This document shows positions 1-64,000 of a stretch of DNA of 64,000 nt, in pieces. The translations under genes were made by a program, and so were the position numbers. Numbering within the stretch: the stretch's first letter is position 1; the number at the start of each line of letters is the position of its first letter. This stretch comes from Faecalibacterium sp. I4-1-79 (GTDB lineage Bacteria; Bacillota; Clostridia; Oscillospirales; Ruminococcaceae), in contig NZ_CP094467.1 of the NCBI RefSeq assembly GCF_023347235.1, positions 186,001 to 250,000 of the forward strand, in the 5' to 3' direction. A model generated the notes under the pieces. The model was not told the origin of the DNA and did not search any database. It saw only the letters and a program-made list of their open reading frames with translations.

Positions 1-719
1 CGGGCGTGCTCATCGGCAAGGAGGTCTTTGGCGGCTACGGCAGCTACCCCTTCAACCCCGCTGCCGTGGGCTACGCCGTGGCGGCGGTATCGTGGCCGGA
101 GCAGGTGGTGCGCTACCCGCAGCCCTATACGCCGCTGCCCCTGTGGAACGCCTCTGCCGTGCCGGTGAGCAGCACCATCGAGGATACCCTGCGCAGCGGC
201 GGTATCCTGAACCTGAACGCCCTCGCCATCGCGCTGGGCGAGTTTGCCGCCCCCATGGGCACCGGCGCAGCGCTGGTCATTCTGGCCTGCGGCCTTGTGC
301 TGTGGACCCAGAAGGACGTGCACATCGGCGCATCAGCGAGCTTTCTCATCACCTGCGGGCTCATCGCTTTCTTCTTCCCGCGGCAGGTAGGTCTGGCAGA
401 CAGCACCCTCTTCAGCAGCCTGATGCCCCGCTTGCAGGGCATCCGGGACGAGCTGCACACCGGTGCAATGCTGTTCTGCGCGGTGTTCCTGCTCAACGAG
501 CCATACACCTGTGCCCATCACCGGCTTGGGCGCATCCTGTACGGCGCACTGGTGGGCATCGCCACCATGGGCTTCCGCTATTTCGGCGTGTACGAGACCG
601 GCGTCTGCTTTGCACTGCTGGCAGTCAACAGTGTGTCCGCGCTCATTGACCGCACCGAGGAGCGGCTGTACCGTCTGCTGCACCGTCTGCCGTCCGAACG
701 AAAGGAGGCTGCGGAATGA
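1..719 (+). CDS. rnfD: RnfD-like membrane subunit, 5' end outside window
   Basis: This is the C-terminal ~238 residues of an RnfD/NqrB-type integral membrane subunit of an ion-translocating ferredoxin:NAD oxidoreductase. The reading frame is open from the first base, and the motif FNPAAVG near the start is typical of mid-RnfD, so the true start lies upstream. Several hydrophobic helices follow, ending in a charged tail. Family members carry a covalently bound FMN on a Thr in an S/D-GAT motif; the corresponding stretch here reads SAVPVSSTIEDTL, with no clear GAT motif. The stop overlaps the next start by 4 nt, which implies translational coupling. Family assignment is good; a working flavin site is doubtful. 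Confidence 0.8.
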   Translation, partial: GVLIGKEVFGGYGSYPFNPAAVGYAVAAVSWPEQVVRYPQPYTPLPLWNASAVPVSSTIEDTLRSGGILNLNALAIALGEFAAPMGTGAALVILACGLVLWTQKDVHIGASASFLITCGLIAFFFPRQVGLADSTLFSSLMPRLQGIRDELHTGAMLFCAVFLLNEPYTCAHHRLGRILYGALVGIATMGFRYFGVYETGVCFALLAVNSVSALIDRTEERLYRLLHRLPSERKEAAE

Positions 720-1441
720 AAAAGCGTACTGCGGAGCTGATTTTAAAAGATCCCGAAAAGTTTGCCCATCACGACCGCGTGTTCCTGAATAACCCGGTGG
801 TCATGCAGGGCATGGGTCTGGCACCGCTGGTGGTCGTGGCCACCACCGGCCAGAACAGTCTGACGCTGGCGGCGGCGGTGGCGCTGCTGCTGGTGCCCTC
901 CCGCGTGCTGGCCTGCCTGCTCAGCCGCCTTGTGCCCCTGCGGGATGAGGAGCCTTCGCCCGCGCAGCTGCAAAAAAAGCTGCTGCCGCGTGCCATTCTG
1001 TATGCAGCCAGCGCCGCTGTGGTGTATCTGGCGGCGTATCCCATTTTGAACTTCGTGTTCGGCACTGGTCTTTTGAACCTTGGCATCTACCTGCCCATGC
1101 TGGTGGTGGAGCCGCTTCTGACCTACCGCTTCGGCCGCGTGCAGGAGACGGTGCATAAGGCTGTTTCCAAGGGCGTGCGCATCACCGTGGGCTACGCGCT
1201 GCTGCTGCTCGTGATCGGCATGGTGCGCGAGTGGCTCAGCCTTGGCACCGTGTTTGGTGCCCCGGTAGGGCGCTGGGCGCTGCTGCCGCTGGCTAAGATG
1301 CCGGCGGGCGGCTTTATCGTGCTGGGCATCCTGTGCGCCATCTGGCGCGCTGCCGCTGCAAAGCGCAAGGAATATCTGCAAAAGGAAGCGCGGGATACCC
1401 TGACCGTGCACTACCAGAAGGAGGCGGACCGCGAACCGTGA
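716..1441 (+). CDS. rnfE: RnfE-like (Rnf-Nqr family) membrane protein
   Basis: A 241-residue, six-helix Rnf/NqrD family protein. It aligns with RnfE through NNPVVMQGMGLAP, the LGIYLPMLVV segment and the REWLSLGTVFG motif. In canonical RnfE a Cys follows LGL and another sits in the VTNC motif; together with RnfA these bind the intramembrane [2Fe-2S] cluster. Here they are Ala36 and Pro133. An N-terminal extension of about 20 charged residues is present. The start ATG overlaps the rnfD stop and the gene overlaps rnfA by 4 nt. rnfG, normally between D and E, is absent. It is an Rnf-family protein by sequence, but its electron-transfer role is uncertain. Confidence 0.78.
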   Translation: MKKRTAELILKDPEKFAHHDRVFLNNPVVMQGMGLAPLVVVATTGQNSLTLAAAVALLLVPSRVLACLLSRLVPLRDEEPSPAQLQKKLLPRAILYAASAAVVYLAAYPILNFVFGTGLLNLGIYLPMLVVEPLLTYRFGRVQETVHKAVSKGVRITVGYALLLLVIGMVREWLSLGTVFGAPVGRWALLPLAKMPAGGFIVLGILCAIWRAAAAKRKEYLQKEARDTLTVHYQKEADREP

Positions 1442-2052
1442 AAGAAGTTGTAAGCAGTTCGGCAGTGTTTTTCAGCTATGCACTGCTGGCTATTTTTGCA
1501 CAGAACGCTGTCTTTACCCGTGCACTGGGCGTGTCCCGCATGGTGCAGCTGGTGGGGGACGACCGCACCAGCAGCGCCTTGTTCGGCATGATGCTGTGTA
1601 TCACGCAGGTGCTGGTGGCACCGGTGGCTTTCTTTGCCGGGCGGTGGTTCATTGCCCCGCTGGATAACCGCGCCCAGCTGCGCCCGCTGGTGTATATCGC
1701 CAGCATTGCCGTGGTGTGTCTGGCAGAGCATCTGGTGCTGTGGCTGCTGCGCAGCCTGCCCCGCCGCGCCCAGCTGCTGCGCATCGTGCCGCTGGCCGCG
1801 CTGAACAGCGGCGTGCTGGGCACGGTGCTGGTGGAGCGCACCCAGACCTTTACCCTTGGCGAAAGCCTTGGCTTTGGCCTTGGCAGCGGCCTTGGCTATG
1901 TGCTGGCGGTGCTGCTGGTCACCGAGGCGCGTCACCGCCTGCGCAGCAAAGCGATCCCCAAAGCATTCCGCGGCCTGCCCATCACGCTGGTGTATATCGG
2001 CGTGCTGGCGCTGGCAATCTATGGCTTTACCGGACATTCCGTCATCCTGTAA
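1438..2052 (+). CDS. rnfA: RnfA-like (Rnf-Nqr family) membrane protein
   Basis: A 204-residue membrane protein starting at a GTG inside the end of rnfE (GTGA overlap). A longer open frame exists upstream, but the overlap and similarity begin here. It matches RnfA by order and by the AQNAVFTRALG, NSGVLG and KAFRGLPITL segments, and has six predicted helices. Canonical RnfA has Cys in LGxCPF and TTNC; this protein has Ser33 and Ser124 at those places. It is therefore missing both of its expected [2Fe-2S] ligands, as is the adjacent RnfE-like protein. rnfB does not follow; an unrelated gene starts 24 bp downstream. Confidence 0.78.
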   Translation: MKEVVSSSAVFFSYALLAIFAQNAVFTRALGVSRMVQLVGDDRTSSALFGMMLCITQVLVAPVAFFAGRWFIAPLDNRAQLRPLVYIASIAVVCLAEHLVLWLLRSLPRRAQLLRIVPLAALNSGVLGTVLVERTQTFTLGESLGFGLGSGLGYVLAVLLVTEARHRLRSKAIPKAFRGLPITLVYIGVLALAIYGFTGHSVIL

Positions 2053-2076
2053 TGCAGACAGGGAGGAAAGAATACC

Positions 2077-3186
2077 ATGGCTAAGTATAAACGTCAGAAG
2101 GTCAAGCATTATCACCGCAGCTTTTACAGCCGGGAAATGCGCGTCAAGCGCGGCATCGGCATTGCGGTGCTGGTAGTGGCAGTGCTGGCAGCAGCATGGT
2201 TTGCCGCACCCCATGTGCTGGATTGGGCCACCCACACATGGTATACCGTGGTCAAGGACCGGGACCTCGAGGCCGAAAGCGCTTCCCGCGCCGAGGCAGC
2301 AGCCTCCTCTGCGGCGGCAAGCAGCGCTGCCGCCTCGCAGGCAGCGTCGTCTGAACCGGAGCCGGAGGAGGAAAAGCCGCTGGACGGCAAGGCCATTACC
2401 GGCGGCAGCTGGGCAGAGCTGGATGTGACCGCCCTGACCGATGATGCCGCTATCCGCGCCGCCGCCCGGCAGCTGAAGCAGCAGGGCGCAGACTACGCCC
2501 TTGTCACCCTGAAGGACGCCGCTGGCACGGTGTACTACGCTTCCGGCGTGGCAGCTGCTGCGCAAAGCATCACGGAAAACCCGGTGGATGCGGCCAATAT
2601 CGCTGCCATCCTGCGGGAAGAGGGCATCATCCCGGCGGCGCAGCTTGCCGCCTTTACCGACCCGGTGTCGGTGTACACCGACCGCAGCATGGGCGTGCAC
2701 TACGACGGCAACAGCCTCTGGCTGGACAACGTCAGCGCAGCCAAGGGCGGCAAGGCGTGGATGAACCCCTTTGCCGCAAGTGCGGTGCAGTATATCGGCG
2801 ACCTCATTGAGGAGGTGCAGGGCATGGGCTACGAGCAGGTGGTGCTTACCGGGGTGCAGTTCCCCAACATCATCACTCGCAAGCAGGACTTCGGCGCTTC
2901 CGGCGGCAAGAGCCGGGAGGGACGCGCCGCCCAGCTGACCGCTGATATCGCCGCATGGCAGACCCGCTTTGCAGGCAGCGTGACCCTGTGGGTCAGCTAC
3001 CCTGACGCGCTGTGCACCGCTGCCACCGATGCCCTTGGCACCACCGGCACGTCCCTTGGCATGGAAAATCTGCTGGTCACCAGCAGCACCGCACTGGATG
3101 CGGACAGCCGCGCTGCGCTGGAGCAGGCCGCTGCCGATGCCGGTGTGCAGCACCTTGTGGTGCACGACGCCGCAGCATTCCGCTGA
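2077..3186 (+). CDS. membrane-anchored DUF4015-like putative glycoside hydrolase
   Basis: A 369-residue protein with a basic N-terminus, one membrane segment around residues 27-45, and a low-complexity Ala/Ser/Glu linker (residues ~65-105). The extracellular region resembles the DUF4015/putative glycosyl hydrolase TIM-barrel family: LKQQGADYALVTLKDAAG, a repeated WLDNVS motif and VQYIGDLIEEVQGMGYEQVV match the usual pattern of residues after each strand. It is likely exposed on the outer face and acts on or binds cell-surface polysaccharide, but no substrate can be inferred. RBS GGAGG precedes the ATG. It follows rnfA closely and may be in the same transcript. Confidence 0.65.
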   Translation: MAKYKRQKVKHYHRSFYSREMRVKRGIGIAVLVVAVLAAAWFAAPHVLDWATHTWYTVVKDRDLEAESASRAEAAASSAAASSAAASQAASSEPEPEEEKPLDGKAITGGSWAELDVTALTDDAAIRAAARQLKQQGADYALVTLKDAAGTVYYASGVAAAAQSITENPVDAANIAAILREEGIIPAAQLAAFTDPVSVYTDRSMGVHYDGNSLWLDNVSAAKGGKAWMNPFAASAVQYIGDLIEEVQGMGYEQVVLTGVQFPNIITRKQDFGASGGKSREGRAAQLTADIAAWQTRFAGSVTLWVSYPDALCTAATDALGTTGTSLGMENLLVTSSTALDADSRAALEQAAADAGVQHLVVHDAAAFR

Positions 3187-3218
3187 GAAGCGGCTTTTAG
3201 AGAGGGGAGGAAACGACT

Positions 3219-4511
3219 ATGAAACCGACTACCTGTTTTGCACCCGCACACATCCTGCTGCCTTCGGAGCAGGTGCCGCTGGAACAGTGGGGCTGCATCG
3301 CCTGTGACCAGTTCACCAGTGACCGCAGCTACTGGCAGCGGGCAGAAAAGACCGCTGCGGGTGCGCCCAGCACCCTGAACCTGATCCTGCCGGAGGTGTA
3401 TCTGGAGGACGGAGACGCCGACGCGCGGGTGGAAAAGATCCACGCCACCATGCAGGATTATGCCCAAAACGTGCTCACCCGGGCGGTGGACGGCTTTATC
3501 TATGTAGAGCGCACCGAGCAGAGCGGCCGGGTGCGGCAGGGTCTTGTAGGGCGTGTGGACCTGGAGGCTTACAGCTACCGCCGGGGCGAAAAATGTGCCG
3601 TGCGCCCCAGCGAGTGCACAGTGGAAAGCCGCATCCCGCCCCGCATGAAGGTGCGCACCGGCGCTGCGCTGGAAACGCCCCATATCATGATGCTGGCGGA
3701 CGACCCGGACTGCACTCTCATCGAGCCCATTGCCGCCCACAAGGACAGCCTGCCCAAGGTGTACGAGGGCGAGCTGATGCTGGGCGGCGGCCATGTGGCA
3801 GGCTGGGCGGTGGAGGACCCCGCCCTCATTGCACAGATCGAAAATGCTCTGACCGTGCTGGGCAGTCAGGAAGAATTTGACAAGAAGTACCCCGATGCCA
3901 CCCGCCGCGACCCGCTGACGCTGGCCGTGGGCGACGGCAACCACTCGCTGGCTACCGCAAAAGCCTGCTGGGAGGAGCTGAAAAAGACCCTGACCCCGGA
4001 GCAGGCAGAGAACCACCCCGCCCGCTGGTGCTTGGCAGAGGTGTGCAACGTGCACTCCCCGGCCATTGAGATCGAGCCCATCCACCGGGTACTGTTCAAC
4101 GTGGACTGCGCCACCGTGCTGCTGAGCCTGATTACATGGAGCGATGCCAACATGGCCGGCTGCTGCTTTGGCGGCAGCAAAAAGCAGCCTTTTACGCTGG
4201 CAGGCCCCCACATGGCCAATGTGCTCAGCTTTGAGGACCCCACCGAGCCGCTGACCGTGGGCACCATCGACGATTTTATTTCGGATTATATCGAGCGCCA
4301 CCCGGAAGCAAAGGTGGACTATGTGCATGACGAACCGGCTGTGCGCGCTTTGTGCAAGCAGGGCGCGGTGGCGTTTTTGATGCCGCCCTTCGCCAAGAGC
4401 GACCTGTTCCGCGGCGTTGTGATGGGCGGCGTGCTGCCCCGCAAGACCTTCAGCATGGGACACGCGGAGGAAAAGCGCTACTACATCGAGTGCCGGAAGA
4501 TCACAGAATAA
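3219..4511 (+). CDS. DUF1015 family protein
   Basis: A 430-residue soluble protein matching the DUF1015 family over its length (family usually ~410-430 residues). Visible family hallmarks are the N-terminal [10 protein letters not shown] segment, the central [14 protein letters not shown] motif, and a C-terminal [19 protein letters not shown] stretch near the end. The biochemical function of DUF1015 is not established; members are common in anaerobes. GGGAGG lies at suitable distance before the ATG. It is 32 bp downstream of the DUF4015 gene and 10 bp upstream of the helicase gene, so the run 2077-7250 could be one operon. Confidence 0.75.
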
Positions 4512-4521
4512 TAGGAGAACC

Positions 4522-6405
4522 ATGACATTTAAAGAACTGAATCTGTCCGCCCCGCTGCTGCGCGCTGTGCAGGAAGCGGGCTACGAGACCCCCTCGCCCA
4601 TTCAGGCAGCGGCCATCCCGCCGGTGCTGGCAGGCCGGGATCTGATGGGTTGCGCCCAGACCGGCACCGGCAAGACGGCGGCTTTTGCGCTGCCCATGCT
4701 GGACCGGCTCACCGCCAATGCGCCCCGCCGCAAGGGTGCTGTCCGCGCGTTGATTTTGACCCCTACCCGGGAGCTGGCTTTGCAGATCGGCGAAAGCTTT
4801 GAAGCCTACGGCAAGTACCTGAAACTGCGCAGCACCGTCATCTTTGGCGGTGTGGGACAGGCACCGCAGGTGGAAGCGCTGAAAAAGGGCGTGGACATCC
4901 TCATCGCCTGCCCGGGACGGCTGAACGACCTGATCGGGCAGGGCTTTATCGACCTGTCCGCACTGGAAATTTTTGTGCTGGACGAGGCCGACCGGATGCT
5001 GGACATGGGCTTTGTCCATGACGTGAAAAAGGTCATTGCAAAGCTGCCTGACCAGCGCCAGAACCTGATGTTCAGCGCCACCATGCCCGCCGAGATCGAG
5101 CATCTGGCCGCCGGCATCCTGCACGACCCCGCCTTTGTCAAGGTGGACCCGGTGTCCAGCACCGTGGACCGCATCCAGCAGAGCCTGTACTATGTGGAAA
5201 AGGGCAACAAAAAGCTCTTGCTGCCGTGGCTCATCAAAAATTTGCAGCCGCCGGTGGTCAACGCACTGGTGTTCAGCCGCACCAAACACGGCGCGGATAA
5301 GATCGCAAAAGACCTGACAAAGCAGGGCATCCCCGCCGCCGCCATCCACGGCAACAAGAGCCAGACCGCCCGCGTGACCGCGCTGGAGGATTTCAAGTCC
5401 GGCAAGACCCGGGTGCTGGTGGCGACCGACATCGCCGCACGCGGCATTGATATCAGCGAGCTTTCCCATGTGTTCAACTACGACCTGCCCGAGGTGCCGG
5501 AGACCTATGTGCACCGCATCGGGCGCACTGCCCGCGCCGGCGCGGACGGCACCGCCGTCAGCTTCTGCGCCCCGGAGGAGCAGGAGTATCTGGCAGGCAT
5601 CGAAAAGCTGAACCGCCGCAAGATCCCGGTGGTATCCGGCCACCCGTGGGACGGCGTGCCCGCCCCGGTGCGCCCCGTGCTGCCCGTGCGCGGCAAAAAG
5701 CCCCGCCCCGAAGCAGAAAAACAGGCCGAAACTGCGCCCGCAAAAGCTGCAAAGGCAGCTGTGCCCGCGCCGAAGCAGGAGCCGAAGGCCGCAAAGAATG
5801 CGGTGCCTGCAAAACCGAAAAAAGAGGAAACATTGATGCAAGACAGCAACGCAAAGCGCGGGGTCCGCAACGACCGCCGCGCCAACAACCGGGGCGCAAA
5901 CGCCCCCAAGGAGGCGGCAGCGCCCCGCGCCCGCCGCGAGAATGCCGCCCCCGCCCGGGGCAGCAACGCCCAGCCCAAGTTTGACCCCCATTTTGTCAGC
6001 GCCCCGGAGGCTACTCCGCTGCGCCCGGCACGCAAGACTCCTGCTGCTCCGGCAGCACCTGCCATCCGCAGCGCACAGGAGCCCCAGAATAATCAGAACG
6101 CAAGCCGCAGCGGCAGCCGCCGCAATGACCGCAGCGAGCAGCGCGCTGCCCAGAGCAACAACGCCCGCCCTGCCCGTAACGAACGCGGCAGCGCAGGCAA
6201 TCAGAACCGCACCGGCAGCGCACCCCGCGCTCCCAAGGCCGAGCCTGCCCGCCGTGGCCGCAATGCCGCCGCCCGGGACGAGGACCCGGGGCTGATGCTC
6301 ATCAGCCGCCGCCCGCCCCAGCAGAAGTACACCAGCTTTGAGGAGTATATGGACGCCCACGGCGGTGCCACCGCACCCATTGAGGACCACAGCGAAGAAG
6401 TATGA
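4522..6405 (+). CDS. DEAD-box ATP-dependent RNA helicase with long basic tail
   Basis: A 627-residue superfamily 2 helicase that unwinds RNA structures, probably in ribosome assembly or mRNA turnover. The core occupies residues 1-~370: F-ELNLS and the Q motif, Walker [10 protein letters not shown], motif Ia PTREL, motif [14 protein letters not shown], motif III FSATMP and motif [12 protein letters not shown]. The remaining ~250 residues are Ala/Pro/Arg/Asn-rich and disordered, likely an RNA-binding tail as in CsdA/RhlE-type proteins. The tail sequence is too low in complexity to pick a subfamily. The last bases overlap the rlmA start (ATGA), indicating coupled translation of two RNA-related proteins. 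Confidence 0.92.
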
Positions 6406-7250
6406 GCCGGAACGAAGCCTTTGCCCCGTGGCAGTGCCCCCTGTGCGGCGGCGTACTGCAAGGGGAAACCGACCTGAAATGTGAAAAAGGCCACTGCTTT
6501 GACCGCGCCCGGGAGGGCTACTGGCATCTTTTGCCGGTGCAGAGTATGCGCACCAAAGCCCCCGGGGACAGCAAGGAGATGGTAGCTGCCCGCCGCGCCT
6601 TCCTGAACGCCGGATACTACGGCATTTTCGGGCAGGCGCTGGGGGAGCTGTGCCTTGCCCACGGCGTGCCCGCCGCGAAGGACGCCCCGCTGCATCTGCT
6701 GGATGCGGGCTGCGGCGAGGGCTGGTACGATCGCTGCATCGCGCAGCAGTTCGCGGCGGCGGAAAAACCGCTGCAGCTGGCGGGGTTCGATATCGCAAAG
6801 CCCGCCGTGCGCTTGGCTGCAAAGGCGCTGCCCACAGCGCAGTATGCAGTGGCGTCCAGCTTCAGCCAGCCGGTACGCACCGGCTGGGCAGATGTACTGC
6901 TGAACTGCTTTTCGCCCTTTGCGCAGGAGGAGTTCAGCCGGGTGCTGCGCCCGGGCGGGCGCATGATCTACGTTGTGCCGGGGGCAGAGCATCTGTACCA
7001 GATGAAGGCTGTGCTCTATGAAAAGCCCTATAAGAACCCGGTGCAGCAGGTGGAATACCCGGGTTTCCGTGCCATCGACGAGCGGGAGGTGCAGGGTACC
7101 ATCACCGTGCCCGCCGCCCAGCTGGAAGCCCTGTTCGCCATGACCCCCTACTATTGGAAAACGCCCCGCGATGGTGCCGCCCGCCTTGCGGCTCTGCCGC
7201 AGCTCACCACAACCATCGCCTTCCGCTTTCTGGTGTTTGAGAAGCTGTAA
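6402..7250 (+). CDS. rlmA: 23S rRNA (guanine-N1)-methyltransferase RlmA family
   Basis: A 282-residue SAM-dependent methyltransferase of the RlmA family, which methylates N1 of a guanine in 23S rRNA hairpin 35 (G745 in RlmAI, G748 in RlmAII). A zinc-binding N-terminus is visible as CPLCGG followed by CEKGHCFD (Cys-x2-Cys and Cys-x3-His). The conserved [19 protein letters not shown] block follows, then the SAM motif [11 protein letters not shown] and the NCFSPF motif IV. In Gram-positives the G748 enzyme modulates macrolide sensitivity; which guanine is modified here cannot be told by eye. Start overlaps the helicase stop by 4 nt; a strong terminator follows. Confidence 0.85.
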
Positions 7251-7256
7251 TAAGAT

Positions 7257-7297
7257 AAAAAAGGACTGCCGTGCACTCTGCACGGCAGTCCTTTTTT
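7257..7297 (+). terminator. intrinsic terminator after rlmA
   Basis: A perfect stem AAGGACTGCCGTGC with a 5-nt loop is followed by a T-run; an A-run precedes it, so it could also act on the opposite strand. Confidence 0.9.
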
Positions 7298-7377
7298 GTG
7301 CCCATTCTCATGCTTGTTGATTTTCACAAGAACTGACATACTAATATATCAATTTCGCACAAAAACAACAAAATCTA

Positions 7378-7406
7378 TTTACAAGCGCATTGTATTGTGG
7401 TACGAT
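7378..7406 (+). promoter_or_regulatory. sigma-A type promoter for the Tat hydrolase gene
   Basis: TTTACA at 7378-7383 and TACGAT at 7401-7406 are separated by 17 bp. The leader to the start codon would be about 120 nt. Confidence 0.55.
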
Positions 7407-7535
7407 TTGTGCGGATTTCGATGGCATGATACACTGGAATGTCTATCGGGCCCGGCAGCAGGGCGTTTGCTGCACAGCTTTGGGCGGCTTTGCTCTGTAC
7501 AAATGAGCCGTCTGCATTTAAAAGGAGAAATGATG

Positions 7536-8720
7536 ATGAACAGAAGAGACTTTATGAAGCTTTCCGCCGCTTCTGCTGTGACCATGGGCGCAGTGGCTGG
7601 CATGGCGCCCGCATCCTTTGCTGAAAACGCTGGCGTGCACACCGATGCTGAGGTGCAGGCCATGGTGGCAGAGGAACTCCGCCTCTCCCGCGAGGTAGCC
7701 TTTTATCCGGCTGCTTTCCGGGGCGATTTTGACAAGTTCTATGTGCTGTTCCACAAGCTGTCCCGTGCTCAGTACGAGAAGGTGGACGGTGCAGCTGTGC
7801 CCGGCATCAACGCTTCTCACTACGATATGTGTGTTGCCCTGACCAATGCCCGCAAGGCGCTGCGCCAGATCAAGGACCCCAAGAGCACCGTTTGGGAAAT
7901 TTGGGGAGATCAGATGGCCGTGGAATCTCCGCTGCCCACCAACTGGGAAAATTGCTACGATAACGAGGGCTTCCGTCCCTTCCTGAACCCGTACCTGCTG
8001 CGAGATCAGGGCAAGGTGAAGGGCAACGTGATCATTATTGCAGGCGGCGGCAGCACCCACCGCAACAACGTGGTGGAAGGCTACCCTGTGGCCGAGTTCT
8101 TCAACAAGAACGGCTACAACGCCTTTGTGCTGCAGCGCCGCGTCAATCCTTATGCCGCTGTGGATCAGCAGCTGGATCTGGCACGCGCTATCCGCTACAT
8201 CCGCCACAACGCCTCTGAAAAACACATCGGCAAGACCGATATCATGATCGCTGTGGGCTTCTCTGCCGGCGGCATGAATGTGATGCAGGTGGTGGCCAAC
8301 CAGTTCGGCACTACGAATACCCCGGATAAGGTCTATCCCAGCTACGTCTGCGATGCTGTGGACTATGAGAGCGCTGACCTGAACGTGGCAATCCCCATCT
8401 ACGGCCTGTTCGTCACTGGTCTGAACTTCACGAAGAACCCCAACCTGCCTCCGGTCTTTGGTGTTGTGGGTCAGAAAGATGGCCTGAGTGCGATGATGCT
8501 GCCCTCTCTGCCGGAGTGCGCGGATATCTTCAAGGATTTCAGCTTCTATCTGGCACCCGATGCGCCCCACGGTGTGGGCTTGGGCACTGGCACCAAGGGC
8601 TATGTGGATTACTACACCCAGATCGCCCAGTGGCCGGATATGGCTGTCAACTTCATCGAGAGCCGTCTGGGGCTGATGGAAAAGAAGATCGACATGGACT
8701 CCGTGGGCTTTGCATGGTAA
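7536..8720 (+). CDS. secreted alpha/beta hydrolase with twin-arginine signal
   Basis: About 394 residues. Three ATGs lie in a row (7530, 7533, 7536); GGAG at 7524-7527 gives the best spacing to 7536. The N-terminus MNRRDFMKLSAAS is a twin-arginine export signal with a hydrophobic stretch and AFA-type cleavage site around residue 28. The body shows an alpha/beta-hydrolase fold: an oxyanion-like IIAGGGSTHRN segment, nucleophile elbow GFSAGG, and a late DAPHGVG with the candidate catalytic His. It resembles acetyl-esterase/xylanase-type esterases, but substrate is unknown. The gene stands alone between terminators, with its own promoter. Confidence 0.75.
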   Translation: MNRRDFMKLSAASAVTMGAVAGMAPASFAENAGVHTDAEVQAMVAEELRLSREVAFYPAAFRGDFDKFYVLFHKLSRAQYEKVDGAAVPGINASHYDMCVALTNARKALRQIKDPKSTVWEIWGDQMAVESPLPTNWENCYDNEGFRPFLNPYLLRDQGKVKGNVIIIAGGGSTHRNNVVEGYPVAEFFNKNGYNAFVLQRRVNPYAAVDQQLDLARAIRYIRHNASEKHIGKTDIMIAVGFSAGGMNVMQVVANQFGTTNTPDKVYPSYVCDAVDYESADLNVAIPIYGLFVTGLNFTKNPNLPPVFGVVGQKDGLSAMMLPSLPECADIFKDFSFYLAPDAPHGVGLGTGTKGYVDYYTQIAQWPDMAVNFIESRLGLMEKKIDMDSVGFAW

Positions 8721-8743
8721 GCTGTCCTGACAGAAGTTCCTGA

Positions 8744-8791
8744 AAAAACAATGACCCGCCGCACCTCCTTCAGTGCGGCGGGTCGTTGTTT
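8744..8791. terminator. bidirectional terminator between hydrolase and MATE genes
   Basis: The 12-bp perfect stem GACCCGCCGCAC has an 8-nt loop. It is flanked by an A-run on the left and a T-rich tail on the right, and lies between convergent genes. Confidence 0.85.
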
Positions 8792-8801
8792 ATAAAAATG
8801 G

Positions 8802-10157
8802 TTATGTATGATACTCCATCCATTTGCCCTTCCATGCGTACAGGATCATGAGCAATGCGCCCAGACCCCAGCTGACGGGGTAGAGGATGAACACGCCCTC
8901 GATGCCGGAGAAGAAGGGCAGCAGAAACTGGATCCATACCACACGGAACAGGCACAGCGAGACCAGCAGCACCACCATGGGCGGGATGCTGGCACCCGTG
9001 CCGCGCACGGCACCGGCAAGGCCGTGCAGGATGCTGAGCAGGAAGTAGAACGGGCAGAACCACTGCATGGCCAGCTTGCCGTAGGTGACCACGGCCTCGT
9101 CGGCGGTGAACAGGTGCAGAATGGCATCCTGCCCGGCCAGCAGGGCAGCGCCGGTGCAAAGGGTGTAGATGACCCCGATGGCAAGGGTGACCCACACCGA
9201 GCGCTTTACCCGGTCCAGACGCCCCGCGCCGTAGTTCTGCCCCACAAAGGTGGTAGCAGCCATGCTGATGCTGCTGACCGGCAGAATGTTGAAGCCGTCG
9301 ATCTTCATGTAGGCTGCAAAGCCCGCCATGGCGGCGGCACCGTAGCTGTTCACGCTGGCCTGCACCAGCACGTTGGAAAAGGAGATGACCATGTTCTGGA
9401 TGCCGGTGGGCAGACCCACCCGGATGATGCGGCCTGCCATTTTGCGGTGCAGCCGGATGGCGGAAAGCTCCACCCGGCAGGCGTCCTCGCTTTTCATCAG
9501 AAAGCGCAGGCTCAGCACGCAGGACACCAGCTGGCTTAAATCGGTGGCGATGGCAGCGCCTGCCACCCCCATCCGCAGCCCCACGATGAACAAAAGATCC
9601 AGCACGATGTTGGTCACCGATGCCCATGCCAGATACACCAGCGAGCGCCGGGAGTTGCCGGCGGCGTTCAGGATGCCGGCGGTCATGTTATACACCACGC
9701 TGAACAGCACGCCGCCAAAGTAGATGCGGATATAGGTCACGGCGTCGGCCAGCACCTCGGCGGGGGTGTTCATGGCTACCAGCAAAGCGCGCCCGCAGGC
9801 AACGCCGCCCACCGTCAGCAAAAGCCCCATGACCACTGCAATGGCAAGGGAGGTGTGCACCGCCTCGCGGGTCTCCTTGTGGTCGCCCGCGCCCAGATAC
9901 TGCGACACCACCACGCCCGCACCTACGGCCAGTCCCTGACTGAAGCCGATGAGCAGATAGATGGGCGAACCACTGGAGCCCACGGCGGCAAGGGCATTAC
10001 TGCCCACAAAATTGCCCACGATGATACTGTCAGCGGTGTTGTACATCTGCTGCAGCAGGTTGCCGAAGATCAGCGGCAGGGCAAACAGCAGCAGGCTTTT
10101 TACAATGCTGCCCTCGGTCATAAGGGTAGCGGTATTCCGTGTTTTTACGGCGGCCAT
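8802..10157 (-). CDS. MATE family multidrug/Na+ antiporter
   Basis: A 451-residue, 12-helix multi-antimicrobial extrusion protein, expected to export cationic compounds in exchange for Na+ or H+. The N-terminal half reads LLLFALPLIFGNLLQQMYNT, then SIIVGNFVGSNALAAVG and GFSQGLAVGAGVVVSQYLGA, which are typical MatE signatures; a second MatE half follows. The start at 10157 is chosen over an upstream in-frame Met because a GAGGAGG ribosome site sits just before it and the protein then begins at the family's usual N-terminus. It is convergent with the hydrolase gene. Substrate cannot be predicted. Confidence 0.92.
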   Translation of the reverse strand: MAAVKTRNTATLMTEGSIVKSLLLFALPLIFGNLLQQMYNTADSIIVGNFVGSNALAAVGSSGSPIYLLIGFSQGLAVGAGVVVSQYLGAGDHKETREAVHTSLAIAVVMGLLLTVGGVACGRALLVAMNTPAEVLADAVTYIRIYFGGVLFSVVYNMTAGILNAAGNSRRSLVYLAWASVTNIVLDLLFIVGLRMGVAGAAIATDLSQLVSCVLSLRFLMKSEDACRVELSAIRLHRKMAGRIIRVGLPTGIQNMVISFSNVLVQASVNSYGAAAMAGFAAYMKIDGFNILPVSSISMAATTFVGQNYGAGRLDRVKRSVWVTLAIGVIYTLCTGAALLAGQDAILHLFTADEAVVTYGKLAMQWFCPFYFLLSILHGLAGAVRGTGASIPPMVVLLVSLCLFRVVWIQFLLPFFSGIEGVFILYPVSWGLGALLMILYAWKGKWMEYHT

Positions 10158-10246
10158 GGGGCTCCTCCTCTCAGCGCAAAAAAATCGCTTGTACCCCTTA
10201 GCATAGCACAAACCCCGCCCCGGGACAAGGGGCAGGGCTGACGATT

Positions 10247-11686
10247 TTAAATCGTCTCGCCCGCCGACAACAGCGGCGGCGCGTGGCTGCCGTACAGTCT
10301 GCGGTCAAGATAGTTCTGTGTGATGCGCACCACCGTGCCGGACAGCGCAATTACGCCGATGAGGTTTGGCAGCATCATCAGGCCGTTGAAGGTGTCGGAA
10401 AGCGTCCATGCAAGGTCCAGCTGCATCACCGCGCCCACCGGCATCAGCGCTACGAACAGTACCCGGTAGCCCGCCCCCGCGCCTGCGCCGAAAAGATACT
10501 CCACGGCCTTGCAGCCGTAGCAGCTCCAGCCAAGGGTGGTGGAGTAGGCGAACAGCAGAATGCACACTGCAATGAGCTTTGACCCCAGCGCGCCGAACAC
10601 GGCGTCAAAGGCCTGCCCTACCAGCGCACTGCCCGCCGCCCCGGCGGCGATGCGCCCGGTGTCCAAATCCACAAAACCGGAGGTCAGCACCACCAGCGCC
10701 GTCAGGGTGCACACCACCATGGTGTCCGCAAACACCTCAAAAATGCCCCACATCCCCTGCTGCACCGGCTCTTTTACGTTGGAAGCCGCGTGCACCATCA
10801 CCGAGGAGCCAAGCCCGGCCTCGTTGGAAAAAGCACCCCGCTTAAAGCCCAAAGTGACCGCCCGGGACAGCCCGTAGCCTACGATGCCCCCACCGGCGGC
10901 TTGCAGCCCGAACGCGCCCTTTACGATGGCGGCAAGCGCCGCCGGGACGGCAGTGATGTGCACCCCCACCACGGTGAGCGCGCCCACGATGTACAGCAGC
11001 GCCATGGCGGGGACAAGCCTTTCCGCCACCGCAGCCACACGCTTGAGCCCGCCAAGCAAAATTACCGCCGATACTGCCGCCAGCACCGCGCCGGTAACGG
11101 TCTCCGGCACGCCAAAAGCCGCCCACAGGTTGCCTGCGATGGAATTGAGCTGGCTCAGGTTGCCGATGCCAAAGCTTGCCAGCGCACAGAACGCGGCAAA
11201 CAGCACCGCCAGCACCCGCCCCGTCCTGCCGCCAAGGCCATCCCGCAGGTAGTACATCGGCCCGCCGCGCCAGCCGTCCGCCGGGTCTTTGCGGCGGTAG
11301 TAGATGCCCAGCACGTTCTCGGCGTAGCTGGTCATCATGCCCAGCAGCGCCATGACCCACATCCAGAACACTGCCCCTGCCCCGCCGGAAAGGATGGCGG
11401 TGGCCACCCCCACAAGGTTGCCGGTGCCGATGGTGGACGCCAGCGCGGTACACAGGCTCTGGAACTGGCTGATGGCCTGTTCCTCGCGGGCGGTATGGGC
11501 GGTGACGCTCCGGTCGGTCAGGATAGCACCGAGGGTGTGCCGCATCCAGTAGCCCCACCGCCGCAGCTGGAAGCCTCCGGTGCGCACCGTCAGCAGCAGC
11601 CCGGTGCCGAAGAGCAGCCCCAGCCCCATCGGCCCCCACACGATGCCGTTCACGGCCTCGACTCCCCGCATGAACCGCTCTGGCAT
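10247..11686 (-). CDS. sodium:alanine/glycine symporter (AGCS family)
   Basis: A 479-residue membrane protein of the alanine or glycine:cation symporter family, which imports small amino acids with Na+. Signatures include ALASTIGTGNLVGVATAI, the GGPMYYL motif, GAFSNEAGLGSS and the late YGCKAVEYLFG segment. The ATG has GGAGG 8-10 nt upstream. The last codons end inside an ACGATTT repeat signature that recurs at other gene ends in the window (see the GIY-YIG gene). The gene is transcribed alone; repeat copy A lies immediately upstream of it. Confidence 0.92.
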   Translation of the reverse strand: MPERFMRGVEAVNGIVWGPMGLGLLFGTGLLLTVRTGGFQLRRWGYWMRHTLGAILTDRSVTAHTAREEQAISQFQSLCTALASTIGTGNLVGVATAILSGGAGAVFWMWVMALLGMMTSYAENVLGIYYRRKDPADGWRGGPMYYLRDGLGGRTGRVLAVLFAAFCALASFGIGNLSQLNSIAGNLWAAFGVPETVTGAVLAAVSAVILLGGLKRVAAVAERLVPAMALLYIVGALTVVGVHITAVPAALAAIVKGAFGLQAAGGGIVGYGLSRAVTLGFKRGAFSNEAGLGSSVMVHAASNVKEPVQQGMWGIFEVFADTMVVCTLTALVVLTSGFVDLDTGRIAAGAAGSALVGQAFDAVFGALGSKLIAVCILLFAYSTTLGWSCYGCKAVEYLFGAGAGAGYRVLFVALMPVGAVMQLDLAWTLSDTFNGLMMLPNLIGVIALSGTVVRITQNYLDRRLYGSHAPPLLSAGETI

Positions 11687-11710
11687 CCTGTGGCCTCCTT
11701 TGCTGATGAA

Positions 11711-12078
11711 AAGTTTCTGCTTGCCTTCAGCGTGCAGGGACGCTCCGCTGGGCCAGAGGCAGGGAGGGGTGTTCCGACTCCCCCCTCCCTACCTCTGGAC
11801 TCCACCCACCCCGCAACGGGCCAAGGGCTGCACGCCCTTGACAATCCTAAAGAAGAAGTCGAAGCACAAAAAAGCTAGCGCTGCGCCAGTCGGCGCTATC
11901 GCTTTAACGCTTTTTTCGCTTCTCCATCCATAGCCCCTCAGTCGCTGTGCGACAGCTCCCCCGAGGGGGAGCAGGCACGCCCGCAAGCATTGCACTTGAG
12001 CCGGAAACTTTCCCGCTATGCCAAAGGCTCCCTCCCAGAGGGAGCTGGCAAAGTCGTAGACTTTGACTGAGGGAGTTC
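11711..12078 (+). repeat. dispersed intergenic element, copy A
   Basis: The ~250-bp core begins with AGTTTCTGCTTGCC and ends in a CCCCTCAGTCGC...GGGGGAGC hairpin near 11968. It contains two strong inverted structures: a GGGAGGGG/CCCCTCCC hairpin, and an imperfect AAAAAAGC...GCTTTTTT hairpin. A second module at 12013-12078 carries GGCTCCCTC/GAGGGAGC. Other copies are at 19371, 34145 and, inverted, 47195 down to 46926. No transposase is present. Short open frames run through all copies in the same frame, but codon content is not convincing. Confidence 0.9.
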
Positions 12079-12101
12079 CCTTGCCATCCTATGCAGCGCC
12101 A

Positions 12102-12227
12102 TTATTCCTCATGCGGTGCGGGCAGCGGAGATTTATCGGGGTCGGGTGCGGGAAGGGGCTCCAGTGTCAGCCAGAAGTCCTCCTGCTCCTCGCGGTCTTT
12201 TTCGTTGGGGTTTTCTGTTTTAGCCAT
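12102..12227 (-). CDS. 41-residue acidic small protein candidate
   Basis: An ATG at 12227 opens a 41-codon frame beginning MAKTENPNEKDREEQEDFW and ending PLPAPHEE before TAA. The product is highly charged and proline-rich, with codon use like its neighbours (GAG, CCC, CTG). AGGCAGGGAT upstream could serve as a weak ribosome site. It lies between repeat copy A and the LCP-like gene, divergent from the latter. I recognise no family. Conservation in relatives would decide whether it is translated. Confidence 0.4.
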   Translation of the reverse strand: MAKTENPNEKDREEQEDFWLTLEPLPAPDPDKSPLPAPHEE

Positions 12228-12300
12228 ACAGCATCCCTGCCTTTCTGCATAAAGGGTCGCCCGTTGGGTCATGCTTTATGCACAAAAAGGAGGCAGAGCC

Positions 12301-13224
12301 ATGAAACACGCAAAACGCAGCGGCTGGCGTCCCTTCTGGGCGGCGCTATGCGCCGCCCTGCTGGTGCTGCTGCCGCTGGTGGGCGGCACGGTGCTGCTCA
12401 GCCGTGCTCAGCTGCGCAGCAGTCTGCGGCAGGCCGCAAAAAGCCAGAGCGGGGTGCCCATCCGTCTGCCCAAAGCCACCGACCGGTGCACCGTGCTGCT
12501 GTGCGTGGCAGACGAGACCCCGGGCTTTGTGCTGGCCTACCTGAACGCCGGGCAGAACTGCATCCATCTGCTGGCGGTGCCCGCCGCGCTGGAGGTGCCC
12601 TTCGGGGGCAAAAATGTTCCCCTTGCGGACTGCTACGCCGCCGCAGGCCCCGCCCGCTGCCGGGAGGCGCTGGGCGAGGTGTTCGCCCTGCCGGAGGATA
12701 CCGACTATCTTGCCATCGCCCCGGCAGTGCTGACAAAGCTGGCGGCGCGGTACGGCGCAGTGCGGGTGGGCTTTACCGGGGCGCTCACCCCGGAGCAGCT
12801 GGCGCGGTACGGCAAAGGCACCGGGGTGCAGGGCATCTCCGCCGCCGACGCCCACAGCTTTTTGGCGGCGCTGGATGCCGACACTTCTCTTTCGCCCCGG
12901 CGCAGCGCCGCCGCCCGGGCGGCGGTGTGGGATGCGTTTTTCCGGCAGGCGCTGGAGCTGCTGCCCACCACCCTGCCGCAGGGTCTGCGGGAGGTGAGCA
13001 GCAGTCTGCTGACCAGCCTGACCGCCGTAGACCTTGCTACACTGGAGCGCACGCTGGAATTTTTAGCCACCAGCGCCGAGCCGGTGGATATCACCGCCGA
13101 CGCCCTGCCCGGAGACTGGGCGGGCGGGCACTATACGGTGTCCGATGCCTCCCGGGCGGCGGTGCAGAGCTTTTTCAACCTCTCCCCGGCGGCGGCGCAG
13201 TCCGCGTCCGGCAGTGAGCCGTAA
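12301..13224 (+). CDS. LytR-CpsA-Psr-like membrane-anchored protein
   Basis: A 307-residue protein with a basic N-terminus and one membrane segment (residues ~11-33). The following region, VLLCVADETPGFVLAYLNAG, then LAVPAALEVPFGG, ADCYAAAGPARCREALGEVF and DYLAIAP, follows the LCP fold pattern (catalytic domain of enzymes that attach teichoic acids or polysaccharides to peptidoglycan). The usual Arg-rich IPRD motif is not evident, so activity is uncertain. AAGGAGG is 7 nt before the ATG at 12301. The last 94 bp overlap the 3' end of the convergent MocR gene. Confidence 0.5.
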   Translation: MKHAKRSGWRPFWAALCAALLVLLPLVGGTVLLSRAQLRSSLRQAAKSQSGVPIRLPKATDRCTVLLCVADETPGFVLAYLNAGQNCIHLLAVPAALEVPFGGKNVPLADCYAAAGPARCREALGEVFALPEDTDYLAIAPAVLTKLAARYGAVRVGFTGALTPEQLARYGKGTGVQGISAADAHSFLAALDADTSLSPRRSAAARAAVWDAFFRQALELLPTTLPQGLREVSSSLLTSLTAVDLATLERTLEFLATSAEPVDITADALPGDWAGGHYTVSDASRAAVQSFFNLSPAAAQSASGSEP

Positions 13225-14573
13225 CCCAGCACCAGTGTCCCGGCGGCAGAATGCGCCGTGCCGGTCAGGTCGTAGTCGCTCAGCAGGGAACAGCGCACCC
13301 CGTACTGCCGGGCAGCTGCCCGCAGGGCGGCGTCCGGCGGCGGGTCCTTCAGCTGTGCCAGCAGGTGTAGCCCGGTGTGCAGCCCCGCAAGGGTCAGCTC
13401 CTCCGGCGCAAAGGAGGTGCGCAGCGCCGCCACCAGCGCATCCCGGCGGGCTTTGTAGGCGGTGCGCTCCCGCGCTAAGTGCCGGGTGAAATATCCCCCG
13501 GTGATAAAGCGCGCCAGCGTCTGCTGCTCAAACCGCCCTACCGTGCCGGAGTAGAGCCGGTATTTTTCCTGCCACGCACCCAGCAGCGGCCGGGGCAGCA
13601 CCATGTAGGCAATGCGGATGCCCGGGGCAAGGCTGCGGGAGCAGGTGGACAGGTACACCACCGTGCCGTCTGCGCCCGCCATGCCCTGCAAGCTGGGCAG
13701 CGGGCGGGTATCGAAACGGAACTCGGAGTCGTAGTCGTCCTCAATGATGTACCGCTGCCCCGGGGCGCGGGCCGCCCAGTGCAGCAGCTCTGCCCGGCGT
13801 CCGGCGGGCATGGTGACCCCGGTGGGGAACTGGTGGCTGGGGGTGACGTAGCACACCGCCGCATCGCTGGCGGAAAGAGCCGTCAGCGACAGCCCATCCG
13901 CATCCACCGGCAGGCAGCGACAGGGCACGCCGTTGTTTTCCAGCACCTGCCGGGCGCGGGGGTAGCCGGGGGTCTCCACGGCGGCAGGGCCGGGCAGCAG
14001 CGGTGCCAACAGCCCCAGCAGATATTCCAGCCCTGCACCCACCACCAGCTGCTCCGGGTCGCACTGCACGCCCCGGTACTCGGCCAGATACTCTGCCAGC
14101 GCCTGCCGCAGGGCGGCATCGCCCCGGGCATCCCCGGGGGTGAGCAGCTCCGGCGCGGAGTACAGCAGTTCCTTTTGCAGCCGCGCCCATGTGCGGAAGG
14201 GGAACAGCCCCGGGTCCACGCCCCGGGTGGATAAATCGAACTGTACCGGCGGGGCGGTTTCGGCGGGGTGCTCTGCCGGCGGCGCGGAATGGGCGGCGGG
14301 CGGCTGCACCCCCTGCGGCAGGGCAAGATACTCCTGCACCGTAAAGCCGCTGCGCTCCCGGGCGGTCAGGTAGCCCTCTGCCGCCAGCATCTGGTAGGCG
14401 GTGTCCACCGTGTTCACCGAGATCGACAGCTCTGCCGCCAACCGCCGCTTGCCGGGCATCCGGGTGCCCGCCGTCAGGGTGCCCGCCCGCATCTCGGCGG
14501 CAAGGCTGCGGTAGAGCTGCTCGTACAGCGGCACCGCCGAAGCCGGGTCCAGTGCCGTGGTCAGATGTACCAT
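13131..14573 (-). CDS. MocR/PdxR-type GntR regulator with aminotransferase domain
   Basis: A 480-residue MocR-family protein: an N-terminal GntR winged helix (residues ~10-75, PLYEQLYRSLAAEMRAGTL then SVNTVDTAYQMLAAEGYL) joined to a class-I aminotransferase-like domain that binds PLP. The domain shows VGAGLEYLLGLL, YVTPSHQFPTGVTMP and IIEDDYDSEFRF, with the PLP lysine region degenerate-looking at TCSRSLAPGIR. GGGAGGG precedes the ATG at 14573; an ATG 24 nt upstream is less well placed. It is divergent from an ECF S component with a shared palindromic operator, so it probably senses PLP and controls vitamin uptake. Confidence 0.85.
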   Translation of the reverse strand: MVHLTTALDPASAVPLYEQLYRSLAAEMRAGTLTAGTRMPGKRRLAAELSISVNTVDTAYQMLAAEGYLTARERSGFTVQEYLALPQGVQPPAAHSAPPAEHPAETAPPVQFDLSTRGVDPGLFPFRTWARLQKELLYSAPELLTPGDARGDAALRQALAEYLAEYRGVQCDPEQLVVGAGLEYLLGLLAPLLPGPAAVETPGYPRARQVLENNGVPCRCLPVDADGLSLTALSASDAAVCYVTPSHQFPTGVTMPAGRRAELLHWAARAPGQRYIIEDDYDSEFRFDTRPLPSLQGMAGADGTVVYLSTCSRSLAPGIRIAYMVLPRPLLGAWQEKYRLYSGTVGRFEQQTLARFITGGYFTRHLARERTAYKARRDALVAALRTSFAPEELTLAGLHTGLHLLAQLKDPPPDAALRAAARQYGVRCSLLSDYDLTGTAHSAAGTLVLGYGSLPDADCAAAGERLKKLCTAAREASDTV

Positions 14574-14604
14574 AGAATGTCCCTCCCATCTGGGCATTGC
14601 GTCA

Positions 14605-14665
14605 AACTGACCCCATAAAAAAACTTTGTTCTGGGTATTTTCATAGGGTCAGTTCTGCGTATAAT
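14605..14665 (+). promoter_or_regulatory. MocR operator and promoter of the ECF S-component gene
   Basis: Two inverted arms, AACTGACCCCATAAAA at 14605-14620 and its near-complement at 14638-14654 (TTTTCATAGGGTCAGTT), face each other. TATAAT at 14660-14665 follows, so the right arm covers the -35 position. MocR regulators bind paired sites of this kind between themselves and vitamin B6 genes. Confidence 0.7.
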
Positions 14666-14739
14666 AGGAGCATACCCGCCGGACACCCAAATGTCAAGTA
14701 GTTTTGTGGGGTTATCGGCGTGATTGGAGGGAAAGTATC

Positions 14740-15399
14740 ATGTCTACTACTGCAATGTGGCTGCTGCTGGCAGTCGTCGTTATCCTGATCCTGTTTTTCA
14801 GTGTGCTGTACAAGCGCCGCTTTACGGTGCACGAGCTGGCGCTTACCGGCGTGATGGCTGCGCTGAGCTTAGTGGCCTACCTGTTCTTCCGCATCCCGTT
14901 CTACGGCGGCTCCTCGTTCCATCTGGGCAACACCTTTACTGCCCTGACGGCGCTGCTGCTGGACGGTGTATCCGGCGGTCTGGCGGGTGCCATCGGTCTG
15001 GCGCTGGCAGATATCCTTGCCGGTGACCCGGGCTACGCCATTACCACCTTCGTGCTCAAGTTCATCATCGGCATCACCTGCGGTGCCGTGGCACATAAGG
15101 TGTTCAAGCTGCGGGATCAGGACCGTCACAGCGCCGGGTATCTGGTCAAGGTGATCGTCTCTGCGGGTTCCGGTCTGCTGTTGAACGTGTTCACCGACCC
15201 CTTCCTTGGCTACTTCCGCAACGTGTACATCTTTGGGCAGGAGTACACCGTGGCACAGGCGCTGACCAAGATCGCCGGCGGCGTCACCTTTGTAAACAGT
15301 GTGGCTTCCACGGCCTGCGCCGTGGTGCTGTATCTGGCACTGCGCCCCGCGCTGGAGCGTGCAAAGCTGCTTTCCAAGGGCGAGAACAAAGCTGCCTGA
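14740..15399 (+). CDS. ECF transporter S component, probable vitamin B6 uptake
   Basis: A 219-residue membrane protein with about six helices, of the ECF substrate-specific (S) component type: FTVHELALTGVMAALSLVAY, LTALLLDGVSGGLAGAIGLA and LADILAGDPGYAI resemble the ThiT/HmpT/PdxU group. S components bind the vitamin and dock onto a shared EcfAAT module, which is not in this window. ATG at 14740 has TGGAGGG upstream; an earlier in-frame ATG lacks a ribosome site. Divergence from a PLP-dependent MocR regulator suggests pyridoxine or pyridoxal as substrate, by analogy with known MocR regulons. A terminator follows directly. Confidence 0.75.
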   Translation: MSTTAMWLLLAVVVILILFFSVLYKRRFTVHELALTGVMAALSLVAYLFFRIPFYGGSSFHLGNTFTALTALLLDGVSGGLAGAIGLALADILAGDPGYAITTFVLKFIIGITCGAVAHKVFKLRDQDRHSAGYLVKVIVSAGSGLLLNVFTDPFLGYFRNVYIFGQEYTVAQALTKIAGGVTFVNSVASTACAVVLYLALRPALERAKLLSKGENKAA

Positions 15400-15409
15400 T
15401 TTAGATAAT

Positions 15410-15453
15410 AAAAGGGACGAGGGAAAGCCCGCGGGCTTTCCCTCGTCCCTTTT
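15410..15453. terminator. bidirectional terminator
   Basis: A near-uninterrupted 22-bp stem, AAAAGGGACGAGGGAAAGCC and its complement, lies between convergent genes. Confidence 0.9.
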
Positions 15454-15456
15454 CTG

Positions 15457-16707
15457 TTACCGTTTTCGACTGCAAAGGTGCTTTGCAGCGTCCCGCCCGG
15501 CGGCAAGGCCGCTGCCGAACGCCCAGTGCAGGTTGAAGCCGCCGCAGCTTCCGGCGCAGTCCAACGTTTCACCCACGAAGTACAGCCCCGGACAGCCCTT
15601 GAACTGGAAGGTCGGTTCCACCTCGGTCAGGGCAAGCCCGCCGCCGGTGGTCTGCGCCTGCCGCCAGCCGCAGGGGGTAAGCCCCTCGAACCGCCAGTGC
15701 TTGGCGGTGTGGGCAAGCTTCTGCCAGCTGCCTGCGGGCAGGGCGTGGGGGGCAGTATCCGGCAGGGCGGCGGCAGCCCAGAGGGCGCGGCCAAGCTTGC
15801 CGTGCAAAAGCCCCAGCCAGAACGCCGCCGCCGTGTCCTCGGCAAGCAGCGGTGCACGCGCCGCAAACAGGGCGGCAAGCTCTGTCTCCGGCACAGCGGG
15901 GAAGAGATCAAGTTCCACCGCCGGGTGCTTCGGGCTGCGCCCGGGGGCAAGCAGGCCGGACAGCTGCATGATGCAGATGCCGGAAAGCCCGTAGTCGGTA
16001 AACTGTACCTCGCCCATCTCTTCAGCCAATACCCGGTCGCCGTCCAGCAGACGGGCGGCGGCTTTGGCGCGGATGCCCGCAAGGCTTTTGTTCGGCTTTG
16101 CGCATTGCAGGGCGGTCAGGCAGGGGTAAAGGGGGCGCATCTGCCCGCCGCAGTCGGCGGCAAAGCGGGTGCCGAAGCCGTCCGTGCCGAACTGCGGCCC
16201 GGCGGCGCCGCCCATAGCGCAGATAACGGCATCTGCCCGCAGGCTTTCGGTGCCGCCCTCGGCGTTCGTAAACTGCACCGCGTAGCCGCCCTTGCTCTGC
16301 CGCAGGGTGCTTACCGTGCAGCCGGGGCGCAGCTGTACCTTGTGCCGCTGCAGATGCAGCTCCAGCAGCGCCAGCACATCGGCGGCCTGATTGGAATAGG
16401 GGTACACCCGCCCGGCTTCATCGGTGCGGGTGTACAGCCCCAGCTGCTCAAACCACACCAGCGGCGCGGCGGCATCCACCGCCGCCAGCAAAGGCCGCAG
16501 CGCGGCGGGGTCGGCGGTGAAGTATTTTTCCGGCGCAATGGCGGTGTTGTCCAGATTGCAGCGGCCGTTGCCGGTAGCCAGCAGCTTTTTGCCCACCTTG
16601 GGGTTGCGCTCCAGCACCGTGACGCGGGCAGCGGGCGCGGCCTGCGCAGCCGCCAGCGCAGCGGCCAGTCCGGCGGCACCGCCGCCCAGAATAAGGATGT
16701 GTGCCAT
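15457..16707 (-). CDS. NAD(P)/FAD-dependent oxidoreductase, BaiN/HI0933 family
   Basis: A 416-residue flavoprotein of the HI0933/BaiN/YtfP family. The N-terminus holds the dinucleotide fold ILGGGAAGLAAALAAA and the GxK motif VGKKLLATGNGRCNL. The C-terminus carries the diagnostic GLTPCGWRQAQTTGGG and LYFVGETLDCAGSCGGFNL. Length and motifs are complete. Functions in the family are mostly unknown; one member acts in bile-acid dehydroxylation, but nothing nearby suggests that role here. It ends 58 bp from the ECF gene and shares a bidirectional terminator with it. Confidence 0.88.
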   Translation of the reverse strand: MAHILILGGGAAGLAAALAAAQAAPAARVTVLERNPKVGKKLLATGNGRCNLDNTAIAPEKYFTADPAALRPLLAAVDAAAPLVWFEQLGLYTRTDEAGRVYPYSNQAADVLALLELHLQRHKVQLRPGCTVSTLRQSKGGYAVQFTNAEGGTESLRADAVICAMGGAAGPQFGTDGFGTRFAADCGGQMRPLYPCLTALQCAKPNKSLAGIRAKAAARLLDGDRVLAEEMGEVQFTDYGLSGICIMQLSGLLAPGRSPKHPAVELDLFPAVPETELAALFAARAPLLAEDTAAAFWLGLLHGKLGRALWAAAALPDTAPHALPAGSWQKLAHTAKHWRFEGLTPCGWRQAQTTGGGLALTEVEPTFQFKGCPGLYFVGETLDCAGSCGGFNLHWAFGSGLAAGRDAAKHLCSRKR

Positions 16708-16863
16708 GCGGACACCTGCTTTCTTTAGGTTTATTCCTATTTATTGTAGCAGAACCCCGCCCGGAACGCAATGCGGCGGGTAAAGCAAAAAATGCACTGC
16801 CGGTATAATTTGCCGCCGCTGACAGATACTACATACAAAGGAAACCGCAAGGAGGGCAAAATA

Positions 16864-17406
16864 ATGAAAGCAACCGGTATTGTGCGCCGCATCGACGAGC
16901 TTGGCAGGGTGGTGATCCCCAAGGAGATCCGCCGCACCCAGCGCATCCGGCGGGGCGACCCGCTGGAGATCTTTACCACCGGCGACGGGGAAGTGATCTT
17001 TAAAAAGTACTCGCCTATGGGCGAGGTGAACACCCTTGCCGCCCAGCTGGCAGAGGTGCTCAGCCGCCAGTTTGCACTGACCGCCTTTGTGTGCGACAGG
17101 GACCGCATTCTGGCGGTCAGCGGCAGCGGGCGGCGGGAGCTGACCGACCGCAGCATCAGCCAGCCGCTGGAAAAGCTGATGGATGCCCGCAAACCCTACC
17201 AGAGCCCCGGCAACCCGGAAAAGACCCTGCTGCCCTGCGAGGGCGCACCCCGGGTGCTGCTATGCGCCGCGCCGGTGCTGGCGGGCGGGGACGTGACCGG
17301 CGCGGTGGGTCTGTTGACCGAGGACCGCGCCGCCTGCCCGGAGGACGCCCAGTGCAAGGCGGTGGCAGTGGCAGCGGCCTTTCTGGCAAAGCAGATGGAG
17401 GAGTGA
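16864..17406 (+). CDS. spoVT: stage V sporulation regulator SpoVT
   Basis: A 180-residue protein matching SpoVT, the AbrB-like forespore regulator (178 residues in Bacillus). The swapped-hairpin DNA-binding domain is MKATGIVRRIDELGRVVIPK followed by EIRRTQRIRRGDPLEIF. A GAF-like C-terminal domain follows from residue ~55. AAGGAGGGC is 9 nt before the ATG at 16864. TATAAT occurs at 16804-16809 without a clear -35. It is monocistronic with a terminator just after the stop. In Bacillus SpoVT acts with sigma-G to tune late forespore genes. Confidence 0.88.
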   Translation: MKATGIVRRIDELGRVVIPKEIRRTQRIRRGDPLEIFTTGDGEVIFKKYSPMGEVNTLAAQLAEVLSRQFALTAFVCDRDRILAVSGSGRRELTDRSISQPLEKLMDARKPYQSPGNPEKTLLPCEGAPRVLLCAAPVLAGGDVTGAVGLLTEDRAACPEDAQCKAVAVAAAFLAKQMEE

Positions 17407-17408
17407 AA

Positions 17409-17451
17409 ACACCGCCGCCCGGCCTGTGGAGACAAGCCGGGCGGCGGTGTA
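17409..17451. terminator. bidirectional terminator between spoVT and surface protein gene
   Basis: The stem ACACCGCCGCCCGGC pairs with GCCGGGCGGCGGTGT around an 11-nt loop. Confidence 0.85.
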
Positions 17452-17476
17452 CATGAAAGGATGAATGTGAGGATGA

Positions 17477-19159
17477 TTATTTGGTGATGGTCACAGGCAC
17501 CTTTTTCAGGCTGTTCCATGCGCGGATGATGCGGGCATTGGTCACCTTGGTGTCCGGGCCGAAGGTTGCGCCGTGGTCGGAGAGCAGACCCTGCTCTGCG
17601 CACCAGCGGGCGGCTTTCTGCTGATCGATAGCGTCAGCGGGGATATCGGTATACAGTGTAGTGCTTACGGGGTCGGGCTTGCCGGCAGTCGTCCACAGGA
17701 CGTTTGCCAGTTCCTGCCGGGTGGAGGGGATAAAGCCGTCCGGCAGCGCATAGTGCAGGTACAGGGAAGAACCGTAGACATAGGTGGCATAACCCAGACC
17801 TGCAGTGCCCAGCACGATGCCAAGTGCGGCTGCGCCGGAAGAGAACGCCGGGTCAAGCTCGCCGGGTTCATCCGGTGTGGGCGGCGCGGGCACCTCGGTC
17901 ACCAGAACGATCTTTTCATAGCCCCGCACAGGGATCTCGTAAGTGTTGCCGCCTTTGCTGACTACGGAGCTCATAATGGATACATCGGCATCGGCTGCAC
18001 GGCAGTCGAACAGTGCGGCATCGGTCTTTACGGTAATGGTGTTGGGCTGCTCAGACGATCCGCTGGGGACATAAAGACTGGTGTAGCTTTCAGAAAAGCC
18101 ATCATTTACAGGCACTTGGAAGTTTCCGCCATTCTGATCGCTCACAGAGGTAAAGGCGATGGCGCTGCCTTCCGGCACAATGGGCTTGTTCACAAAATAG
18201 CCGCCGGTGATCTGAAGATTGGTCGGGTCGTCGATGCTGCTTGCATTCACAGCTTTGGTAAACAGGCCGCCGGTGATGGAAAGCGGGGAGCGACATCTTT
18301 CGATGAAAACCTCGCCGTCAAACAGGCCGTCGCTGATGGTGATGGAAGCGTCATCATTCGCAAGCTTCATACCCTTTTCAAAGGTTCCGCCCTCGATCGT
18401 GGCATTTTCGCCGGAGGAGGCGTTTACCTCAACAGCTTCCCAAAAGGTGCCGCCGGAGATGGTTTTGTAGTTGTCCACAGGCTGTTGGAAGGTGCCGCCG
18501 GAGATGGTTTTGTGGTTGTCCACAGGCTGTTGGAAGATACCATCGGAGATGGTGCCCCAGTTGTGCACCTCCCTTTGGAAGGTGCCGTTGGAGATGGTGC
18601 CCCAGTTGTGCACCTCCCCTTGGAAGATGCCGCCGCGGATGGTTTTGGAGTTGTTCACAGGCTGTTGGAAGGTACCGTTGAAGATGGTGCCCTGGTTGTC
18701 CACCTTCCTTTGGAAGGTACCGTTGGAGATGGTGCCGGAGTTGGACACATCATCTAGGAAGGTGCCGCCGGAGATGGAGCCCCAGTTGCCTACATTCCTT
18801 TGGAAAGTACCGCCGGAGATGTTGCCGGAGTTGTTCACACCCGCTTGGAAGGTACCGTTGGAGATGGTGCCGGAGTTGGACACATCATCTAGGAAGGTGC
18901 CGCCGGAGATGGTGCCGGAATTGTTAGCCACCGACCCGTTGAACTGTCCGCCGGAGATGGTGCCGGAATTGTTAGCCACCGACCCGTTGAACTGTCCGCC
19001 GGAGATGATGCCGGAGTTATGCACCGGCTGTGAGTAGGTGCCGCTGGAGATGAGGCCCCGGTTTTCGAACACCGGGGCAGCTGCCAGTGCAGACACCGGC
19101 AGCAGGGACAGCAGCATACTGCCGGTCAGCAGAATGCTTACAATGCGTTTGGCTTTCAT
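17477..19159 (-). CDS. tandem-repeat surface protein with C-terminal SLH-like tail
   Basis: A 560-residue exported protein. A signal peptide covers residues 1-27 (cleavage after ALA). Residues 46-242 hold 13 copies of a 15-16-residue unit with consensus VxNxGTISGGTFxxx, expected to form a parallel beta-helix or solenoid. Further GG-F/GGYF repeats extend to ~330. After a spacer comes a hydrophobic stretch (residues ~440-465, SGAAALGIVLGTAGLGYAT), then a single SLH-like domain (STRQELANVLWTTAGKP ... ARWCAEQGLLSD ... RIIRAW). No LPxTG is seen. The tail matches that of the 1125-residue protein at 59114. Ligand unknown. TATATT with an upstream TGG sits ahead of the gene near 19210. Confidence 0.75.
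   Translation of the reverse strand: MKAKRIVSILLTGSMLLSLLPVSALAAAPVFENRGLISSGTYSQPVHNSGIISGGQFNGSVANNSGTISGGQFNGSVANNSGTISGGTFLDDVSNSGTISNGTFQAGVNNSGNISGGTFQRNVGNWGSISGGTFLDDVSNSGTISNGTFQRKVDNQGTIFNGTFQQPVNNSKTIRGGIFQGEVHNWGTISNGTFQREVHNWGTISDGIFQQPVDNHKTISGGTFQQPVDNYKTISGGTFWEAVEVNASSGENATIEGGTFEKGMKLANDDASITISDGLFDGEVFIERCRSPLSITGGLFTKAVNASSIDDPTNLQITGGYFVNKPIVPEGSAIAFTSVSDQNGGNFQVPVNDGFSESYTSLYVPSGSSEQPNTITVKTDAALFDCRAADADVSIMSSVVSKGGNTYEIPVRGYEKIVLVTEVPAPPTPDEPGELDPAFSSGAAALGIVLGTAGLGYATYVYGSSLYLHYALPDGFIPSTRQELANVLWTTAGKPDPVSTTLYTDIPADAIDQQKAARWCAEQGLLSDHGATFGPDTKVTNARIIRAWNSLKKVPVTITK
18434..19024 (-). repeat. 13 coding tandem repeats of ~45-48 bp
   Basis: Each unit encodes VxNxGTISGGTFxxx. 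Units differ mainly at the last three residues and some blocks are duplicated at DNA level (for example 18885-18950 versus 18950-19010), suggesting expansion and contraction by slippage or recombination. Confidence 0.85.
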
Positions 19160-19312
19160 AGGGGTTCGCTCCTTTCGTGTGGTTTTTATACGGGGGTCTC
19201 GTTACTATAAATATACCATAAACTGGGCAAAAACAAAAGAAATTCTGCACGAATTGGGCTAAAACTGCACGAATTGCTGAAAAAGGGGGAAAACTAAAAC
19301 ACTGCTGCCCGG

Positions 19313-19732
19313 GGATGTTCTCTTTTGACACCAAAAGAGAACCAGAAAAGTGTGCGCTTTGCGGGGTGACTTTCTGCCTGCCGTCAGCGTGCAGGGACGC
19401 TCCGCTGGGCCAGAGGCAGGGAGGGGTGTTCCGACTCCCCCCTCCCTACCTCTGGACTCCACCCACCCCACAACGGGCCAAGGGCTACACGCCCTTGACA
19501 ATCCTAAAGAAGAAGTCGAAGCACAAAAAAGCTAGCGCTGCGCCAGTCGGCGCTATCGCTTTAACGCTTTTTTCGCTTCTCCATTTATAGCCCCTCAGTC
19601 GCTGCGCGACAGCTCCCCCGGGGGAGCGGCTGCGCTCGCAAGCTTTGCGGTTTAGCCGGAAACTGTACCACCATGCCAAAGGCTCCCTCCCAGAGGGAGC
19701 TGGCAAAGCCGCAGGCTTTGACTGAGGGAGTT
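19313..19732 (+). repeat. dispersed intergenic element, copy B, with DTKRE hairpin module
   Basis: At 19313-19352 there is a palindromic module TTCTCTTTTG-ACA-CCAAAAGAGAA. The ~250-bp core runs 19371-19626 and differs from copy A at only a few positions. A trailing GGCTCCCTC/GAGGGAGC module occupies 19670-19732. The stretch 19160-19312 holds the surface-gene promoter and a direct repeat CTGCACGAATTG (x2, ~19245-19275). No gene is apparent in this 700-bp gap. Confidence 0.9.
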
Positions 19733-19786
19733 CACACCCCCTTTATGACAGAATTATGAATCTTTATAAACATTTTTGCAAAGGGC

Positions 19787-19845
19787 TTGACAGCAGGGCA
19801 AAAACGATTATAATGGTCTTAGCACTCAGGAACAAGGAGTGCTAA
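19787..19845 (+). promoter_or_regulatory. hrcA promoter with perfect CIRCE operator
   Basis: TTGACA (19787-19792) and TATAAT (19809-19814) are 16 bp apart. The CIRCE palindrome TTAGCACTC-N9-GAGTGCTAA occupies 19819-19845 over the expected transcription start. HrcA binding there represses the operon until heat or misfolding titrates GroE. Confidence 0.97.
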
Positions 19846-19880
19846 ACAAACAAAAGCAATGCAAAAAGGAGGCAGGCGCT

Positions 19881-20954
19881 ATGACGATGGACGCACGCAA
19901 GCAACGGGTCTTGCAGGCGATCGTGGCGCTGTATGGCCTTGAGGGCGAGCCGGTGGGCAGCAGCGTGCTGGCAAACTACTTTGATATGGCAGTGTCCAGC
20001 GCAACGCTGCGCAACGAGATGGCGGCGCTGACAAAGCTGGGCCTGCTGGAGCAGCCCCACACCAGCGCAGGGCGTGTGCCCAGCGCCAAGGGCTACCGGT
20101 ATTATCTGGACAATCTGCTGACCGATGATCAGCCGCTGGACCGCGTTACCCGCGCCCGGGTAGATGCGGTGTTCGCCAGCCTTGACCACGAGCCGGAAAA
20201 GCTGGCACAGGGCGCTGCCAAGGCGCTGGCCGCCATCAGCGGCTGCACCGCCGCCGTCAGCACCCCCTGTGCCGAGGATCTGTGCATTGCCCATTACGAG
20301 GTGGTGCAGGTGGGCCGCAGCGCAGCCGCAGTGCTGGCTGTGACCACCGCCGGTTACGTCCGCACCCGGGTGGCGCGGGTACGCACCGGGCTTTCCCGGG
20401 AAAATGCAGCTGCCCTTGCAGCGCTGCTCAACCGCAACCTTACCTTTGTGGCACCGGTGGATCTTTCCACCCGGATGCTCAGCGAGCTGTGCAGCCAGAT
20501 CGCACCGGAACTTGTGCCGGTGGTCAGCGCCGCAGCCGCAATTTTGCAGGACAGCGTAAAGCCCCATGTATTTCTGGGCGGCGAGCAGTACCTGCTGGAC
20601 TGGCCGCAGCTGGACGGCCGGGTGGGTGATATCCTTACCCTGCTGAACGACGAGGAACAGGCCGCAAGCCTGATCGCACCCCCGGAAAACCGCAGCGAAA
20701 GCGTGCTGCTGGGCGAGGATCTGGAACCGCAGATCCCCGGGCTGTGCATCGTGAGCGACCGGTATCTGGTAGGCGGCGGGCTGTGGGGCTCCATTGCCCT
20801 GATCGGCCCCACCCGGATGCCCTTCCAGAAGCTGATGCCCCTGCTGCACGAGTTTGCAGACCAGCTGGGCGAGGGCATGAGCGGCAAACGAAAAGACACC
20901 CCGCAGGCTGCCGTACCACGGCGGACTGTGATCTATAAGGAGGATCTGGAATGA
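19881..20954 (+). CDS. hrcA: heat-inducible transcription repressor HrcA
   Basis: A 357-residue HrcA, slightly longer than the usual ~340. The N-terminal winged helix is visible as KQRVLQAIVALYGLEGEPVG, then SSATLRNEMAALTKLGLLEQ and PHTSAGRVPSAKGYRYYLD. A GAF-like domain and C-terminal helix follow. It binds the CIRCE element found 36 bp upstream, so it is autoregulated. AAGGAGGC at 19865-19872 supports the ATG at 19881; a second ATG lies two codons on. Its stop overlaps the grpE start as ATGA. Confidence 0.95.
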   Translation: MTMDARKQRVLQAIVALYGLEGEPVGSSVLANYFDMAVSSATLRNEMAALTKLGLLEQPHTSAGRVPSAKGYRYYLDNLLTDDQPLDRVTRARVDAVFASLDHEPEKLAQGAAKALAAISGCTAAVSTPCAEDLCIAHYEVVQVGRSAAAVLAVTTAGYVRTRVARVRTGLSRENAAALAALLNRNLTFVAPVDLSTRMLSELCSQIAPELVPVVSAAAAILQDSVKPHVFLGGEQYLLDWPQLDGRVGDILTLLNDEEQAASLIAPPENRSESVLLGEDLEPQIPGLCIVSDRYLVGGGLWGSIALIGPTRMPFQKLMPLLHEFADQLGEGMSGKRKDTPQAAVPRRTVIYKEDLE

Positions 20955-21568
20955 GCGAAGAAGCAAAGAACACGGTGCCCGAGACCGAGCAGCCGGAAAC
21001 TGCCCCCGAGGAAAAGACCGCTGCCGCAGCGCCCGAACAGGCTGCTGCCGAAGCTGCCACCGAAGAGGACAAGAAGAAGGACGGCGGCTGGTTCAACAAG
21101 AAGGCCCGGGAGATGGAAGCCATTAAGGCAAAGCTGGATGCAGCGGAAAAGAACGCTGCACAGGCCAAGGATCAGCTGCTGCGCATGGCTGCCGAGTACG
21201 ACAACTACCGCAAGCGCTCCACCCGCGAGGCCGACCAGAAGTTTGGCGACGGTGTTTCCCACGCAGTGGAAAAGATCATCCCCATTCTGGATACGCTGAA
21301 TATGGCTGCCAACGCCCCCACCACCGATGAGAATTACAAGAAGGGCGTGGTCATGACGCTGGATAAGGCGGCAAAGGCACTGGAAGCCCTCCATGTGGAG
21401 GAGATCGAGGTGCTGGGCAAGCCCTTTGACCCCAACTTTATGAATGCTGTGCAGCAGATCCCCGCCCCGGACGGGCAGGAGAGCGGCACGGTGGTCACCG
21501 TTTTCCAGAAGGGTTACAAGCTGGGTGACAAGATCATCCGCCATGCAACCGTTGTGGTGGCCGAATAA
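20951..21568 (+). CDS. grpE: nucleotide exchange factor GrpE
   Basis: A 205-residue GrpE, the DnaK co-chaperone that promotes ADP release. A charged, Glu/Ala-rich N-terminal tail (residues 1-~50) precedes the long coiled coil (AKLDAAEKNAAQAKDQLLRM), then AEYDNYRKRSTRE and the C-terminal beta domain with FDPNFMNAVQQ and VTVFQKGYKLGDKIIRHATV. The start overlaps hrcA by 4 nt. It is the second gene of the class I heat-shock operon. A ~100-bp spacer before dnaK could hold a second promoter (TTGACA at 21611) but the -10 spacing is poor. Confidence 0.96.
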   Translation: MSEEAKNTVPETEQPETAPEEKTAAAAPEQAAAEAATEEDKKKDGGWFNKKAREMEAIKAKLDAAEKNAAQAKDQLLRMAAEYDNYRKRSTREADQKFGDGVSHAVEKIIPILDTLNMAANAPTTDENYKKGVVMTLDKAAKALEALHVEEIEVLGKPFDPNFMNAVQQIPAPDGQESGTVVTVFQKGYKLGDKIIRHATVVVAE

Positions 21569-21669
21569 ACAAGCCGAACCTCCCGCAAGGGAGTTTGCAA
21601 TAACATCCGCTTGACATCATCATAAGCATCATATAAACAAGATTTGTTCTTTCGAGAGGAGACTTCATT

Positions 21670-23496
21670 ATGAGTAAGATTATTGGTATCGACCTTGGTA
21701 CTACCAACAGCTGCGTAGCTGTTATGGAGGGCGGCGAGCCCGTTGTCATCGCCAACTCTGAGGGCGCCCGCACCACCCCGTCCGTTGTCGGCTTCACCAA
21801 GACCGGCGACCGTCTGGTAGGTCAGGTTGCAAAGCGTCAGGCTATCACCAACCCCGACAACACCGTTTCTTCCATCAAGCGTCAGATGGGCACCGACCAC
21901 AAGGTGACCCTGAACGGCAAGGAGTACACTCCCCAGCAGGTCAGCGCTATGATCCTGCAGAAGCTGAAGGCTGACGCCGAGGCTTATCTGGGCGAGACCG
22001 TTACCGAGGCTGTCATCACTGTGCCTGCCTACTTCAACGACAGCCAGCGTCAGGCAACCAAGGACGCAGGCACCATTGCCGGCCTGAACGTCCGCCGTAT
22101 CATCAACGAGCCCACCGCAGCTGCTCTGGCTTACGGTGTGGATAAAGAGGACGACCAGAAGATCATGGTCTACGACCTGGGCGGCGGCACCTTCGATGTG
22201 TCCATCATCGAGATGGGCGACGGCGTTACCGAGGTTCTGGCAACCAACGGCGATACCCATCTGGGCGGCGATGACTTCGACCAGCGCATCATCGACTGGA
22301 TGGCAGACGCCTTCCAGACCGAGAACGGCATCGACCTGCGCAAGGACAAGATGGCTGCACAGCGCTTGAAGGAAGCTGCCGAGAAGGCTAAGATCGAGCT
22401 GTCCAGCGCAATGAGCAGCCAGATCAACCTGCCCTTCATCACCGCTGATGCTACCGGCCCGAAGCACTTGGATATGACCCTGACCCGCGCAAAGTTCAAC
22501 GAGCTGACCGCTGATCTGGTCGATCGTACCATGACCCCCGTGCGCAAGGCTCTGCAGGATGCAGGTCTGCGCGCTTCCGACCTGAAGAAGGTCCTGATGG
22601 TCGGTGGTTCCACCCGTATCCCCGCTGTCTACGATGCAGTGAAGAAGGAACTGAACTGCGAGCCCTTCAAGGGCATCAACCCCGATGAGTGCGTGGCCGT
22701 CGGTGCTGCTATTCAGGGCGGCGTTCTGAACGGCGAGAAGAAGGGTCTGCTGCTGCTGGATGTCACCCCGCTGAGCCTCGGCATTGAGACTCTGGGCGGC
22801 GTGTGCACCAAGATCATCGACCGCAACACCACCATCCCCACCCACAAGAGTCAGGTGTTCTCCACCGCAGCCGACAACCAGCCCTCTGTTGAGGTCAACG
22901 TGCTGCAGGGCGAGCGTGAGTTTGCCCGCGACAACAAGAGCTTGGGTGTGTTCCATCTGGATGGCATTGCACCGGCTCCCCGTGGTGTGCCTCAGATCGA
23001 AGTTACCTTCGATATCGATGCCAACGGCATCGTGAAGGTCAGCGCTAAGGATCTGGGCACCGGCAAGGAGCAGAACATCACCATCACCGCTTCCACCAAT
23101 ATGTCCAAGGAGGACATTGACAAGGCTGTGAAGGAAGCTGAGCAGTTTGCTGCCGACGATAAGAAGAAGCGTGAAGAGGTCGATATCCGCAACGGTGCCG
23201 ACCAGATGGTGTTCCAGACCGAGAAGATGCTGAAAGAGAACGGCGACAAGCTGCCCGCAGACGTGAAGAGCGATGCCGAGGCAAAGCTTGCTGACCTCAA
23301 GACCGCTGTCCAGTCCGGCAATGTGGACGACATCAAGGCAAAACAGGAAGCCCTGAGCCAGGTGTTCGAGAAGATGTATCAGGCAGCCGCTGCCGCACAG
23401 CAGGCCGCCGGTGCACAGCCCGGTGCTGACGCAGGCGCAACCAACGCAAAGCCCAACGATGACGGCGTTGTGGATGCCGACTTCAAGGAAGTCTAA
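21670..23496 (+). CDS. dnaK: chaperone DnaK (Hsp70)
   Basis: A 608-residue Hsp70. The ATPase domain opens with [19 protein letters not shown] and contains [28 protein letters not shown] and GGSTRIPAV. The substrate-binding domain starts near residue 360, with the linker [19 protein letters not shown], and the C-terminus ends in an acidic DADFKEV rather than the EEVD of eukaryotes. Length is normal. GAGAGGAG precedes the ATG. Codon use is more biased toward preferred codons than in neighbours, as expected for a highly expressed gene. Confidence 0.98.
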
Positions 23497-23551
23497 GTCT
23501 GACACAAAGCGCTGTGTCCGGCCAAACCGGCGGGCACACGCGCAATAAAGC

Positions 23552-23586
23552 AAAAGCCGCTCCGGTTTAGGCCGGAGCGGCTCTTG
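23552..23586 (+). terminator. hairpin after dnaK
   Basis: AAAGCCGCTCCGG pairs with CCGGAGCGGCTCTT. The T-run is short, so read-through into dnaJ is likely. Confidence 0.6.
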
Positions 23587-23602
23587 CTGGTTTATAGAAT
23601 GT

Positions 23603-23734
23603 AAACCCTCTCAGTCATTGCTTCGCAATGCCAGCTCTCCCTATGGGCGAGCTTTTGGCGGTGAGGACAAGTTTCCCTTCTCGGTCTAAGCTCCCCCCTC
23701 GGGGGAGCTGGCGCGGCAGCGCCTGAGAGGGTTT
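23603..23734. repeat. 132-bp inverted-repeat element between dnaK and dnaJ
   Basis: The ends are exact inverted repeats AAACCCTCTCAG and CTGAGAGGGTTT. Inside are CTCCC/GGGAG hairpins and GCCAGCTC/GAGCTGGC pairs. Related half-elements occur at 34464-34516 and 43490-43548. It looks like a small non-autonomous mobile or REP-type element sitting inside the heat-shock operon. Confidence 0.8.
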
Positions 23735-23780
23735 CGGCGGAGAAAGACCGTGACGGGAGAGGTTGGAGAGGTGAGTGGAT

Positions 23781-24953
23781 ATGGCACAGGAAAAGCGTGA
23801 TTATTACGAAGTGCTGGGGGTATCCAAGGGCGCAAGCGATGCCGAGATCAAAAAGGCATACCGCAAGCTTGCCATGAAGTACCACCCGGACTATAACCCC
23901 GGCGATAAGGACGCCGAGGCAAAGTTCAAGGAGATCAACGAGGCAAACGAGGTGCTTTCGGACCCGAAAAAGCGCCAGCTGTACGACCAGTACGGCTTTG
24001 CCGGTGTTGACCCCACTTATGCAGCACAGAACGGCGGCGGCCCCGGCGGCTTCAGCGGGTTTGGCGGCGACGGCGTGGATCTGGGCGACATCTTTGGCGA
24101 TATCTTCGGCGGCGGCTTTGGCGGCTTCGGCGGCTCGTCCCGTCAGGCAAATCCCAACGCCCCCCGCAAGGGTCAGGACATCCGGGTGCGCATCACCCTG
24201 AGCTTTGACGAGGCCGTGCACGGCTGCAAGAAGAACATTACCATCACCCGTCAGCAGGAGTGTACTGCGTGCCACGGCTCCGGCTGCGCCGCCGGTACTA
24301 GCCCCGAGACCTGCCCGGACTGCGGCGGACGCGGCTTTGTCATCCGCCAGCAGCGCACCCCCTTTGGCGTGATGCAGACCCAGCAGCCCTGCTCCCGTTG
24401 CGGCGGCAAGGGCAAGCTGGTAAAGAACCCCTGCAAGGTCTGCCACGGCAGCGGCAAGGTGGCTACCAAAAAGACGCTGGAGGTGTCCATCCCCATGGGC
24501 ATCGACGACGACCAGAGCTTTGCACTGCGCGGCATGGGCGATGCCGGTACCAACGGCGGCCCCGCCGGTGATGTCATCGTCATGGTCAGCGTGCGCCCCA
24601 GCGAGGTGTTCCGGCGCGACGGCTACGATGTGTGGGTCACCGTGCCCATCACTTACAGTCAGGCTGTGCTGGGCGACAACGTTACCGTGCCCTCCATTGA
24701 CGGCAAGGTGGAGTACACCGTGCCCGAGGGCACCCAGAGCGGCACCACCTTCCGCCTGCGCGGCAAGGGCATCCAGTATCTGAATGGCCGTGGCCGCGGC
24801 GATATGTACGTCAAGTGCGAGGTGGAGATCCCCAAAAAGCTGAACAAGGCGCAGCGCGATGCCCTGAAAAAATTTGAGGGCACTTTGAAAGAAGAAAACT
24901 ACGAAAAGCGTAAGGGCTTCTTCAAAAAGCTAAAGGATATGTTCAACGCATAA
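23781..24953 (+). CDS. dnaJ: chaperone DnaJ (Hsp40)
   Basis: A 390-residue type I DnaJ. The J-domain (residues 1-~70) has [20 protein letters not shown] and the HPD motif in KYHPDYNP. A Gly/Phe-rich stretch follows, then a zinc domain with four CxxCxGxG motifs ([32 protein letters not shown]), and two beta-sandwich client-binding domains. The ATG at 23781 is preferred to GTG at 23775 by spacing from AGAGGTGA. It is separated from dnaK by 284 bp containing a terminator-like hairpin and a repeat, so its expression may be lower or partly independent. Confidence 0.96.
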
Positions 24954-25000
24954 AAGCCAAACGGCGGCGCGTTCCATCGGAGCGTGTCGCCGTTTTTTGC
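24954..25000 (+). terminator. terminator after dnaJ
   Basis: AAACGGCGGCGCG pairs with CGTGTCGCCGTTT, with one bulge, followed by six T. Confidence 0.8.
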
Positions 25001-25015
25001 GTCTGCGCAAGGCCG

Positions 25016-25092
25016 ATTCGTCTCACACACTTGCGCTTTCGTCTAAAATGCACCCTGTTTTAGACGAAAGCTGGGATACATGAGACGAAAGC
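25016..25092. repeat. nested inverted repeat of unknown role
   Basis: The outer arms TTCGTCTCA (25017-25025) and TGAGACGAA (25081-25089) enclose inner arms CTTTCGTCTAAAA (25036-25048) and TTTTAGACGAAAG (25058-25070). All four share the core TTCGTCT/AGACGAA. It lies between two terminators and outside any gene. Confidence 0.6.
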
Positions 25093-25112
25093 TAAAAGAA
25101 AACCCTATAAAA

Positions 25113-25152
25113 ACAGCGGAGGCGCTGCCCTTTCGGGCAGCGCCTCCGCCTG
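25113..25152 (-). terminator. terminator of the leader-peptide genes
   Basis: A 15-bp perfect stem GCGGAGGCGCTGCCC with a four-base loop is followed on the minus strand by TGTTTTTAT. Confidence 0.85.
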
Positions 25153-25199
25153 CTTTGTTCTTTGGTGTACTCCGAGCCGGTCTTATGAGATAAGATGGA

Positions 25200-25529
25200 T
25201 CAGAGTAGGATAACTGCTGCGTTGATGATCAGGCCGACACCGGTAGCGCTGGTGCTGATCATGTAAGCGGTGCAGGCGATGTCACGGATGGCATTGGCAG
25301 TACTCTTGTTCATGTCGGCAGTCAGAGCATCCAGACCGGTCTCAGTCCAAGTGTTGGGGTTTTTACGGCGGTAGTCGCGGACAGCGGTCACGCCTCTGAA
25401 CCAGCCATACGGAGGGATCAGCCAGCACAGCAGAGCCTCGGTCATGGTAGCATTGGCGCCGCCTTCGGTGTAGGTCATTTCCTCAGTGGACAGGACGTTG
25501 TAATACGCGGGCATCATCATTTTTTCCAT
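25200..25529 (-). CDS. double-glycine-leader peptide (bacteriocin/RiPP-like), paralog 2
   Basis: A 109-residue peptide. The leader MEKMMMPAYYNVLSTEEMTY ends at Gly23-Gly24, a pattern processed by C39-peptidase ABC exporters in class II bacteriocins and pheromones. The mature part (~85 residues) has hydrophobic segments and a block DALTADMNKSTANAIRD (67-83) that is shared with the next gene upstream. AAAAGGAG lies before the ATG. No exporter, peptidase or immunity gene is adjacent. An alternative is a secreted or membrane-inserted peptide of other function. The cleavage site is inferred, not shown. Confidence 0.7.
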   Translation of the reverse strand: MEKMMMPAYYNVLSTEEMTYTEGGANATMTEALLCWLIPPYGWFRGVTAVRDYRRKNPNTWTETGLDALTADMNKSTANAIRDIACTAYMISTSATGVGLIINAAVILL

Positions 25530-25559
25530 AATAACACTCCTTTTGAAACAAAGCTATCC

Positions 25560-25592
25560 AAAACGGTGCACCCAAAAACGCACCGTTTTTTC
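25560..25592 (-). terminator. hairpin between the two leader-peptide genes
   Basis: AAAACGGTGC pairs with GCACCGTTTT and has T-runs on both sides. It would partly terminate transcription from the first peptide gene. Confidence 0.75.
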
Positions 25593-25604
25593 TGAATAAA
25601 GGGT

Positions 25605-25958
25605 TCAGCGCACGACCAGCAGAATGGCGCTCAGGGGAGCCAGTGCCACTACCATGGTGGCGGAAACGGCGTCCCGTACAAAGTTGCCGGCAGATTTGCC
25701 CATATCGGCAGCAATGGCATCGGTGGCACGGCCCATCACGGTAAAGAAGTTGCCGTCCTTGTTGCCGTCCTGCTGCAGCCAGGTGCGTGCCTGCTTGATG
25801 CCCCAGATATAGCTGGAGGCCAGCACCACAGCACCTACGACCGTTGCGGCGGTAGTGGCGAGACCAGCAGCATTATCCACTGCGCCGCCGCCGGTGGTAT
25901 AGGTCATTTCTTCGTTGGAAAGTACCGCATAATCTGCGGGATAATTCATCTTTTTCAT
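25605..25958 (-). CDS. double-glycine-leader peptide (bacteriocin/RiPP-like), paralog 1
   Basis: A 117-residue peptide starting at 25958, where AAAGGAG gives a good ribosome site; an upstream in-frame Met has none. The leader MKKMNYPADYAVLSNEEMTY ends at Gly23-Gly24, nearly superposable on the paralog downstream. The core has two hydrophobic stretches (about 30-50 and 97-116) around the conserved block DAIAADMGKSAGNFVRD (80-96). The pair is transcribed from the promoter at 26055-26083. A two-peptide bacteriocin is one possibility, a signalling or colonisation peptide another. Confidence 0.7.
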   Translation of the reverse strand: MKKMNYPADYAVLSNEEMTYTTGGGAVDNAAGLATTAATVVGAVVLASSYIWGIKQARTWLQQDGNKDGNFFTVMGRATDAIAADMGKSAGNFVRDAVSATMVVALAPLSAILLVVR

Positions 25959-26054
25959 CTTCAATACTCCTTTGTCAAGGGGGAATGCCGCATTGCATCC
26001 CGATTCCCCGGCGTCCATACCCAAGGCCGATAGAGCATTGTTCTCTATATGGTC

Positions 26055-26083
26055 ATTCTACAACAGTGGTCGGATTTTATCAA
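26055..26083 (-). promoter_or_regulatory. sigma-A promoter for the leader-peptide genes
   Basis: On the minus strand, TTGATA and TAGAAT are separated by exactly 17 bp. The leader before the start codon would be about 90 nt. Confidence 0.75.
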
Positions 26084-26181
26084 GGGGTTTTGGCACATCT
26101 GTGCAAAAACTGGCGGGACGCATGAAATTGCGGCTATAAATTTGTGAAAATAGACTGCAATAATTTCGGCATTTGGTTATT

Positions 26182-27354
26182 TTACCCCGTCACCCCGGCG
26201 CGGTAGAGGTAGGGGTCGCTCTTGAAACTGTCAAAATTGTACAGCACAAGGATCTGGTCGTAGCTGTTATCGGCGATCAGCTTGTCCAAGCCGTAGTTAT
26301 AGTTGCGGAAATCCACCACGTCAATGTCGGCGTAGTTGGCGGTCAGGTAGGGCACAAAGCAGTTGGCGTAGCTGTCCTTGATGACAAGGATGCGCCCGCT
26401 GCCGTTGCCCTGCACCCGGCTTAAACCGTTGTTGCCGTGCAGGAACATGGCATATTTATCATAGACGGCGAGCTTCTCTGTGTCGTACAGGCCGGTGGTC
26501 TGCCCCTCGGCGGGCTGGCCTGCCGCCGTCACGTTCCAGACCGTCAGGGTGTTGTCAAGGTCGTAGTAGGTGATCACGTCCGGCACGGCGTTCCATGTGC
26601 GCGCCTTGGCGTAGTGGGTGCCGTAAAAGCCGTCGGCAGTCAGCGCAGTGTGGGCGGCGGTATCAAAGGGGGTAAGGCCAAGGGTCTGGCACAGCTGGCT
26701 GTAAGCGTAGTAGGCGCCAAGGCTCGTCCAGTGGTGGTCGGTGCGGTAATAAATATACTCGCTCTTGTGGGCGGTAAGGGTCTGGCGCACGTCCACAAAA
26801 CTGCCGCCCGCCGCCTGCACCGCAGCGGAAAGCTGGTCAAGGTAGCCGTCCTCGTCCAGCAAAGGGGCGTTGGCGGGCACGTTCTCTTTATAGATATCGC
26901 TGGCGGCGGGTGCCACCAGTACATTCACCTTGCCCGGGTAGCGCTGGCACAGGCTGGTGAGCGCTGCGGTGTTTTTGGGCAGGGTGCGCTCCTCGCTGGA
27001 AAGCAGCCCGTAGGTGCGGGGGAACATCATGTGCTCCTTGCCCAGCAGGATGCCGCCGTTCTGCTGCTTTTGCAGCAGGGTGGTCTCCACCACGCTCTGC
27101 AGGCTGATCCACTGGTCGCGCCCCGCCACCTGATCCTTGACGTATTTGGTGTAGGCGGTAAAGTAGCTGTTCAGCCCCTTGGCGGTGAACTGGGTCAGCG
27201 CCGGGCGCTGGCTGAGGGTAGTATTCTCCAGCTCGCTGTAGCTGCGATCCGGGGTGACCATATCCAGCGCGAACAGCCCGATGAAAAACAGGCTGAACAC
27301 CACCAGCACCGGGTAGTGCAAAAGGGAGGAGGTCTTTTTCTCGTGTTTGGACAT
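26182..27354 (-). CDS. DHHW-family (AlgX/AlgJ-like) acetylation protein
   Basis: A 390-residue exported protein with an N-terminal membrane segment (residues ~13-32). The family-defining RTDHHWTSLGAYYAY lies in the middle, with an SGNH-hydrolase-like VLVAPAASDIYKE and a late VIKDSYANCFVPYL. Proteins of this kind work with an MBOAT partner to O-acetylate polysaccharides outside the membrane. The gene begins 12 bp after the MBOAT gene ends, so they are surely co-transcribed. The acceptor polymer is unknown. Confidence 0.85.
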   Translation of the reverse strand: MSKHEKKTSSLLHYPVLVVFSLFFIGLFALDMVTPDRSYSELENTTLSQRPALTQFTAKGLNSYFTAYTKYVKDQVAGRDQWISLQSVVETTLLQKQQNGGILLGKEHMMFPRTYGLLSSEERTLPKNTAALTSLCQRYPGKVNVLVAPAASDIYKENVPANAPLLDEDGYLDQLSAAVQAAGGSFVDVRQTLTAHKSEYIYYRTDHHWTSLGAYYAYSQLCQTLGLTPFDTAAHTALTADGFYGTHYAKARTWNAVPDVITYYDLDNTLTVWNVTAAGQPAEGQTTGLYDTEKLAVYDKYAMFLHGNNGLSRVQGNGSGRILVIKDSYANCFVPYLTANYADIDVVDFRNYNYGLDKLIADNSYDQILVLYNFDSFKSDPYLYRAGVTG

Positions 27355-27366
27355 CTTCCCGCCTCC

Positions 27367-28785
27367 TTAAAAGTTAAAGTACAGGAATGGGCTGTTGGTG
27401 CTGCCCACCACATAGGCGGTGGAGACCACCAGCAGCGTCAGGATGGCGGCGCAGCGGGTGACCACGTTCTTGCGCAGCACGTCCCACAGTTTTTCGATCA
27501 GCGGGGTGCAGCACACCACGCTTACCGCCAGCAGCACGCCGTAATTCCGCAGGAAATACAGCGGCGACACCCCGCCGGAGGGGATAAAGAGCTTCTGGAA
27601 CAGCAGCCCGAAGGACACGCCGGTGTCGTTGCCCACGAACATCGCCCAGCCTACCACCACGAGGAACAGGGTGTAGAAATGCGGCCACACCTTGCCCTTT
27701 TTCAGGTAGGGCAGCAGGAACAGCTTTTCGACCGCCAGCAGCACAAAGTAGTAAAGGCCCCAGCAGATAAAGTTCCAGTTCGCGCCGTGCCAGATGCCGG
27801 TGAGCAGCTCCACGATAAACAGGTTCAGGATCTGCCGCTTGAGCCCCTTGCGGTTGCCGCCCAGCGGGATATACACATACTCCCTAAACCAGCCGGACAG
27901 GGTCATGTGCCAGCGCCGCCAGAACTCGGTGATGGAAGCGGAGATATAGGGGTAGTTGAAGTTTGCAGGGAAGTCGAAGCCCAGCATCTTGCCCATGCCG
28001 ATGCCCATGAGGGAGTAGCCGGAAAAATCGAAGTACAGCTGCAAACTGTATGCGATGATGCCCAGCCACACCAGCGGGGTGGAAGCGTTTGCCAGACCCA
28101 CAAAGGTGGTGGAGGGGCTGTCGGCTACCCCGATAATGTCTGTCCACAATGCGCCCACGGCGTCTGCCAGCAGCACTTTTTTGGCAAGACCGAAGGTGAA
28201 CAGGGTCATGCCCTCTTCAATCTGCTTGAGGTTATAGCGGTGCCTGTAGACGTGCAGCTGGTCGGAGACGTCCCGGTACTTGACGATAGGCCCCGCGATG
28301 AGTTGCGGGAACATGACCACATAAGCGCCGAAGTCGATGATATTGCGCTCGGCTTTTACATCCCGGCGGTAGACGTCGATGGAGTAGGAAAGGGTCTGGA
28401 AGGTGTAGAAGCTGATGCCCAGCGGCAGCGTGCCGATGCCCTGAATTTCGGCAAAGGCGGTGCCCAGCAGGGCATTCACGCTGCGCAGCACAAAGTTTGC
28501 GTACTTGAAGTAGAACAGCATCCCCAAGCTGCCAATGAGCGCCACCAGCAGAAAAAAGCGGCGCAGCGCGGGCTTTGCATCAAAATGTTCGATGGCAAGG
28601 CCGCTGAGGTAGTTGATGAGGATAAGCGCCACCATGACCGGGAAAAAGCGCACCTCGCCCCAGCAGTAGAACACTAGACTGCACAAAAACAGCACGGTGT
28701 TTTTCAGTTTTGCGGGGGCAAGATAGTACAGCGCCAGCGTGATGGGCAAAAAGCGGAACAGGAAGATGATGGTGCTGAAAACCAA
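27367..28785 (-). CDS. MBOAT family O-acyltransferase (AlgI/PatA-like)
   Basis: A 472-residue polytopic protein of the membrane-bound O-acyltransferase family that passes acetyl groups across the membrane for polysaccharide modification. Signatures are FFPQLIAGPIVKY-like MFPQLIAGPIVKYRDV, SITEFWRRWHMTLSGWFREY, VYIPLGGNRKG and the invariant-His motif GIWHGANWNFICWG. It is upstream of, and coupled to, the DHHW gene. AAGGAGG precedes the ATG. The DUF4358 lipoprotein gene is 166 bp further upstream in the same orientation. Confidence 0.92.
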   Translation of the reverse strand: MVFSTIIFLFRFLPITLALYYLAPAKLKNTVLFLCSLVFYCWGEVRFFPVMVALILINYLSGLAIEHFDAKPALRRFFLLVALIGSLGMLFYFKYANFVLRSVNALLGTAFAEIQGIGTLPLGISFYTFQTLSYSIDVYRRDVKAERNIIDFGAYVVMFPQLIAGPIVKYRDVSDQLHVYRHRYNLKQIEEGMTLFTFGLAKKVLLADAVGALWTDIIGVADSPSTTFVGLANASTPLVWLGIIAYSLQLYFDFSGYSLMGIGMGKMLGFDFPANFNYPYISASITEFWRRWHMTLSGWFREYVYIPLGGNRKGLKRQILNLFIVELLTGIWHGANWNFICWGLYYFVLLAVEKLFLLPYLKKGKVWPHFYTLFLVVVGWAMFVGNDTGVSFGLLFQKLFIPSGGVSPLYFLRNYGVLLAVSVVCCTPLIEKLWDVLRKNVVTRCAAILTLLVVSTAYVVGSTNSPFLYFNF

Positions 28786-28951
28786 GGGGTCAGCCTCCTT
28801 TTTTACACGGAATTACAAACTCAGCCTTCCCCCGGCCGGGGGAAGGTGGCATGACGGATGCGGGCGCATCTTCAGCAGAAATACCCCTCATCAGGGGTTT
28901 TCTACTGAAAAAAGCCGATGCCGCAGATGGCACCGGCTCAGAAGATCAGAT

Positions 28952-29524
28952 TCAGCTGTTCAGGGCGCTGTCCACAGCACTGTTCAGGTCTGCGGAGCAC
29001 TCGTTGGAATTGACAACCATGATGACAAGATTTCCCTTGCTGGCAATGATTGCATTGTTGGCATTCTCCAAAGCCTGTGCAAATTCAGCGGGATAATTGC
29101 TGGCAGTGTCAATCAACTGCTGCTTGTAGGCGTTCATGCCGTCAATAACATTTTGAACCTTACCGTCAGCAGCTTCAACGGCGATAACTAAACCGGCATC
29201 GCCATTGTCGTTGCTCTTTACGCCCTTGTAACTAACAATATCTTCAGCCTTTAACTGAAAATCATATTCGATACTAATAGGGTCAATCTCGAATTGATTT
29301 GAGATTGTGTTAGTTTTCAGCAGACTGCTAACGATACTGTCCAAATCGATAGCGCCGTTTTCGGTGGTATCCGCTGCCGGGGCGGCAGTGCTGGAAGCCG
29401 GTGCAGAGGCAGAGGCGCTGGACACGGAGGACGGCGCGGAAGAAGCGCTGCCGCCGCAGCCGGTCAGGGCAACAGCCAGCACGGCGCTGACGGCGATCAC
29501 AGAAAGTTTTGTGCGGTTTATCAT
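28952..29524 (-). CDS. DUF4358-type lipoprotein
   Basis: A 190-residue lipoprotein. The signal ends in the lipobox LTGC (Cys23), followed by a Ser/Ala linker and a folded domain from residue ~60. The domain (EDIVSYKGVKSNDNGDAGLV, then NVIDGMNAYKQQLIDTASNY and AIIASKGNLVIMVV) resembles DUF4358. Genes of this family often sit beside MBOAT/DHHW pairs in Clostridia, as here. The function is not known. AGAAGGAAT precedes the ATG, and a good promoter lies 75-100 bp upstream. Confidence 0.75.
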   Translation of the reverse strand: MINRTKLSVIAVSAVLAVALTGCGGSASSAPSSVSSASASAPASSTAAPAADTTENGAIDLDSIVSSLLKTNTISNQFEIDPISIEYDFQLKAEDIVSYKGVKSNDNGDAGLVIAVEAADGKVQNVIDGMNAYKQQLIDTASNYPAEFAQALENANNAIIASKGNLVIMVVNSNECSADLNSAVDSALNS

Positions 29525-29598
29525 AAAATATTCCTTCTTTTGTTGAATTCATTTGTCACAGCCCGGGGCGGTATCGCGCACACGGGCAGACTGTACTT

Positions 29599-29627
29599 AT
29601 CTTACCATAACAGCAGGTAAATTGCAA
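29599..29627 (-). promoter_or_regulatory. promoter of the DUF4358-MBOAT-DHHW cluster
   Basis: On the minus strand, TTGCAA and TAAGAT are separated by 17 bp. Confidence 0.65.
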
Positions 29628-29665
29628 CGCACCCCACAGGGTTTTCCGGCAGTTTTCATTGGATT

Positions 29666-30520
29666 TTAACCGGTCACGGTCTCCCCGGCGGCAATGCGCT
29701 GCAAAACGGCGATGGCGTCCTCCAGACACAGGCCGCTCTGGTTGAGCAGGGCGGCGTTTTCCGGGCCTACATAGCGCCAGTGCCACGGCTCGTAGGTGAT
29801 GCCGGTCACGCTTTCGGCTTCCTTGGGGTAGCGCAGGATAAAGCCGTACTGCTCCGCGTTCTCGCACAGCCAGCGGAAGGCGGCAGTGTCGGCAAAGCCG
29901 GTGTCAAGGGTGGTGTGCTCCGGGCTGTTCAGGTCGGCGGCAAGGCCGCAGTTGTGCTCAGAGCAGCCCGGCGGGTTGACGATGACAGCTGCCTTTTCCC
30001 GGGCAGCGGCTTCGCTCAGACCCTTATCACGGTAGTACTGGGTCTTGTTGTCGTACAGCTTTTTCTGGTAGCTGACGCTGCGGTAGCCGCTCTGCATCCG
30101 CACATCCACGCCGTCCTTGGCGGCAGCGGCCTGCATGGAGAGAAAGGCATCGGCGGCTTCGGTCTGCAAGGTCTTGTTGATGGCGGTAGCCGAGCCGCAT
30201 TCCTTGGTCTCGACGGGGTAGTCCTCCGTTATCGGGTGGGTGCGGCTCACAAGGATCATACGGGGGTCGTCCAGGATGGCCTGTGCCTGTGCGGCGGTAA
30301 GGGTGCTCTGCTGCACGCCGTTTTCGGCGGGCTGCTGCACTGGCGTTTCGGGCAGGGCGCTTGCAGGCTGCGCAAGGCTCTCGGCAGGCAGCTCGGGCAG
30401 CTGCGGCACCGCAGCTTTGCGGGTGCAGGCGTAGGCAGCGCCGCCCGCCACAAAACAGGCCAGCGCCGTCAGGCAGAGCAGACGGCGGGCGTGATGGTTG
30501 CGATGATGGGAAGAACGCAT
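29666..30520 (-). CDS. D-alanyl-D-alanine carboxypeptidase, VanY/M15B family
   Basis: A 284-residue exported peptidase with an N-terminal membrane anchor (residues ~13-31) and a Pro-rich linker. The M15B zinc domain shows RMQSGYRSVSYQKKLYD, the ligand motif SEHNCGLAADL (SxHxxGxAxD) and EPWHWRYVG with the second His. It would trim D-Ala from peptidoglycan stems. No vancomycin-resistance genes are nearby, so this is a housekeeping cell-wall enzyme. It is divergent from spoVAC across 78 bp. Confidence 0.88.
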   Translation of the reverse strand: MRSSHHRNHHARRLLCLTALACFVAGGAAYACTRKAAVPQLPELPAESLAQPASALPETPVQQPAENGVQQSTLTAAQAQAILDDPRMILVSRTHPITEDYPVETKECGSATAINKTLQTEAADAFLSMQAAAAKDGVDVRMQSGYRSVSYQKKLYDNKTQYYRDKGLSEAAAREKAAVIVNPPGCSEHNCGLAADLNSPEHTTLDTGFADTAAFRWLCENAEQYGFILRYPKEAESVTGITYEPWHWRYVGPENAALLNQSGLCLEDAIAVLQRIAAGETVTG

Positions 30521-30598
30521 AGACTATACCTTCTTTCGCAAAAAAGGATAAGCACCCGCCGCCCCGGGCAGACTATCCGCAAAAGGGGGCGCGGGAAG

Positions 30599-31048
30599 AT
30601 GAAGATGACAGCGCAGGAATACGCACGCCGGGTGCAAAAGGCGGGGCCGCATTCGCCGCTTCTGGCAGACTGCCTGTGGGCGTTCTGTGTAGGCGGCGGC
30701 ATCTGCCTGCTGGGCGAAGGGCTGCGTCAGCAGTTTTTGCGGCAGGGCGCGGACGCCGAAACGGCAGGCACCCTGACCAGCTGCACCTTGATTTTGCTCT
30801 CGGCGGTGCTGACCACACTGGGCTGGTACCAGAAGCTGGCGGCAAAGGCCGGGGCGGGGTCGCTGGTGCCCATCACCGGCTTTGCCAACGCGGTGGTCAG
30901 CGCGGCCATTGAGTTCAAGGCCGAGGGACGGGTGCCGGGCACGGGAGCAAAGATATTCCTCATCGCCGGGCCGGTCATCGTGTACGGCACGCTGGCGGCG
31001 GTAGTGTACGGTGCGGTGCTGTGGCTGCTGGGGGCTTCTATCCTATAA
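30599..31048 (+). CDS. spoVAC: stage V sporulation protein AC
   Basis: A 149-residue membrane protein. QEYARRVQKAGPHSPLLADC, AFCVGGGICLLGEGLRQ, LVPITGFANAVVSAAIEFKA and GTGAKIFLIAGPVIVYG are characteristic of SpoVAC, which forms part of the dipicolinate channel of the spore inner membrane and responds to tension in Bacillus. The start is either 30599 or the ATG two codons later; the ribosome site is weak. A long open frame extends upstream antisense to vanY and is not real. It heads the order AC-AD-AE. Confidence 0.87.
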   Translation: MKMTAQEYARRVQKAGPHSPLLADCLWAFCVGGGICLLGEGLRQQFLRQGADAETAGTLTSCTLILLSAVLTTLGWYQKLAAKAGAGSLVPITGFANAVVSAAIEFKAEGRVPGTGAKIFLIAGPVIVYGTLAAVVYGAVLWLLGASIL

Positions 31049-31136
31049 TACGGAACAGCCCCGCCGGATATTGCGGCGCCGCAGCAACAGTATAGCACGT
31101 TCCGGGGCATTTTTTGCAGAAAGGGAGAAATTTTTT

Positions 31137-32153
31137 ATGACAGAGCGTCGGGGCGATACCCTGTTGTTCCACACCCCGCCGGTCATCGCCGCACAGGCGG
31201 CGGTGGGCGGCAAAAAAGAGAGCGATGGCCCGCTGGCGGCGGGCTTTGACGAACTGACCACCGACAACTGGCTGGGACAGTGCAGCTGGGAAGCCGCCGA
31301 AAAGCAATTGCAGCTGCGGGCGGCGCGGCTCTGCCTGCAAAAGGCGGCTCTGCCCGCAGAGCGGGTGGACCTTGCGCTGGCAGGGGACTTGCAGGCGCAG
31401 TGTACTGCCTCCGGCTACGCGCTGCGGGAGCTGGGCGTGCCCTTTGCGGGGCTGTTCGGCGCGTGCAGCACCATGGCCGAGGCGCTGGCGCTGGGCGCGG
31501 CACTGTGCAGCAGCGGGGCGGCACAGAACCTGCTGGCCATGACTTCCAGCCATTTCTGCGCGGCAGAGCGTCAGTTCCGCACCCCGCTGAGTTACGGCGC
31601 GGTGCGCACTCCTACTGCCCAGTGGACGGCTACCGCCGCCGGGTGCTGCCTGCTGCGTCCGGCAGGGCAGGGGGTGGGCATTGCCGCCGCGACCCTTGGT
31701 CGGGTGCAGGATTATAACATCAAGGATATCAACAACATGGGCGCAGCCATGGCACCGGCAGCAGCCGCCACCCTGCTGCACTATCTTGCCGATACCCATG
31801 CAGAACTGCGGGATTTTGACTGCATCTACACCGGCGACCTTGGGCTGGTGGGCAGTCAGATGCTGCGGGAGCTGTTGGCGGCAGAGGGTCTGCTGCTGAA
31901 AAACCACGCGGACTGCGGCTGTCTGCTTTACGATGCCGAGGAGCAGCGGGTAAAGAGCGGTGGTTCGGGCGCGGGCTGCTGCGCCGCCGTGCTCTGCGCA
32001 CATATCCTGCCAAAACTGCTGCGCCGCGGCAGCCGCCGGGTGCTGTTCATCGCCACCGGGGCACTGATGAGCCAGACCACCTTTTTGCAGAAGGAGAGCA
32101 TCCCGGCGGTGGCGCACTTGGTGGAACTGACCGCACCGGAAAAGGAGAGCTGA
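31137..32153 (+). CDS. spoVAD: stage V sporulation protein AD
   Basis: A 338-residue thiolase-fold protein, SpoVAD, that binds dipicolinic acid on the forespore side. Family blocks are LLFHTPPVIAAQAAVGG, DNWLGQCSWEAAE, GLFGACSTMAEALALGAAL and SSHFCAAERQFRTPLSYG, with YTGDLGLVG late. AAGGGAG is 9 nt before the ATG. The length matches the Bacillus protein (338). It sits 88 bp after spoVAC and 1 bp before spoVAE. Confidence 0.93.
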   Translation: MTERRGDTLLFHTPPVIAAQAAVGGKKESDGPLAAGFDELTTDNWLGQCSWEAAEKQLQLRAARLCLQKAALPAERVDLALAGDLQAQCTASGYALRELGVPFAGLFGACSTMAEALALGAALCSSGAAQNLLAMTSSHFCAAERQFRTPLSYGAVRTPTAQWTATAAGCCLLRPAGQGVGIAAATLGRVQDYNIKDINNMGAAMAPAAAATLLHYLADTHAELRDFDCIYTGDLGLVGSQMLRELLAAEGLLLKNHADCGCLLYDAEEQRVKSGGSGAGCCAAVLCAHILPKLLRRGSRRVLFIATGALMSQTTFLQKESIPAVAHLVELTAPEKES

Positions 32154-32154
32154 A

Positions 32155-32511
32155 ATGAACTATCTGTGGGCATTTTTAATAGGCGGCGCTATCTGCGCGG
32201 TGGGGCAGTTGTTCATCGACCTGACAAAGCTGACCCCGGCACGCATCCTGACCGGCTATGTGGTGGCGGGAGTGGTACTTTCGGCGGTGGGGCTGTATGC
32301 GCCGCTGGCAGAGTTTGCCGGTGCGGGGGCGAGCGTGCCTCTGCTGGGCTTTGGGCATCTGCTGGCAAAGGGAGTGCGCACCGCCGTGGCGGAAAAGGGT
32401 GCCATCGGCATCCTGACTGGCGGGCTGACTGCTGCCTCTGCGGGCATCACCGCAAGCCTTGTCTGCGGCGTGGTGTGCAGCCTTGTGGGCAAAAGCCACG
32501 ACCAGAACTGA
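32155..32511 (+). CDS. spoVAE: stage V sporulation protein AE
   Basis: A 118-residue four-helix membrane protein matching SpoVAE(b): NYLWAFLIGGAICAVGQLFI, LTPARILTGYVVAGVVL and GASVPLLGFGHLLAKGV. It completes the core AC-AD-AE set that suffices for the DPA channel in many Clostridia. GAAAGGAG lies before the ATG, inside the end of spoVAD. Confidence 0.9.
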   Translation: MNYLWAFLIGGAICAVGQLFIDLTKLTPARILTGYVVAGVVLSAVGLYAPLAEFAGAGASVPLLGFGHLLAKGVRTAVAEKGAIGILTGGLTAASAGITASLVCGVVCSLVGKSHDQN

Positions 32512-32586
32512 TGTTTTGTCTGCGCTGCTTCGCTATATTTTGCGCCCGGCGGCTGGTAAACTGGGGGCAAAACGGAGGTGAAGCGC

Positions 32587-32835
32587 ATGAAACACAGCGG
32601 ACAGACCGTATTGTGGGAGCTGTGGGCGGCGCTGTGCCTGTGCACAGCGCTGGTGCTGCCGCCCGGCAGCCCGTGGCTGCACGAGCCGGCACTTTTGTAC
32701 CCGGGGCTTATGCTGGCGGCGGTGGTCCCTGCAGCGTGGGCGGTGTGGTGGATGGTGCCGCCGCAGCCCCTGCCGCCGGAGCAGCTGCTACAGCCGGTGC
32801 AGCGGCAAAGCCTTGCCGCGCTGTGCGGGACATAA
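32587..32835 (+). CDS. small membrane protein of unknown function
   Basis: An 82-residue frame from ATG 32587, with GGAGG 8 nt upstream. It has two hydrophobic stretches (about 10-25 and 35-55) and a Pro/Gln-rich tail. No family is recognised. It lies after spoVAE and ends just before the rpsT terminator, convergent with rpsT. Confidence 0.5.
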   Translation: MKHSGQTVLWELWAALCLCTALVLPPGSPWLHEPALLYPGLMLAAVVPAAWAVWWMVPPQPLPPEQLLQPVQRQSLAALCGT

Positions 32836-32849
32836 CGGCGGAAAAAACA

Positions 32850-32886
32850 AAAACCCCTGTACCGGATACCCGGTACAGAGGTTTTG
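32850..32886. terminator. rpsT terminator
   Basis: AAACCCCTGTACCGG pairs with CCGGTACAGAGGTTTT around a 4-nt loop; A- and T-runs on both sides make it bidirectional. Confidence 0.85.
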
Positions 32887-32907
32887 TTCGTCAATCAAAC
32901 TGCGCGA

Positions 32908-33168
32908 TCAAGCGTTCTTGTTAGCACGCTTTGCCATACGGCTGATCTTGCGGCTGGCGGTGTTCTTCTTGATGACACCCTTAGCGCGAGCCTTGTCGAT
33001 CGCGGAAACAGCAGCCAGGACGGTTGCGTCCTTGTCAGCGGCATTCGCATCGATGGCAGCGTCTGCCTTCTTGACGACTGTTTTCAGGTTGGTCTTAATG
33101 GCCTTGTTGTGAGCCTGCTCTGCAGCAGCCTGCACGACGCGGTCCTTCTGAGATTTGATGTTAGGCAT
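32908..33168 (-). CDS. rpsT: 30S ribosomal protein S20
   Basis: An 86-residue basic helical protein binding 16S rRNA. MPNIKSQKDRV, the KTVVKKADAAI helix and the GVIKKNTASRKISRMAKR C-terminus are S20 signatures. Start at 33168 has GGAGGTGG upstream; a Met three codons earlier is not supported. The divergent neighbour gpr matches a gene order common in Clostridia. Confidence 0.97.
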   Translation of the reverse strand: MPNIKSQKDRVVQAAAEQAHNKAIKTNLKTVVKKADAAIDANAADKDATVLAAVSAIDKARAKGVIKKNTASRKISRMAKRANKNA

Positions 33169-33332
33169 TCGTTCCACCTCCTTGGCTACCTATAACAGCG
33201 CACCCTATGATACCATATTTCGCGTACCAGCGCAAGCGTTTTTTTGATTTTTGTTTGGAAAAGTTTTATTTTTCCCATACTTTCCGGCAAGAAAGCGGGC
33301 TTTTGCCCCAAAAAGGAACGGAGAGTGTGGAA

Positions 33333-34118
33333 ATGCGTACTACGGATATGGCCGACGAGCTGTTCAGCGGCGCGGCGCAGCCCCTGCCCGCAGGGGTGCG
33401 GCTGGCCACTGCCCGCCACGGCGGGGTGACAGTGACGCGGGTAGAAGTTGCCCGCGAGGGGCTCAGCCGCCCCCGGGGCAGGTATGTCACGCTGGAAATG
33501 CCCAGCGTCAGCGTGCTGGACGAGCGGGACGCCGCCGTCATTGAGGTGTGCGCCCGGGAGCTGCGCGCCCTTTTGCCGCCCAAAGGCCCGGTGCTGGTGC
33601 TGGGGGTGGGCAACCGCCGCATCACCGCCGATGCCCTTGGTCCGCGCACGGTGCAGCACATCCTTGTTACTATGGGCGCGGGCGCTGCCCCGCCGGTGCA
33701 GGGCCTGCGCCCGGTGGCAGCCGTTGCGCCCGGGGTGGCGGCAGCCACCGGGCTTTCGCTTCAGCAGCTGGCGGCGGCGCTGGTGGGGCAGCTGCGCCCG
33801 GCGGCGGTGGTCTGCGTGGACAGTCTTTGCTCTGCCGAGGGGCAGCGGCTGGGGCGTACGGTGCAGTTTTCGGACTCGGGGCTTTACCCGGCGCAGGCCG
33901 ACCACACCCGCCATCTGACCCGGGACACCGTGGGCGTGCCGGTGGTGGCGGCGGGCATCCCCACCCTGATGCAAGCGCAGGAGGGCGCAGACCTTGTGGT
34001 CACGCCCCGCGCACTGGACAGCGTCATCGCCCACGGCGCGGCGCTGCTGGCGTGTGCGGTCAACCGCGCCTTGCAGCCCCGCCTTACCGTGCAGCAGCTC
34101 TGCTGGCTGACGGGGTAA
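33333..34118 (+). CDS. gpr: spore germination protease GPR
   Basis: A 261-residue protein of the A25 GPR family, which degrades small acid-soluble spore proteins at germination. Signatures include GRYVTLEMPSVS, VLVLGVGNRRITADALGPRT, GLRPVAAVAPGVAAATGLS and VCVDSLCSAEGQRLGRTVQ. It is shorter than Bacillus GPR (~370) because of a shorter N-terminus and insert loss, as in other Clostridia; the pro-sequence is only ~12 residues. ATG 33333 is chosen from GGAG spacing; GTG 33327 is possible. No SASP gene is seen in this window. Confidence 0.87.
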   Translation: MRTTDMADELFSGAAQPLPAGVRLATARHGGVTVTRVEVAREGLSRPRGRYVTLEMPSVSVLDERDAAVIEVCARELRALLPPKGPVLVLGVGNRRITADALGPRTVQHILVTMGAGAAPPVQGLRPVAAVAPGVAAATGLSLQQLAAALVGQLRPAAVVCVDSLCSAEGQRLGRTVQFSDSGLYPAQADHTRHLTRDTVGVPVVAAGIPTLMQAQEGADLVVTPRALDSVIAHGAALLACAVNRALQPRLTVQQLCWLTG

Positions 34119-34144
34119 ACGATTCAAAATGCGCGCTGCGGGGG

Positions 34145-34406
34145 AAGTTTCTGCTTGCCTTCAGCGTGCAGGGACGCTCCGCTGGGCCAGAGGCAGGGAG
34201 GGGTGTTCCGATTCCCCCCTCCCTACCTCTGGACTCCACCCACCCCGCAACGGGCCAAGGGCTGCACGCCCTTGACAATCCTAAAGAAGAAGTCGAAGCA
34301 CAAAAAAGCTAGCGCTGCGCCAGTCGGCGCTATCGCTTTAACGCTTTTTTCGCTTCTCCATCTATAGCCCCTCAGTCGCTGCGCGACAGCTCCCCCAAGG
34401 GGGAGC
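34145..34406 (+). repeat. dispersed intergenic element, copy C
   Basis: It is nearly identical to copy A over ~245 bp, with only about four substitutions seen. It begins 27 bp after the gpr stop and separates gpr from spoIIP, which are neighbours in many spore formers. The ending CCCCTCAGTCGC...GGGGGAGC hairpin is present. Confidence 0.9.
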
Positions 34407-34463
34407 GGGCACACCCTGAAGCTTTCTCATTGTTCCTAAAACTTTAGCAACGAGGTTAACGGC

Positions 34464-34516
34464 TTGGCTCTCCCTTCGGGAGAGCTGGCGCGGGAGCGCC
34501 TGAGAGGGTTTTAAAT
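34464..34516 (+). repeat. half-copy of the CTGAGAGGGTTT element
   Basis: GGCTCTCCCTTCGGGAGAGC hairpin, then GGCGCGGGAGCGCC and CTGAGAGGGTTTT. It matches the right half of the 23603-23734 element. Confidence 0.7.
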
Positions 34517-34660
34517 CGGCGGAGCCGAAAAAAACGGTTAAAAGATCTTCACGCCGAACAGGCGTGAATCTTCAGTTTTTTCCGGTGTAGCCCACCCCTT
34601 TGGGGTTAAAAGGGGCGAGTAGCCCCTTTTTCGTGGCTCCAGCGCGTCGAAATCGCTGGC

Positions 34661-34697
34661 ACTTTTCTGGTTCTCTTTTGGTGTCAAAAGAGAACAT
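34661..34697 (-). repeat. DTKRE hairpin module, inverted copy
   Basis: TTCTCTTTTG-GTG-TCAAAAGAGAA palindrome preceded by CACTTTTCTGG. The same module, opposite in orientation, is at 19313-19352. The stretch 34520-34660 also holds two smaller hairpins (CACGCC/GGCGTG and CCCCTTT/AAAGGGG type) and no convincing gene. Confidence 0.75.
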
Positions 34698-34775
34698 CCC
34701 TCGGCAGGCAGAAATGTTCCCCGCGGAGCGCGGGGCGTTTAAAATCGTCCCACTGGTCGGAAAGGAGGTCTTGCC

Positions 34776-35900
34776 ATGCGCAGCAGAGAGCCTTGGCGTC
34801 TGCCTGCGGGGCAGAGCAGGGCAGTGCCCTTTTTGCAGGCTGCGGTGCTGTTTGCAGCGCTGTGCATCTTTGCCCGCAGCGCCGCGCTGGTGCTGGCGGC
34901 CTTTCTGGCGGCGCCGGTGCCCGCCGCGCAGACTTTGCTGCATCTGGGGCAGCAGGCGGTGGAGAGCCGGGCGGCGGCAACGTCTGCGGAAAGCGTGCCG
35001 GAGGCCGCGTCCGTGCCGCCGGAGCAAGAAACTGCCGCCCCGGTACAGACCGGAGTGGAGCAGTATTTTGTGGCGCTGCAGCCGGACGAAGCCCGCCCCG
35101 CCGATGCAGGTACGGTGACAGAGCAGCAGTTCGGGCAGGGCAGCGGCGAAAAGTACATTCCCTGCGGTGCGGGCAGCATCAAGAATAACACCCGGCAGAC
35201 GGCGGCAGACATTGCCGCCGAGGCGGCGCAGCCCCTGCCCTTTGCCATTGAAAAGGACAGCGCCGCGCCGCAGGTGCTCATCATGCACACTCACGCCACC
35301 GAGGACTACCGCCTTTCTGCCGGGCTGTGGTTTGCCCCCGGGGACGGTGCCCGCAGCACCGACCGCAGCATCAATATGTGCGCGGTGGGGCGGGTGATGG
35401 CCGATACCCTCAACGCGGCGGGAATATGCACCCTGCACGACGAGACGCTGAACGACTACCCCAGCTACACCGGCAGCTATGCCAACAGCCGTGCGGTGGT
35501 GCAGCAGTATCTGGCGCAGTACCCCAGCATCAAGGTGGTGCTGGACGTCCACCGTGACGCCATCGAGCGGGAGAATGGCACCCGCTGCGCCCCGGTGTGC
35601 AGCATAGACGGGCGGCAGGCGGCGCAGGTGATGATCATCTGCGGGTGCGACAACGGCACCAGCGTGCAGCTGCCCGCATGGCGGCAGAACCTTCGCTTTG
35701 CCGCTGCGTGGGAGCGCAGCATGGAGGCAAAATACCCCGGACTTACCCGCCCGGTGCTGTTCAGCTACCGGTTTTATAATCAGGATCTGACCACCGGCAG
35801 TCTGCTGATCGAGATCGGCGGGCACGGCAACAACTTAAATGAGGCCCTGTACGCCGGATATCTGGCAGCACAGGGCCTCGCGGATGCACTATTAAGTTGA
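34776..35900 (+). CDS. spoIIP: stage II sporulation protein P
   Basis: A 374-residue SpoIIP, the amidase/endopeptidase of the engulfment complex with SpoIID and SpoIIM. A membrane anchor (residues ~20-45) and low-complexity linker lead to the amidase-3-like domain: QVLIMHTHATEDYR, NAAGICTLHDETLNDYPSY, VLDVHRDAIERENG and LLIEIGGHGNNLNEAL, which include the zinc His/Glu residues. AAAGGAGG precedes the ATG. The start is embedded just after repeat modules. Confidence 0.93.
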   Translation: MRSREPWRLPAGQSRAVPFLQAAVLFAALCIFARSAALVLAAFLAAPVPAAQTLLHLGQQAVESRAAATSAESVPEAASVPPEQETAAPVQTGVEQYFVALQPDEARPADAGTVTEQQFGQGSGEKYIPCGAGSIKNNTRQTAADIAAEAAQPLPFAIEKDSAAPQVLIMHTHATEDYRLSAGLWFAPGDGARSTDRSINMCAVGRVMADTLNAAGICTLHDETLNDYPSYTGSYANSRAVVQQYLAQYPSIKVVLDVHRDAIERENGTRCAPVCSIDGRQAAQVMIICGCDNGTSVQLPAWRQNLRFAAAWERSMEAKYPGLTRPVLFSYRFYNQDLTTGSLLIEIGGHGNNLNEALYAGYLAAQGLADALLS

Positions 35901-35903
35901 GGG

Positions 35904-36437
35904 TCAGCCGCCAAGGCTGGAGATCATGCTGCTCTTGGCAGACTGATAGTAACTCCATGCCTGATCGGCCACGGTCTCGGGCTGGTTATACTCCCGCAGC
36001 ACGCGGCGCATCTCGCTGACCACCGAGGAGACGGCACTGTCGTAGGTGCTCTCCACAGAGGAAAGATGCTTGTAGGCGATGCTGACCTTATTGGCAAAGG
36101 TCCGCTCTTCGGCGGGCAGAGAGTGGTACTCATCCTTTGCGGCAGATATTGCGGAGGACACCGCAGACCGTGCCGAGGACTCCAGCGAGTACAGCTGGCT
36201 CAGCAGAGAGGAGATCTTGGCATCGCACTCGGGGTTTGGCGGGTCGTAGACGTGGTCGGGATCATACGATGTGCCGGACTGGGAAGTGCTTCCGTAGGTG
36301 GGGAACCAGTCGCCGAACATAAACTCGTTGTACCCGGCAATAAATTCCTCCTTGGTGCAGCCGCTCAGCAGGGCTGCCAGTGCGCAGCTGACCACGGCAA
36401 GGGTCAGCAGACGGATGATATGGTGTGTGTGTTTCAT
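35904..36437 (-). CDS. lipoprotein of unknown function
   Basis: A 177-residue lipoprotein: MKHTHHIIRLLTLAVVSCAL then lipobox LSGC. The mature part is Ser/Tyr-rich and helical (SQLYSLESSARSAVSSAI and VSIAYKHLSSVESTYDSAVS), possibly a coiled coil. No family is recognised. GGAGGAG lies before the ATG at 36437; the longer open frame upstream is unlikely. Convergent with spoIIP with only 3 bp between the stops. Confidence 0.7.
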   Translation of the reverse strand: MKHTHHIIRLLTLAVVSCALAALLSGCTKEEFIAGYNEFMFGDWFPTYGSTSQSGTSYDPDHVYDPPNPECDAKISSLLSQLYSLESSARSAVSSAISAAKDEYHSLPAEERTFANKVSIAYKHLSSVESTYDSAVSSVVSEMRRVLREYNQPETVADQAWSYYQSAKSSMISSLGG

Positions 36438-36548
36438 GATCTCCTCCAGAATCTGTTTTTGCGGAATACCGCTTTTTTCCATTTTACCAGAGAAAAGGCG
36501 TTCTGACAAGCAAAAAAGCGAAAATTTGCCTGATGCCGCACCGTAAGG

Positions 36549-36577
36549 TTGACAAAATGCCGCCAACGTGCTATTTT
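36549..36577 (+). promoter_or_regulatory. promoter of the asnS T-box leader
   Basis: TTGACA and TATTTT are separated by 17 bp, with the T-box leader starting just after. Confidence 0.75.
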
Positions 36578-36583
36578 AAAACA

Positions 36584-36872
36584 ACAAATGCAAGGAACGG
36601 GAAAAGTAGCGCGGGCCGTCCGGCCCAGAGAGTGCGGCACAGCTGAGAGCCGCGCCCGTGCGCCGCGTGAACGAACACCCGGGAGCAGCAAACTGAACAC
36701 GGCAGCGCGTCTGCCGTTAAGTAGGTGCGCCGCAGGTCCAGCGTTACAGGGACAGCGCTTAAACAAAGAGCGCGTGAGCGACCGGACACTTCCGGTAATT
36801 CAGGTGGCACCGCGGACATTACAAGACAGCTTGTTCGCCCTGAACTTTCAGGGCAAAAGCTGTCTTTTTTGT
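36584..36872 (+). ncRNA. T-box riboswitch, probably Asn-specific
   Basis: A ~290-nt leader. Stem I carries the AGAGAGTGCGGC element, and a GTGAACGAACACC stretch around 36668-36678 supplies an AAC (Asn) specifier. The conserved T-box GGTGGCACCGCGG lies at 36803-36815. A terminator follows (AGACAGCTT/AAGCTGTCT then T-run, to 36870). Uncharged tRNA-Asn would pair with the T-box, block the terminator and raise asnS expression. Confidence 0.92.
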
Positions 36873-36890
36873 TTATAAAGGAGAACTACT

Positions 36891-38279
36891 ATGGAACGTA
36901 CCGAGATCCTTTCGCTGTTCAAGAACACCCCGGCAGACGGCACCGAGATCACCGTCTGCGGCTGGGCAAAGAACATCCGCGACTCCAAGAACATCGGCTT
37001 CATCGCCCTGTCGGACGGCGGCTGCTTCAAGACTTTGCAGGTCGTGCTGGAAGCCGGTAAGCTGGCAAACTATGATGAAGTCATCCACACCGGTCTGTAC
37101 AGCAGCCTGCGCATCAAGGGCAAGCTGGTGCTCACCCCGCAGGCAAAGCAGCCTTTTGAGCTGAACGCCGAGAGCGTGGAGATCCTGGGCGACTGCCCCG
37201 CCGACGAGTACCCCCTGCAGAAAAAGAAGATGAGCATGGAGTATCTGCGCACCATGCCCACCCTGCGCCCCCGCACCAACACCTTCAACGCCGCTTTCCG
37301 CGTGCGCAGCGTGGCAGCCTACGCCATCCACAAGTTCTTTCAGGAGAACGGCTTTGTCTACGCCCACTCTCCGCTGATCACCGCCTCCGACTGCGAGGGT
37401 GCCGGCGAGATGTTCCGCGTGACCACGCTGGATCTGGACAATCTGCCCAAGACCGAGGACGGCGCTGTGGATTACAGCAAGGACTTCTTTGAAAAGCCGG
37501 TCAACCTGACCGTTTCCGGCCAGCTGGAAGCCGAGGCCATGGCCATGGCCTTTGGCAAGGTGTACACCTTTGGCCCCACCTTCCGCGCCGAGAAGAGCTT
37601 TACCACCCGCCACGCTGCGGAGTTCTGGATGATCGAGCCGGAGATGGCCTTCTGCGACCTGAACGGCTACATGGACAACGCCGAGGCCATGATCAAGTAC
37701 GTCATCCGTTATGTGCTGGACAACTGCCCGGACGAGATGGCCTTCTTCAACCAGTTCATCGACAAGGGCCTTGTCGAGCGTCTGGAGCTGGTGGCAAACA
37801 GCGATTTTGCCCGCATCAGCTACACCGAGGCTATCGAAATTCTGAAAAAGAACAACAAGAAGTTCCAGTACCCCGTGGAGTGGGGCGTGGATATCCAGAC
37901 CGAGCACGAGCGCTATCTGACCGAGGTGGTGTACAAAAAGCCGGTGTTCGTCACCGACTACCCCAAGGAGATCAAGAGCTTCTACATGAAGCAGAACGCC
38001 GACGGCAAGACCGTGGCCGCAGCAGATATGCTGGTGCCCGGCATCGGCGAGCTGATCGGCGGCAGCCAGCGTGAAGAGGACTACGGCAAGCTGGTGGCAC
38101 GCATGGACGAGCTGGGCATGGACAAGACCAACTACGAGTGGTATCTGAACCTGCGCAAGTTCGGCGGCGTGGAGCACGCAGGCTACGGTCTGGGCTTTGA
38201 GCGCATGATCATGTACCTCACCGGCATTCAGAACATCCGTGACGTGCTGCCCTTCCCCCGCACCGCATACGGCTTCTGA
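36891..38279 (+). CDS. asnS: asparagine--tRNA ligase
   Basis: A 462-residue class IIb aminoacyl-tRNA synthetase. The N-terminal OB fold has [20 protein letters not shown]. Class II motifs are visible: motif 2 [29 protein letters not shown], and motif 3 [20 protein letters not shown] with PFPRTA at the end. Length fits AsnRS; the AsnRS-type [12 protein letters not shown] distinguishes it from AspRS. It is controlled by the upstream T-box and ends in a strong terminator. Confidence 0.97.
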
Positions 38280-38300
38280 GAAGCGCACATACTGTAACTA

Positions 38301-38332
38301 AAGAAAGCCGCCGCCTCTGCGGCGGCTTTCTT
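38301..38332 (+). terminator. asnS terminator
   Basis: AAGAAAGCCGCCGC pairs with GCGGCGGCTTTCTT around CTCT. Confidence 0.9.
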
Positions 38333-38365
38333 GTTCTTCATTTTTCAACAAGGAGCACAAAACAA

Positions 38366-39409
38366 GTGGAAAACATTTCGCCCGCCCTCTTGGAGTGGTT
38401 TTACAAGAACCGCCGCAGCCTGCCCTTCCGGGAGGATCCCACTCCCTACCATGTGTGGCTCAGCGAGGTGATGCTGCAGCAGACCCGGGTGTCGGCGGTG
38501 CTGCCGTATTACTACCGCTTTCTGGAAGCGCTGCCGGATATCCCCGCGCTTGCCGCCTGCGAGGAGGAAAGGCTGCATAAGCTGTGGGAGGGGCTGGGCT
38601 ATTACAGCCGGGTGCGCAACCTGCAAAAGGCCGCAAAGCTCGTCTGTGCGCAGTACGGCGGGCAGCTGCCCGCCGACTATGCCGCCCTGCGTGCACTGCC
38701 CGGCATCGGGGAGTATACCGCTGGTGCCATTGCGTCCATCAGCTTCGGCCTGCCCGTGCCCGCCGTGGACGGCAATGTGCTGCGGGTGTTTTCCCGCCTG
38801 TATAATGACCCGGGTGTGATTACAGAACCGGCGGTAAAAAAGGCCTTTACCGCCCGGGTCATGGAGCATCAGCCGCCGGAAAAGGCCGGGGACTACAATC
38901 AGGCGCTGATGGAGCTGGGTGCGCTGGTCTGCGTGCCCAACGGCGCGCCCCTGTGCGGGCAGTGCCCGCTGGCAGAGCTCTGCCTTGCCCGGGCGGCGGG
39001 CACCACCGCCCAGCTGCCCCAAAAGGCAAAGCCGAAGCCCCGCAAGATTGTGCCGGTAACGCTGGCGCTTGTGGAAAGCCCGGCGGGCTTTCTGGTGCAG
39101 CAGCGGCCGCAAAAAGGGCTGCTGGCCGGGCTGTGGCAGCCGGTATTGTGGGAGGACGAGCATCTTTTGCAGGCCGAGGTGCTGGCACGGCTGGCGGCAC
39201 TGGGGCTGGACACCGGCACGGCAGCTCCCACCGCCTTGCCCGCCGCAAAGCACATCTTTACCCACATCGAGTGGCTCATGTCCGGCGTGCAGCTGCAAGT
39301 GGCGGCGCAGAGCGCCCCGGCGGGCTATGTCTGGGCAAGCCGGGAGCAGCTGCGCACCACCTACACCCTGCCCGGGGCGTTCCGGGCGTATAAGCCGCTG
39401 CTGCTGTGA
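38366..39409 (+). CDS. mutY: A/G-specific adenine glycosylase MutY
   Basis: A 347-residue base-excision enzyme removing adenine opposite 8-oxoguanine. The HhH-GPD domain has WLSEVMLQQTRV with the catalytic Glu, then GLGYYSRVRNLQKAA, LPGIGEYTAGAI and the catalytic Asp in VDGNVLRV. The iron-sulfur loop is C-x7-C-x2-C-x5-C (CVPNGAPLCGQCPLAELC). A C-terminal NUDIX-like domain recognises 8-oxoG. The start is GTG at 38366, with AAGGAG upstream. Confidence 0.95.
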   Translation: MENISPALLEWFYKNRRSLPFREDPTPYHVWLSEVMLQQTRVSAVLPYYYRFLEALPDIPALAACEEERLHKLWEGLGYYSRVRNLQKAAKLVCAQYGGQLPADYAALRALPGIGEYTAGAIASISFGLPVPAVDGNVLRVFSRLYNDPGVITEPAVKKAFTARVMEHQPPEKAGDYNQALMELGALVCVPNGAPLCGQCPLAELCLARAAGTTAQLPQKAKPKPRKIVPVTLALVESPAGFLVQQRPQKGLLAGLWQPVLWEDEHLLQAEVLARLAALGLDTGTAAPTALPAAKHIFTHIEWLMSGVQLQVAAQSAPAGYVWASREQLRTTYTLPGAFRAYKPLLL

Positions 39410-39506
39410 TTTTGGCAATTTGCTGTAATGAACCGCGCCAAAACCGGCACACTGCCCAAACTGCGCCCCGCAGCACCTTCGGGGCGTGAAAATTGGGGTG
39501 CAACGG

Positions 39507-39535
39507 TTGTAATTTTGGGCGGGAACGGGTATAAT
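39507..39535 (+). promoter_or_regulatory. promoter upstream of the 62-residue membrane protein
   Basis: TTGTAA and TATAAT are separated by 17 bp, with a leader of about 110 nt. Confidence 0.7.
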
Positions 39536-39650
39536 AAAAGCTACAAGGCGGCACTGATCGCCGCTTGAATCAAGATCCTTTTGCGGGTCGCCCGCTGGAA
39601 AAATCAAGCTGAAACAACGTTTCAACTGCAAAAAGGAGTGTACTGAATCT

Positions 39651-39839
39651 ATGAAAAAATCTTGCTTGGTCGCTGTGATCGCTGTTCTGGCTGCTGTGGC
39701 TGGTGCGCTGGCTGCTGTGGCTCTTTACCTGAACCGCCGCGAGAAGGAGCTGGACGAGTACGAGCGCCTGCTGTTCGGCGAGGATGACGCAGAAACCGTA
39801 GAGCCGGAGGAAGCCGCTGCTGAGGACGAGGCAGAATAA
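39651..39839 (+). CDS. 62-residue single-pass membrane protein
   Basis: MKKSCLVAVIAVLAAVAGAL starts a single membrane helix (residues 5-26), followed by a charged, Glu-rich cytoplasmic-type tail ending in EDEAE. AAAAAGGAG precedes the ATG and a good promoter is upstream. No family is recognised; small acidic-tailed membrane proteins of this kind are common near cell-envelope genes. Confidence 0.7.
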   Translation: MKKSCLVAVIAVLAAVAGALAAVALYLNRREKELDEYERLLFGEDDAETVEPEEAAAEDEAE

Positions 39840-39881
39840 TTCCCCCAAAATACCGGAAACTGCCGGGAAGATAAGCGCATC

Positions 39882-39934
39882 GGGGCGCACGGAGCAGTCT
39901 GTCTGAACGGACTTGCCCCGGTGCGCCCTTTTTG
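39882..39934 (+). terminator. terminator after the small membrane protein
   Basis: GGGCGCAC pairs with GTGCGCCC, with an inner AGTC/GACT-type helix in the long loop, followed by TTTTT. Confidence 0.75.
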
Positions 39935-39952
39935 TACATAAGGAGAAGGAAC

Positions 39953-41257
39953 ATGAAGCGTTTTTTGCTTTGGCTCATCAGTGTGGCGCTGGGTGTGGTG
40001 GTGCTGCTGGCGGCTGTGATGGGGGTAAGCTATGCCTTTACCACCGAGGGCGGCTGCCCGGACGGGGCGGCGCAGTTCGGCGGGCAGGCGCTGGAAGCCA
40101 ACGGCTCCTGCTGGCAGGTGCCGCTGCTGGGCGGGCAGCTGGATAAGGTCTTTGCCAGTCCCTCCACCCTGACCGTGCAGAAGCTGGGGGTGCTGTACAC
40201 CGCCCACCCGGAGCTGACGTTGCCGGACTGGACGGGCTACACTGCCCTGACCATCCAGAATGCGACGGGGGATGTGCTGTTTGCGGGCAGCGCAGGGGAG
40301 TACCAGAACTTCCTCTTCCCCGCGAACGGCGAGTATAAGGCGGAGCTGACCGCATGGCGTGTGCCCAAGGGCGGGGTCATCACCCAGTTTGAGGGCGGCA
40401 GCACCGGGCAGCTGCGCAAAAACTTAGGGCTGGAGCGCCCGGCCAAGCCCACGGGCTGGTACCGGTACAGCTTCCGGTTCACCTTGCAGGCCAGTGCGGA
40501 GGTGGAGCTTTCCGCCGAGCGGGTGGAGCAGGGCGGCACGGTGGGCGTGCGCATCTCCGGCATGACCGGAGACGCCGTGCCCACCATCGAGACCGACCTT
40601 GGCAGCGTGCAGTGCGTGCGCGCCGCCGAGGGCTGGCGCGCCTATATCCCGGCAGCCTATAACGCCTCCTCCGGTGGGCATGAGGTGAACATCACGGTGA
40701 ACGGCGAGACCATCACCCGCACCCTGACCGTGCTGCCGAAGGACTTTGGCACGGTGGAGGTGGAGGCCGAAGAACCCGCCCCGGAGAGCGCCAACGCCCA
40801 GTTCCGCAGTGCCATCTGGCCGCTGTACGAGGCTGCCGCCACCGCCAAGCAGTGGCAGGGCGGCTTTGTGCCCCCGGCTGAGGACTCCATGACCTTGGTG
40901 GACTACGGGCAAATCAAGGTAACGAACGGCCAGCAGGGCAGCCGCTCCAACTCCACAAAGCTGTACACCATCCCGGGCGCGCCCTGCCGCGCAGCGGCCA
41001 ACGGTACGGTGGTGTTTGCGGGCAATCTGGAACTTACCGGCAACACGGTGGTCATCGACCACGGCTGCGGGCTGCGCAGCTACCTGTACGGCTTGCAGGA
41101 GCTTTCGGTCAGCAAGGGACAGACCGTGGAAAAGGGGCAGGCCGTGGGCGTACTGGGCGAAGAGCTGACCATGGACTTCAAGCTGGGCAGCAGAAGCGTG
41201 AACCCGCGCCTGCTGTTCCAGACTTCCGGCGGGTTGTTCTGGAAGGAAAACGACTGA
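39953..41257 (+). CDS. M23/LytM-type peptidoglycan-associated protein
   Basis: A 434-residue exported protein with an N-terminal membrane segment (residues 5-27). The middle looks like Ig-like beta domains (about 30-270). The C-terminus (from ~320) resembles an M23 LytM fold: GTVVFAGNLELTGNTVVIDH, GLRSYLYGLQELSVSKGQTV and GQAVGVLG. The Zn-binding HxxxD of active enzymes is not obvious, so it may be a degenerate LytM factor. ATG 39953 is preferred to TTG 39932 because AAGGAGAAGG lies between them. Confidence 0.75.
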   Translation: MKRFLLWLISVALGVVVLLAAVMGVSYAFTTEGGCPDGAAQFGGQALEANGSCWQVPLLGGQLDKVFASPSTLTVQKLGVLYTAHPELTLPDWTGYTALTIQNATGDVLFAGSAGEYQNFLFPANGEYKAELTAWRVPKGGVITQFEGGSTGQLRKNLGLERPAKPTGWYRYSFRFTLQASAEVELSAERVEQGGTVGVRISGMTGDAVPTIETDLGSVQCVRAAEGWRAYIPAAYNASSGGHEVNITVNGETITRTLTVLPKDFGTVEVEAEEPAPESANAQFRSAIWPLYEAAATAKQWQGGFVPPAEDSMTLVDYGQIKVTNGQQGSRSNSTKLYTIPGAPCRAAANGTVVFAGNLELTGNTVVIDHGCGLRSYLYGLQELSVSKGQTVEKGQAVGVLGEELTMDFKLGSRSVNPRLLFQTSGGLFWKEND

Positions 41258-41282
41258 GCCGTAAGATGCAGGAGGAACGACA

Positions 41283-41939
41283 TTGAAAAAGAGGATCATT
41301 GCATGGACGGTGCTGCTCTCGGTATGCGCAGCAGCCCTTGGGCTGTGGTGCAGCGCCGCCGCCGGCAAAACTGCCCGCACCCTGCCCTGTGAGGACGAGG
41401 GACTTATCCTTTCCATCACCACCTTTGACGGCAAGAGCGAATCCAAGCCCTTTCTCAAGTGTTTCGGGCATACATGGATCGGGCTGGACAACCGCACCGG
41501 GCACACGGTCTACCTGAAAGACCGCGCCATCCCGGACGGCGAGATGGTCACCTTCTCGGTCTGGGCGGTGTCAGGGCTCTCGGGGCTGCTGTTCGATCTG
41601 AAACCGTGCTATATCGCCAATTACGGACGCTACTCCGGCAGGTTGTCCCTGAGCACCAATATCGGGGAGGAGCAGCTGAAGGTCATCGAGGACTACATGG
41701 AACAGCACGATAAATGGACAGTGAACAAAAATTGCAGCTACTGGTCGGTCCATCTGTGGAACGCGGTGGTGGGCGAGGATGCTGCCCTGAAGATCCGGGG
41801 CTTTGTCTGCACGCCCGAAAAAATTGAACAGGCCTTCAGCGCTTTTGACTGCGTGGAGGTGGACAAGGACTTCTCCCGCGCAGGCGGCATCTACTGCTAC
41901 AAGGACGGAGAGAGAACGGAGCTGCAATTATGTTCATAA
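41283..41939 (+). CDS. exported papain-like (permuted NlpC/P60-type) protein
   Basis: A 218-residue protein starting at TTG with AGGAGGAAC upstream. It has an N-terminal hydrophobic signal. The pattern FGHTWIGLDNRTGHTVYL, then IGEEQLKVIEDYMEQHDKW and NKNCSYWSVHLWN matches circularly permuted papain-like proteins (DUF4105/YiiX type), in which the His comes first and the Cys later. It may cut amide bonds in cell wall or lipoprotein. Family call is by motif only. It overlaps the next gene by 10 nt. Confidence 0.55.
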   Translation: MKKRIIAWTVLLSVCAAALGLWCSAAAGKTARTLPCEDEGLILSITTFDGKSESKPFLKCFGHTWIGLDNRTGHTVYLKDRAIPDGEMVTFSVWAVSGLSGLLFDLKPCYIANYGRYSGRLSLSTNIGEEQLKVIEDYMEQHDKWTVNKNCSYWSVHLWNAVVGEDAALKIRGFVCTPEKIEQAFSAFDCVEVDKDFSRAGGIYCYKDGERTELQLCS

Positions 41940-42202
41940 GATTCATCATAAGCAGGCTGCTGCGGGTCATCGTGTGCGCAGCGGCGGGGCTGTACGGCCT
42001 GTACAACGCCATCTCCTGCTTTGTCACCCTGTACAAAGCGGGGCACCAGCCCTACCTGATGGCCGGCGCGGTGCGGTTCGATTTTCAGGGCTACTACATG
42101 ATGGCCGCCATGCACGCCGGCATCTGCCTGCTTTTGGGAGTGCTGGTATGGCTCTTCCTCAAGGGAACGAAAAAACTGCGGGAAAAGACCGCAGTCCGGT
42201 GA
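41930..42202 (+). CDS. 90-residue two-helix membrane protein
   Basis: It has two membrane segments (about 8-32 and 57-78) and a basic C-terminus. The start overlaps the papain-like gene by 10 nt, so the two are likely translated together. No family is recognised. Confidence 0.65.
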   Translation: MFIRFIISRLLRVIVCAAAGLYGLYNAISCFVTLYKAGHQPYLMAGAVRFDFQGYYMMAAMHAGICLLLGVLVWLFLKGTKKLREKTAVR

Positions 42203-42288
42203 ATTTGCGGATTTTTTGTAACGTTTTTCCTCTTTGTGCGTTATTGGGGTGAAAGGGCGCACGAAAGCCCGCAAAGGAGGAAATGACC

Positions 42289-42981
42289 ATGAAACTGGAA
42301 TGTGACGTGATCCGCGATTTACTGCCCCTGTACGCCGAAAAGCTTGCCAGCCCCGCCAGCAGTGCGCTGGTGGAGCAGCACCTTGCAGAGTGCCCTGCTT
42401 GCCGTGCAGAGCTGGAACAGATGGAAAAACCGGTGCCGGTGCAGCCGGAACCCCAGCCGGATGCACCGCTGCGGAGCATCCGAAAGACCATGCAGAAAAA
42501 GAGCATCCGCATAGCAGCGGCAGCGGTTCTGGCAGTGCTGTGCGCTCTTGGGCTGGTGTTCTGGATGGGCGGCGCAAAAACGCCGGTGACGGCAGAACAG
42601 GCGAAGATCTGGACTTACAATAAAAAGGAAAACGAGGCCAACCTCTGTGTGCTGGAAGTGCAGGGCGAAAACGTCTGGCTGGAACTGGAAGGCTCTTTTA
42701 ACTGGGGCAAACCATCCGTTACCGTCCGGGCGGTGCGCTATACCTTCCCGCACATCCATGCCGCGCTGGAAGGGCTGCTGGGCACATCGGCTTCCGATAC
42801 CAGCATCGCAGTTTCCGGCACACAGCTGCTGACAGTGCAATGCGCCGACGAGACCCGCTATTACAGGGACGGTCAGCAGGTGGAGCGGTTCATCCTGAAA
42901 AAAGAGGATGGGACACAGACCTATGTTTACGAATCCGAGGATGTAGTCACACAGGAACAAGGCGTGTTTGAGAAGGGCTGA
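42289..42981 (+). CDS. zinc-finger anti-sigma factor
   Basis: A 230-residue membrane protein. The N-terminus is an anti-sigma zf-HC2 domain: CDVIRDLLPLYAEKL, then LVEQHLAECPACRAEL with the HxxxCxxC zinc motif. One membrane helix (residues ~70-90) is followed by an extracytoplasmic domain. It should sequester the ECF sigma factor encoded 2 bp downstream. ATG 42289 is chosen because AAAGGAGG lies 8 nt upstream; ATG 42283 is too near. Unusually the anti-sigma gene precedes the sigma gene. Confidence 0.8.
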   Translation: MKLECDVIRDLLPLYAEKLASPASSALVEQHLAECPACRAELEQMEKPVPVQPEPQPDAPLRSIRKTMQKKSIRIAAAAVLAVLCALGLVFWMGGAKTPVTAEQAKIWTYNKKENEANLCVLEVQGENVWLELEGSFNWGKPSVTVRAVRYTFPHIHAALEGLLGTSASDTSIAVSGTQLLTVQCADETRYYRDGQQVERFILKKEDGTQTYVYESEDVVTQEQGVFEKG

Positions 42982-42983
42982 CT

Positions 42984-43469
42984 ATGGACATTGAAACCAT
43001 CTATCGGCTCTACTTCCGGGACGTCTGCCTGTTTTTGCAGGGGCTTACCCGCAGCGAAGCGCTGGCCGAGGAGCTGACGCAGGAGACCTTTTTCCGGGCA
43101 CTGGACGGCCTTGAGGACTATGACGGCAAGCAGGATGTGCGGGCGTGGCTGTTCACCGTGGCGCGCAACGCCTACTACGACCACTGCCGCCGCGCAAAGC
43201 ACGCCGCCCCGCTGGAAGATGCCGAAACAAAAGCTGCCGAAAGCCCGGATATCGCGCAGCTTTTGGTGGACAAGGATGCCGCCTTTACGGTGCACCAGTG
43301 TCTGCACGCGCTGGAAGAACCCTACAAGGAGGTTTTCAGCCTGCGGGTGTTTGGCGAACTGCCCTTTGACCGCATCGGAGCCATTTTTGGCCACAATGCC
43401 GCATGGGCGCGGGTGACCTATTACCGCGCCAAGACCCGCATCCAGACCATGCTGGAACAGCGGAAATGA
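42984..43469 (+). CDS. ECF-type RNA polymerase sigma factor
   Basis: A 161-residue sigma-70 family protein with only regions 2 and 4. Region 2 is IYRLYFRDVCLFLQGL then AEELTQETFFRALDGL and VRAWLFTVARNAYYDHCRR. Region 4 is LHALEEPYKEVFSLRVFGEL then FDRIGAIFGHNAAWARVTYY. It is encoded just after its presumed anti-sigma, following cell-wall-related genes that may be its targets. Its own -35/-10 motif was not found. Confidence 0.88.
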   Translation: MDIETIYRLYFRDVCLFLQGLTRSEALAEELTQETFFRALDGLEDYDGKQDVRAWLFTVARNAYYDHCRRAKHAAPLEDAETKAAESPDIAQLLVDKDAAFTVHQCLHALEEPYKEVFSLRVFGELPFDRIGAIFGHNAAWARVTYYRAKTRIQTMLEQRK

Positions 43470-43489
43470 TCCGGAATGCCCTCCGTTTG

Positions 43490-43548
43490 AACCCTCTCAG
43501 TCACGCCTTACGGCGTGCCAGCTCCCCCGAAAGGGGGAGCTTTTTTGT
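43490..43548 (+). repeat. half-copy of the CCCTCTCAG hairpin element
   Basis: It begins AACCCTCTCAGTC and contains ACGCCTTACGGCGT and AGCTCCCCC...GGGGGAGCT hairpins followed by a T-run, so it can serve as terminator for the sigma gene. Confidence 0.75.
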
Positions 43549-43590
43549 GTGGCGGCAAGGTTTGCCTGTCCGGGAGTTACCCCTTCTGTG

Positions 43591-43633
43591 AAAAAAAGTG
43601 GCTCAGAAACGCCCGCAGGCGTTTCTGAGCCAC
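43591..43633 (-). terminator. ptsI terminator
   Basis: A 16-bp perfect stem GTGGCTCAGAAACGCC is followed on the minus strand by seven T. Confidence 0.92.
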
Positions 43634-43660
43634 AAATTATAATAATATTTTTTCCGCGGT

Positions 43661-45304
43661 TCAGACCTTCTCAGAGGGCTTGCTCAGGTCTACGCTGCGG
43701 ATGATCTTGCGCACCGGCAGGATGCTCTTGGCGTTCATGGACAGCTCGTCCACGCCCATGCGCAGGAAGGTCTCGGTCAGGGCGGTGTCGGCACCCAGCT
43801 CGCCGCAGATGCCCACCCAGATGCCGTGACGGTGACCGGCTTCAATGGTCATCTTGATGGCGCGCAGCACGGCGGGGTGGTGGGGGTTGAAGAAGGGCTC
43901 CAGCTTTGCGTTCTGGCGGTCCAGTGCGCAGGTGTACTGGGTCAGGTCGTTGGTGCCGATGGAGAAGAAGTCGCACTCAGCGGCCAGCTCGTCCGCGATG
44001 AGCACGGCGGCGGGGGTCTCGATCATGGTGCCTACTTCAATGTTCTGCCCCATCTTGACGCCCTCGGCGGCCAGCTCGGCGCGGCACTCTTCCAGAACAG
44101 CCTTTGCGTCCTGCAGCTCCCGCAGGCTGGTGATCATGGGGAACATGATGCTCATGTTGCCGTAGGCAGAAGCCCGCAGCAGCGCGCGCAGCTGGGTCTT
44201 GAAAAAGTCCTTGCGGGTCAGGCAGATGCGGATGGCGCGGTAGCCCAGTGCGGGGTTGTCCTCGTGATCCAGCTTCATATAATCCACGGTCTTGTCTGCG
44301 CCGATATCACAGGTGCGCACCACCACCTTGCGGGGGGCAAGGCTTTCCACCACCTGCTTGTAAGCCTCGAACTGGTAGTCCTCGGTGGGGAAGTCCTTGC
44401 AGTTCAGGTAGACGAACTCGGTGCGGAACAGACCCACGCCGCCGGCGTCGTTCTGCTGCACAGCACCCACATCGCCCATGCCGCCGATGTTGGCAAATAC
44501 GTTGATGGTCTTACCGTCCAGCGTGGTGTTGGGCTTGCCCTTCAGCTCCTGCAGCAGGGCCTGCTTTTTCTGGTCCTCCTGCTGGCGCTTTTTCAGGCTC
44601 TTGAGCAGGTCGGGGGTGGGGTCTACATACACACAGGCGTTGTAGCCGTCCACCACAGCCATCTTGCCGTCCCAGTCGTCCTGAATGTCCTTGCACTGGA
44701 TCAGGGCGGGGATGTTCATGCTGCGTGCCAGAATGGCGGTGTGGCTGTTGGAGCTGCCCTCGCGGGTGATGAAGCCCAGCAGCAGGCTTTTATCCATGCG
44801 CACGGTCTCGGAGGGAGCCAGATCCTCGGCTACCAGAATGCTGGGCTCGGTGCCCTGCAGGGAAGCGTTGTCCACGCCCTGCAGAATGTCCAGCATGGCC
44901 TGTGCAATGTCCAGAACATCGGCGCTGCGGGCCTGCAGATACGGGTCGTCCATGGCAGAGAACACCGCAGCCTGATTGTTGCCGGCGGTCTTGACGGCGT
45001 ACTCAGCGCACATCTTCTGCCCGTTGATGATCTCCTTGATGGCGTCCACAAAGTCGTCGTCATCCAGCATCATGGCGTGGATGTTGAACACCTCGGCAAT
45101 GTCCTCGCCGGCTTCTGCCAGTGCCTTTTCGTACAGGGCGGTCTGCTGCTCAATGGCCTTCTGGCGGGCAGCTTCAAAACGCTCCAGTTCTGCGGCAGTA
45201 TCTGCCACAGGAGCGGTGGAAATCGCGGTATCTTTTTTCTTGTAGATCTTCAGCTTGCCAATGGCGATGCCATTGAGCACGCTTTTGCCGGTGCCTACCT
45301 GCAT
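43661..45304 (-). CDS. ptsI: PTS Enzyme I (phosphoenolpyruvate-protein phosphotransferase)
   Basis: A 547-residue Enzyme I, which takes phosphate from PEP and passes it to HPr. The swivelling domain has the active His in EGSSNSHTAILARS; the PEP-binding barrel shows GVGLFRTEFVYL, VVVRTCDIGADK, NPALGYRAIR and the C-terminal GICGELGAD. The start at 45304 has AAGGAGAAC upstream; an earlier Met is not supported. It lies downstream of ptsH, separated by a terminator-like hairpin. Confidence 0.97.
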   Translation of the reverse strand: MQVGTGKSVLNGIAIGKLKIYKKKDTAISTAPVADTAAELERFEAARQKAIEQQTALYEKALAEAGEDIAEVFNIHAMMLDDDDFVDAIKEIINGQKMCAEYAVKTAGNNQAAVFSAMDDPYLQARSADVLDIAQAMLDILQGVDNASLQGTEPSILVAEDLAPSETVRMDKSLLLGFITREGSSNSHTAILARSMNIPALIQCKDIQDDWDGKMAVVDGYNACVYVDPTPDLLKSLKKRQQEDQKKQALLQELKGKPNTTLDGKTINVFANIGGMGDVGAVQQNDAGGVGLFRTEFVYLNCKDFPTEDYQFEAYKQVVESLAPRKVVVRTCDIGADKTVDYMKLDHEDNPALGYRAIRICLTRKDFFKTQLRALLRASAYGNMSIMFPMITSLRELQDAKAVLEECRAELAAEGVKMGQNIEVGTMIETPAAVLIADELAAECDFFSIGTNDLTQYTCALDRQNAKLEPFFNPHHPAVLRAIKMTIEAGHRHGIWVGICGELGADTALTETFLRMGVDELSMNAKSILPVRKIIRSVDLSKPSEKV

Positions 45305-45354
45305 AGCACGTTCTCCTTCCACTTACAGCCGGGCGTGCAGCGCCCGGCGTTTTT

Positions 45355-45390
45355 TCAAAAAAGCCCCCGCAGTTTCCCCGCGAGGGCTCG
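45355..45390 (-). terminator. terminator/attenuator between ptsH and ptsI
   Basis: On the minus strand GCCCTCGC pairs with GCGGGGGC and is followed by TTTTTT. A second hairpin GCCGGGCG/CGCCCGGC (45328-45348) lies just upstream of the ptsI ribosome site. Confidence 0.75.
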
Positions 45391-45406
45391 GCTTTTAAGC
45401 CGCGGC

Positions 45407-45664
45407 TCAGACGTTCTCGCTCAGGAACTTCTGGATGGCCTCTGCGGCTGCTTCTTCATCATCGCCCTCGACCTTGATGGTCACGGTCTCGCCCTGCTTG
45501 ACGCCCATGCCCATCAGAGCCATCAGCTTGCGCATATCGCAGCTCTTGCCGTCCTTCTCGAGGGTGGCGGTGCTTGCAAAGCCCTTCACGGTCTTGACCA
45601 GCAGGCCGGCGGGACGGGCATGGATGCCGCAGGCATCCTTAATAGTGTACTGAAATTCCTTCAT
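45407..45664 (-). CDS. ptsH: phosphocarrier protein HPr
   Basis: An 85-residue HPr. The catalytic His15 lies in ACGIHARPAG, as in all PTS HPr proteins. The regulatory region, however, reads KSCDMRKLMALMGMG, so the position of Ser46 (KSIM in Bacillus) is Lys46. This HPr should therefore not be a substrate of HPr kinase. ATG 45664 is chosen from AAGGAG spacing; ATG 45670 is too close. TATAAT on the minus strand at 45753-45758 is the likely -10. Confidence 0.95.
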   Translation of the reverse strand: MKEFQYTIKDACGIHARPAGLLVKTVKGFASTATLEKDGKSCDMRKLMALMGMGVKQGETVTIKVEGDDEEAAAEAIQKFLSENV

Positions 45665-45952
45665 AATCATTTTCTCCTTACTGGATCCCTCTGCCCGGGC
45701 TGCACATTCAGCCCCGGAACATGGCTTTGCCAACGGGGATCGGTATACTACTATTATAAACCTGTACCGGTTTTTTTGCACCGTTTCATATTGCCGATTT
45801 TTACAAGAATTTTTTGTTATATTTGAACATACGGATGCTACAAAAATCCGTGTTTTGTCTAATTTTTGTCGAATCGTTTGTAAAAACTAGGCAGTTTGTG
45901 CAACTGCCGGACAAGAGCTTAAAAAAGGTCGTTTTTCCCCCGAATGCTGTCC

Positions 45953-46606
45953 CTATTCCACGGGGTAGCCCTCCGCGTCCAGCGGCAGCTCGGTGTATGG
46001 CGCTGCCTGCGGGGCGGCTTCGGGCTCTGTCTCCGGTTCGCCGGAGGTCTGCTGTGCGGTGCTGTCGGTCAGCTGCTCGTCGTGCCGCTCGCCCCAGTCG
46101 CCGCTGTAATCCTCGCCGGAAGTTTGTTTTGCCAGCTCGTTCTGTGCGTCCTGCAGCCCCAGCACCGTGCCGGAGGGTTTTTCCAGCAGATACGCGCCCA
46201 CAGCCTTCTTTTTGTACACCAGCAGCACTCCGTAGCGGCTGGTCTCGCCGTTGCTTGCCGCCGGGAGCAGCGCCGACCATTTTTCCACCGTTTTGCCCTT
46301 GTAGCGGGCAAGATCCATGCCGCTTTGCTGCACCACCCCGTTGAAAGCGGAAAAGCTGTCGTCCCACTTGCGGGGAATTTTGACCTTATCCGCCGTGATG
46401 GACGCGCCGTCCACCTCCAGCCCGTAGCCGGTGAACCATGTCTGGATGTCCTGCGCACTTTCGATACGGTTCACCGGTGCAGCCACCGCCACCGTCCGGG
46501 TACTGATGAACCGCCCCAGCATGGCGCTGAACACCACCAGTGCGCAGCACGCCGCCCCTGCTCCCAGTTTTTTCAGGCTCGTTTTGCTCAGTGTGACCAC
46601 AAACAT
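45953..46606 (-). CDS. DUF4830 domain membrane-anchored protein
   Basis: A 217-residue protein with an N-terminal membrane segment (residues ~12-32). The extracytoplasmic domain has IQTWFTGYGLEVDG, KVKIPRKWDDSFSAFNGVVQ, GMDLARYKGKTVEKW and GVLLVYKKKAVGAYLLE, the pattern of DUF4830. A Glu/Pro-rich tail follows. Function unknown. The start has GGAGG upstream, and the longer open frame is discounted. Confidence 0.75.
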   Translation of the reverse strand: MFVVTLSKTSLKKLGAGAACCALVVFSAMLGRFISTRTVAVAAPVNRIESAQDIQTWFTGYGLEVDGASITADKVKIPRKWDDSFSAFNGVVQQSGMDLARYKGKTVEKWSALLPAASNGETSRYGVLLVYKKKAVGAYLLEKPSGTVLGLQDAQNELAKQTSGEDYSGDWGERHDEQLTDSTAQQTSGEPETEPEAAPQAAPYTELPLDAEGYPVE

Positions 46607-46698
46607 ATCCCCATGCCTCCCCGCCATTTGCGCTTGCATACTCTGCCACCAGCTTATGCACAAAAACAGGGAAGTATGCCCTGTTTTTGCGGCAGGGG

Positions 46699-46765
46699 GA
46701 CGATTTAGAATGTGCTCCGCTGCGCTCTGCACATCATCAGCGGAAGAATTATTTTAAATTTCGCG
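46699..46765 (+). repeat. ACGATTT element, copy 1
   Basis: It begins GACGATTTAGAATGTGC and ends near CGGAAGAATTATTTTAAATT, with CTCCGCTGCGC inside. The same sequence, inverted, is at 62697-62763, and its first ~20 bp recur at 63978-64000. Confidence 0.8.
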
Positions 46766-46820
46766 TTTGTCGCGCTCTGCGGAGCGCTCCAAACGCCTTT
46801 TCACGGAAGGGGTTTGGAAC

Positions 46821-47195
46821 GAACTCCCTCGGTCAAAACCTATCGGTTTTGCCAGCTCCCTCTGGGAGGGAGCCTTTGGCATGGTGGCAAGGTTTCCGAC
46901 TAAAGTGCAAAGTTTGCGGGAGTGTCCGCTCCCCCTTAGGGGAGCTGTCGCGTAGCGACTGAGGGGCTATAAATGGAGAAGCGAAAAAAGCGTTAAAGCG
47001 ATAGCGCCGACTGGCGCAGCGCTAGCTTTTTTGTGCTTCGACTTCTTCTTTAGGATTGTCAAGGGCGTGCAGCCCTTGGCCCGTTGCGGGGTGGGTGGAG
47101 TCCAGAGGTAGGGAGGGGGGAGTCGGAACACCCCTCCCTGCCTCTGGCCCAGCGGAGCGTCCCTGCACGCTGAAGGCAGGCAGAAACTTCCCCTG
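46821..47195 (-). repeat. dispersed intergenic element, copy D (inverted)
   Basis: On the minus strand the ~250-bp core runs from 47195 to 46926, followed by the GGCTCCCTC/GAGGGAGC module to 46821. It therefore has the same two-module layout as copies A and B. The gap 46607-47273 contains only this and the ACGATTT element; I see no gene in it. Confidence 0.9.
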
Positions 47196-47273
47196 TGAAG
47201 CGGAGCGCATTTAAAATCCTCCCACGGCAAGAAAAAAGCTGCTGCACAGGGCGTGTGCAGCAGCTTTTGGGTG

Positions 47274-48692
47274 TTACCCGATGTAGCTGATATTGGCGTC
47301 CAGCTCGCCGCTGTAACCGTTGATGCGGGCCTTCTCGGTGCCCTGCCACAGATCACAGCCGATGGGGCTGGAGGAGACGCCGTAGTGGGCGTTCCAGATG
47401 GTGTAGCGGCTGCGCAGGGTGTTGTAGTTCACCCGCTTGCGATACCATGTGGTGGAGGCGTACACGCCGGGCTTGTAGCCCAGCGCCTTCACCCGCTCGC
47501 AGAAGGCGATGGCGCACTTGGTACGGTCCTCAGCGCCCAGACCGTCGGCGCGGCCGGTGCCGCCCGGGGCGGTGGAAGCCTCGGTGTCGTAGAAGATGGG
47601 GTAGTCCAGCATCCGGCCGTTCAGCGCCCAGTTGCAGGCTTCGGCCTCCTCCTGCGCCTCGGCCTCGTTTACGGCCTGTGTAAAGAAATACACGCCCACC
47701 TTCAACCCCGCGTTGCGGGCGTTGGTGAAGTGCTCTTCGAACATAGGATCCTTGACCAGGTTTCCCGCAGCGCCGTAGCCCCGGTAGCCGATGCGGATGA
47801 TGACGAAGCTCACGCCGGATTTTTTGATCTTGTTCCAGTCCAGCCCGGACTGATACTTGGACACGTCGATGCCAAAGGTCACATTGTCCTGTTTAACGCC
47901 GTTGGCATCGAAATAATACAGCTTGCCGTCAATGGAGCGCAGCCCGGTGACCTTTTTGTTGGTGTTCTGCGCGTAGTAGTAGGTCTTGCCGTTCTCGGTG
48001 CGCCAGCCGGAGTAGGCCGGTTCCTCTTCCTTATCCTTGGTGCCGAACAGCCAGTTGAACAGCCAACGGAAAAAGCCGTTTTCATCGGTCAGGTCGATGC
48101 ACTGCGCCTCGGCATCCTCCAGCGCGCCGGAATCCAGCGCCTGCTGGATCTGCTCTGGGGTCAGCAGTACGCTGTCCTCCGGGGTGTACTGGGCAGCGGT
48201 GTCGTTCTGGGTGGTGTCGTCCGCTGCGGGAGCCTGCGGGTCCTGCGCGGCCAACTCCGGGGTCTCTTCCAGCAGTATGGCAGGGGAGTTCTCCTCTTCC
48301 AGTGCGGTATCCTCAGCGGGCTGTACCGGCGTTTCCGGTGCTTCAACAGCTTCTTCCGGCGCAGCCGGTGCAATTTCGGCGGTTTCCGGTTTTTCCGTTT
48401 GCGCCGGGGCGGGCTCAGCCTGCTGCGTGGTGCTTTCCGCTGCCTGTTCCGGGACGGCGGCCGTGCTCTCCGCTGCTGGAGCAGGGTCAGCCGCTGCCGG
48501 GCTGCTTGCCTGCGGTGCCTCGGCGGTAACATGGGGCACGACCGCACCCACGGTCAAAGTTTCCGGCTGTGCAGACAGCAGGGTCGCTGCTCCTGCGCCG
48601 CCCACAGCCAGAACCAGCGCCATGGTCAGCGCTGCAATGGTTGTCACCGCCTTGCGGCGGGCTGTGCCGGATCGGTCAAATCGCTTTTTCAT
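47274..48692 (-). CDS. GH25 lysozyme with cell-wall-binding repeats
   Basis: A 472-residue exported muramidase. A membrane/signal segment (residues ~18-40) is followed by a ~150-residue Glu/Pro/Ala-rich linker, then two choline-binding-like repeats (GWRTENGKTYYYAQNTNK, GLRSIDGKLYYFDANG). The GH25 domain begins with FGIDVSKYQSGLDWNKIK and includes VIIRIGYRGYG, MLDYPIFYDTE with catalytic acids, and ANISYIG at the end. It would cut peptidoglycan during growth or division. GGAGGCAGAG precedes the ATG. Confidence 0.92.
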   Translation of the reverse strand: MKKRFDRSGTARRKAVTTIAALTMALVLAVGGAGAATLLSAQPETLTVGAVVPHVTAEAPQASSPAAADPAPAAESTAAVPEQAAESTTQQAEPAPAQTEKPETAEIAPAAPEEAVEAPETPVQPAEDTALEEENSPAILLEETPELAAQDPQAPAADDTTQNDTAAQYTPEDSVLLTPEQIQQALDSGALEDAEAQCIDLTDENGFFRWLFNWLFGTKDKEEEPAYSGWRTENGKTYYYAQNTNKKVTGLRSIDGKLYYFDANGVKQDNVTFGIDVSKYQSGLDWNKIKKSGVSFVIIRIGYRGYGAAGNLVKDPMFEEHFTNARNAGLKVGVYFFTQAVNEAEAQEEAEACNWALNGRMLDYPIFYDTEASTAPGGTGRADGLGAEDRTKCAIAFCERVKALGYKPGVYASTTWYRKRVNYNTLRSRYTIWNAHYGVSSSPIGCDLWQGTEKARINGYSGELDANISYIG

Positions 48693-48999
48693 CTGTCGTC
48701 TCTGCCTCCGAATCTCCCGGTGGTGCAGCGCTGCGCTGCACCGGGTCTTTGCCCCTTGCCCGGGGCGGGCCCGCTTTTATTCCACGCCGCCCATGTGCTT
48801 ATGATAAAAAGGACGGCGGATGATAACTTTACGCTTCCTCTAGTATACACCCGCACGCGGGGAGCAGTCAACGGCACAGCGGGCTTCTACACAAATTCTC
48901 CACCGGGGCAGTGTGTCGGAAAATGTTCCAAATGAAATACGTTCCGACAGGGCAGAACATTGCACAAAGCCGAAATTTCACAATTTTTCCAGCAACCCC
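48693..48999. other. intergenic region between GH25 and IIC genes
   Basis: A strong hairpin CCCGGTGGTGCAGC/GCTGCACCGGG at 48715-48747 lies in the GH25 leader. I see no gene in the rest, which holds the divergent promoter region. Confidence 0.5.
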
Positions 49000-49028
49000 T
49001 TGCTGTCTTGACAGGTGTATGGTATGAT
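49000..49028 (+). promoter_or_regulatory. promoter of the PfoR-like IIC gene
   Basis: TTGCTG and TATGAT are 17 bp apart. A TTGACA also occurs in the spacer at 49008 but its spacing does not fit. Confidence 0.6.
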
Positions 49029-49083
49029 ACAGGACATACGTTCGTAACCTTAACGATCTGTTTTGGATAGAAAGGCAAGTTTT

Positions 49084-50142
49084 ATGTCGAAGCTGAAAGA
49101 ATTTTTGGCGCGGAAGGATATCGTCATCTCTCCGCAGCGTTACCTCATTGACGCACTGGGCGCAATGGCACAGGGCCTGTTCGCCAGTCTGCTCATCGGT
49201 ACCATCATCAAGACGGTGGGTCAGCAGACCGGTCTTGCACTGCTGGTGGATCTGGGCGGCTATGCCACGGCCATGAGCGGCCCCGCCATGGCCTGCGCCA
49301 TCGGCTGGGCACTGCATTGCCCGCCGCTGGTGCTGTTCAGCCTGATCACCGTGGGCTACTCGGCCAATGCGCTGGGCGGTGCAGGCGGCCCGCTGGCCGT
49401 GCTCATCATTGCCATTGTGGCAGCAGAGCTGGGCAAGGCGGTAAGCAAGGAGACCAAGGTGGACATCCTTGTTACCCCGCTGGTGACCATTTTTGCGGGC
49501 GTCGGGCTTTCCATGCTCATCGCCGCCCCCATCGGCGCAGCCGCAAGTCAGGTGGGCACCCTGATTATGTGGGCCACCGAGCAGGCTCCGCTGGTCATGG
49601 GCATTCTGGTGTCGGTCATCGTGGGCGTGGCACTGACCCTGCCCATCTCCTCTGCCGCCATCTGCGCCGCACTGGGTCTGACCGGCCTTGCAGGCGGCGC
49701 TGCCGTGGCAGGCTGCTGCGCCCAGATGGTGGGCTTTGCCGTGATGAGCTACAAGGAGAACGGTGTGGGCGGCCTTGTCAGTCAGGGGCTGGGCACCAGT
49801 ATGCTGCAGATGGGCAATATCATCAAGAACCCCCGCATCTGGATCGCCCCCACGCTGGCAAGTGCCATCACCGGCCCGCTGGCTACCTGCCTGTTCCACT
49901 TTGAGATGAACGGCGCGGCGGTCTCCTCCGGCATGGGCACCTGCGGTCTGGTGGGTCAGATCGGCGTCTACACCGGCTGGGTCAGCGATATTGCCGCCGG
50001 TACCAAGGCTGCCATCACCCCCATGGACTGGGCCGCCATGGTGCTGCTGTGCTTTGTGCTGCCCGCCGTGCTCAGCGTAGTGTTCTGCGAGGTGGAGCGC
50101 AAGCTGGGCTGGATCAAGGACGGCGATTTGAAGCTGAACTAA
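49084..50142 (+). CDS. PfoR-type PTS IIC-like membrane protein
   Basis: A 352-residue polytopic protein of the PTS_IIC_2/PfoR family. Signatures are ARKDIVISPQRYLIDALGAM, GPAMACAIGWALHCPPLVLF and GTCGLVGQIGVYTGW. Members lack IIA and IIB domains and their substrates are mostly unknown; PfoR was first described as a regulator of perfringolysin, so a direct sugar-transport role is not assured. ATG 49084 follows AAAGGCAAG; the TTG at 49063 is less likely. It ends in a strong terminator. Confidence 0.8.
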   Translation: MSKLKEFLARKDIVISPQRYLIDALGAMAQGLFASLLIGTIIKTVGQQTGLALLVDLGGYATAMSGPAMACAIGWALHCPPLVLFSLITVGYSANALGGAGGPLAVLIIAIVAAELGKAVSKETKVDILVTPLVTIFAGVGLSMLIAAPIGAAASQVGTLIMWATEQAPLVMGILVSVIVGVALTLPISSAAICAALGLTGLAGGAAVAGCCAQMVGFAVMSYKENGVGGLVSQGLGTSMLQMGNIIKNPRIWIAPTLASAITGPLATCLFHFEMNGAAVSSGMGTCGLVGQIGVYTGWVSDIAAGTKAAITPMDWAAMVLLCFVLPAVLSVVFCEVERKLGWIKDGDLKLN

Positions 50143-50154
50143 ATAGTTATAGTT

Positions 50155-50190
50155 AAACCACCGGAGCGTCTGCGGATGCTCCGGTGGTTT
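50155..50190 (+). terminator. terminator after the IIC gene
   Basis: AAACCACCGGAGC pairs with GCTCCGGTGGTTT. Confidence 0.88.
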
Positions 50191-50261
50191 ATTTCTCTCT
50201 CTCTAACCCCATGAAAAAATACACTCAAATTGCATAAAAAGCGCATATATTTAAAAACATT

Positions 50262-50433
50262 TGAATAAAGATACAGATTAAACCAAAAGAAAAGCGAAAC
50301 GGGCGCTATGTTTGGCAGTTTTTAGCATTGACGGAAAACCCGCGCTGCGTATAATAAAAGCATCAACCGCAAACGAAAGACAGAGGATGCGAAGGGAAAT
50401 GCGCATCAGAGAACAAAAGTGTATTTTTATTAA
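50262..50433 (+). promoter_or_regulatory. argG promoter with candidate ARG boxes
   Basis: TTGACG (50328-50333) and TATAAT (50350-50355) are 16 bp apart. TGAATAAAGATACA at 50262-50275 matches the ArgR box TGAATwwwwATTCA at 12 of 14 positions, and TGTATTTTTATTAA at 50420-50433 matches nearly as well. ArgR repression by arginine is inferred. The 305-bp gap holds no gene. Confidence 0.5.
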
Positions 50434-50448
50434 AGGAGCGCGTTTATC

Positions 50449-51681
50449 ATGAAAAAGGAAAACATCAAAAAAGTTGTGCTGGCTTACTCCGGCGGTCTGG
50501 ATACCTCCATCATCATTCCCTGGCTGAAGGAAAACTACAACAACTGCGAGGTCGTTGCTGTTTCCGGTGACGTGGGTCAGGGCACCGAGCTGGACGGTCT
50601 GGAAGAAAAGGCCAAGGCTACCGGCGCATCCAAGCTGTATGTGCTGGACCTGAAGAAGGACTTTGTGGAGAACTACATCTTCCCCACCCTGAAGTTCGGC
50701 GCGAAGTACGAGGACTACCTGCTGGGCACCAGCTTTGCACGTCCGTGCATCGCCAAGGCACTGGCTGATATCGCCATCAAGGAAGGTGCAGATGCCATCT
50801 GCCACGGCTGCACCGGCAAGGGCAACGATCAGGTGCGTTTTGAACTGACCCTCAAGGCCCTGTGCCCGGATATGGCCATCATCGCTCCGTGGCGTGAGTG
50901 GGACATCGAGAGCCGTGACGAGGAGATCGACTACGCCGAGGCGCACAACATCCCCCTGAAGATCAACCGTGAGACCAACTACTCCAAGGACAAGAACCTG
51001 TGGCATCTGAGCCACGAGGGTCTGGATCTGGAGAACCCCGCCAACGAGCCCCAGTACAATAAGCCCGGCTTTCTGGAGCTGGGTGTCAGCCCCGAGCAGG
51101 CACCCGATGTTCCTACCTATGTGACCATCCACTTTGAAAAGGGCGTTCCCACCGCTGTGGACGGCAAGGAGATGGGCGCTGTGGAGCTGGTGGAGTACCT
51201 GAACCAGCTGGGCGGTGCAAACGGCATCGGTCTGCTGGACATTGTGGAGAACCGTCTGGTGGGCATGAAGAGCCGCGGCGTGTACGAGACCCCCGGCGGC
51301 GCCATCCTGTACAAGGCCATCGACGTGCTGGAGACCATCACGCTGGATAAGGAGAGCGCTCACTTCAAGGCACAGCTGGCACAGAAGTACGCCGATATCG
51401 TGTACAACGGCCAGTGGTTCACCCCGCTGCGCGAGGCACTGGATGCCTTTGCCGACAGCCTTGAGAAGACTGTGACCGGCGATGTCAAGCTGAAGCTCTA
51501 CAAGGGCAACATGATCAACGCCGGTGTCACCTCTCCGTACACCCTGTACGATGAGCAGACCGCTTCCTTCGGCGTCGATAAGGATTACGACCAGTCCGAT
51601 GCCACCGGCTTCATCAACCTGTTCGGCCTGTCCATCAAGGAGCGCGCAAAGCTGTCCAAGAGCTGGCCGGAGGTCAAGTAA
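50449..51681 (+). CDS. argG: argininosuccinate synthase
   Basis: A 410-residue enzyme joining citrulline and aspartate with ATP. The N-type ATP-pyrophosphatase loop is [17 protein letters not shown]. Other blocks are [30 protein letters not shown] and [15 protein letters not shown]. Length is normal. AAAGGAG precedes the ATG. It is the first gene of argG-H-C-J-B-D-F, with a ~100-nt leader. Confidence 0.98.
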
Positions 51682-51815
51682 TCGCAACATTTTCGACTGC
51701 GTGTGTTTTCACACTTTCACACGCGGGTTCTCACACCGGCATCGTTGCCGGCGGCACCGCCGCAGGAGCGTTTTCCCCTGCGGCGGCTTTGCCGTTTTTA
51801 TAAGGAGTTTATATT

Positions 51816-53212
<1,397 letters not shown>

Positions 53213-53216
<4 letters not shown>

Positions 53217-54154
53217 AGGTAAAGGTGTTTATTGATGGCTCTTCCGGCACCACCGGCCTGCGCATCGCCGACCGTCTGGCCGAACGCCCGGAGATCGAAC
53301 TGCTGTCCATCTCCGCCGAAGGGCGCAAGGACGTGCACGAGCGGGCAAAGGTCATCAATTCTGCCGACCTTGCCTTCCTCTGCCTGCCGGATGCGGCTTC
53401 TAAAGAAGTCATGCCCCTGCTGCGCCCGGACGTGAAGGTGCTGGACACCTCCACCGCCTTCCGCACCGATGCCGCATGGGACTACGGCTTCCCGGAGCTG
53501 AAGGGACAAAAGGAAAAAATTCAGAACTCTTACCGCGTGGCAGTGCCCGGCTGCTATGCCAGCGGCTTTATCAGCATCGCCCGCCCGCTGGTGGAGCTGG
53601 GGCTGGTGCCGCAAAGCTACCCCTTCAGCTGCACCGGCATCTCCGGCTACTCCGGCGGCGGCAAAAAGATGATCGCGGACTACGAAAGTCCCGACCGCCC
53701 GGCGCACAGCAAGCTGGATGCGCCCAAGAGCTACGGCCTGAGCCTTGGCCACAAGCACCTGCCGGAGATGCAGAAGATCAGTGGCCTTGCGCACACGCCG
53801 ATGTTCGTGCCGGTGGTGTGTGACTACTACTGCGGGATGCAGGTGCTGGTGCCGCTGGATCTTACCCTTGCGGGCACGACTGCCGAGGCCGTGGCTGCCG
53901 CTCTTGCGGACTACTACAAGGACGCTGCCACCGTCAAGGTGCACGGCCTGAACGAGCCGCTGCCGGAAAACGGTCTGTACTCCAATGCCATGGCGGGCAC
54001 CGACCGCATGGAGCTGTACCTGACCGTGAACGCCGCCGGAGATCAGATGATGCTGGTCTCGCTGTTTGATAATCTGGGCAAAGGCTCCTCCGGTGCCGCC
54101 GTCCAGTGCATGAACCTGATGCTGGGTCTGGAAGAGACCAAAGGGTTGGAATAA
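53213..54154 (+). CDS. argC: N-acetyl-gamma-glutamyl-phosphate reductase (type 2)
   Basis: A 313-residue NADPH-dependent reductase of arginine biosynthesis. KVFIDGSSGTTGLRIADRLA is the nucleotide-binding start and VAVPGCYASGFISIARPL contains the catalytic Cys. The short length and the FIDGSSGTTGL start fit the type 2 AGPR class rather than the ~345-residue type 1. The ATG overlaps the argH stop; a further upstream start would overlap more and is not needed. Confidence 0.95.
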
Positions 54155-54187
54155 ACTTGTTTTTCTTTGTGGGAAAGGAAAATCGTT

Positions 54188-55417
54188 ATGCAGTATAAGG
54201 AAGTTGCGGGCGGCATCTGTGCGCCCAAGGGCTTTGCCGCCGCCGGTGTCCATTGCGGCATCCGGGCAAATCACAGCGAAAAATATGATCTGGCACTGAT
54301 CAAGGCCGAGGTGCGCTGCGCTGCTGCGGGCGTGTACACCACCAACAAGGTCTGCGGTGCGCCCATCAAGGTGGACCGCGCCCATCTGGCAGATGGCTAT
54401 GCACAGGCCATTGTGGTAAACAGCGGCAACGCCAACACCTGCGCCGCCAACGGCGTGGCGCTGGCTGAGGAGTGCTGCACACTGGTGGGCAAGGCGCTGA
54501 ACATTGACGAAAAGGATGTTCTACCCGCCTCTACCGGCGTCATCGGCCAGCCCATGGTCATTGACCCCTTTGCCCGGGGCATCCCGGCGGCAGCGGAAAA
54601 GCTGGCTGCCACCGCGCAGGGCAGCACAGACGCTGCCACCGCCATCATGACCACCGACACCCATAAAAAGGAGTACGCCATTCAGTTCGAGCTGGGCGGC
54701 AAGGTGTGCACCGTGGGTGCTATCGGCAAGGGCAGCGGCATGATCGCTCCCAACATGGCTACCATGCTGGCGTTCTACACCACCGACGCCGCCGTCTCGC
54801 CCGCGCTGCTGGAAAAGGCGCTCAAGACCGTGGTGCCCGGCACCTATAACCAGATGAGCGTGGATCTGGATACCTCCACCAACGATACCCTGATCATTAT
54901 GGCGTCCGGTCTGGCGGGCAACCCGGAGATCTGCGAAGAGAACGCGGACTACGCCGCTTTTGTGGCAGCGCTGACCGCCATTGCAGAGCACATGTGCGCC
55001 GAGCACGCCGGAGACGGCGAGGGCGCCACCCACCTCATTACCTGCGAGGTGACCCACGCGCCCGACCTGAAAACCGCCCGCGCCGTCAGCCGCAGCGTGG
55101 TCTGCTCCAACCTGTTCAAGGCGGCGGTCTTTGGCCGTGACGCCAACTGGGGACGCATCCTGTGCGCCATCGGCTACACCCCCGGCGATTTCTCCATTGA
55201 TAAGGTCTGCGTGTGGCTTTCCAGCAAGGCGGGCGAGGTGTATGTGTGCGAGAACGCCGCTTACCACCCCTACAGCGAGGATGAAGCCGCCAAGGTGCTG
55301 GCAGAGCACGATATTCTGGTCAAGGTGGATATGGGCACCGGTGAGGCAAGCGCCAAGGCATGGGGCTGTGACCTGACCTACGACTATGTGAAGATCAACG
55401 GCGATTACAGAACCTGA
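54188..55417 (+). CDS. argJ: bifunctional glutamate N-acetyltransferase / ornithine acetyltransferase
   Basis: A 409-residue ArgJ that moves acetyl from acetylornithine to glutamate, closing the acetyl cycle so that no argE is needed. GKGSGMIAPNMATMLAF contains the self-cleavage site before Thr (ATML), giving alpha and beta chains. GRDANWGRILCAIGY and the C-terminal YVKINGDYRT are typical. AAAGGAAA precedes the ATG at 54188. No separate argA is seen, so the enzyme may make the first acetylglutamate as well. Confidence 0.96.
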   Translation: MQYKEVAGGICAPKGFAAAGVHCGIRANHSEKYDLALIKAEVRCAAAGVYTTNKVCGAPIKVDRAHLADGYAQAIVVNSGNANTCAANGVALAEECCTLVGKALNIDEKDVLPASTGVIGQPMVIDPFARGIPAAAEKLAATAQGSTDAATAIMTTDTHKKEYAIQFELGGKVCTVGAIGKGSGMIAPNMATMLAFYTTDAAVSPALLEKALKTVVPGTYNQMSVDLDTSTNDTLIIMASGLAGNPEICEENADYAAFVAALTAIAEHMCAEHAGDGEGATHLITCEVTHAPDLKTARAVSRSVVCSNLFKAAVFGRDANWGRILCAIGYTPGDFSIDKVCVWLSSKAGEVYVCENAAYHPYSEDEAAKVLAEHDILVKVDMGTGEASAKAWGCDLTYDYVKINGDYRT

Positions 55418-55433
55418 CAGGAGCGCGAAACAG

Positions 55434-56288
55434 ATGAAAAACGAAGAAATGGCGCGGCTTTTTTCGGAGGCCACCCCTTATATCCAGAAGTACCATGGCA
55501 GAACCATGGTCATCAAGTACGGCGGCAACGCCATGATCAACGAGAGCTTGAAAAACGCCGTGATGAACGACCTTGTTACCCTGACGCTGCTGGGCGTGCG
55601 GGTGGTGCTGGTGCACGGCGGCGGCCCTGCCATCAACGAGATGCTGAAAAAGGTGGGCGTGGAGAGCCACTTTGCCAACGGTCTGCGGGTGACGGACGAT
55701 GCCACCATGGAGATCGTGCAGCAGGTGCTGGCAGGTAAGGTGAACAAGGACCTTGTGGCAAAGCTGCGCGGGCGCGGTGTGGGTCTGTGCGGCATGGACG
55801 GACAGATGCTCCGCTGCACCGAGCTGGACCCCCAGCTGGGTCATGTGGGCGAGATCGTCCATGTGGATGCAACTCTGATCGAAAGCCTGCTGGACGGCGG
55901 CTTTATCCCGGTGATCGCCACCGTGGGTATGGACGACCTTGGGCAGGCGTACAACGTCAACGCCGACACCGCCGCGGCGCAGATCGCCATTGCCCTCAAG
56001 GCCGAAAAGCTGGTGTCCATGACCGATATCGCGGGTCTGCTGCGGGATAAGGAGGACGAGACCACCCTCATCCCCGAGGTGGAGGTGACCGAGATCGAGG
56101 GCTACAAGTCCGCCGGCATCATTGCGGGCGGCATGATCCCCAAGATCGGCGGCATGGCAGATGCCATCTATCAGGGCGTGCACGAGGCGGTCATCATTGA
56201 TGGCCGGGTGCCGCACTCCATCCTGCTGGAACTGTTCTCTGACCGCGGCTCCGGTACCCGCTTCTATCGCCGCAGCCACCGCGAATAA
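55434..56288 (+). CDS. argB: acetylglutamate kinase
   Basis: A 284-residue amino-acid kinase family enzyme phosphorylating N-acetylglutamate. MVIKYGGNAMINESLKNAV, VLVHGGGPAINEMLKKVG, NVNADTAAAQIAIALKAEKL and GGMIPKIGGMADAIYQG match the family. The N-terminal helix (ARLFSEATPYIQKYHG) is of the arginine-sensitive hexameric type, so feedback inhibition by arginine is likely. It starts 16 bp after argJ. Confidence 0.97.
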   Translation: MKNEEMARLFSEATPYIQKYHGRTMVIKYGGNAMINESLKNAVMNDLVTLTLLGVRVVLVHGGGPAINEMLKKVGVESHFANGLRVTDDATMEIVQQVLAGKVNKDLVAKLRGRGVGLCGMDGQMLRCTELDPQLGHVGEIVHVDATLIESLLDGGFIPVIATVGMDDLGQAYNVNADTAAAQIAIALKAEKLVSMTDIAGLLRDKEDETTLIPEVEVTEIEGYKSAGIIAGGMIPKIGGMADAIYQGVHEAVIIDGRVPHSILLELFSDRGSGTRFYRRSHRE

Positions 56289-56293
56289 AAAGA

Positions 56294-56322
56294 TTGCGCA
56301 AGCGAAAAAGCAGTATTATAAT
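56294..56322 (+). promoter_or_regulatory. internal promoter before argD
   Basis: TTGCGC and TATAAT are separated by 17 bp in the 99-bp argB-argD gap. A CGCTCC...GGAGCAGCG hairpin follows. Confidence 0.6.
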
Positions 56323-56387
56323 AGAAAAAACGCTCCCTCCGGGGGAGCAGCGCATGCGCGGAACTTCTATTCACAGGAGGTACACCT

Positions 56388-57590
56388 ATGGATTCTGAAA
56401 AAGTCATCAAGCGGGACAACGAGTACGTCCTGCACACCTATAACCGCAGCCCCGTCGTGCTGGAAAAGGGCCACGGGCTGTACGCCGAGGGCCCGGAGGG
56501 ACAGAAGTATCTGGACTTCACCAGCGGCATCGGGGTGAACAGCCTTGGCTACTGCGACCTTGCTTGGGCAGAAGCCGTGTCCCAGCAGGCACACAAATTG
56601 CAGCACACCTCCAACCTCTACTATACCGCACCCTGCGGCAAGCTGGCCAAGAAGCTGTGCAAGCGCACCGGCATGAGTAAGGTGTTCTTCGGCAACTCCG
56701 GCGCCGAAGCCAACGAGGGAGCCATCAAGGCCGCCCGCAAGTACAGCGTAGACCATTACGGCAAGGACCGCTACAACGTCATCACGCTGGTCAACAGCTT
56801 CCATGGCCGCACCCTTGCCACCCTGACCGCCACCGGGCAGGAGGTGTTCCACAACTATTTCGGCCCCTTCAACGAAGGCTTCCAGTACGTCCCGGCGGGG
56901 GATATCGAGGCGCTGCGGGAGCTGGTAGACCGCCACACCTGCGCCGTGATGATGGAACTGATTCAGGGCGAGGGCGGCGTGATGGCGCTGGACCCGGACT
57001 ATGTACAGGCCGTGCGCGCTTTGTGCGACGAAAAAGACCTTGTGCTCATCGTGGACGAGGTGCAGACCGGCGTAGGCCGCACCGGCACCTTCCTGTGCTG
57101 TGAGCACTATAACCTCAAGCCGGACATCGTCACCCTTGCCAAGGGGCTGGGCGGCGGCTTGCCCATCGGTGCGGTGCTGATGAATGAAAAGGTAGCCGAG
57201 GGCATGGGCCCCGGCACCCACGGCTCCACCTTTGGCGGCAACCCGGTGGTCTGCGCCGGTGCCAACGTGGTGGTGGATCGTCTGGATCAGAGCTTCCTTG
57301 CACAGGTCAGCGAGCGCGCCGTGCAGCTGCGCACCGGTCTGGCAAAGCTGCCCCACGTCAAGAACATTTCCGGCATCGGTCTGATGGTGGGCATCGAGTT
57401 CTTTGATGTACAGGCTGCGGATGTGCTGGCTGCCTGCCGTGAAAAGGGCTTGCTGGTGCTTACCGCCAAGACCCGGCTGCGTCTGCTGCCGCCGCTGACC
57501 GTCTCCGAGCACGAAGTAGACATGGCGCTGGAGGTGCTGGCCGAGGTGCTGGGCACGATGGAGCCGACGGCTCCGAAGGAGCAGGCATGA
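56388..57590 (+). CDS. argD: acetylornithine aminotransferase
   Basis: A 400-residue class III PLP aminotransferase. YLDFTSGIGVNSLGY, VFFGNSGAEANEGAIKAAR, SFHGRTLATLTATGQ, LIVDEVQTGVGRTG and the PLP lysine in TLAKGLGGGLPIGAVL are all present, as is the STFGGNPVVCAGA block. It makes acetylornithine from acetylglutamate semialdehyde. ACAGGAGG precedes the ATG. Its end overlaps argF by 4 nt. Confidence 0.96.
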   Translation: MDSEKVIKRDNEYVLHTYNRSPVVLEKGHGLYAEGPEGQKYLDFTSGIGVNSLGYCDLAWAEAVSQQAHKLQHTSNLYYTAPCGKLAKKLCKRTGMSKVFFGNSGAEANEGAIKAARKYSVDHYGKDRYNVITLVNSFHGRTLATLTATGQEVFHNYFGPFNEGFQYVPAGDIEALRELVDRHTCAVMMELIQGEGGVMALDPDYVQAVRALCDEKDLVLIVDEVQTGVGRTGTFLCCEHYNLKPDIVTLAKGLGGGLPIGAVLMNEKVAEGMGPGTHGSTFGGNPVVCAGANVVVDRLDQSFLAQVSERAVQLRTGLAKLPHVKNISGIGLMVGIEFFDVQAADVLAACREKGLLVLTAKTRLRLLPPLTVSEHEVDMALEVLAEVLGTMEPTAPKEQA

Positions 57591-58501
57591 AAAATCTGCT
57601 GAAAATGAGCGACCTTTCCCCCGCCGAGCTGACCCACATTCTGGATGTGGCAGACCAGCTGAAAGCGGACTGCAAGGCAGGCCGCACCGCCCCGCTGCTG
57701 GCGGGCAAAAGCGTGGCGCTGCTGTTCTCTAAGGCATCCACCCGCACCCGCACCAGCTTTGAGGTGGGCGTGTACCAGATGGGCGGTCTTGGCAACTACA
57801 TGAACACCGCCGAATTACAAGCCGGGCGCGGCGAGCCCCTGCGGGACACCGCCCGGGTGCTGGGGCGCTACTACGACTGCGCCGTCTGGCGCACCTACCG
57901 CCAGCGGGATTTGGAGGAGCTGGCAGAACTTTCCGGCATTCCGGTGATCAATGGCCTGACCGACTACGCCCACCCCTGTCAGGTGCTGGCAGACCTGATG
58001 ACCATCCGGGAGCGTCGGGGCACACTGGCAGGGCTGAAGCTCTGCTTTGTGGGCGACGGCAGCAACATGGCAAACAGCCTGATCGTGGGCGGCCTTTTGG
58101 CGGGGATGCAGGTATCCTGCGTCTGTCCTCCGGGCTACCGCCCGGCAGCGGATGTGCTGATGTTTGCCCGCAAATACGGCAATGCCTTCCACCTGACCAC
58201 CGACCCCGCCGAGGGCCTGCGGGACGCGGACGTCGTAGCTACCGCCGCGTGGAACACCACCGCCCCCGGCACTGCCGAGAGTGAGCAGCGTCTGCGGGAT
58301 TTTGTGGGCTTTCAGCTCACCGGCCGTCTGCTGGAAAACGCCAAGCCGGACGCGCTGGTGCTGCACTGTCTGCCCGCCCACCGGGGCGAGGAGATCTCCA
58401 CCGCCCTGTTCGAGCAGCACGCGGACGAGATCTTTGACGAAGCGGAGAACCGTCTGCACGTCCAGAAAGCCGTGCTTGCCGTTCTGCTGGCGGGCAAATA
58501 A
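57587..58501 (+). CDS. argF: ornithine carbamoyltransferase
   Basis: A 304-residue anabolic-type transcarbamylase. The carbamoyl-phosphate site SKASTRTRTSFEVGVYQMGG and the ornithine-binding HCLPAHRGEEIS are clear; DLMTIRERRGTLAGLKLCFV and FVGDGSNMANSL fit the second domain. It converts ornithine to citrulline for ArgG, the first gene. Arc-deiminase partners are absent, which supports a biosynthetic role. Overlaps argD by ATGA. Confidence 0.96.
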   Translation: MKNLLKMSDLSPAELTHILDVADQLKADCKAGRTAPLLAGKSVALLFSKASTRTRTSFEVGVYQMGGLGNYMNTAELQAGRGEPLRDTARVLGRYYDCAVWRTYRQRDLEELAELSGIPVINGLTDYAHPCQVLADLMTIRERRGTLAGLKLCFVGDGSNMANSLIVGGLLAGMQVSCVCPPGYRPAADVLMFARKYGNAFHLTTDPAEGLRDADVVATAAWNTTAPGTAESEQRLRDFVGFQLTGRLLENAKPDALVLHCLPAHRGEEISTALFEQHADEIFDEAENRLHVQKAVLAVLLAGK

Positions 58502-58875
58502 AACGGTTTTGAATGCCCGCCGCGTGTGCTTTGGGCATCAAGAGCGGAAAGAATATTTTTATTGCAGTTCCGAAACGCCTGCGGAGTTTGGCGGGGCGAA
58601 GCCCCTCCATCTGCTAACGCAGACCACTCCGCTGCTTGAAAGCCCCACTGGGGCTTTCATTGCTACGCAACCGCCGCCTTTTCGGAACTGCTTTTTTACG
58701 GGAGGGGTGGCGGTGGAAAACCTCTCAGGCTCACATTCGTTCGCAGTCCCCTTTTTGCGCCCCAAAAGGGTGCGCAAGGGCTTTTTTAGGGCTTTTCGGG
58801 GCGATTCGATGCATTTCAGGGGTCATTCACGCAGAATTGCTCCACTTTTGCCGCCGTTCGTGGTATACTACGGGC

Positions 58876-58968
58876 ACAGAGCAGAACTCTGTTCAATATG
58901 CCATTCTCATAATTCCTATAGAGCAGAAAACCGTCCGGTAACCGCAAACCGGGCGGTTTTCTGTTTTT
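58876..58968 (+). ncRNA. candidate small RNA
   Basis: An extended -10 TGGTATACT (58861-58869) is followed by a ~93-nt stretch with a GAGCAGAAC/GTTC hairpin, then an intrinsic terminator AAAACCGTCCGGT/ACCGGGCGGTTTT and T-run. No -35 is evident. It could be only an orphan terminator. Confidence 0.28.
58927..58968 (+). terminator. intrinsic terminator in the argF-surface protein gap
   Basis: AAAACCGTCCGGT pairs with ACCGGGCGGTTTT, followed by CTGTTTTT. Confidence 0.8.
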
Positions 58969-59113
58969 GCGGGTGCGTGTGGTGCACCGGGTCGTTTCAG
59001 CGCATTTGCGGGGCGATTCGTGCCCAAAACCGTCCAAAGCGGGCAAAACGTGGTACACTGGGTACAACAAAAAACGCCCGGCTTGGAAGGGCGACTGAAA
59101 AGGAGAGGATCTT

Positions 59114-62100
59114 ATGCAAAAACGGCTCATCAGCATGGTTCTGGCGCTGAGCATGGCACTGACCGCAATGCCGCTGCCCGCCCTTGCCCAGAGCGCCCCG
59201 CCCGACACCGCCAGTGCTGCCGCACTGGCAGAGGAAAACGGCGATGTCACCGATATCTATACAGACGACAACTCTAGCAAGCCCTACGGCGATCTCTTCG
59301 GCAACAGCAACGGCAGTTGGTCCTACGATGAGACCAGCAATACGCTCACTCTGGTAGACGGCACCTTCCGGCTCCACCATTATAGTTACAGCAGCTCCAA
59401 TAATTACAGCAAATTGAACGTGAAGATCGAGCCCAATGCCACCCTGCAGGAGGCGCGGATCGGCTCGGAATACCATAACGGCTATACCGTGACCAACGCG
59501 GGCACCATCTCCGGCGGCACCTTCTACGGCAAGGTGATCTGTGAAGCCGGGGCTGTCATCAGCGGCGGCACCTTTAAAGGAAATGCCATTGTTAATGCTG
59601 CGGGCGGCGAGGTCACCATTGAAGATGGCACCTTTGAAGAGGGGAGTTATACCAGCGGCGTGACCGTTAAAGCAGCGGGTACCCTTACCATCAACGGCGG
59701 CACCTTTAAGGGCAAGCGCACCTGCTCCGTGGATATCGACAATTGTGAAAAGATCGTCATCAACGGCGGCAGCTTTGAAAGCTCGCTCACGGATCTTAAA
59801 AGGACAACGGAAATCATCATCAATGGCGGTCTGTTCAACGACAAGCTGTATGTTGCAGAAGATAAATGTACCGTCAACGGCGGTCTGTTCACCACTGAAG
59901 ATGACCCGCTGCCCGAGGGCGCAGCCGTCAACGGCGGCTACTTTGTGACAGACCGCGATGGCCTTGCAGCCATCGATGCAGCCAGTGCTCCGGTGTACGC
60001 CCCTGTCGCAGTGGCAGCGGACGGCACGGTGAACGAGTGGTCGGCAGATGCTTATAGTACTCTCTATGTCGCTCCCAATACCAGTGTCACCCTGAAGCCC
60101 ACCTGCAAGCTGGAAAGTGTTTTCAGCGGCGACGACAAGCTGAGCTATAAAGCCAAGGACGGCGCGGTCAGCTTTACTGTGGGCACGGAAGCTGTCCAGC
60201 TCAACAGTGTCACTTTGGAAGAACTGGTCATTGAAAAGAACGGCTTCCCCAAGGGTACGGACGGCGGCGTCTACGGTGCCAAGGGCAACGGCTGGTCCTT
60301 TGAACCGAACCACAAGCACGCAGAACTGTTTACAAACGATGTCCCCACCCTGACCATCGAGAAGGACGCTGTGCTGGACTTCGACAAGGTGACAAATAAG
60401 GCCGGTACAGTAAAATTTGCGGTTGAAAACTACGGCACCTTCAGCGGTATGCTGAACTCCACCCGGTATGTGTACAATAGGGAGGGCGGCGTCATCACGG
60501 ATGCCAAGCTGAACAGCGCGCAGAGCCTTTACAATGACGGCCTTGTGGAGGACTCGGTGCTGTGCTTTGACTACATCGGCAACGGCTGGCGCGAAACGGC
60601 ACAGCCCGCTACTATTCGCAATTCTGCGCTGGATATCACCGGCTGGCTGCTGGCCAACAGCTCTACCCACAAGGCTGTGCTGGACGGCTGCTATAACAGT
60701 GCCGGTTACACCGGCACTGCCGTGATCAAAAACGGCGGCACGGTCGAAAACAGCAAGAACACCCTGAAGCTGCCGGTGAAAAATACGGCCGGCTATGACG
60801 GCAACGCAGAGCCCTACCAGCCCATCATTGACGGCGGCGAGTGCACCGTTGTCTATAATGAGGGCGGCATCATTCAGAATAACCCCATCATCCACGCGCT
60901 GGTGGCAAAGGAACCCAAAGACCTGAACGGCGCTGCGGATTACTACACCCTGAACTACACTGCACCGGAAGATGCCGAGTACGCTAAAAAATACATCAAC
61001 GGCATCAATGGCATGATGGAGGGTGTTTGGGACGCAGAAACCTCCACCCTTTACGTTGACACCGATCTGAACACCATCTCGGTCATCACCCACGCGCCCA
61101 TCAAGAGCGTGAACGGCGTAGCTTATAGCGGCTCTGTGCGCTATGATACAGAGCGCTACACCAGCACCATCGACCTGAGCAAGTATAACATCCCGCAGAC
61201 CCATATCCTCAATCTGAGCGCCACCGGCGAGGGCGCGGCAGAGCTGCCGCCGGCAGACCCCGCAGACTTTACCTTTGCCCTGCCCACCGACCTGACCTAT
61301 GACGGCAACCCCAAGAGAGTGGAAGTGGACGTGAAGGACAGCGCCACCAAGGAATACGGCGCTGTTACCGTGACCTACAAGCAGAATGGTGTAGCGCTGA
61401 GCGGTGCTCCCGTTGAGCCGGGCACTTACACCTTTACCGCGAATGTAGCAGCTACCGCTACCTGTGCGGGCGGTGATGTGACCCCGCAGTATAACACGTT
61501 TACCATCCAGAAGGCTGCACTGAACCCCGCAGACTTTACCGTGACAGAGCCCACTGACCTGACCTATAACGGCAGCGCCAAGGAAGTAACCGTTAAGAAC
61601 ACCAGTGATAAGGACTACGGCGAGATCACCGTGACCTACAAGCAGGATGGTGAAGCACTGAACGGTGCTCCTACTGAACCGGGCGAATACAGCTATACCG
61701 TCACCGCCGCAGGCAGCGCACGGTATGTGGGCGGCACTGTTAAAACAGGCTCGTTCCGCATTACAAAAACAGGCACGACCGACCCCGAACCGGAAAAGAC
61801 CTATCAGCTTACCGTTGCCGGTGCGGACATCACTCTGCCCGAGGATGCAGACGCAAGCGCCCTGAAAGCAGGACAGCTGGTCAGCCTGACCGCTTACCCG
61901 GACACCGACACCGTGCACTTTGCCCAGTGGGTAGTGAGCGGCGCTGACGGCGCACTGAGCCCGGCAGACCTGATGGATGCCGCAGACGAACCGCTGACAG
62001 AGGATGCCTTTAAGCAGCGCACCCTGACCTTCAAGATGCCCGCAAAGAGCCTGACGATCACCGCCGAGACCGCCACGGTGGAGCAGCCAGAGCAGCCGCC

Positions 62101-62491
62101 GGAGGAGGACAGCACCGAGTACAGCCCGCTGCAAACGGTGGGCATTCTGGCTGGTACAACGGCAATGTTTGCTGGCTGCGCAGTGATCGGCTACGAGGCC
62201 GTTACCGGCAGCATCCTTGTAGACCTGCTGCCCAAGGGCACGGCCATCCCGAGCACCCGGGAGCAGCTGGCAGTGCTGCTGTGGAGCACCGCAGGCAAAC
62301 CTGAACCCACTGCACCCGCTGTTTACAGCGATGTAGCCGAGCCTGAGACCGCCAAGGCAGCCCGCTGGGCTGTGGAGGCCGGGCTGCTGCCCGACATGGG
62401 CGAGGGCGTCTTTACGCCCGGCAAGCGTGTGACCAAAGTACAGGTCATCCGTGCTTGGAGCCAGCTGAAAAAGCTGGGTCTGGCGAAATAA
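59114..62491 (+). CDS. large surface protein with beta-helix, MBG-like and SLH-like domains
   Basis: A 1125-residue exported protein. Signal peptide residues 1-25 (ending ALA). Residues ~120-275 carry GGTFxG-type repeats (TISGGTFYGK, VISGGTFKGN, TINGGTFKGK) like those of the 17477 protein. Two MBG/YDG-like domains lie at about 713-800 and 804-890 (DLTYDGNPK, DLTYNGSAK, each with VTVTYKQ/GxY). An InlB-B-type repeat domain spans ~895-995. A hydrophobic stretch (~1010-1030) and a single SLH-like domain (STREQLAVLLWSTAGKP ... AARWAVEAGLLPD) end the chain. AAAAGGAGAGG precedes the ATG. Probably an adhesin or matrix protein; ligand unknown. Confidence 0.8.
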   Translation: MQKRLISMVLALSMALTAMPLPALAQSAPPDTASAAALAEENGDVTDIYTDDNSSKPYGDLFGNSNGSWSYDETSNTLTLVDGTFRLHHYSYSSSNNYSKLNVKIEPNATLQEARIGSEYHNGYTVTNAGTISGGTFYGKVICEAGAVISGGTFKGNAIVNAAGGEVTIEDGTFEEGSYTSGVTVKAAGTLTINGGTFKGKRTCSVDIDNCEKIVINGGSFESSLTDLKRTTEIIINGGLFNDKLYVAEDKCTVNGGLFTTEDDPLPEGAAVNGGYFVTDRDGLAAIDAASAPVYAPVAVAADGTVNEWSADAYSTLYVAPNTSVTLKPTCKLESVFSGDDKLSYKAKDGAVSFTVGTEAVQLNSVTLEELVIEKNGFPKGTDGGVYGAKGNGWSFEPNHKHAELFTNDVPTLTIEKDAVLDFDKVTNKAGTVKFAVENYGTFSGMLNSTRYVYNREGGVITDAKLNSAQSLYNDGLVEDSVLCFDYIGNGWRETAQPATIRNSALDITGWLLANSSTHKAVLDGCYNSAGYTGTAVIKNGGTVENSKNTLKLPVKNTAGYDGNAEPYQPIIDGGECTVVYNEGGIIQNNPIIHALVAKEPKDLNGAADYYTLNYTAPEDAEYAKKYINGINGMMEGVWDAETSTLYVDTDLNTISVITHAPIKSVNGVAYSGSVRYDTERYTSTIDLSKYNIPQTHILNLSATGEGAAELPPADPADFTFALPTDLTYDGNPKRVEVDVKDSATKEYGAVTVTYKQNGVALSGAPVEPGTYTFTANVAATATCAGGDVTPQYNTFTIQKAALNPADFTVTEPTDLTYNGSAKEVTVKNTSDKDYGEITVTYKQDGEALNGAPTEPGEYSYTVTAAGSARYVGGTVKTGSFRITKTGTTDPEPEKTYQLTVAGADITLPEDADASALKAGQLVSLTAYPDTDTVHFAQWVVSGADGALSPADLMDAADEPLTEDAFKQRTLTFKMPAKSLTITAETATVEQPEQPPEEDSTEYSPLQTVGILAGTTAMFAGCAVIGYEAVTGSILVDLLPKGTAIPSTREQLAVLLWSTAGKPEPTAPAVYSDVAEPETAKAARWAVEAGLLPDMGEGVFTPGKRVTKVQVIRAWSQLKKLGLAK

Positions 62492-62527
62492 CCATTGCCA
62501 TCTCCCGATCGATCCTTTCCAATAAGC

Positions 62528-62570
62528 ACAGCAAGGCCGTCCGGCGAATGCCGGACGGCCTTGTTGTGTT
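62528..62570 (+). terminator. terminator after the surface protein gene
   Basis: CAAGGCCGTCCGGC pairs perfectly with GCCGGACGGCCTTG around GAAT. Confidence 0.85.
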
Positions 62571-62696
62571 GTGTAGGAGGGGATTCCCCGCAGCGCCGCC
62601 GCTTCCGCAGGAAGCAGGCGCTGTAAATGCCGTTTGCCATTACGACCCCACCCGTGAAAATGGGATAGCGGAGCGTCCGCAGACGCTCCGCTATCC

Positions 62697-62763
62697 CGAA
62701 AATTAAAATAATTCTTCCGCTGAATATGCCCAAAGCGCAGCGGAGGGCATTTCAAATCGTCTC
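62697..62763 (-). repeat. ACGATTT element, copy 2 (inverted)
   Basis: It reads GACGATTTGAAATGCCCTCC on the minus strand and ends in AGCGGAAGAATTATTTTAAT, matching the element at 46699. Its first bases supply the stop codon of the GIY-YIG gene. Confidence 0.8.
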
Positions 62764-63045
62764 CACCCCGGGACACCCGGCGGCGCGCCATGCGGCGCAC
62801 AGCACCTCTTTTTCCGGCTTGGAGAGCTTTTTCAGGGCGGCTTCCCGGCGCAGGGCGGCGCGTTTGTCCGCGCAGCGCTCTAGATAGGCAAAGCCCACCG
62901 CGCCGTGGGCGCGGGTGTAGCGGGCACCTTTGCCGCTCTGGTGCGCTTTCAGCCGGGCGGCGGGGTGGTTCGTCCAACCGGTGTACAGCTGCCCGCCGGT
63001 GCAGCGCACCATGTAGACGTAGGCGGCGTCAGGCAAGGCGTCCAT
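62752..63045 (-). CDS. GIY-YIG nuclease-family protein (YhbQ/UPF0213-like)
   Basis: A 97-residue single-domain protein. AYVYMVRCTGGQLYTGWTNH carries the YVY...YTG version of the GIY-YIG motif, followed by RLKAHQSGKGARYTR and the conserved Glu in RREAALKKLSK. Members are small stand-alone nucleases with roles in DNA repair or unknown. It overlaps the upstream MYG1 gene by 17 bp, so translation is coupled. Its stop is formed within a repeat. Confidence 0.88.
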   Translation of the reverse strand: MDALPDAAYVYMVRCTGGQLYTGWTNHPAARLKAHQSGKGARYTRAHGAVGFAYLERCADKRAALRREAALKKLSKPEKEVLCAAWRAAGCPGVETI

Positions 63046-63859
63046 TGTTTTTCAGCACCTGACGGCAGGCGGCAAGGGCGGTCTCCTTGTCCTTGGCGGT
63101 GATGAGAAAACGGCTGGCGTGGCAGAAGCTGATGCCCGGGATACCGCTCTTCTGCTCGATGACCTCCTGCGGCTGTCCCGCCCAAGACTGGGGGAAGGGC
63201 AGCTTGGACTTTTTGGTCTTGTGGTCGGTGACGCACTGGGCGCTCCACCCGCCGCGCTGGCTGGGGTACACCACAAACAGAGCGTCGGTCTTGTACAGGC
63301 CGTTTTTCCACGGCAGATAGCAGGGCAGCACCACGATGCCGTCGCGGGAGTTGCGGTAGGCCTGCTGTACTTTTTCGTCCGCGCGGTTCACGGCGTTGGC
63401 GCTGTCGATCTGGTTTTCCAAGATCTGCTTTGCCACAGCCACCGCCTTGAAAAAGCAGCTGTCCTGATCCTCCTTGGAGTCCCACACCGGATTGAAAAAG
63501 CCAATGGCATCGCACAGGCTGTTCTGCTCGCCGGTGTTGTCGTTCAGGTCCAGCGGCTGGATGAAGTTTTCGTCGATGAGCCGCGCCTGCCGCTCGCCCA
63601 CAAGGCCGGGCCCAAGCACCCGCCACAGCAGACCAAAGGCTGCGTAGGGCACGCCGTTTGCGCGGTACTCCCGGGGCTCCTGATGGTGGTCGAACATCCC
63701 AAAGCCGATATCGTACACGATGCCGTCAAAATCGTCAGGTACGGTAAAGCCGCGGGTGATCTTGATATCCGGGCGCAGAATTTGCAATAGCGCCGTAGCA
63801 AACACGTCATCGGCATGGAACTTGCCGGCGTGGGTAAAACCGTTTGCGGGAATTTTCAT
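63029..63859 (-). CDS. MYG1/UPF0160 family metal-dependent protein
   Basis: A 276-residue protein of the MYG1 family (DHH-like phosphoesterase superfamily; eukaryotic MYG1 is a 3'-5' RNA exonuclease). Motifs include THAGKFHADDVFATALLQIL, VYDIGFGMFDHHQEPREYRA, GVPYAAFGLLWRVLG and late FCHASRFLITAKD. Bacterial members are uncharacterised. GAAGAGG precedes the ATG, and a 17-bp-spaced promoter lies upstream. The pairing with a GIY-YIG protein suggests a nucleic-acid role. Confidence 0.88.
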   Translation of the reverse strand: MKIPANGFTHAGKFHADDVFATALLQILRPDIKITRGFTVPDDFDGIVYDIGFGMFDHHQEPREYRANGVPYAAFGLLWRVLGPGLVGERQARLIDENFIQPLDLNDNTGEQNSLCDAIGFFNPVWDSKEDQDSCFFKAVAVAKQILENQIDSANAVNRADEKVQQAYRNSRDGIVVLPCYLPWKNGLYKTDALFVVYPSQRGGWSAQCVTDHKTKKSKLPFPQSWAGQPQEVIEQKSGIPGISFCHASRFLITAKDKETALAACRQVLKNNGRLA

Positions 63860-63912
63860 GGATTTGATACCTCTTCTTTACTTTCAGATACACCTTAGTT
63901 TTGTCTGGTATC

Positions 63913-63941
63913 AGTATAGCACAATCCCGCCCGTGGGACAA
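63913..63941 (-). promoter_or_regulatory. promoter of the MYG1 gene
   Basis: On the minus strand, TTGTCC and TATACT are separated by 17 bp. Confidence 0.65.
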
Positions 63942-63943
63942 CA

Positions 63944-63973
63944 AAAAGGAACGGCAGCGCCGCCGTTCCTTTT
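63944..63973. terminator. hairpin terminator
   Basis: AAAAGGAACGGC and GCCGTTCCTTTT form a perfect stem; it probably ends a gene outside the window or an upstream transcript. Confidence 0.7.
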
Positions 63974-63977
63974 GTGC

Positions 63978-64000
63978 GGGACGATTTGGAATGCGCTCCG
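63978..64000 (+). repeat. ACGATTT element, partial at window end
   Basis: GGGACGATTTGGAATGCGC matches the start of the elements at 46699 and 62763; it continues past the window. Confidence 0.7.

Follow-up and report, generated by a model that had tools for sequence, protein, structure and literature searches.

Faecalibacterium and many related gut bacteria carry, beside a normal Rnf, a second Rnf core that probably moves something across the membrane without electrons. This core is encoded by three genes, here called D', E' and A', at the start of the window (the whole stretch of 64,000 nucleotides analysed, bases 186001-250000 of a host genome that forms one contig of 3.23 Mb and is 99.87% complete). 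Judged from their sequences, they almost certainly make up a conserved, paralogous version of the Rnf membrane core that lacks the residues for the [2Fe-2S] cluster and for FMN. We give a probability of roughly 0.4 to our main reading, in which D'E'A' serves either as an ion conduit or as a solute transporter coupled to ions, with no redox cofactors involved; that an Rnf-derived complex shed its electron chain stepwise to become this cofactor-free transporter or channel is put forward equally tentatively. The genes concerned, with the basis of each assignment, are:

Window 3..719, plus strand: D', RnfD/NqrB-like membrane subunit, 3' part (Pfam match, alignment, AlphaFold)
Window 716..1441, plus strand: E', RnfE/NqrD-like membrane subunit, 241 aa (Pfam match, alignment)
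Window 1438..2052, plus strand: A', RnfA/NqrE-like membrane subunit, 204 aa, GTG start (Pfam match, alignment, AlphaFold)
Window 2077..3186, plus strand: DUF4015 protein, PF13200 (Pfam)

The full D' gene (L003:9700-10719) encodes 339 aa, its first 301 bases preceding the window, and its product is 98% identical to D' of F. prausnitzii ATCC 27768 and APC923/51-1; the window is F. prausnitzii-like. Because four-base overlaps occur at both junctions, D'/E' (ATGA) and E'/A' (with the GTG start of A' on the E' stop), the three genes were read as one operon. Upstream of D' are rpe, a histidine kinase and a response regulator, while the DUF4015 gene and a DUF1015 gene lie downstream of A'. The initial annotation had described this locus as lacking rnfG between D and E and rnfB after A. 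Indeed, D' and E' are adjacent and the DUF4015 gene comes next after A'; a look upstream of the window for rnfC, rnfG and rnfB found rpe adjoining D' and no rnfC there. Genes for RnfB, RnfC and RnfG are thus all missing from beside D'E'A' in L003, an RnfC-like gene (C') being found in some relatives only. In Pfam, D' matches PF03116 (NQR2_RnfD_RnfE, E 2.3e-38) and E' and A' match PF02508 (Rnf-Nqr, E 7e-23 and 1.9e-22), all well over the cut-off; the NCBIfam cut-offs for rnfD, rnfE and rnfA are missed by all three (95.9 of 207, 46.4 of 213 and 78 of 229 bits, D' being scored without its first 101 residues). The two-component pair of response regulator and histidine kinase 5' of rpe (L003:6306-8533) is found near rpe in many relatives too.

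The window locus is not the sole Rnf of this genome. A second, canonical rnf locus, which the initial annotation had proposed to look for, was found at about 2.746-2.752 Mb on the minus strand, with the order C-D-G-E-A-B and all four cluster cysteines. The host genome has four PF02508 genes in total, two at each locus, and one other RnfA match. In full-length matches D', E' and A' share only 24-27% identity with their canonical counterparts in this genome. Of the canonical loci compared, 30 of 31 have all four cysteines and one has two. Four small lipoprotein-like genes, seen by eye, stand in a row 5' of the canonical rnfC (L004:14475-17227). A separate, second change of the cluster site was seen in L133 (3573 bases, genome G230, from another family of the order), a canonical-order rnf D-G-E-A-B in which the second cluster Cys of RnfE is Gly and the first Cys of RnfA is shifted (GCGS).

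Relatives were collected with an E' search that gave matches in 135 of 148 genomes of the family, most with two and with both kinds mixed. A first set, consisting of 40 E' loci with flanks, 20 matches from the order (13 paralog, 7 canonical) and the window, yielded 54 paralog loci, which were compared with 31 canonical loci. A second set of 40 loci, made up of the lowest scorers and of other genera, contained 39 paralogs and one canonical locus (L216). With L216 and L249 (A' only) left out and L192 kept, 92 paralog loci remained, spanning three families of the order. A contig scan seeded with the D' alignment gave 51 loci, 22 of which were used for dN/dS. Three of the 51, distant gammaproteobacterial loci (L123-L125, 23-27% identity), were left out of later analyses.

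The spread of the paralog was followed with an A' profile. In 20 control genomes it scored the paralog at 143.5 bits or above and other matches at 118.5 bits or below, and at E 1e-41 it recovered 20 of 20 control paralog genomes, a threshold at which weaker true members would be missed. Its separation is imperfect, the canonical Rnf of G632 (L216, with four Cys) scoring 136.1 bits and the weakest paralogs 136.7-143. By this profile A' is present in 102 of 148 family genomes (E up to 1e-38) and in 70 of the 94 genera of the family sample, the remaining 24 genera having no genome with A'. Across the order there were matches in 51 of 297 genomes, one of them canonical (G632); by score, the remaining 50 comprise 33 from family f1, 16 from f5 and 1 from f91. 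Across the phylum A' was found in 2 of 398 genomes at E 1e-41, both within the same order. No description of this paralog was found in the literature searched, most subscription journals and bioRxiv lying outside its scope.

What sets these loci apart is the cluster site. In the window the cluster cysteines are replaced in E' by Ala36 and Pro133 and in A' by Ser33 and Ser124, so that none of the four is kept. These replacements, singled out by the initial annotation, stand up in the alignment, where they fall on Acetobacterium woodii RnfA C25/C113 and RnfE C25/C108, reported as the cluster ligands of that organism (PMC11889175). The RnfA/E metal site has been described as strictly conserved (PMC9588780). 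Chance is excluded as the cause of the loss in the window by the 91 further loci: none of the four cysteines is kept in 46 of the 92 paralogs, one in 45, two in 1 and all four in 0 (28 with none and 26 with one in the 54 paralogs of the first set). By position, A C25 and E C108 are kept in no paralog, E C25 in 4 and A C113 in 43. Non-cofactor residues are widely kept, namely E Asn15 in 89, E Arg148 in 88, A Asn112 in 86 and E Arg67 in 77 of the 92.

Two substitutes for the cluster were considered. A new metal centre at its place, formed by the remaining A' Cys with Ser, Thr, Asn or Asp, would fit the retention of A C113 and A Asn112 just given, but C113 is gone from 49 of 92 paralogs, the window included, and half of the loci, 46, have none of the four cysteines. 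Nor were conserved cysteines found elsewhere, an outcome that the initial annotation had named as evidence against its claim: apart from the ligand positions, Cys is present in at most 45% of 54 rows in any column of A' or E'. We regard a new metal centre as very improbable. The other candidate, a replacement salt bridge between a basic residue at A position 26 and Asp or Glu at E position 107, was rejected. In a simple table of 54 loci the pairing looked strong (20/10/5/19, Fisher p 0.001), but on the tree of 92 loci it came to 0.0 independent pairs going the same way, and it was therefore dropped as evidence.

The flavin sites of D' have changed as well. A flavinylation motif had been reported missing from D, and indeed none of the 92 paralog D' rows, the window included, shows the xAT stretch that surrounds the FMN threonine. 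Thr alone stands at the FMN column in 6 of 92, among them the window, whose Thr159 aligns with the FMN Thr but adjoins a stretch poorly modelled by AlphaFold. Similarly, Glu188 of RnfD is kept in 0 of 54 paralogs. Of the riboflavin ligands (A. woodii numbering), Asn123 is kept in the window D', but Asn120 is replaced by Tyr and Asp249 by Glu. Many relatives are better equipped. At 36 of 92 loci a C' gene is found on the strand of D' and no more than 4 kb from it, and the riboflavin triad of N120, N123 and an acid at 249 is complete in 31 of these 36, compared with 7 of the 56 loci without C'; the acid at D249 is kept in 44 of those 56. On the tree this association amounts to 1 independent pair (starred branches) or 3 (all branches), and the co-occurrence of C' with the triad is best taken as a sequence pattern that would stem from few independent events. 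Of the 13 C' in the first locus set, all 13 have both CxxCxxCxxxC motifs whole and none has the GGAGFPT nucleotide motif.

Such relatives raise the alternative that the complex is still redox-active, electrons passing from ferredoxin through two [4Fe-4S] clusters of C' and riboflavin in D' to a membrane acceptor, with an unlinked protein substituting for C' in Faecalibacterium. The intact cluster motifs of C', the complete triad at most C'-bearing loci and the acid that persists where C' is lacking all agree with this, and NqrB has been described as handing riboflavin electrons to quinone (PMC10643135). It is harder to square with the scarcity of the whole triad at loci without C', the nucleotide motif gone from every C' examined, the lost FMN site of D', the missing RnfG, and the Tyr and Glu at two ligand places in the window itself. 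On balance we consider continued redox activity rather unlikely. Going beyond the initial annotation, we note that many relatives possess an RnfC-like subunit as well as a riboflavin site, and that the loss looks stepwise: C' and the riboflavin ligands are kept mostly in earlier-branching relatives, and the Faecalibacterium branch lost C' together with most of the riboflavin site. The number of C' losses depends on the tree: that of 54 paralogs fits one loss, at a weakly supported fork, and that of 92 paralogs needs four label changes.

The paralog is conserved as a unit. Its D' proteins form one clade (SH-aLRT 100, stem 0.88, from a quick tree search), and the operon rpe-(C')-D'-E'-A'-(DUF4015) recurs across three families. 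In the first set rpe lies upstream on the same strand at 52 of 54 loci, the exceptions being L180 and L041 (the latter near a contig end), and DUF4015 lies downstream on the same strand at 37 of 54. In the second set, where presence within the fetched stretch and not adjacency was scored, rpe was found at 39 of 39 loci and DUF4015 at 33 of 39. In the host genome rpe is single-copy.

This bears on the suggestion of the initial annotation that the locus might be a degenerate paralog operon, which would make it a nonfunctional duplicate, dead or decaying. Most cofactor sites are gone, and over all usable pairs the median dN/dS values of D', E' and A' (0.32, 0.37 and 0.35, at a median dS of 0.67-0.79) lie above that of rpe (0.22), so constraint appears looser than for rpe. 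An in-frame TGA also occurs after 134 residues in E' of L192 (L192:7398-7985, minus strand), the only f91 locus, where the frame covers 69% of reference positions; this E' is broken, recoded or an assembly error. Decay is nevertheless contradicted by the single clade, by the presence of A' in most genera sampled, by the operon kept in three families and by frames of nearly full length. Among near relatives, which comprise Faecalibacterium and a single Fournierella locus, 22 of 22 have frames that cover at least 94% of each of the three genes; at least 85% of the A. woodii positions are covered by A' in 92 of 92 paralogs and by D' and by E' in 91 of 92 each. Between the window and its nearest strains dN/dS is 0.07-0.11 for D, 0.10-0.12 for E and 0.06 for A, indicating purifying selection. 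We therefore reject degeneration, which we find barely credible.

Alternatively, D', E' or A' might serve as regulatory or alternative subunits that swap into the canonical Rnf, giving an inactive or modified form, or that aid its assembly. Most paralog genomes do have a canonical partner, judging from RnfB-profile matches in 51 of 54, of which 47 are over the family cut-off and some weak ones may be other ferredoxins. However, in G598, a two-contig genome that is 99% complete, the RnfB profile matches nothing and the paralog locus accounts for the only two PF02508 genes; G076 and G079 resemble it, but are only 83% and 88% complete. Furthermore, C'-bearing relatives supply an RnfC-like subunit of their own, and the low identity to the same-genome canonical subunits also argues against exchange. 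Given the paralog-only G598, swapping is unlikely as a sole role, and we hold a role of this kind to be improbable overall. The single clade, conserved operon, retained non-cofactor residues, low near-strain dN/dS and paralog-only genome favour instead the other branch of the initial annotation's proposal, a different machine built from Rnf-fold subunits.

Structure prediction is consistent with such a machine. AlphaFold single-chain models reached pLDDT 83 for A' and 80 for D'. Against the PDB, the best matches of predicted A' were NqrE (TM 0.75) and RnfA (TM 0.62-0.71); predicted D' matched RnfD best (TM 0.77), followed by weak matches to a urea transporter (E 5e-3) and AmtB (E 0.2). The models thus indicate that the RnfA and RnfD folds are kept in A' and D'. 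The urea-transporter match counts little, being weak and of a kind said to be common to NqrB/RnfD generally. The DUF4015 protein has one hydrophobic helix near its N-terminus, a layout like that of RnfG; the helix may stand in place of RnfG with the remaining part forming an outside domain, and this conserved neighbour is possibly the outer partner of D'E'A'. Its Pfam label is putative glycosyl hydrolase. It had three matches in the PDB at E 1 or below, of which the strongest, itself weak, was 4s1a (E 9e-5), annotated 'uncharacterized'; with only weak matches, no function was assigned to it.

Redox-free transport remains our preferred explanation. In A. woodii, mutants of the cluster and of the riboflavin ligands are reported to have no oxidoreductase activity and no growth on H2+CO2 (PMC11889175); since ligands needed there are lost here, the core should be unable to carry out Rnf chemistry, and electrons would no longer cross the membrane via D'E'A'. 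What remains would be the part held to conduct or transport, that is, the Na+ path of RnfA/E and the ammonium/urea-transporter fold of RnfD. Indeed, RnfA/E has been proposed as an alternating-access Na+ path of Rnf in an account that reports no ion path found in RnfD (PMC11889175), NqrB is said to resemble urea and ammonium transporters (PMC10643135), and a transporter-like architecture has been described for the membrane subunits (PMC12174285, PMC10643135). Because the core is kept despite cofactor loss and its kept parts have this architecture, transport would be the simplest task left to it. Of the residues proposed for the Na+ route in A', T111 is kept in 0, E88 in 0 and Q85 in 1 of 54 paralogs; with part of the A' half of the route not kept, a different cargo or coupling, or no transport, is possible. 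In the order that we envisage, B, G and the [2Fe-2S], FMN and NAD sites would have been shed first, and RnfC with the riboflavin site later. In C'-bearing relatives with a riboflavin site, the cytosolic redox state may gate D'E'A' through the two [4Fe-4S] motifs that C' brings, an input that the Faecalibacterium branch would have dropped. The neighbouring rpe (pentose phosphate pathway) and membrane-anchored DUF4015 protein hint weakly at sugar metabolism, although the link to rpe may be co-transcription only.

The paralog differs from each system with which we compared it. It resembles the Rnf complex (RnfABCDGE, ferredoxin:NAD+ oxidoreductase) in membrane-subunit homology, predicted fold and the order D-E-A, and in many relatives of the window in having an RnfC-like gene before D, but its operon lacks B and G, the cluster ligands and the FMN site, C' of relatives lacks the NAD motif, and D', E' and A' score below the NCBIfam rnf cut-offs. 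Na+-NQR (NqrABCDEF) offers a precedent: according to one proposal it is a duplicated Rnf from which RnfB was lost, while its NqrA, a relative of RnfC, lost its cofactors (PMC4014512). However, NQR is described as still having riboflavin, both of its covalent FMN groups and the [2Fe-2S] of NqrD/E (PMC12174285), whereas the paralog lost the cluster and FMN sites and C', where present, kept its [4Fe-4S] motifs; nor is NqrF or NqrC among the genes flanking D'E'A' (rpe, DUF4015). Finally, NQR/RNF-like flavinylation clusters are likewise partial systems with an NqrB/RnfD homolog, but are described with a fused NqrF-type NAD domain and flavinylation genes, mainly in Actinobacteria and CPR (PMC8238504), and neither feature is seen at the paralog. 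Two published models are at odds over where ions cross, in RnfA/E or in RnfD/NqrB (PMC11889175, PMC10643135), and a naturally occurring core that has no electron cofactors and is conserved in a major genus of the human gut could be of use in testing models of the Rnf ion path. If our reading is true, nature would here have separated the transport part of Rnf from the redox part. An rnfA/D/E-like gene in these bacteria need not belong to an electron pump.

Individual loci vary in gene length and content. In L183-L187 (genus g405) the open frames of E' run to about 344-416 aa, versus 241 aa in the window. At L180:4480-8008, where D', E' and A' occur without rpe, E' is 400 aa, and D' and E' are separated, at the usual place of rnfG, by a gene for a CAP-domain protein whose start is lipoprotein-like. 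At L051:4879-5460 the interval between rpe and C' contains a MecA-family gene (Pfam) on the other strand, and a similar arrangement was seen by eye in L040 and L047.
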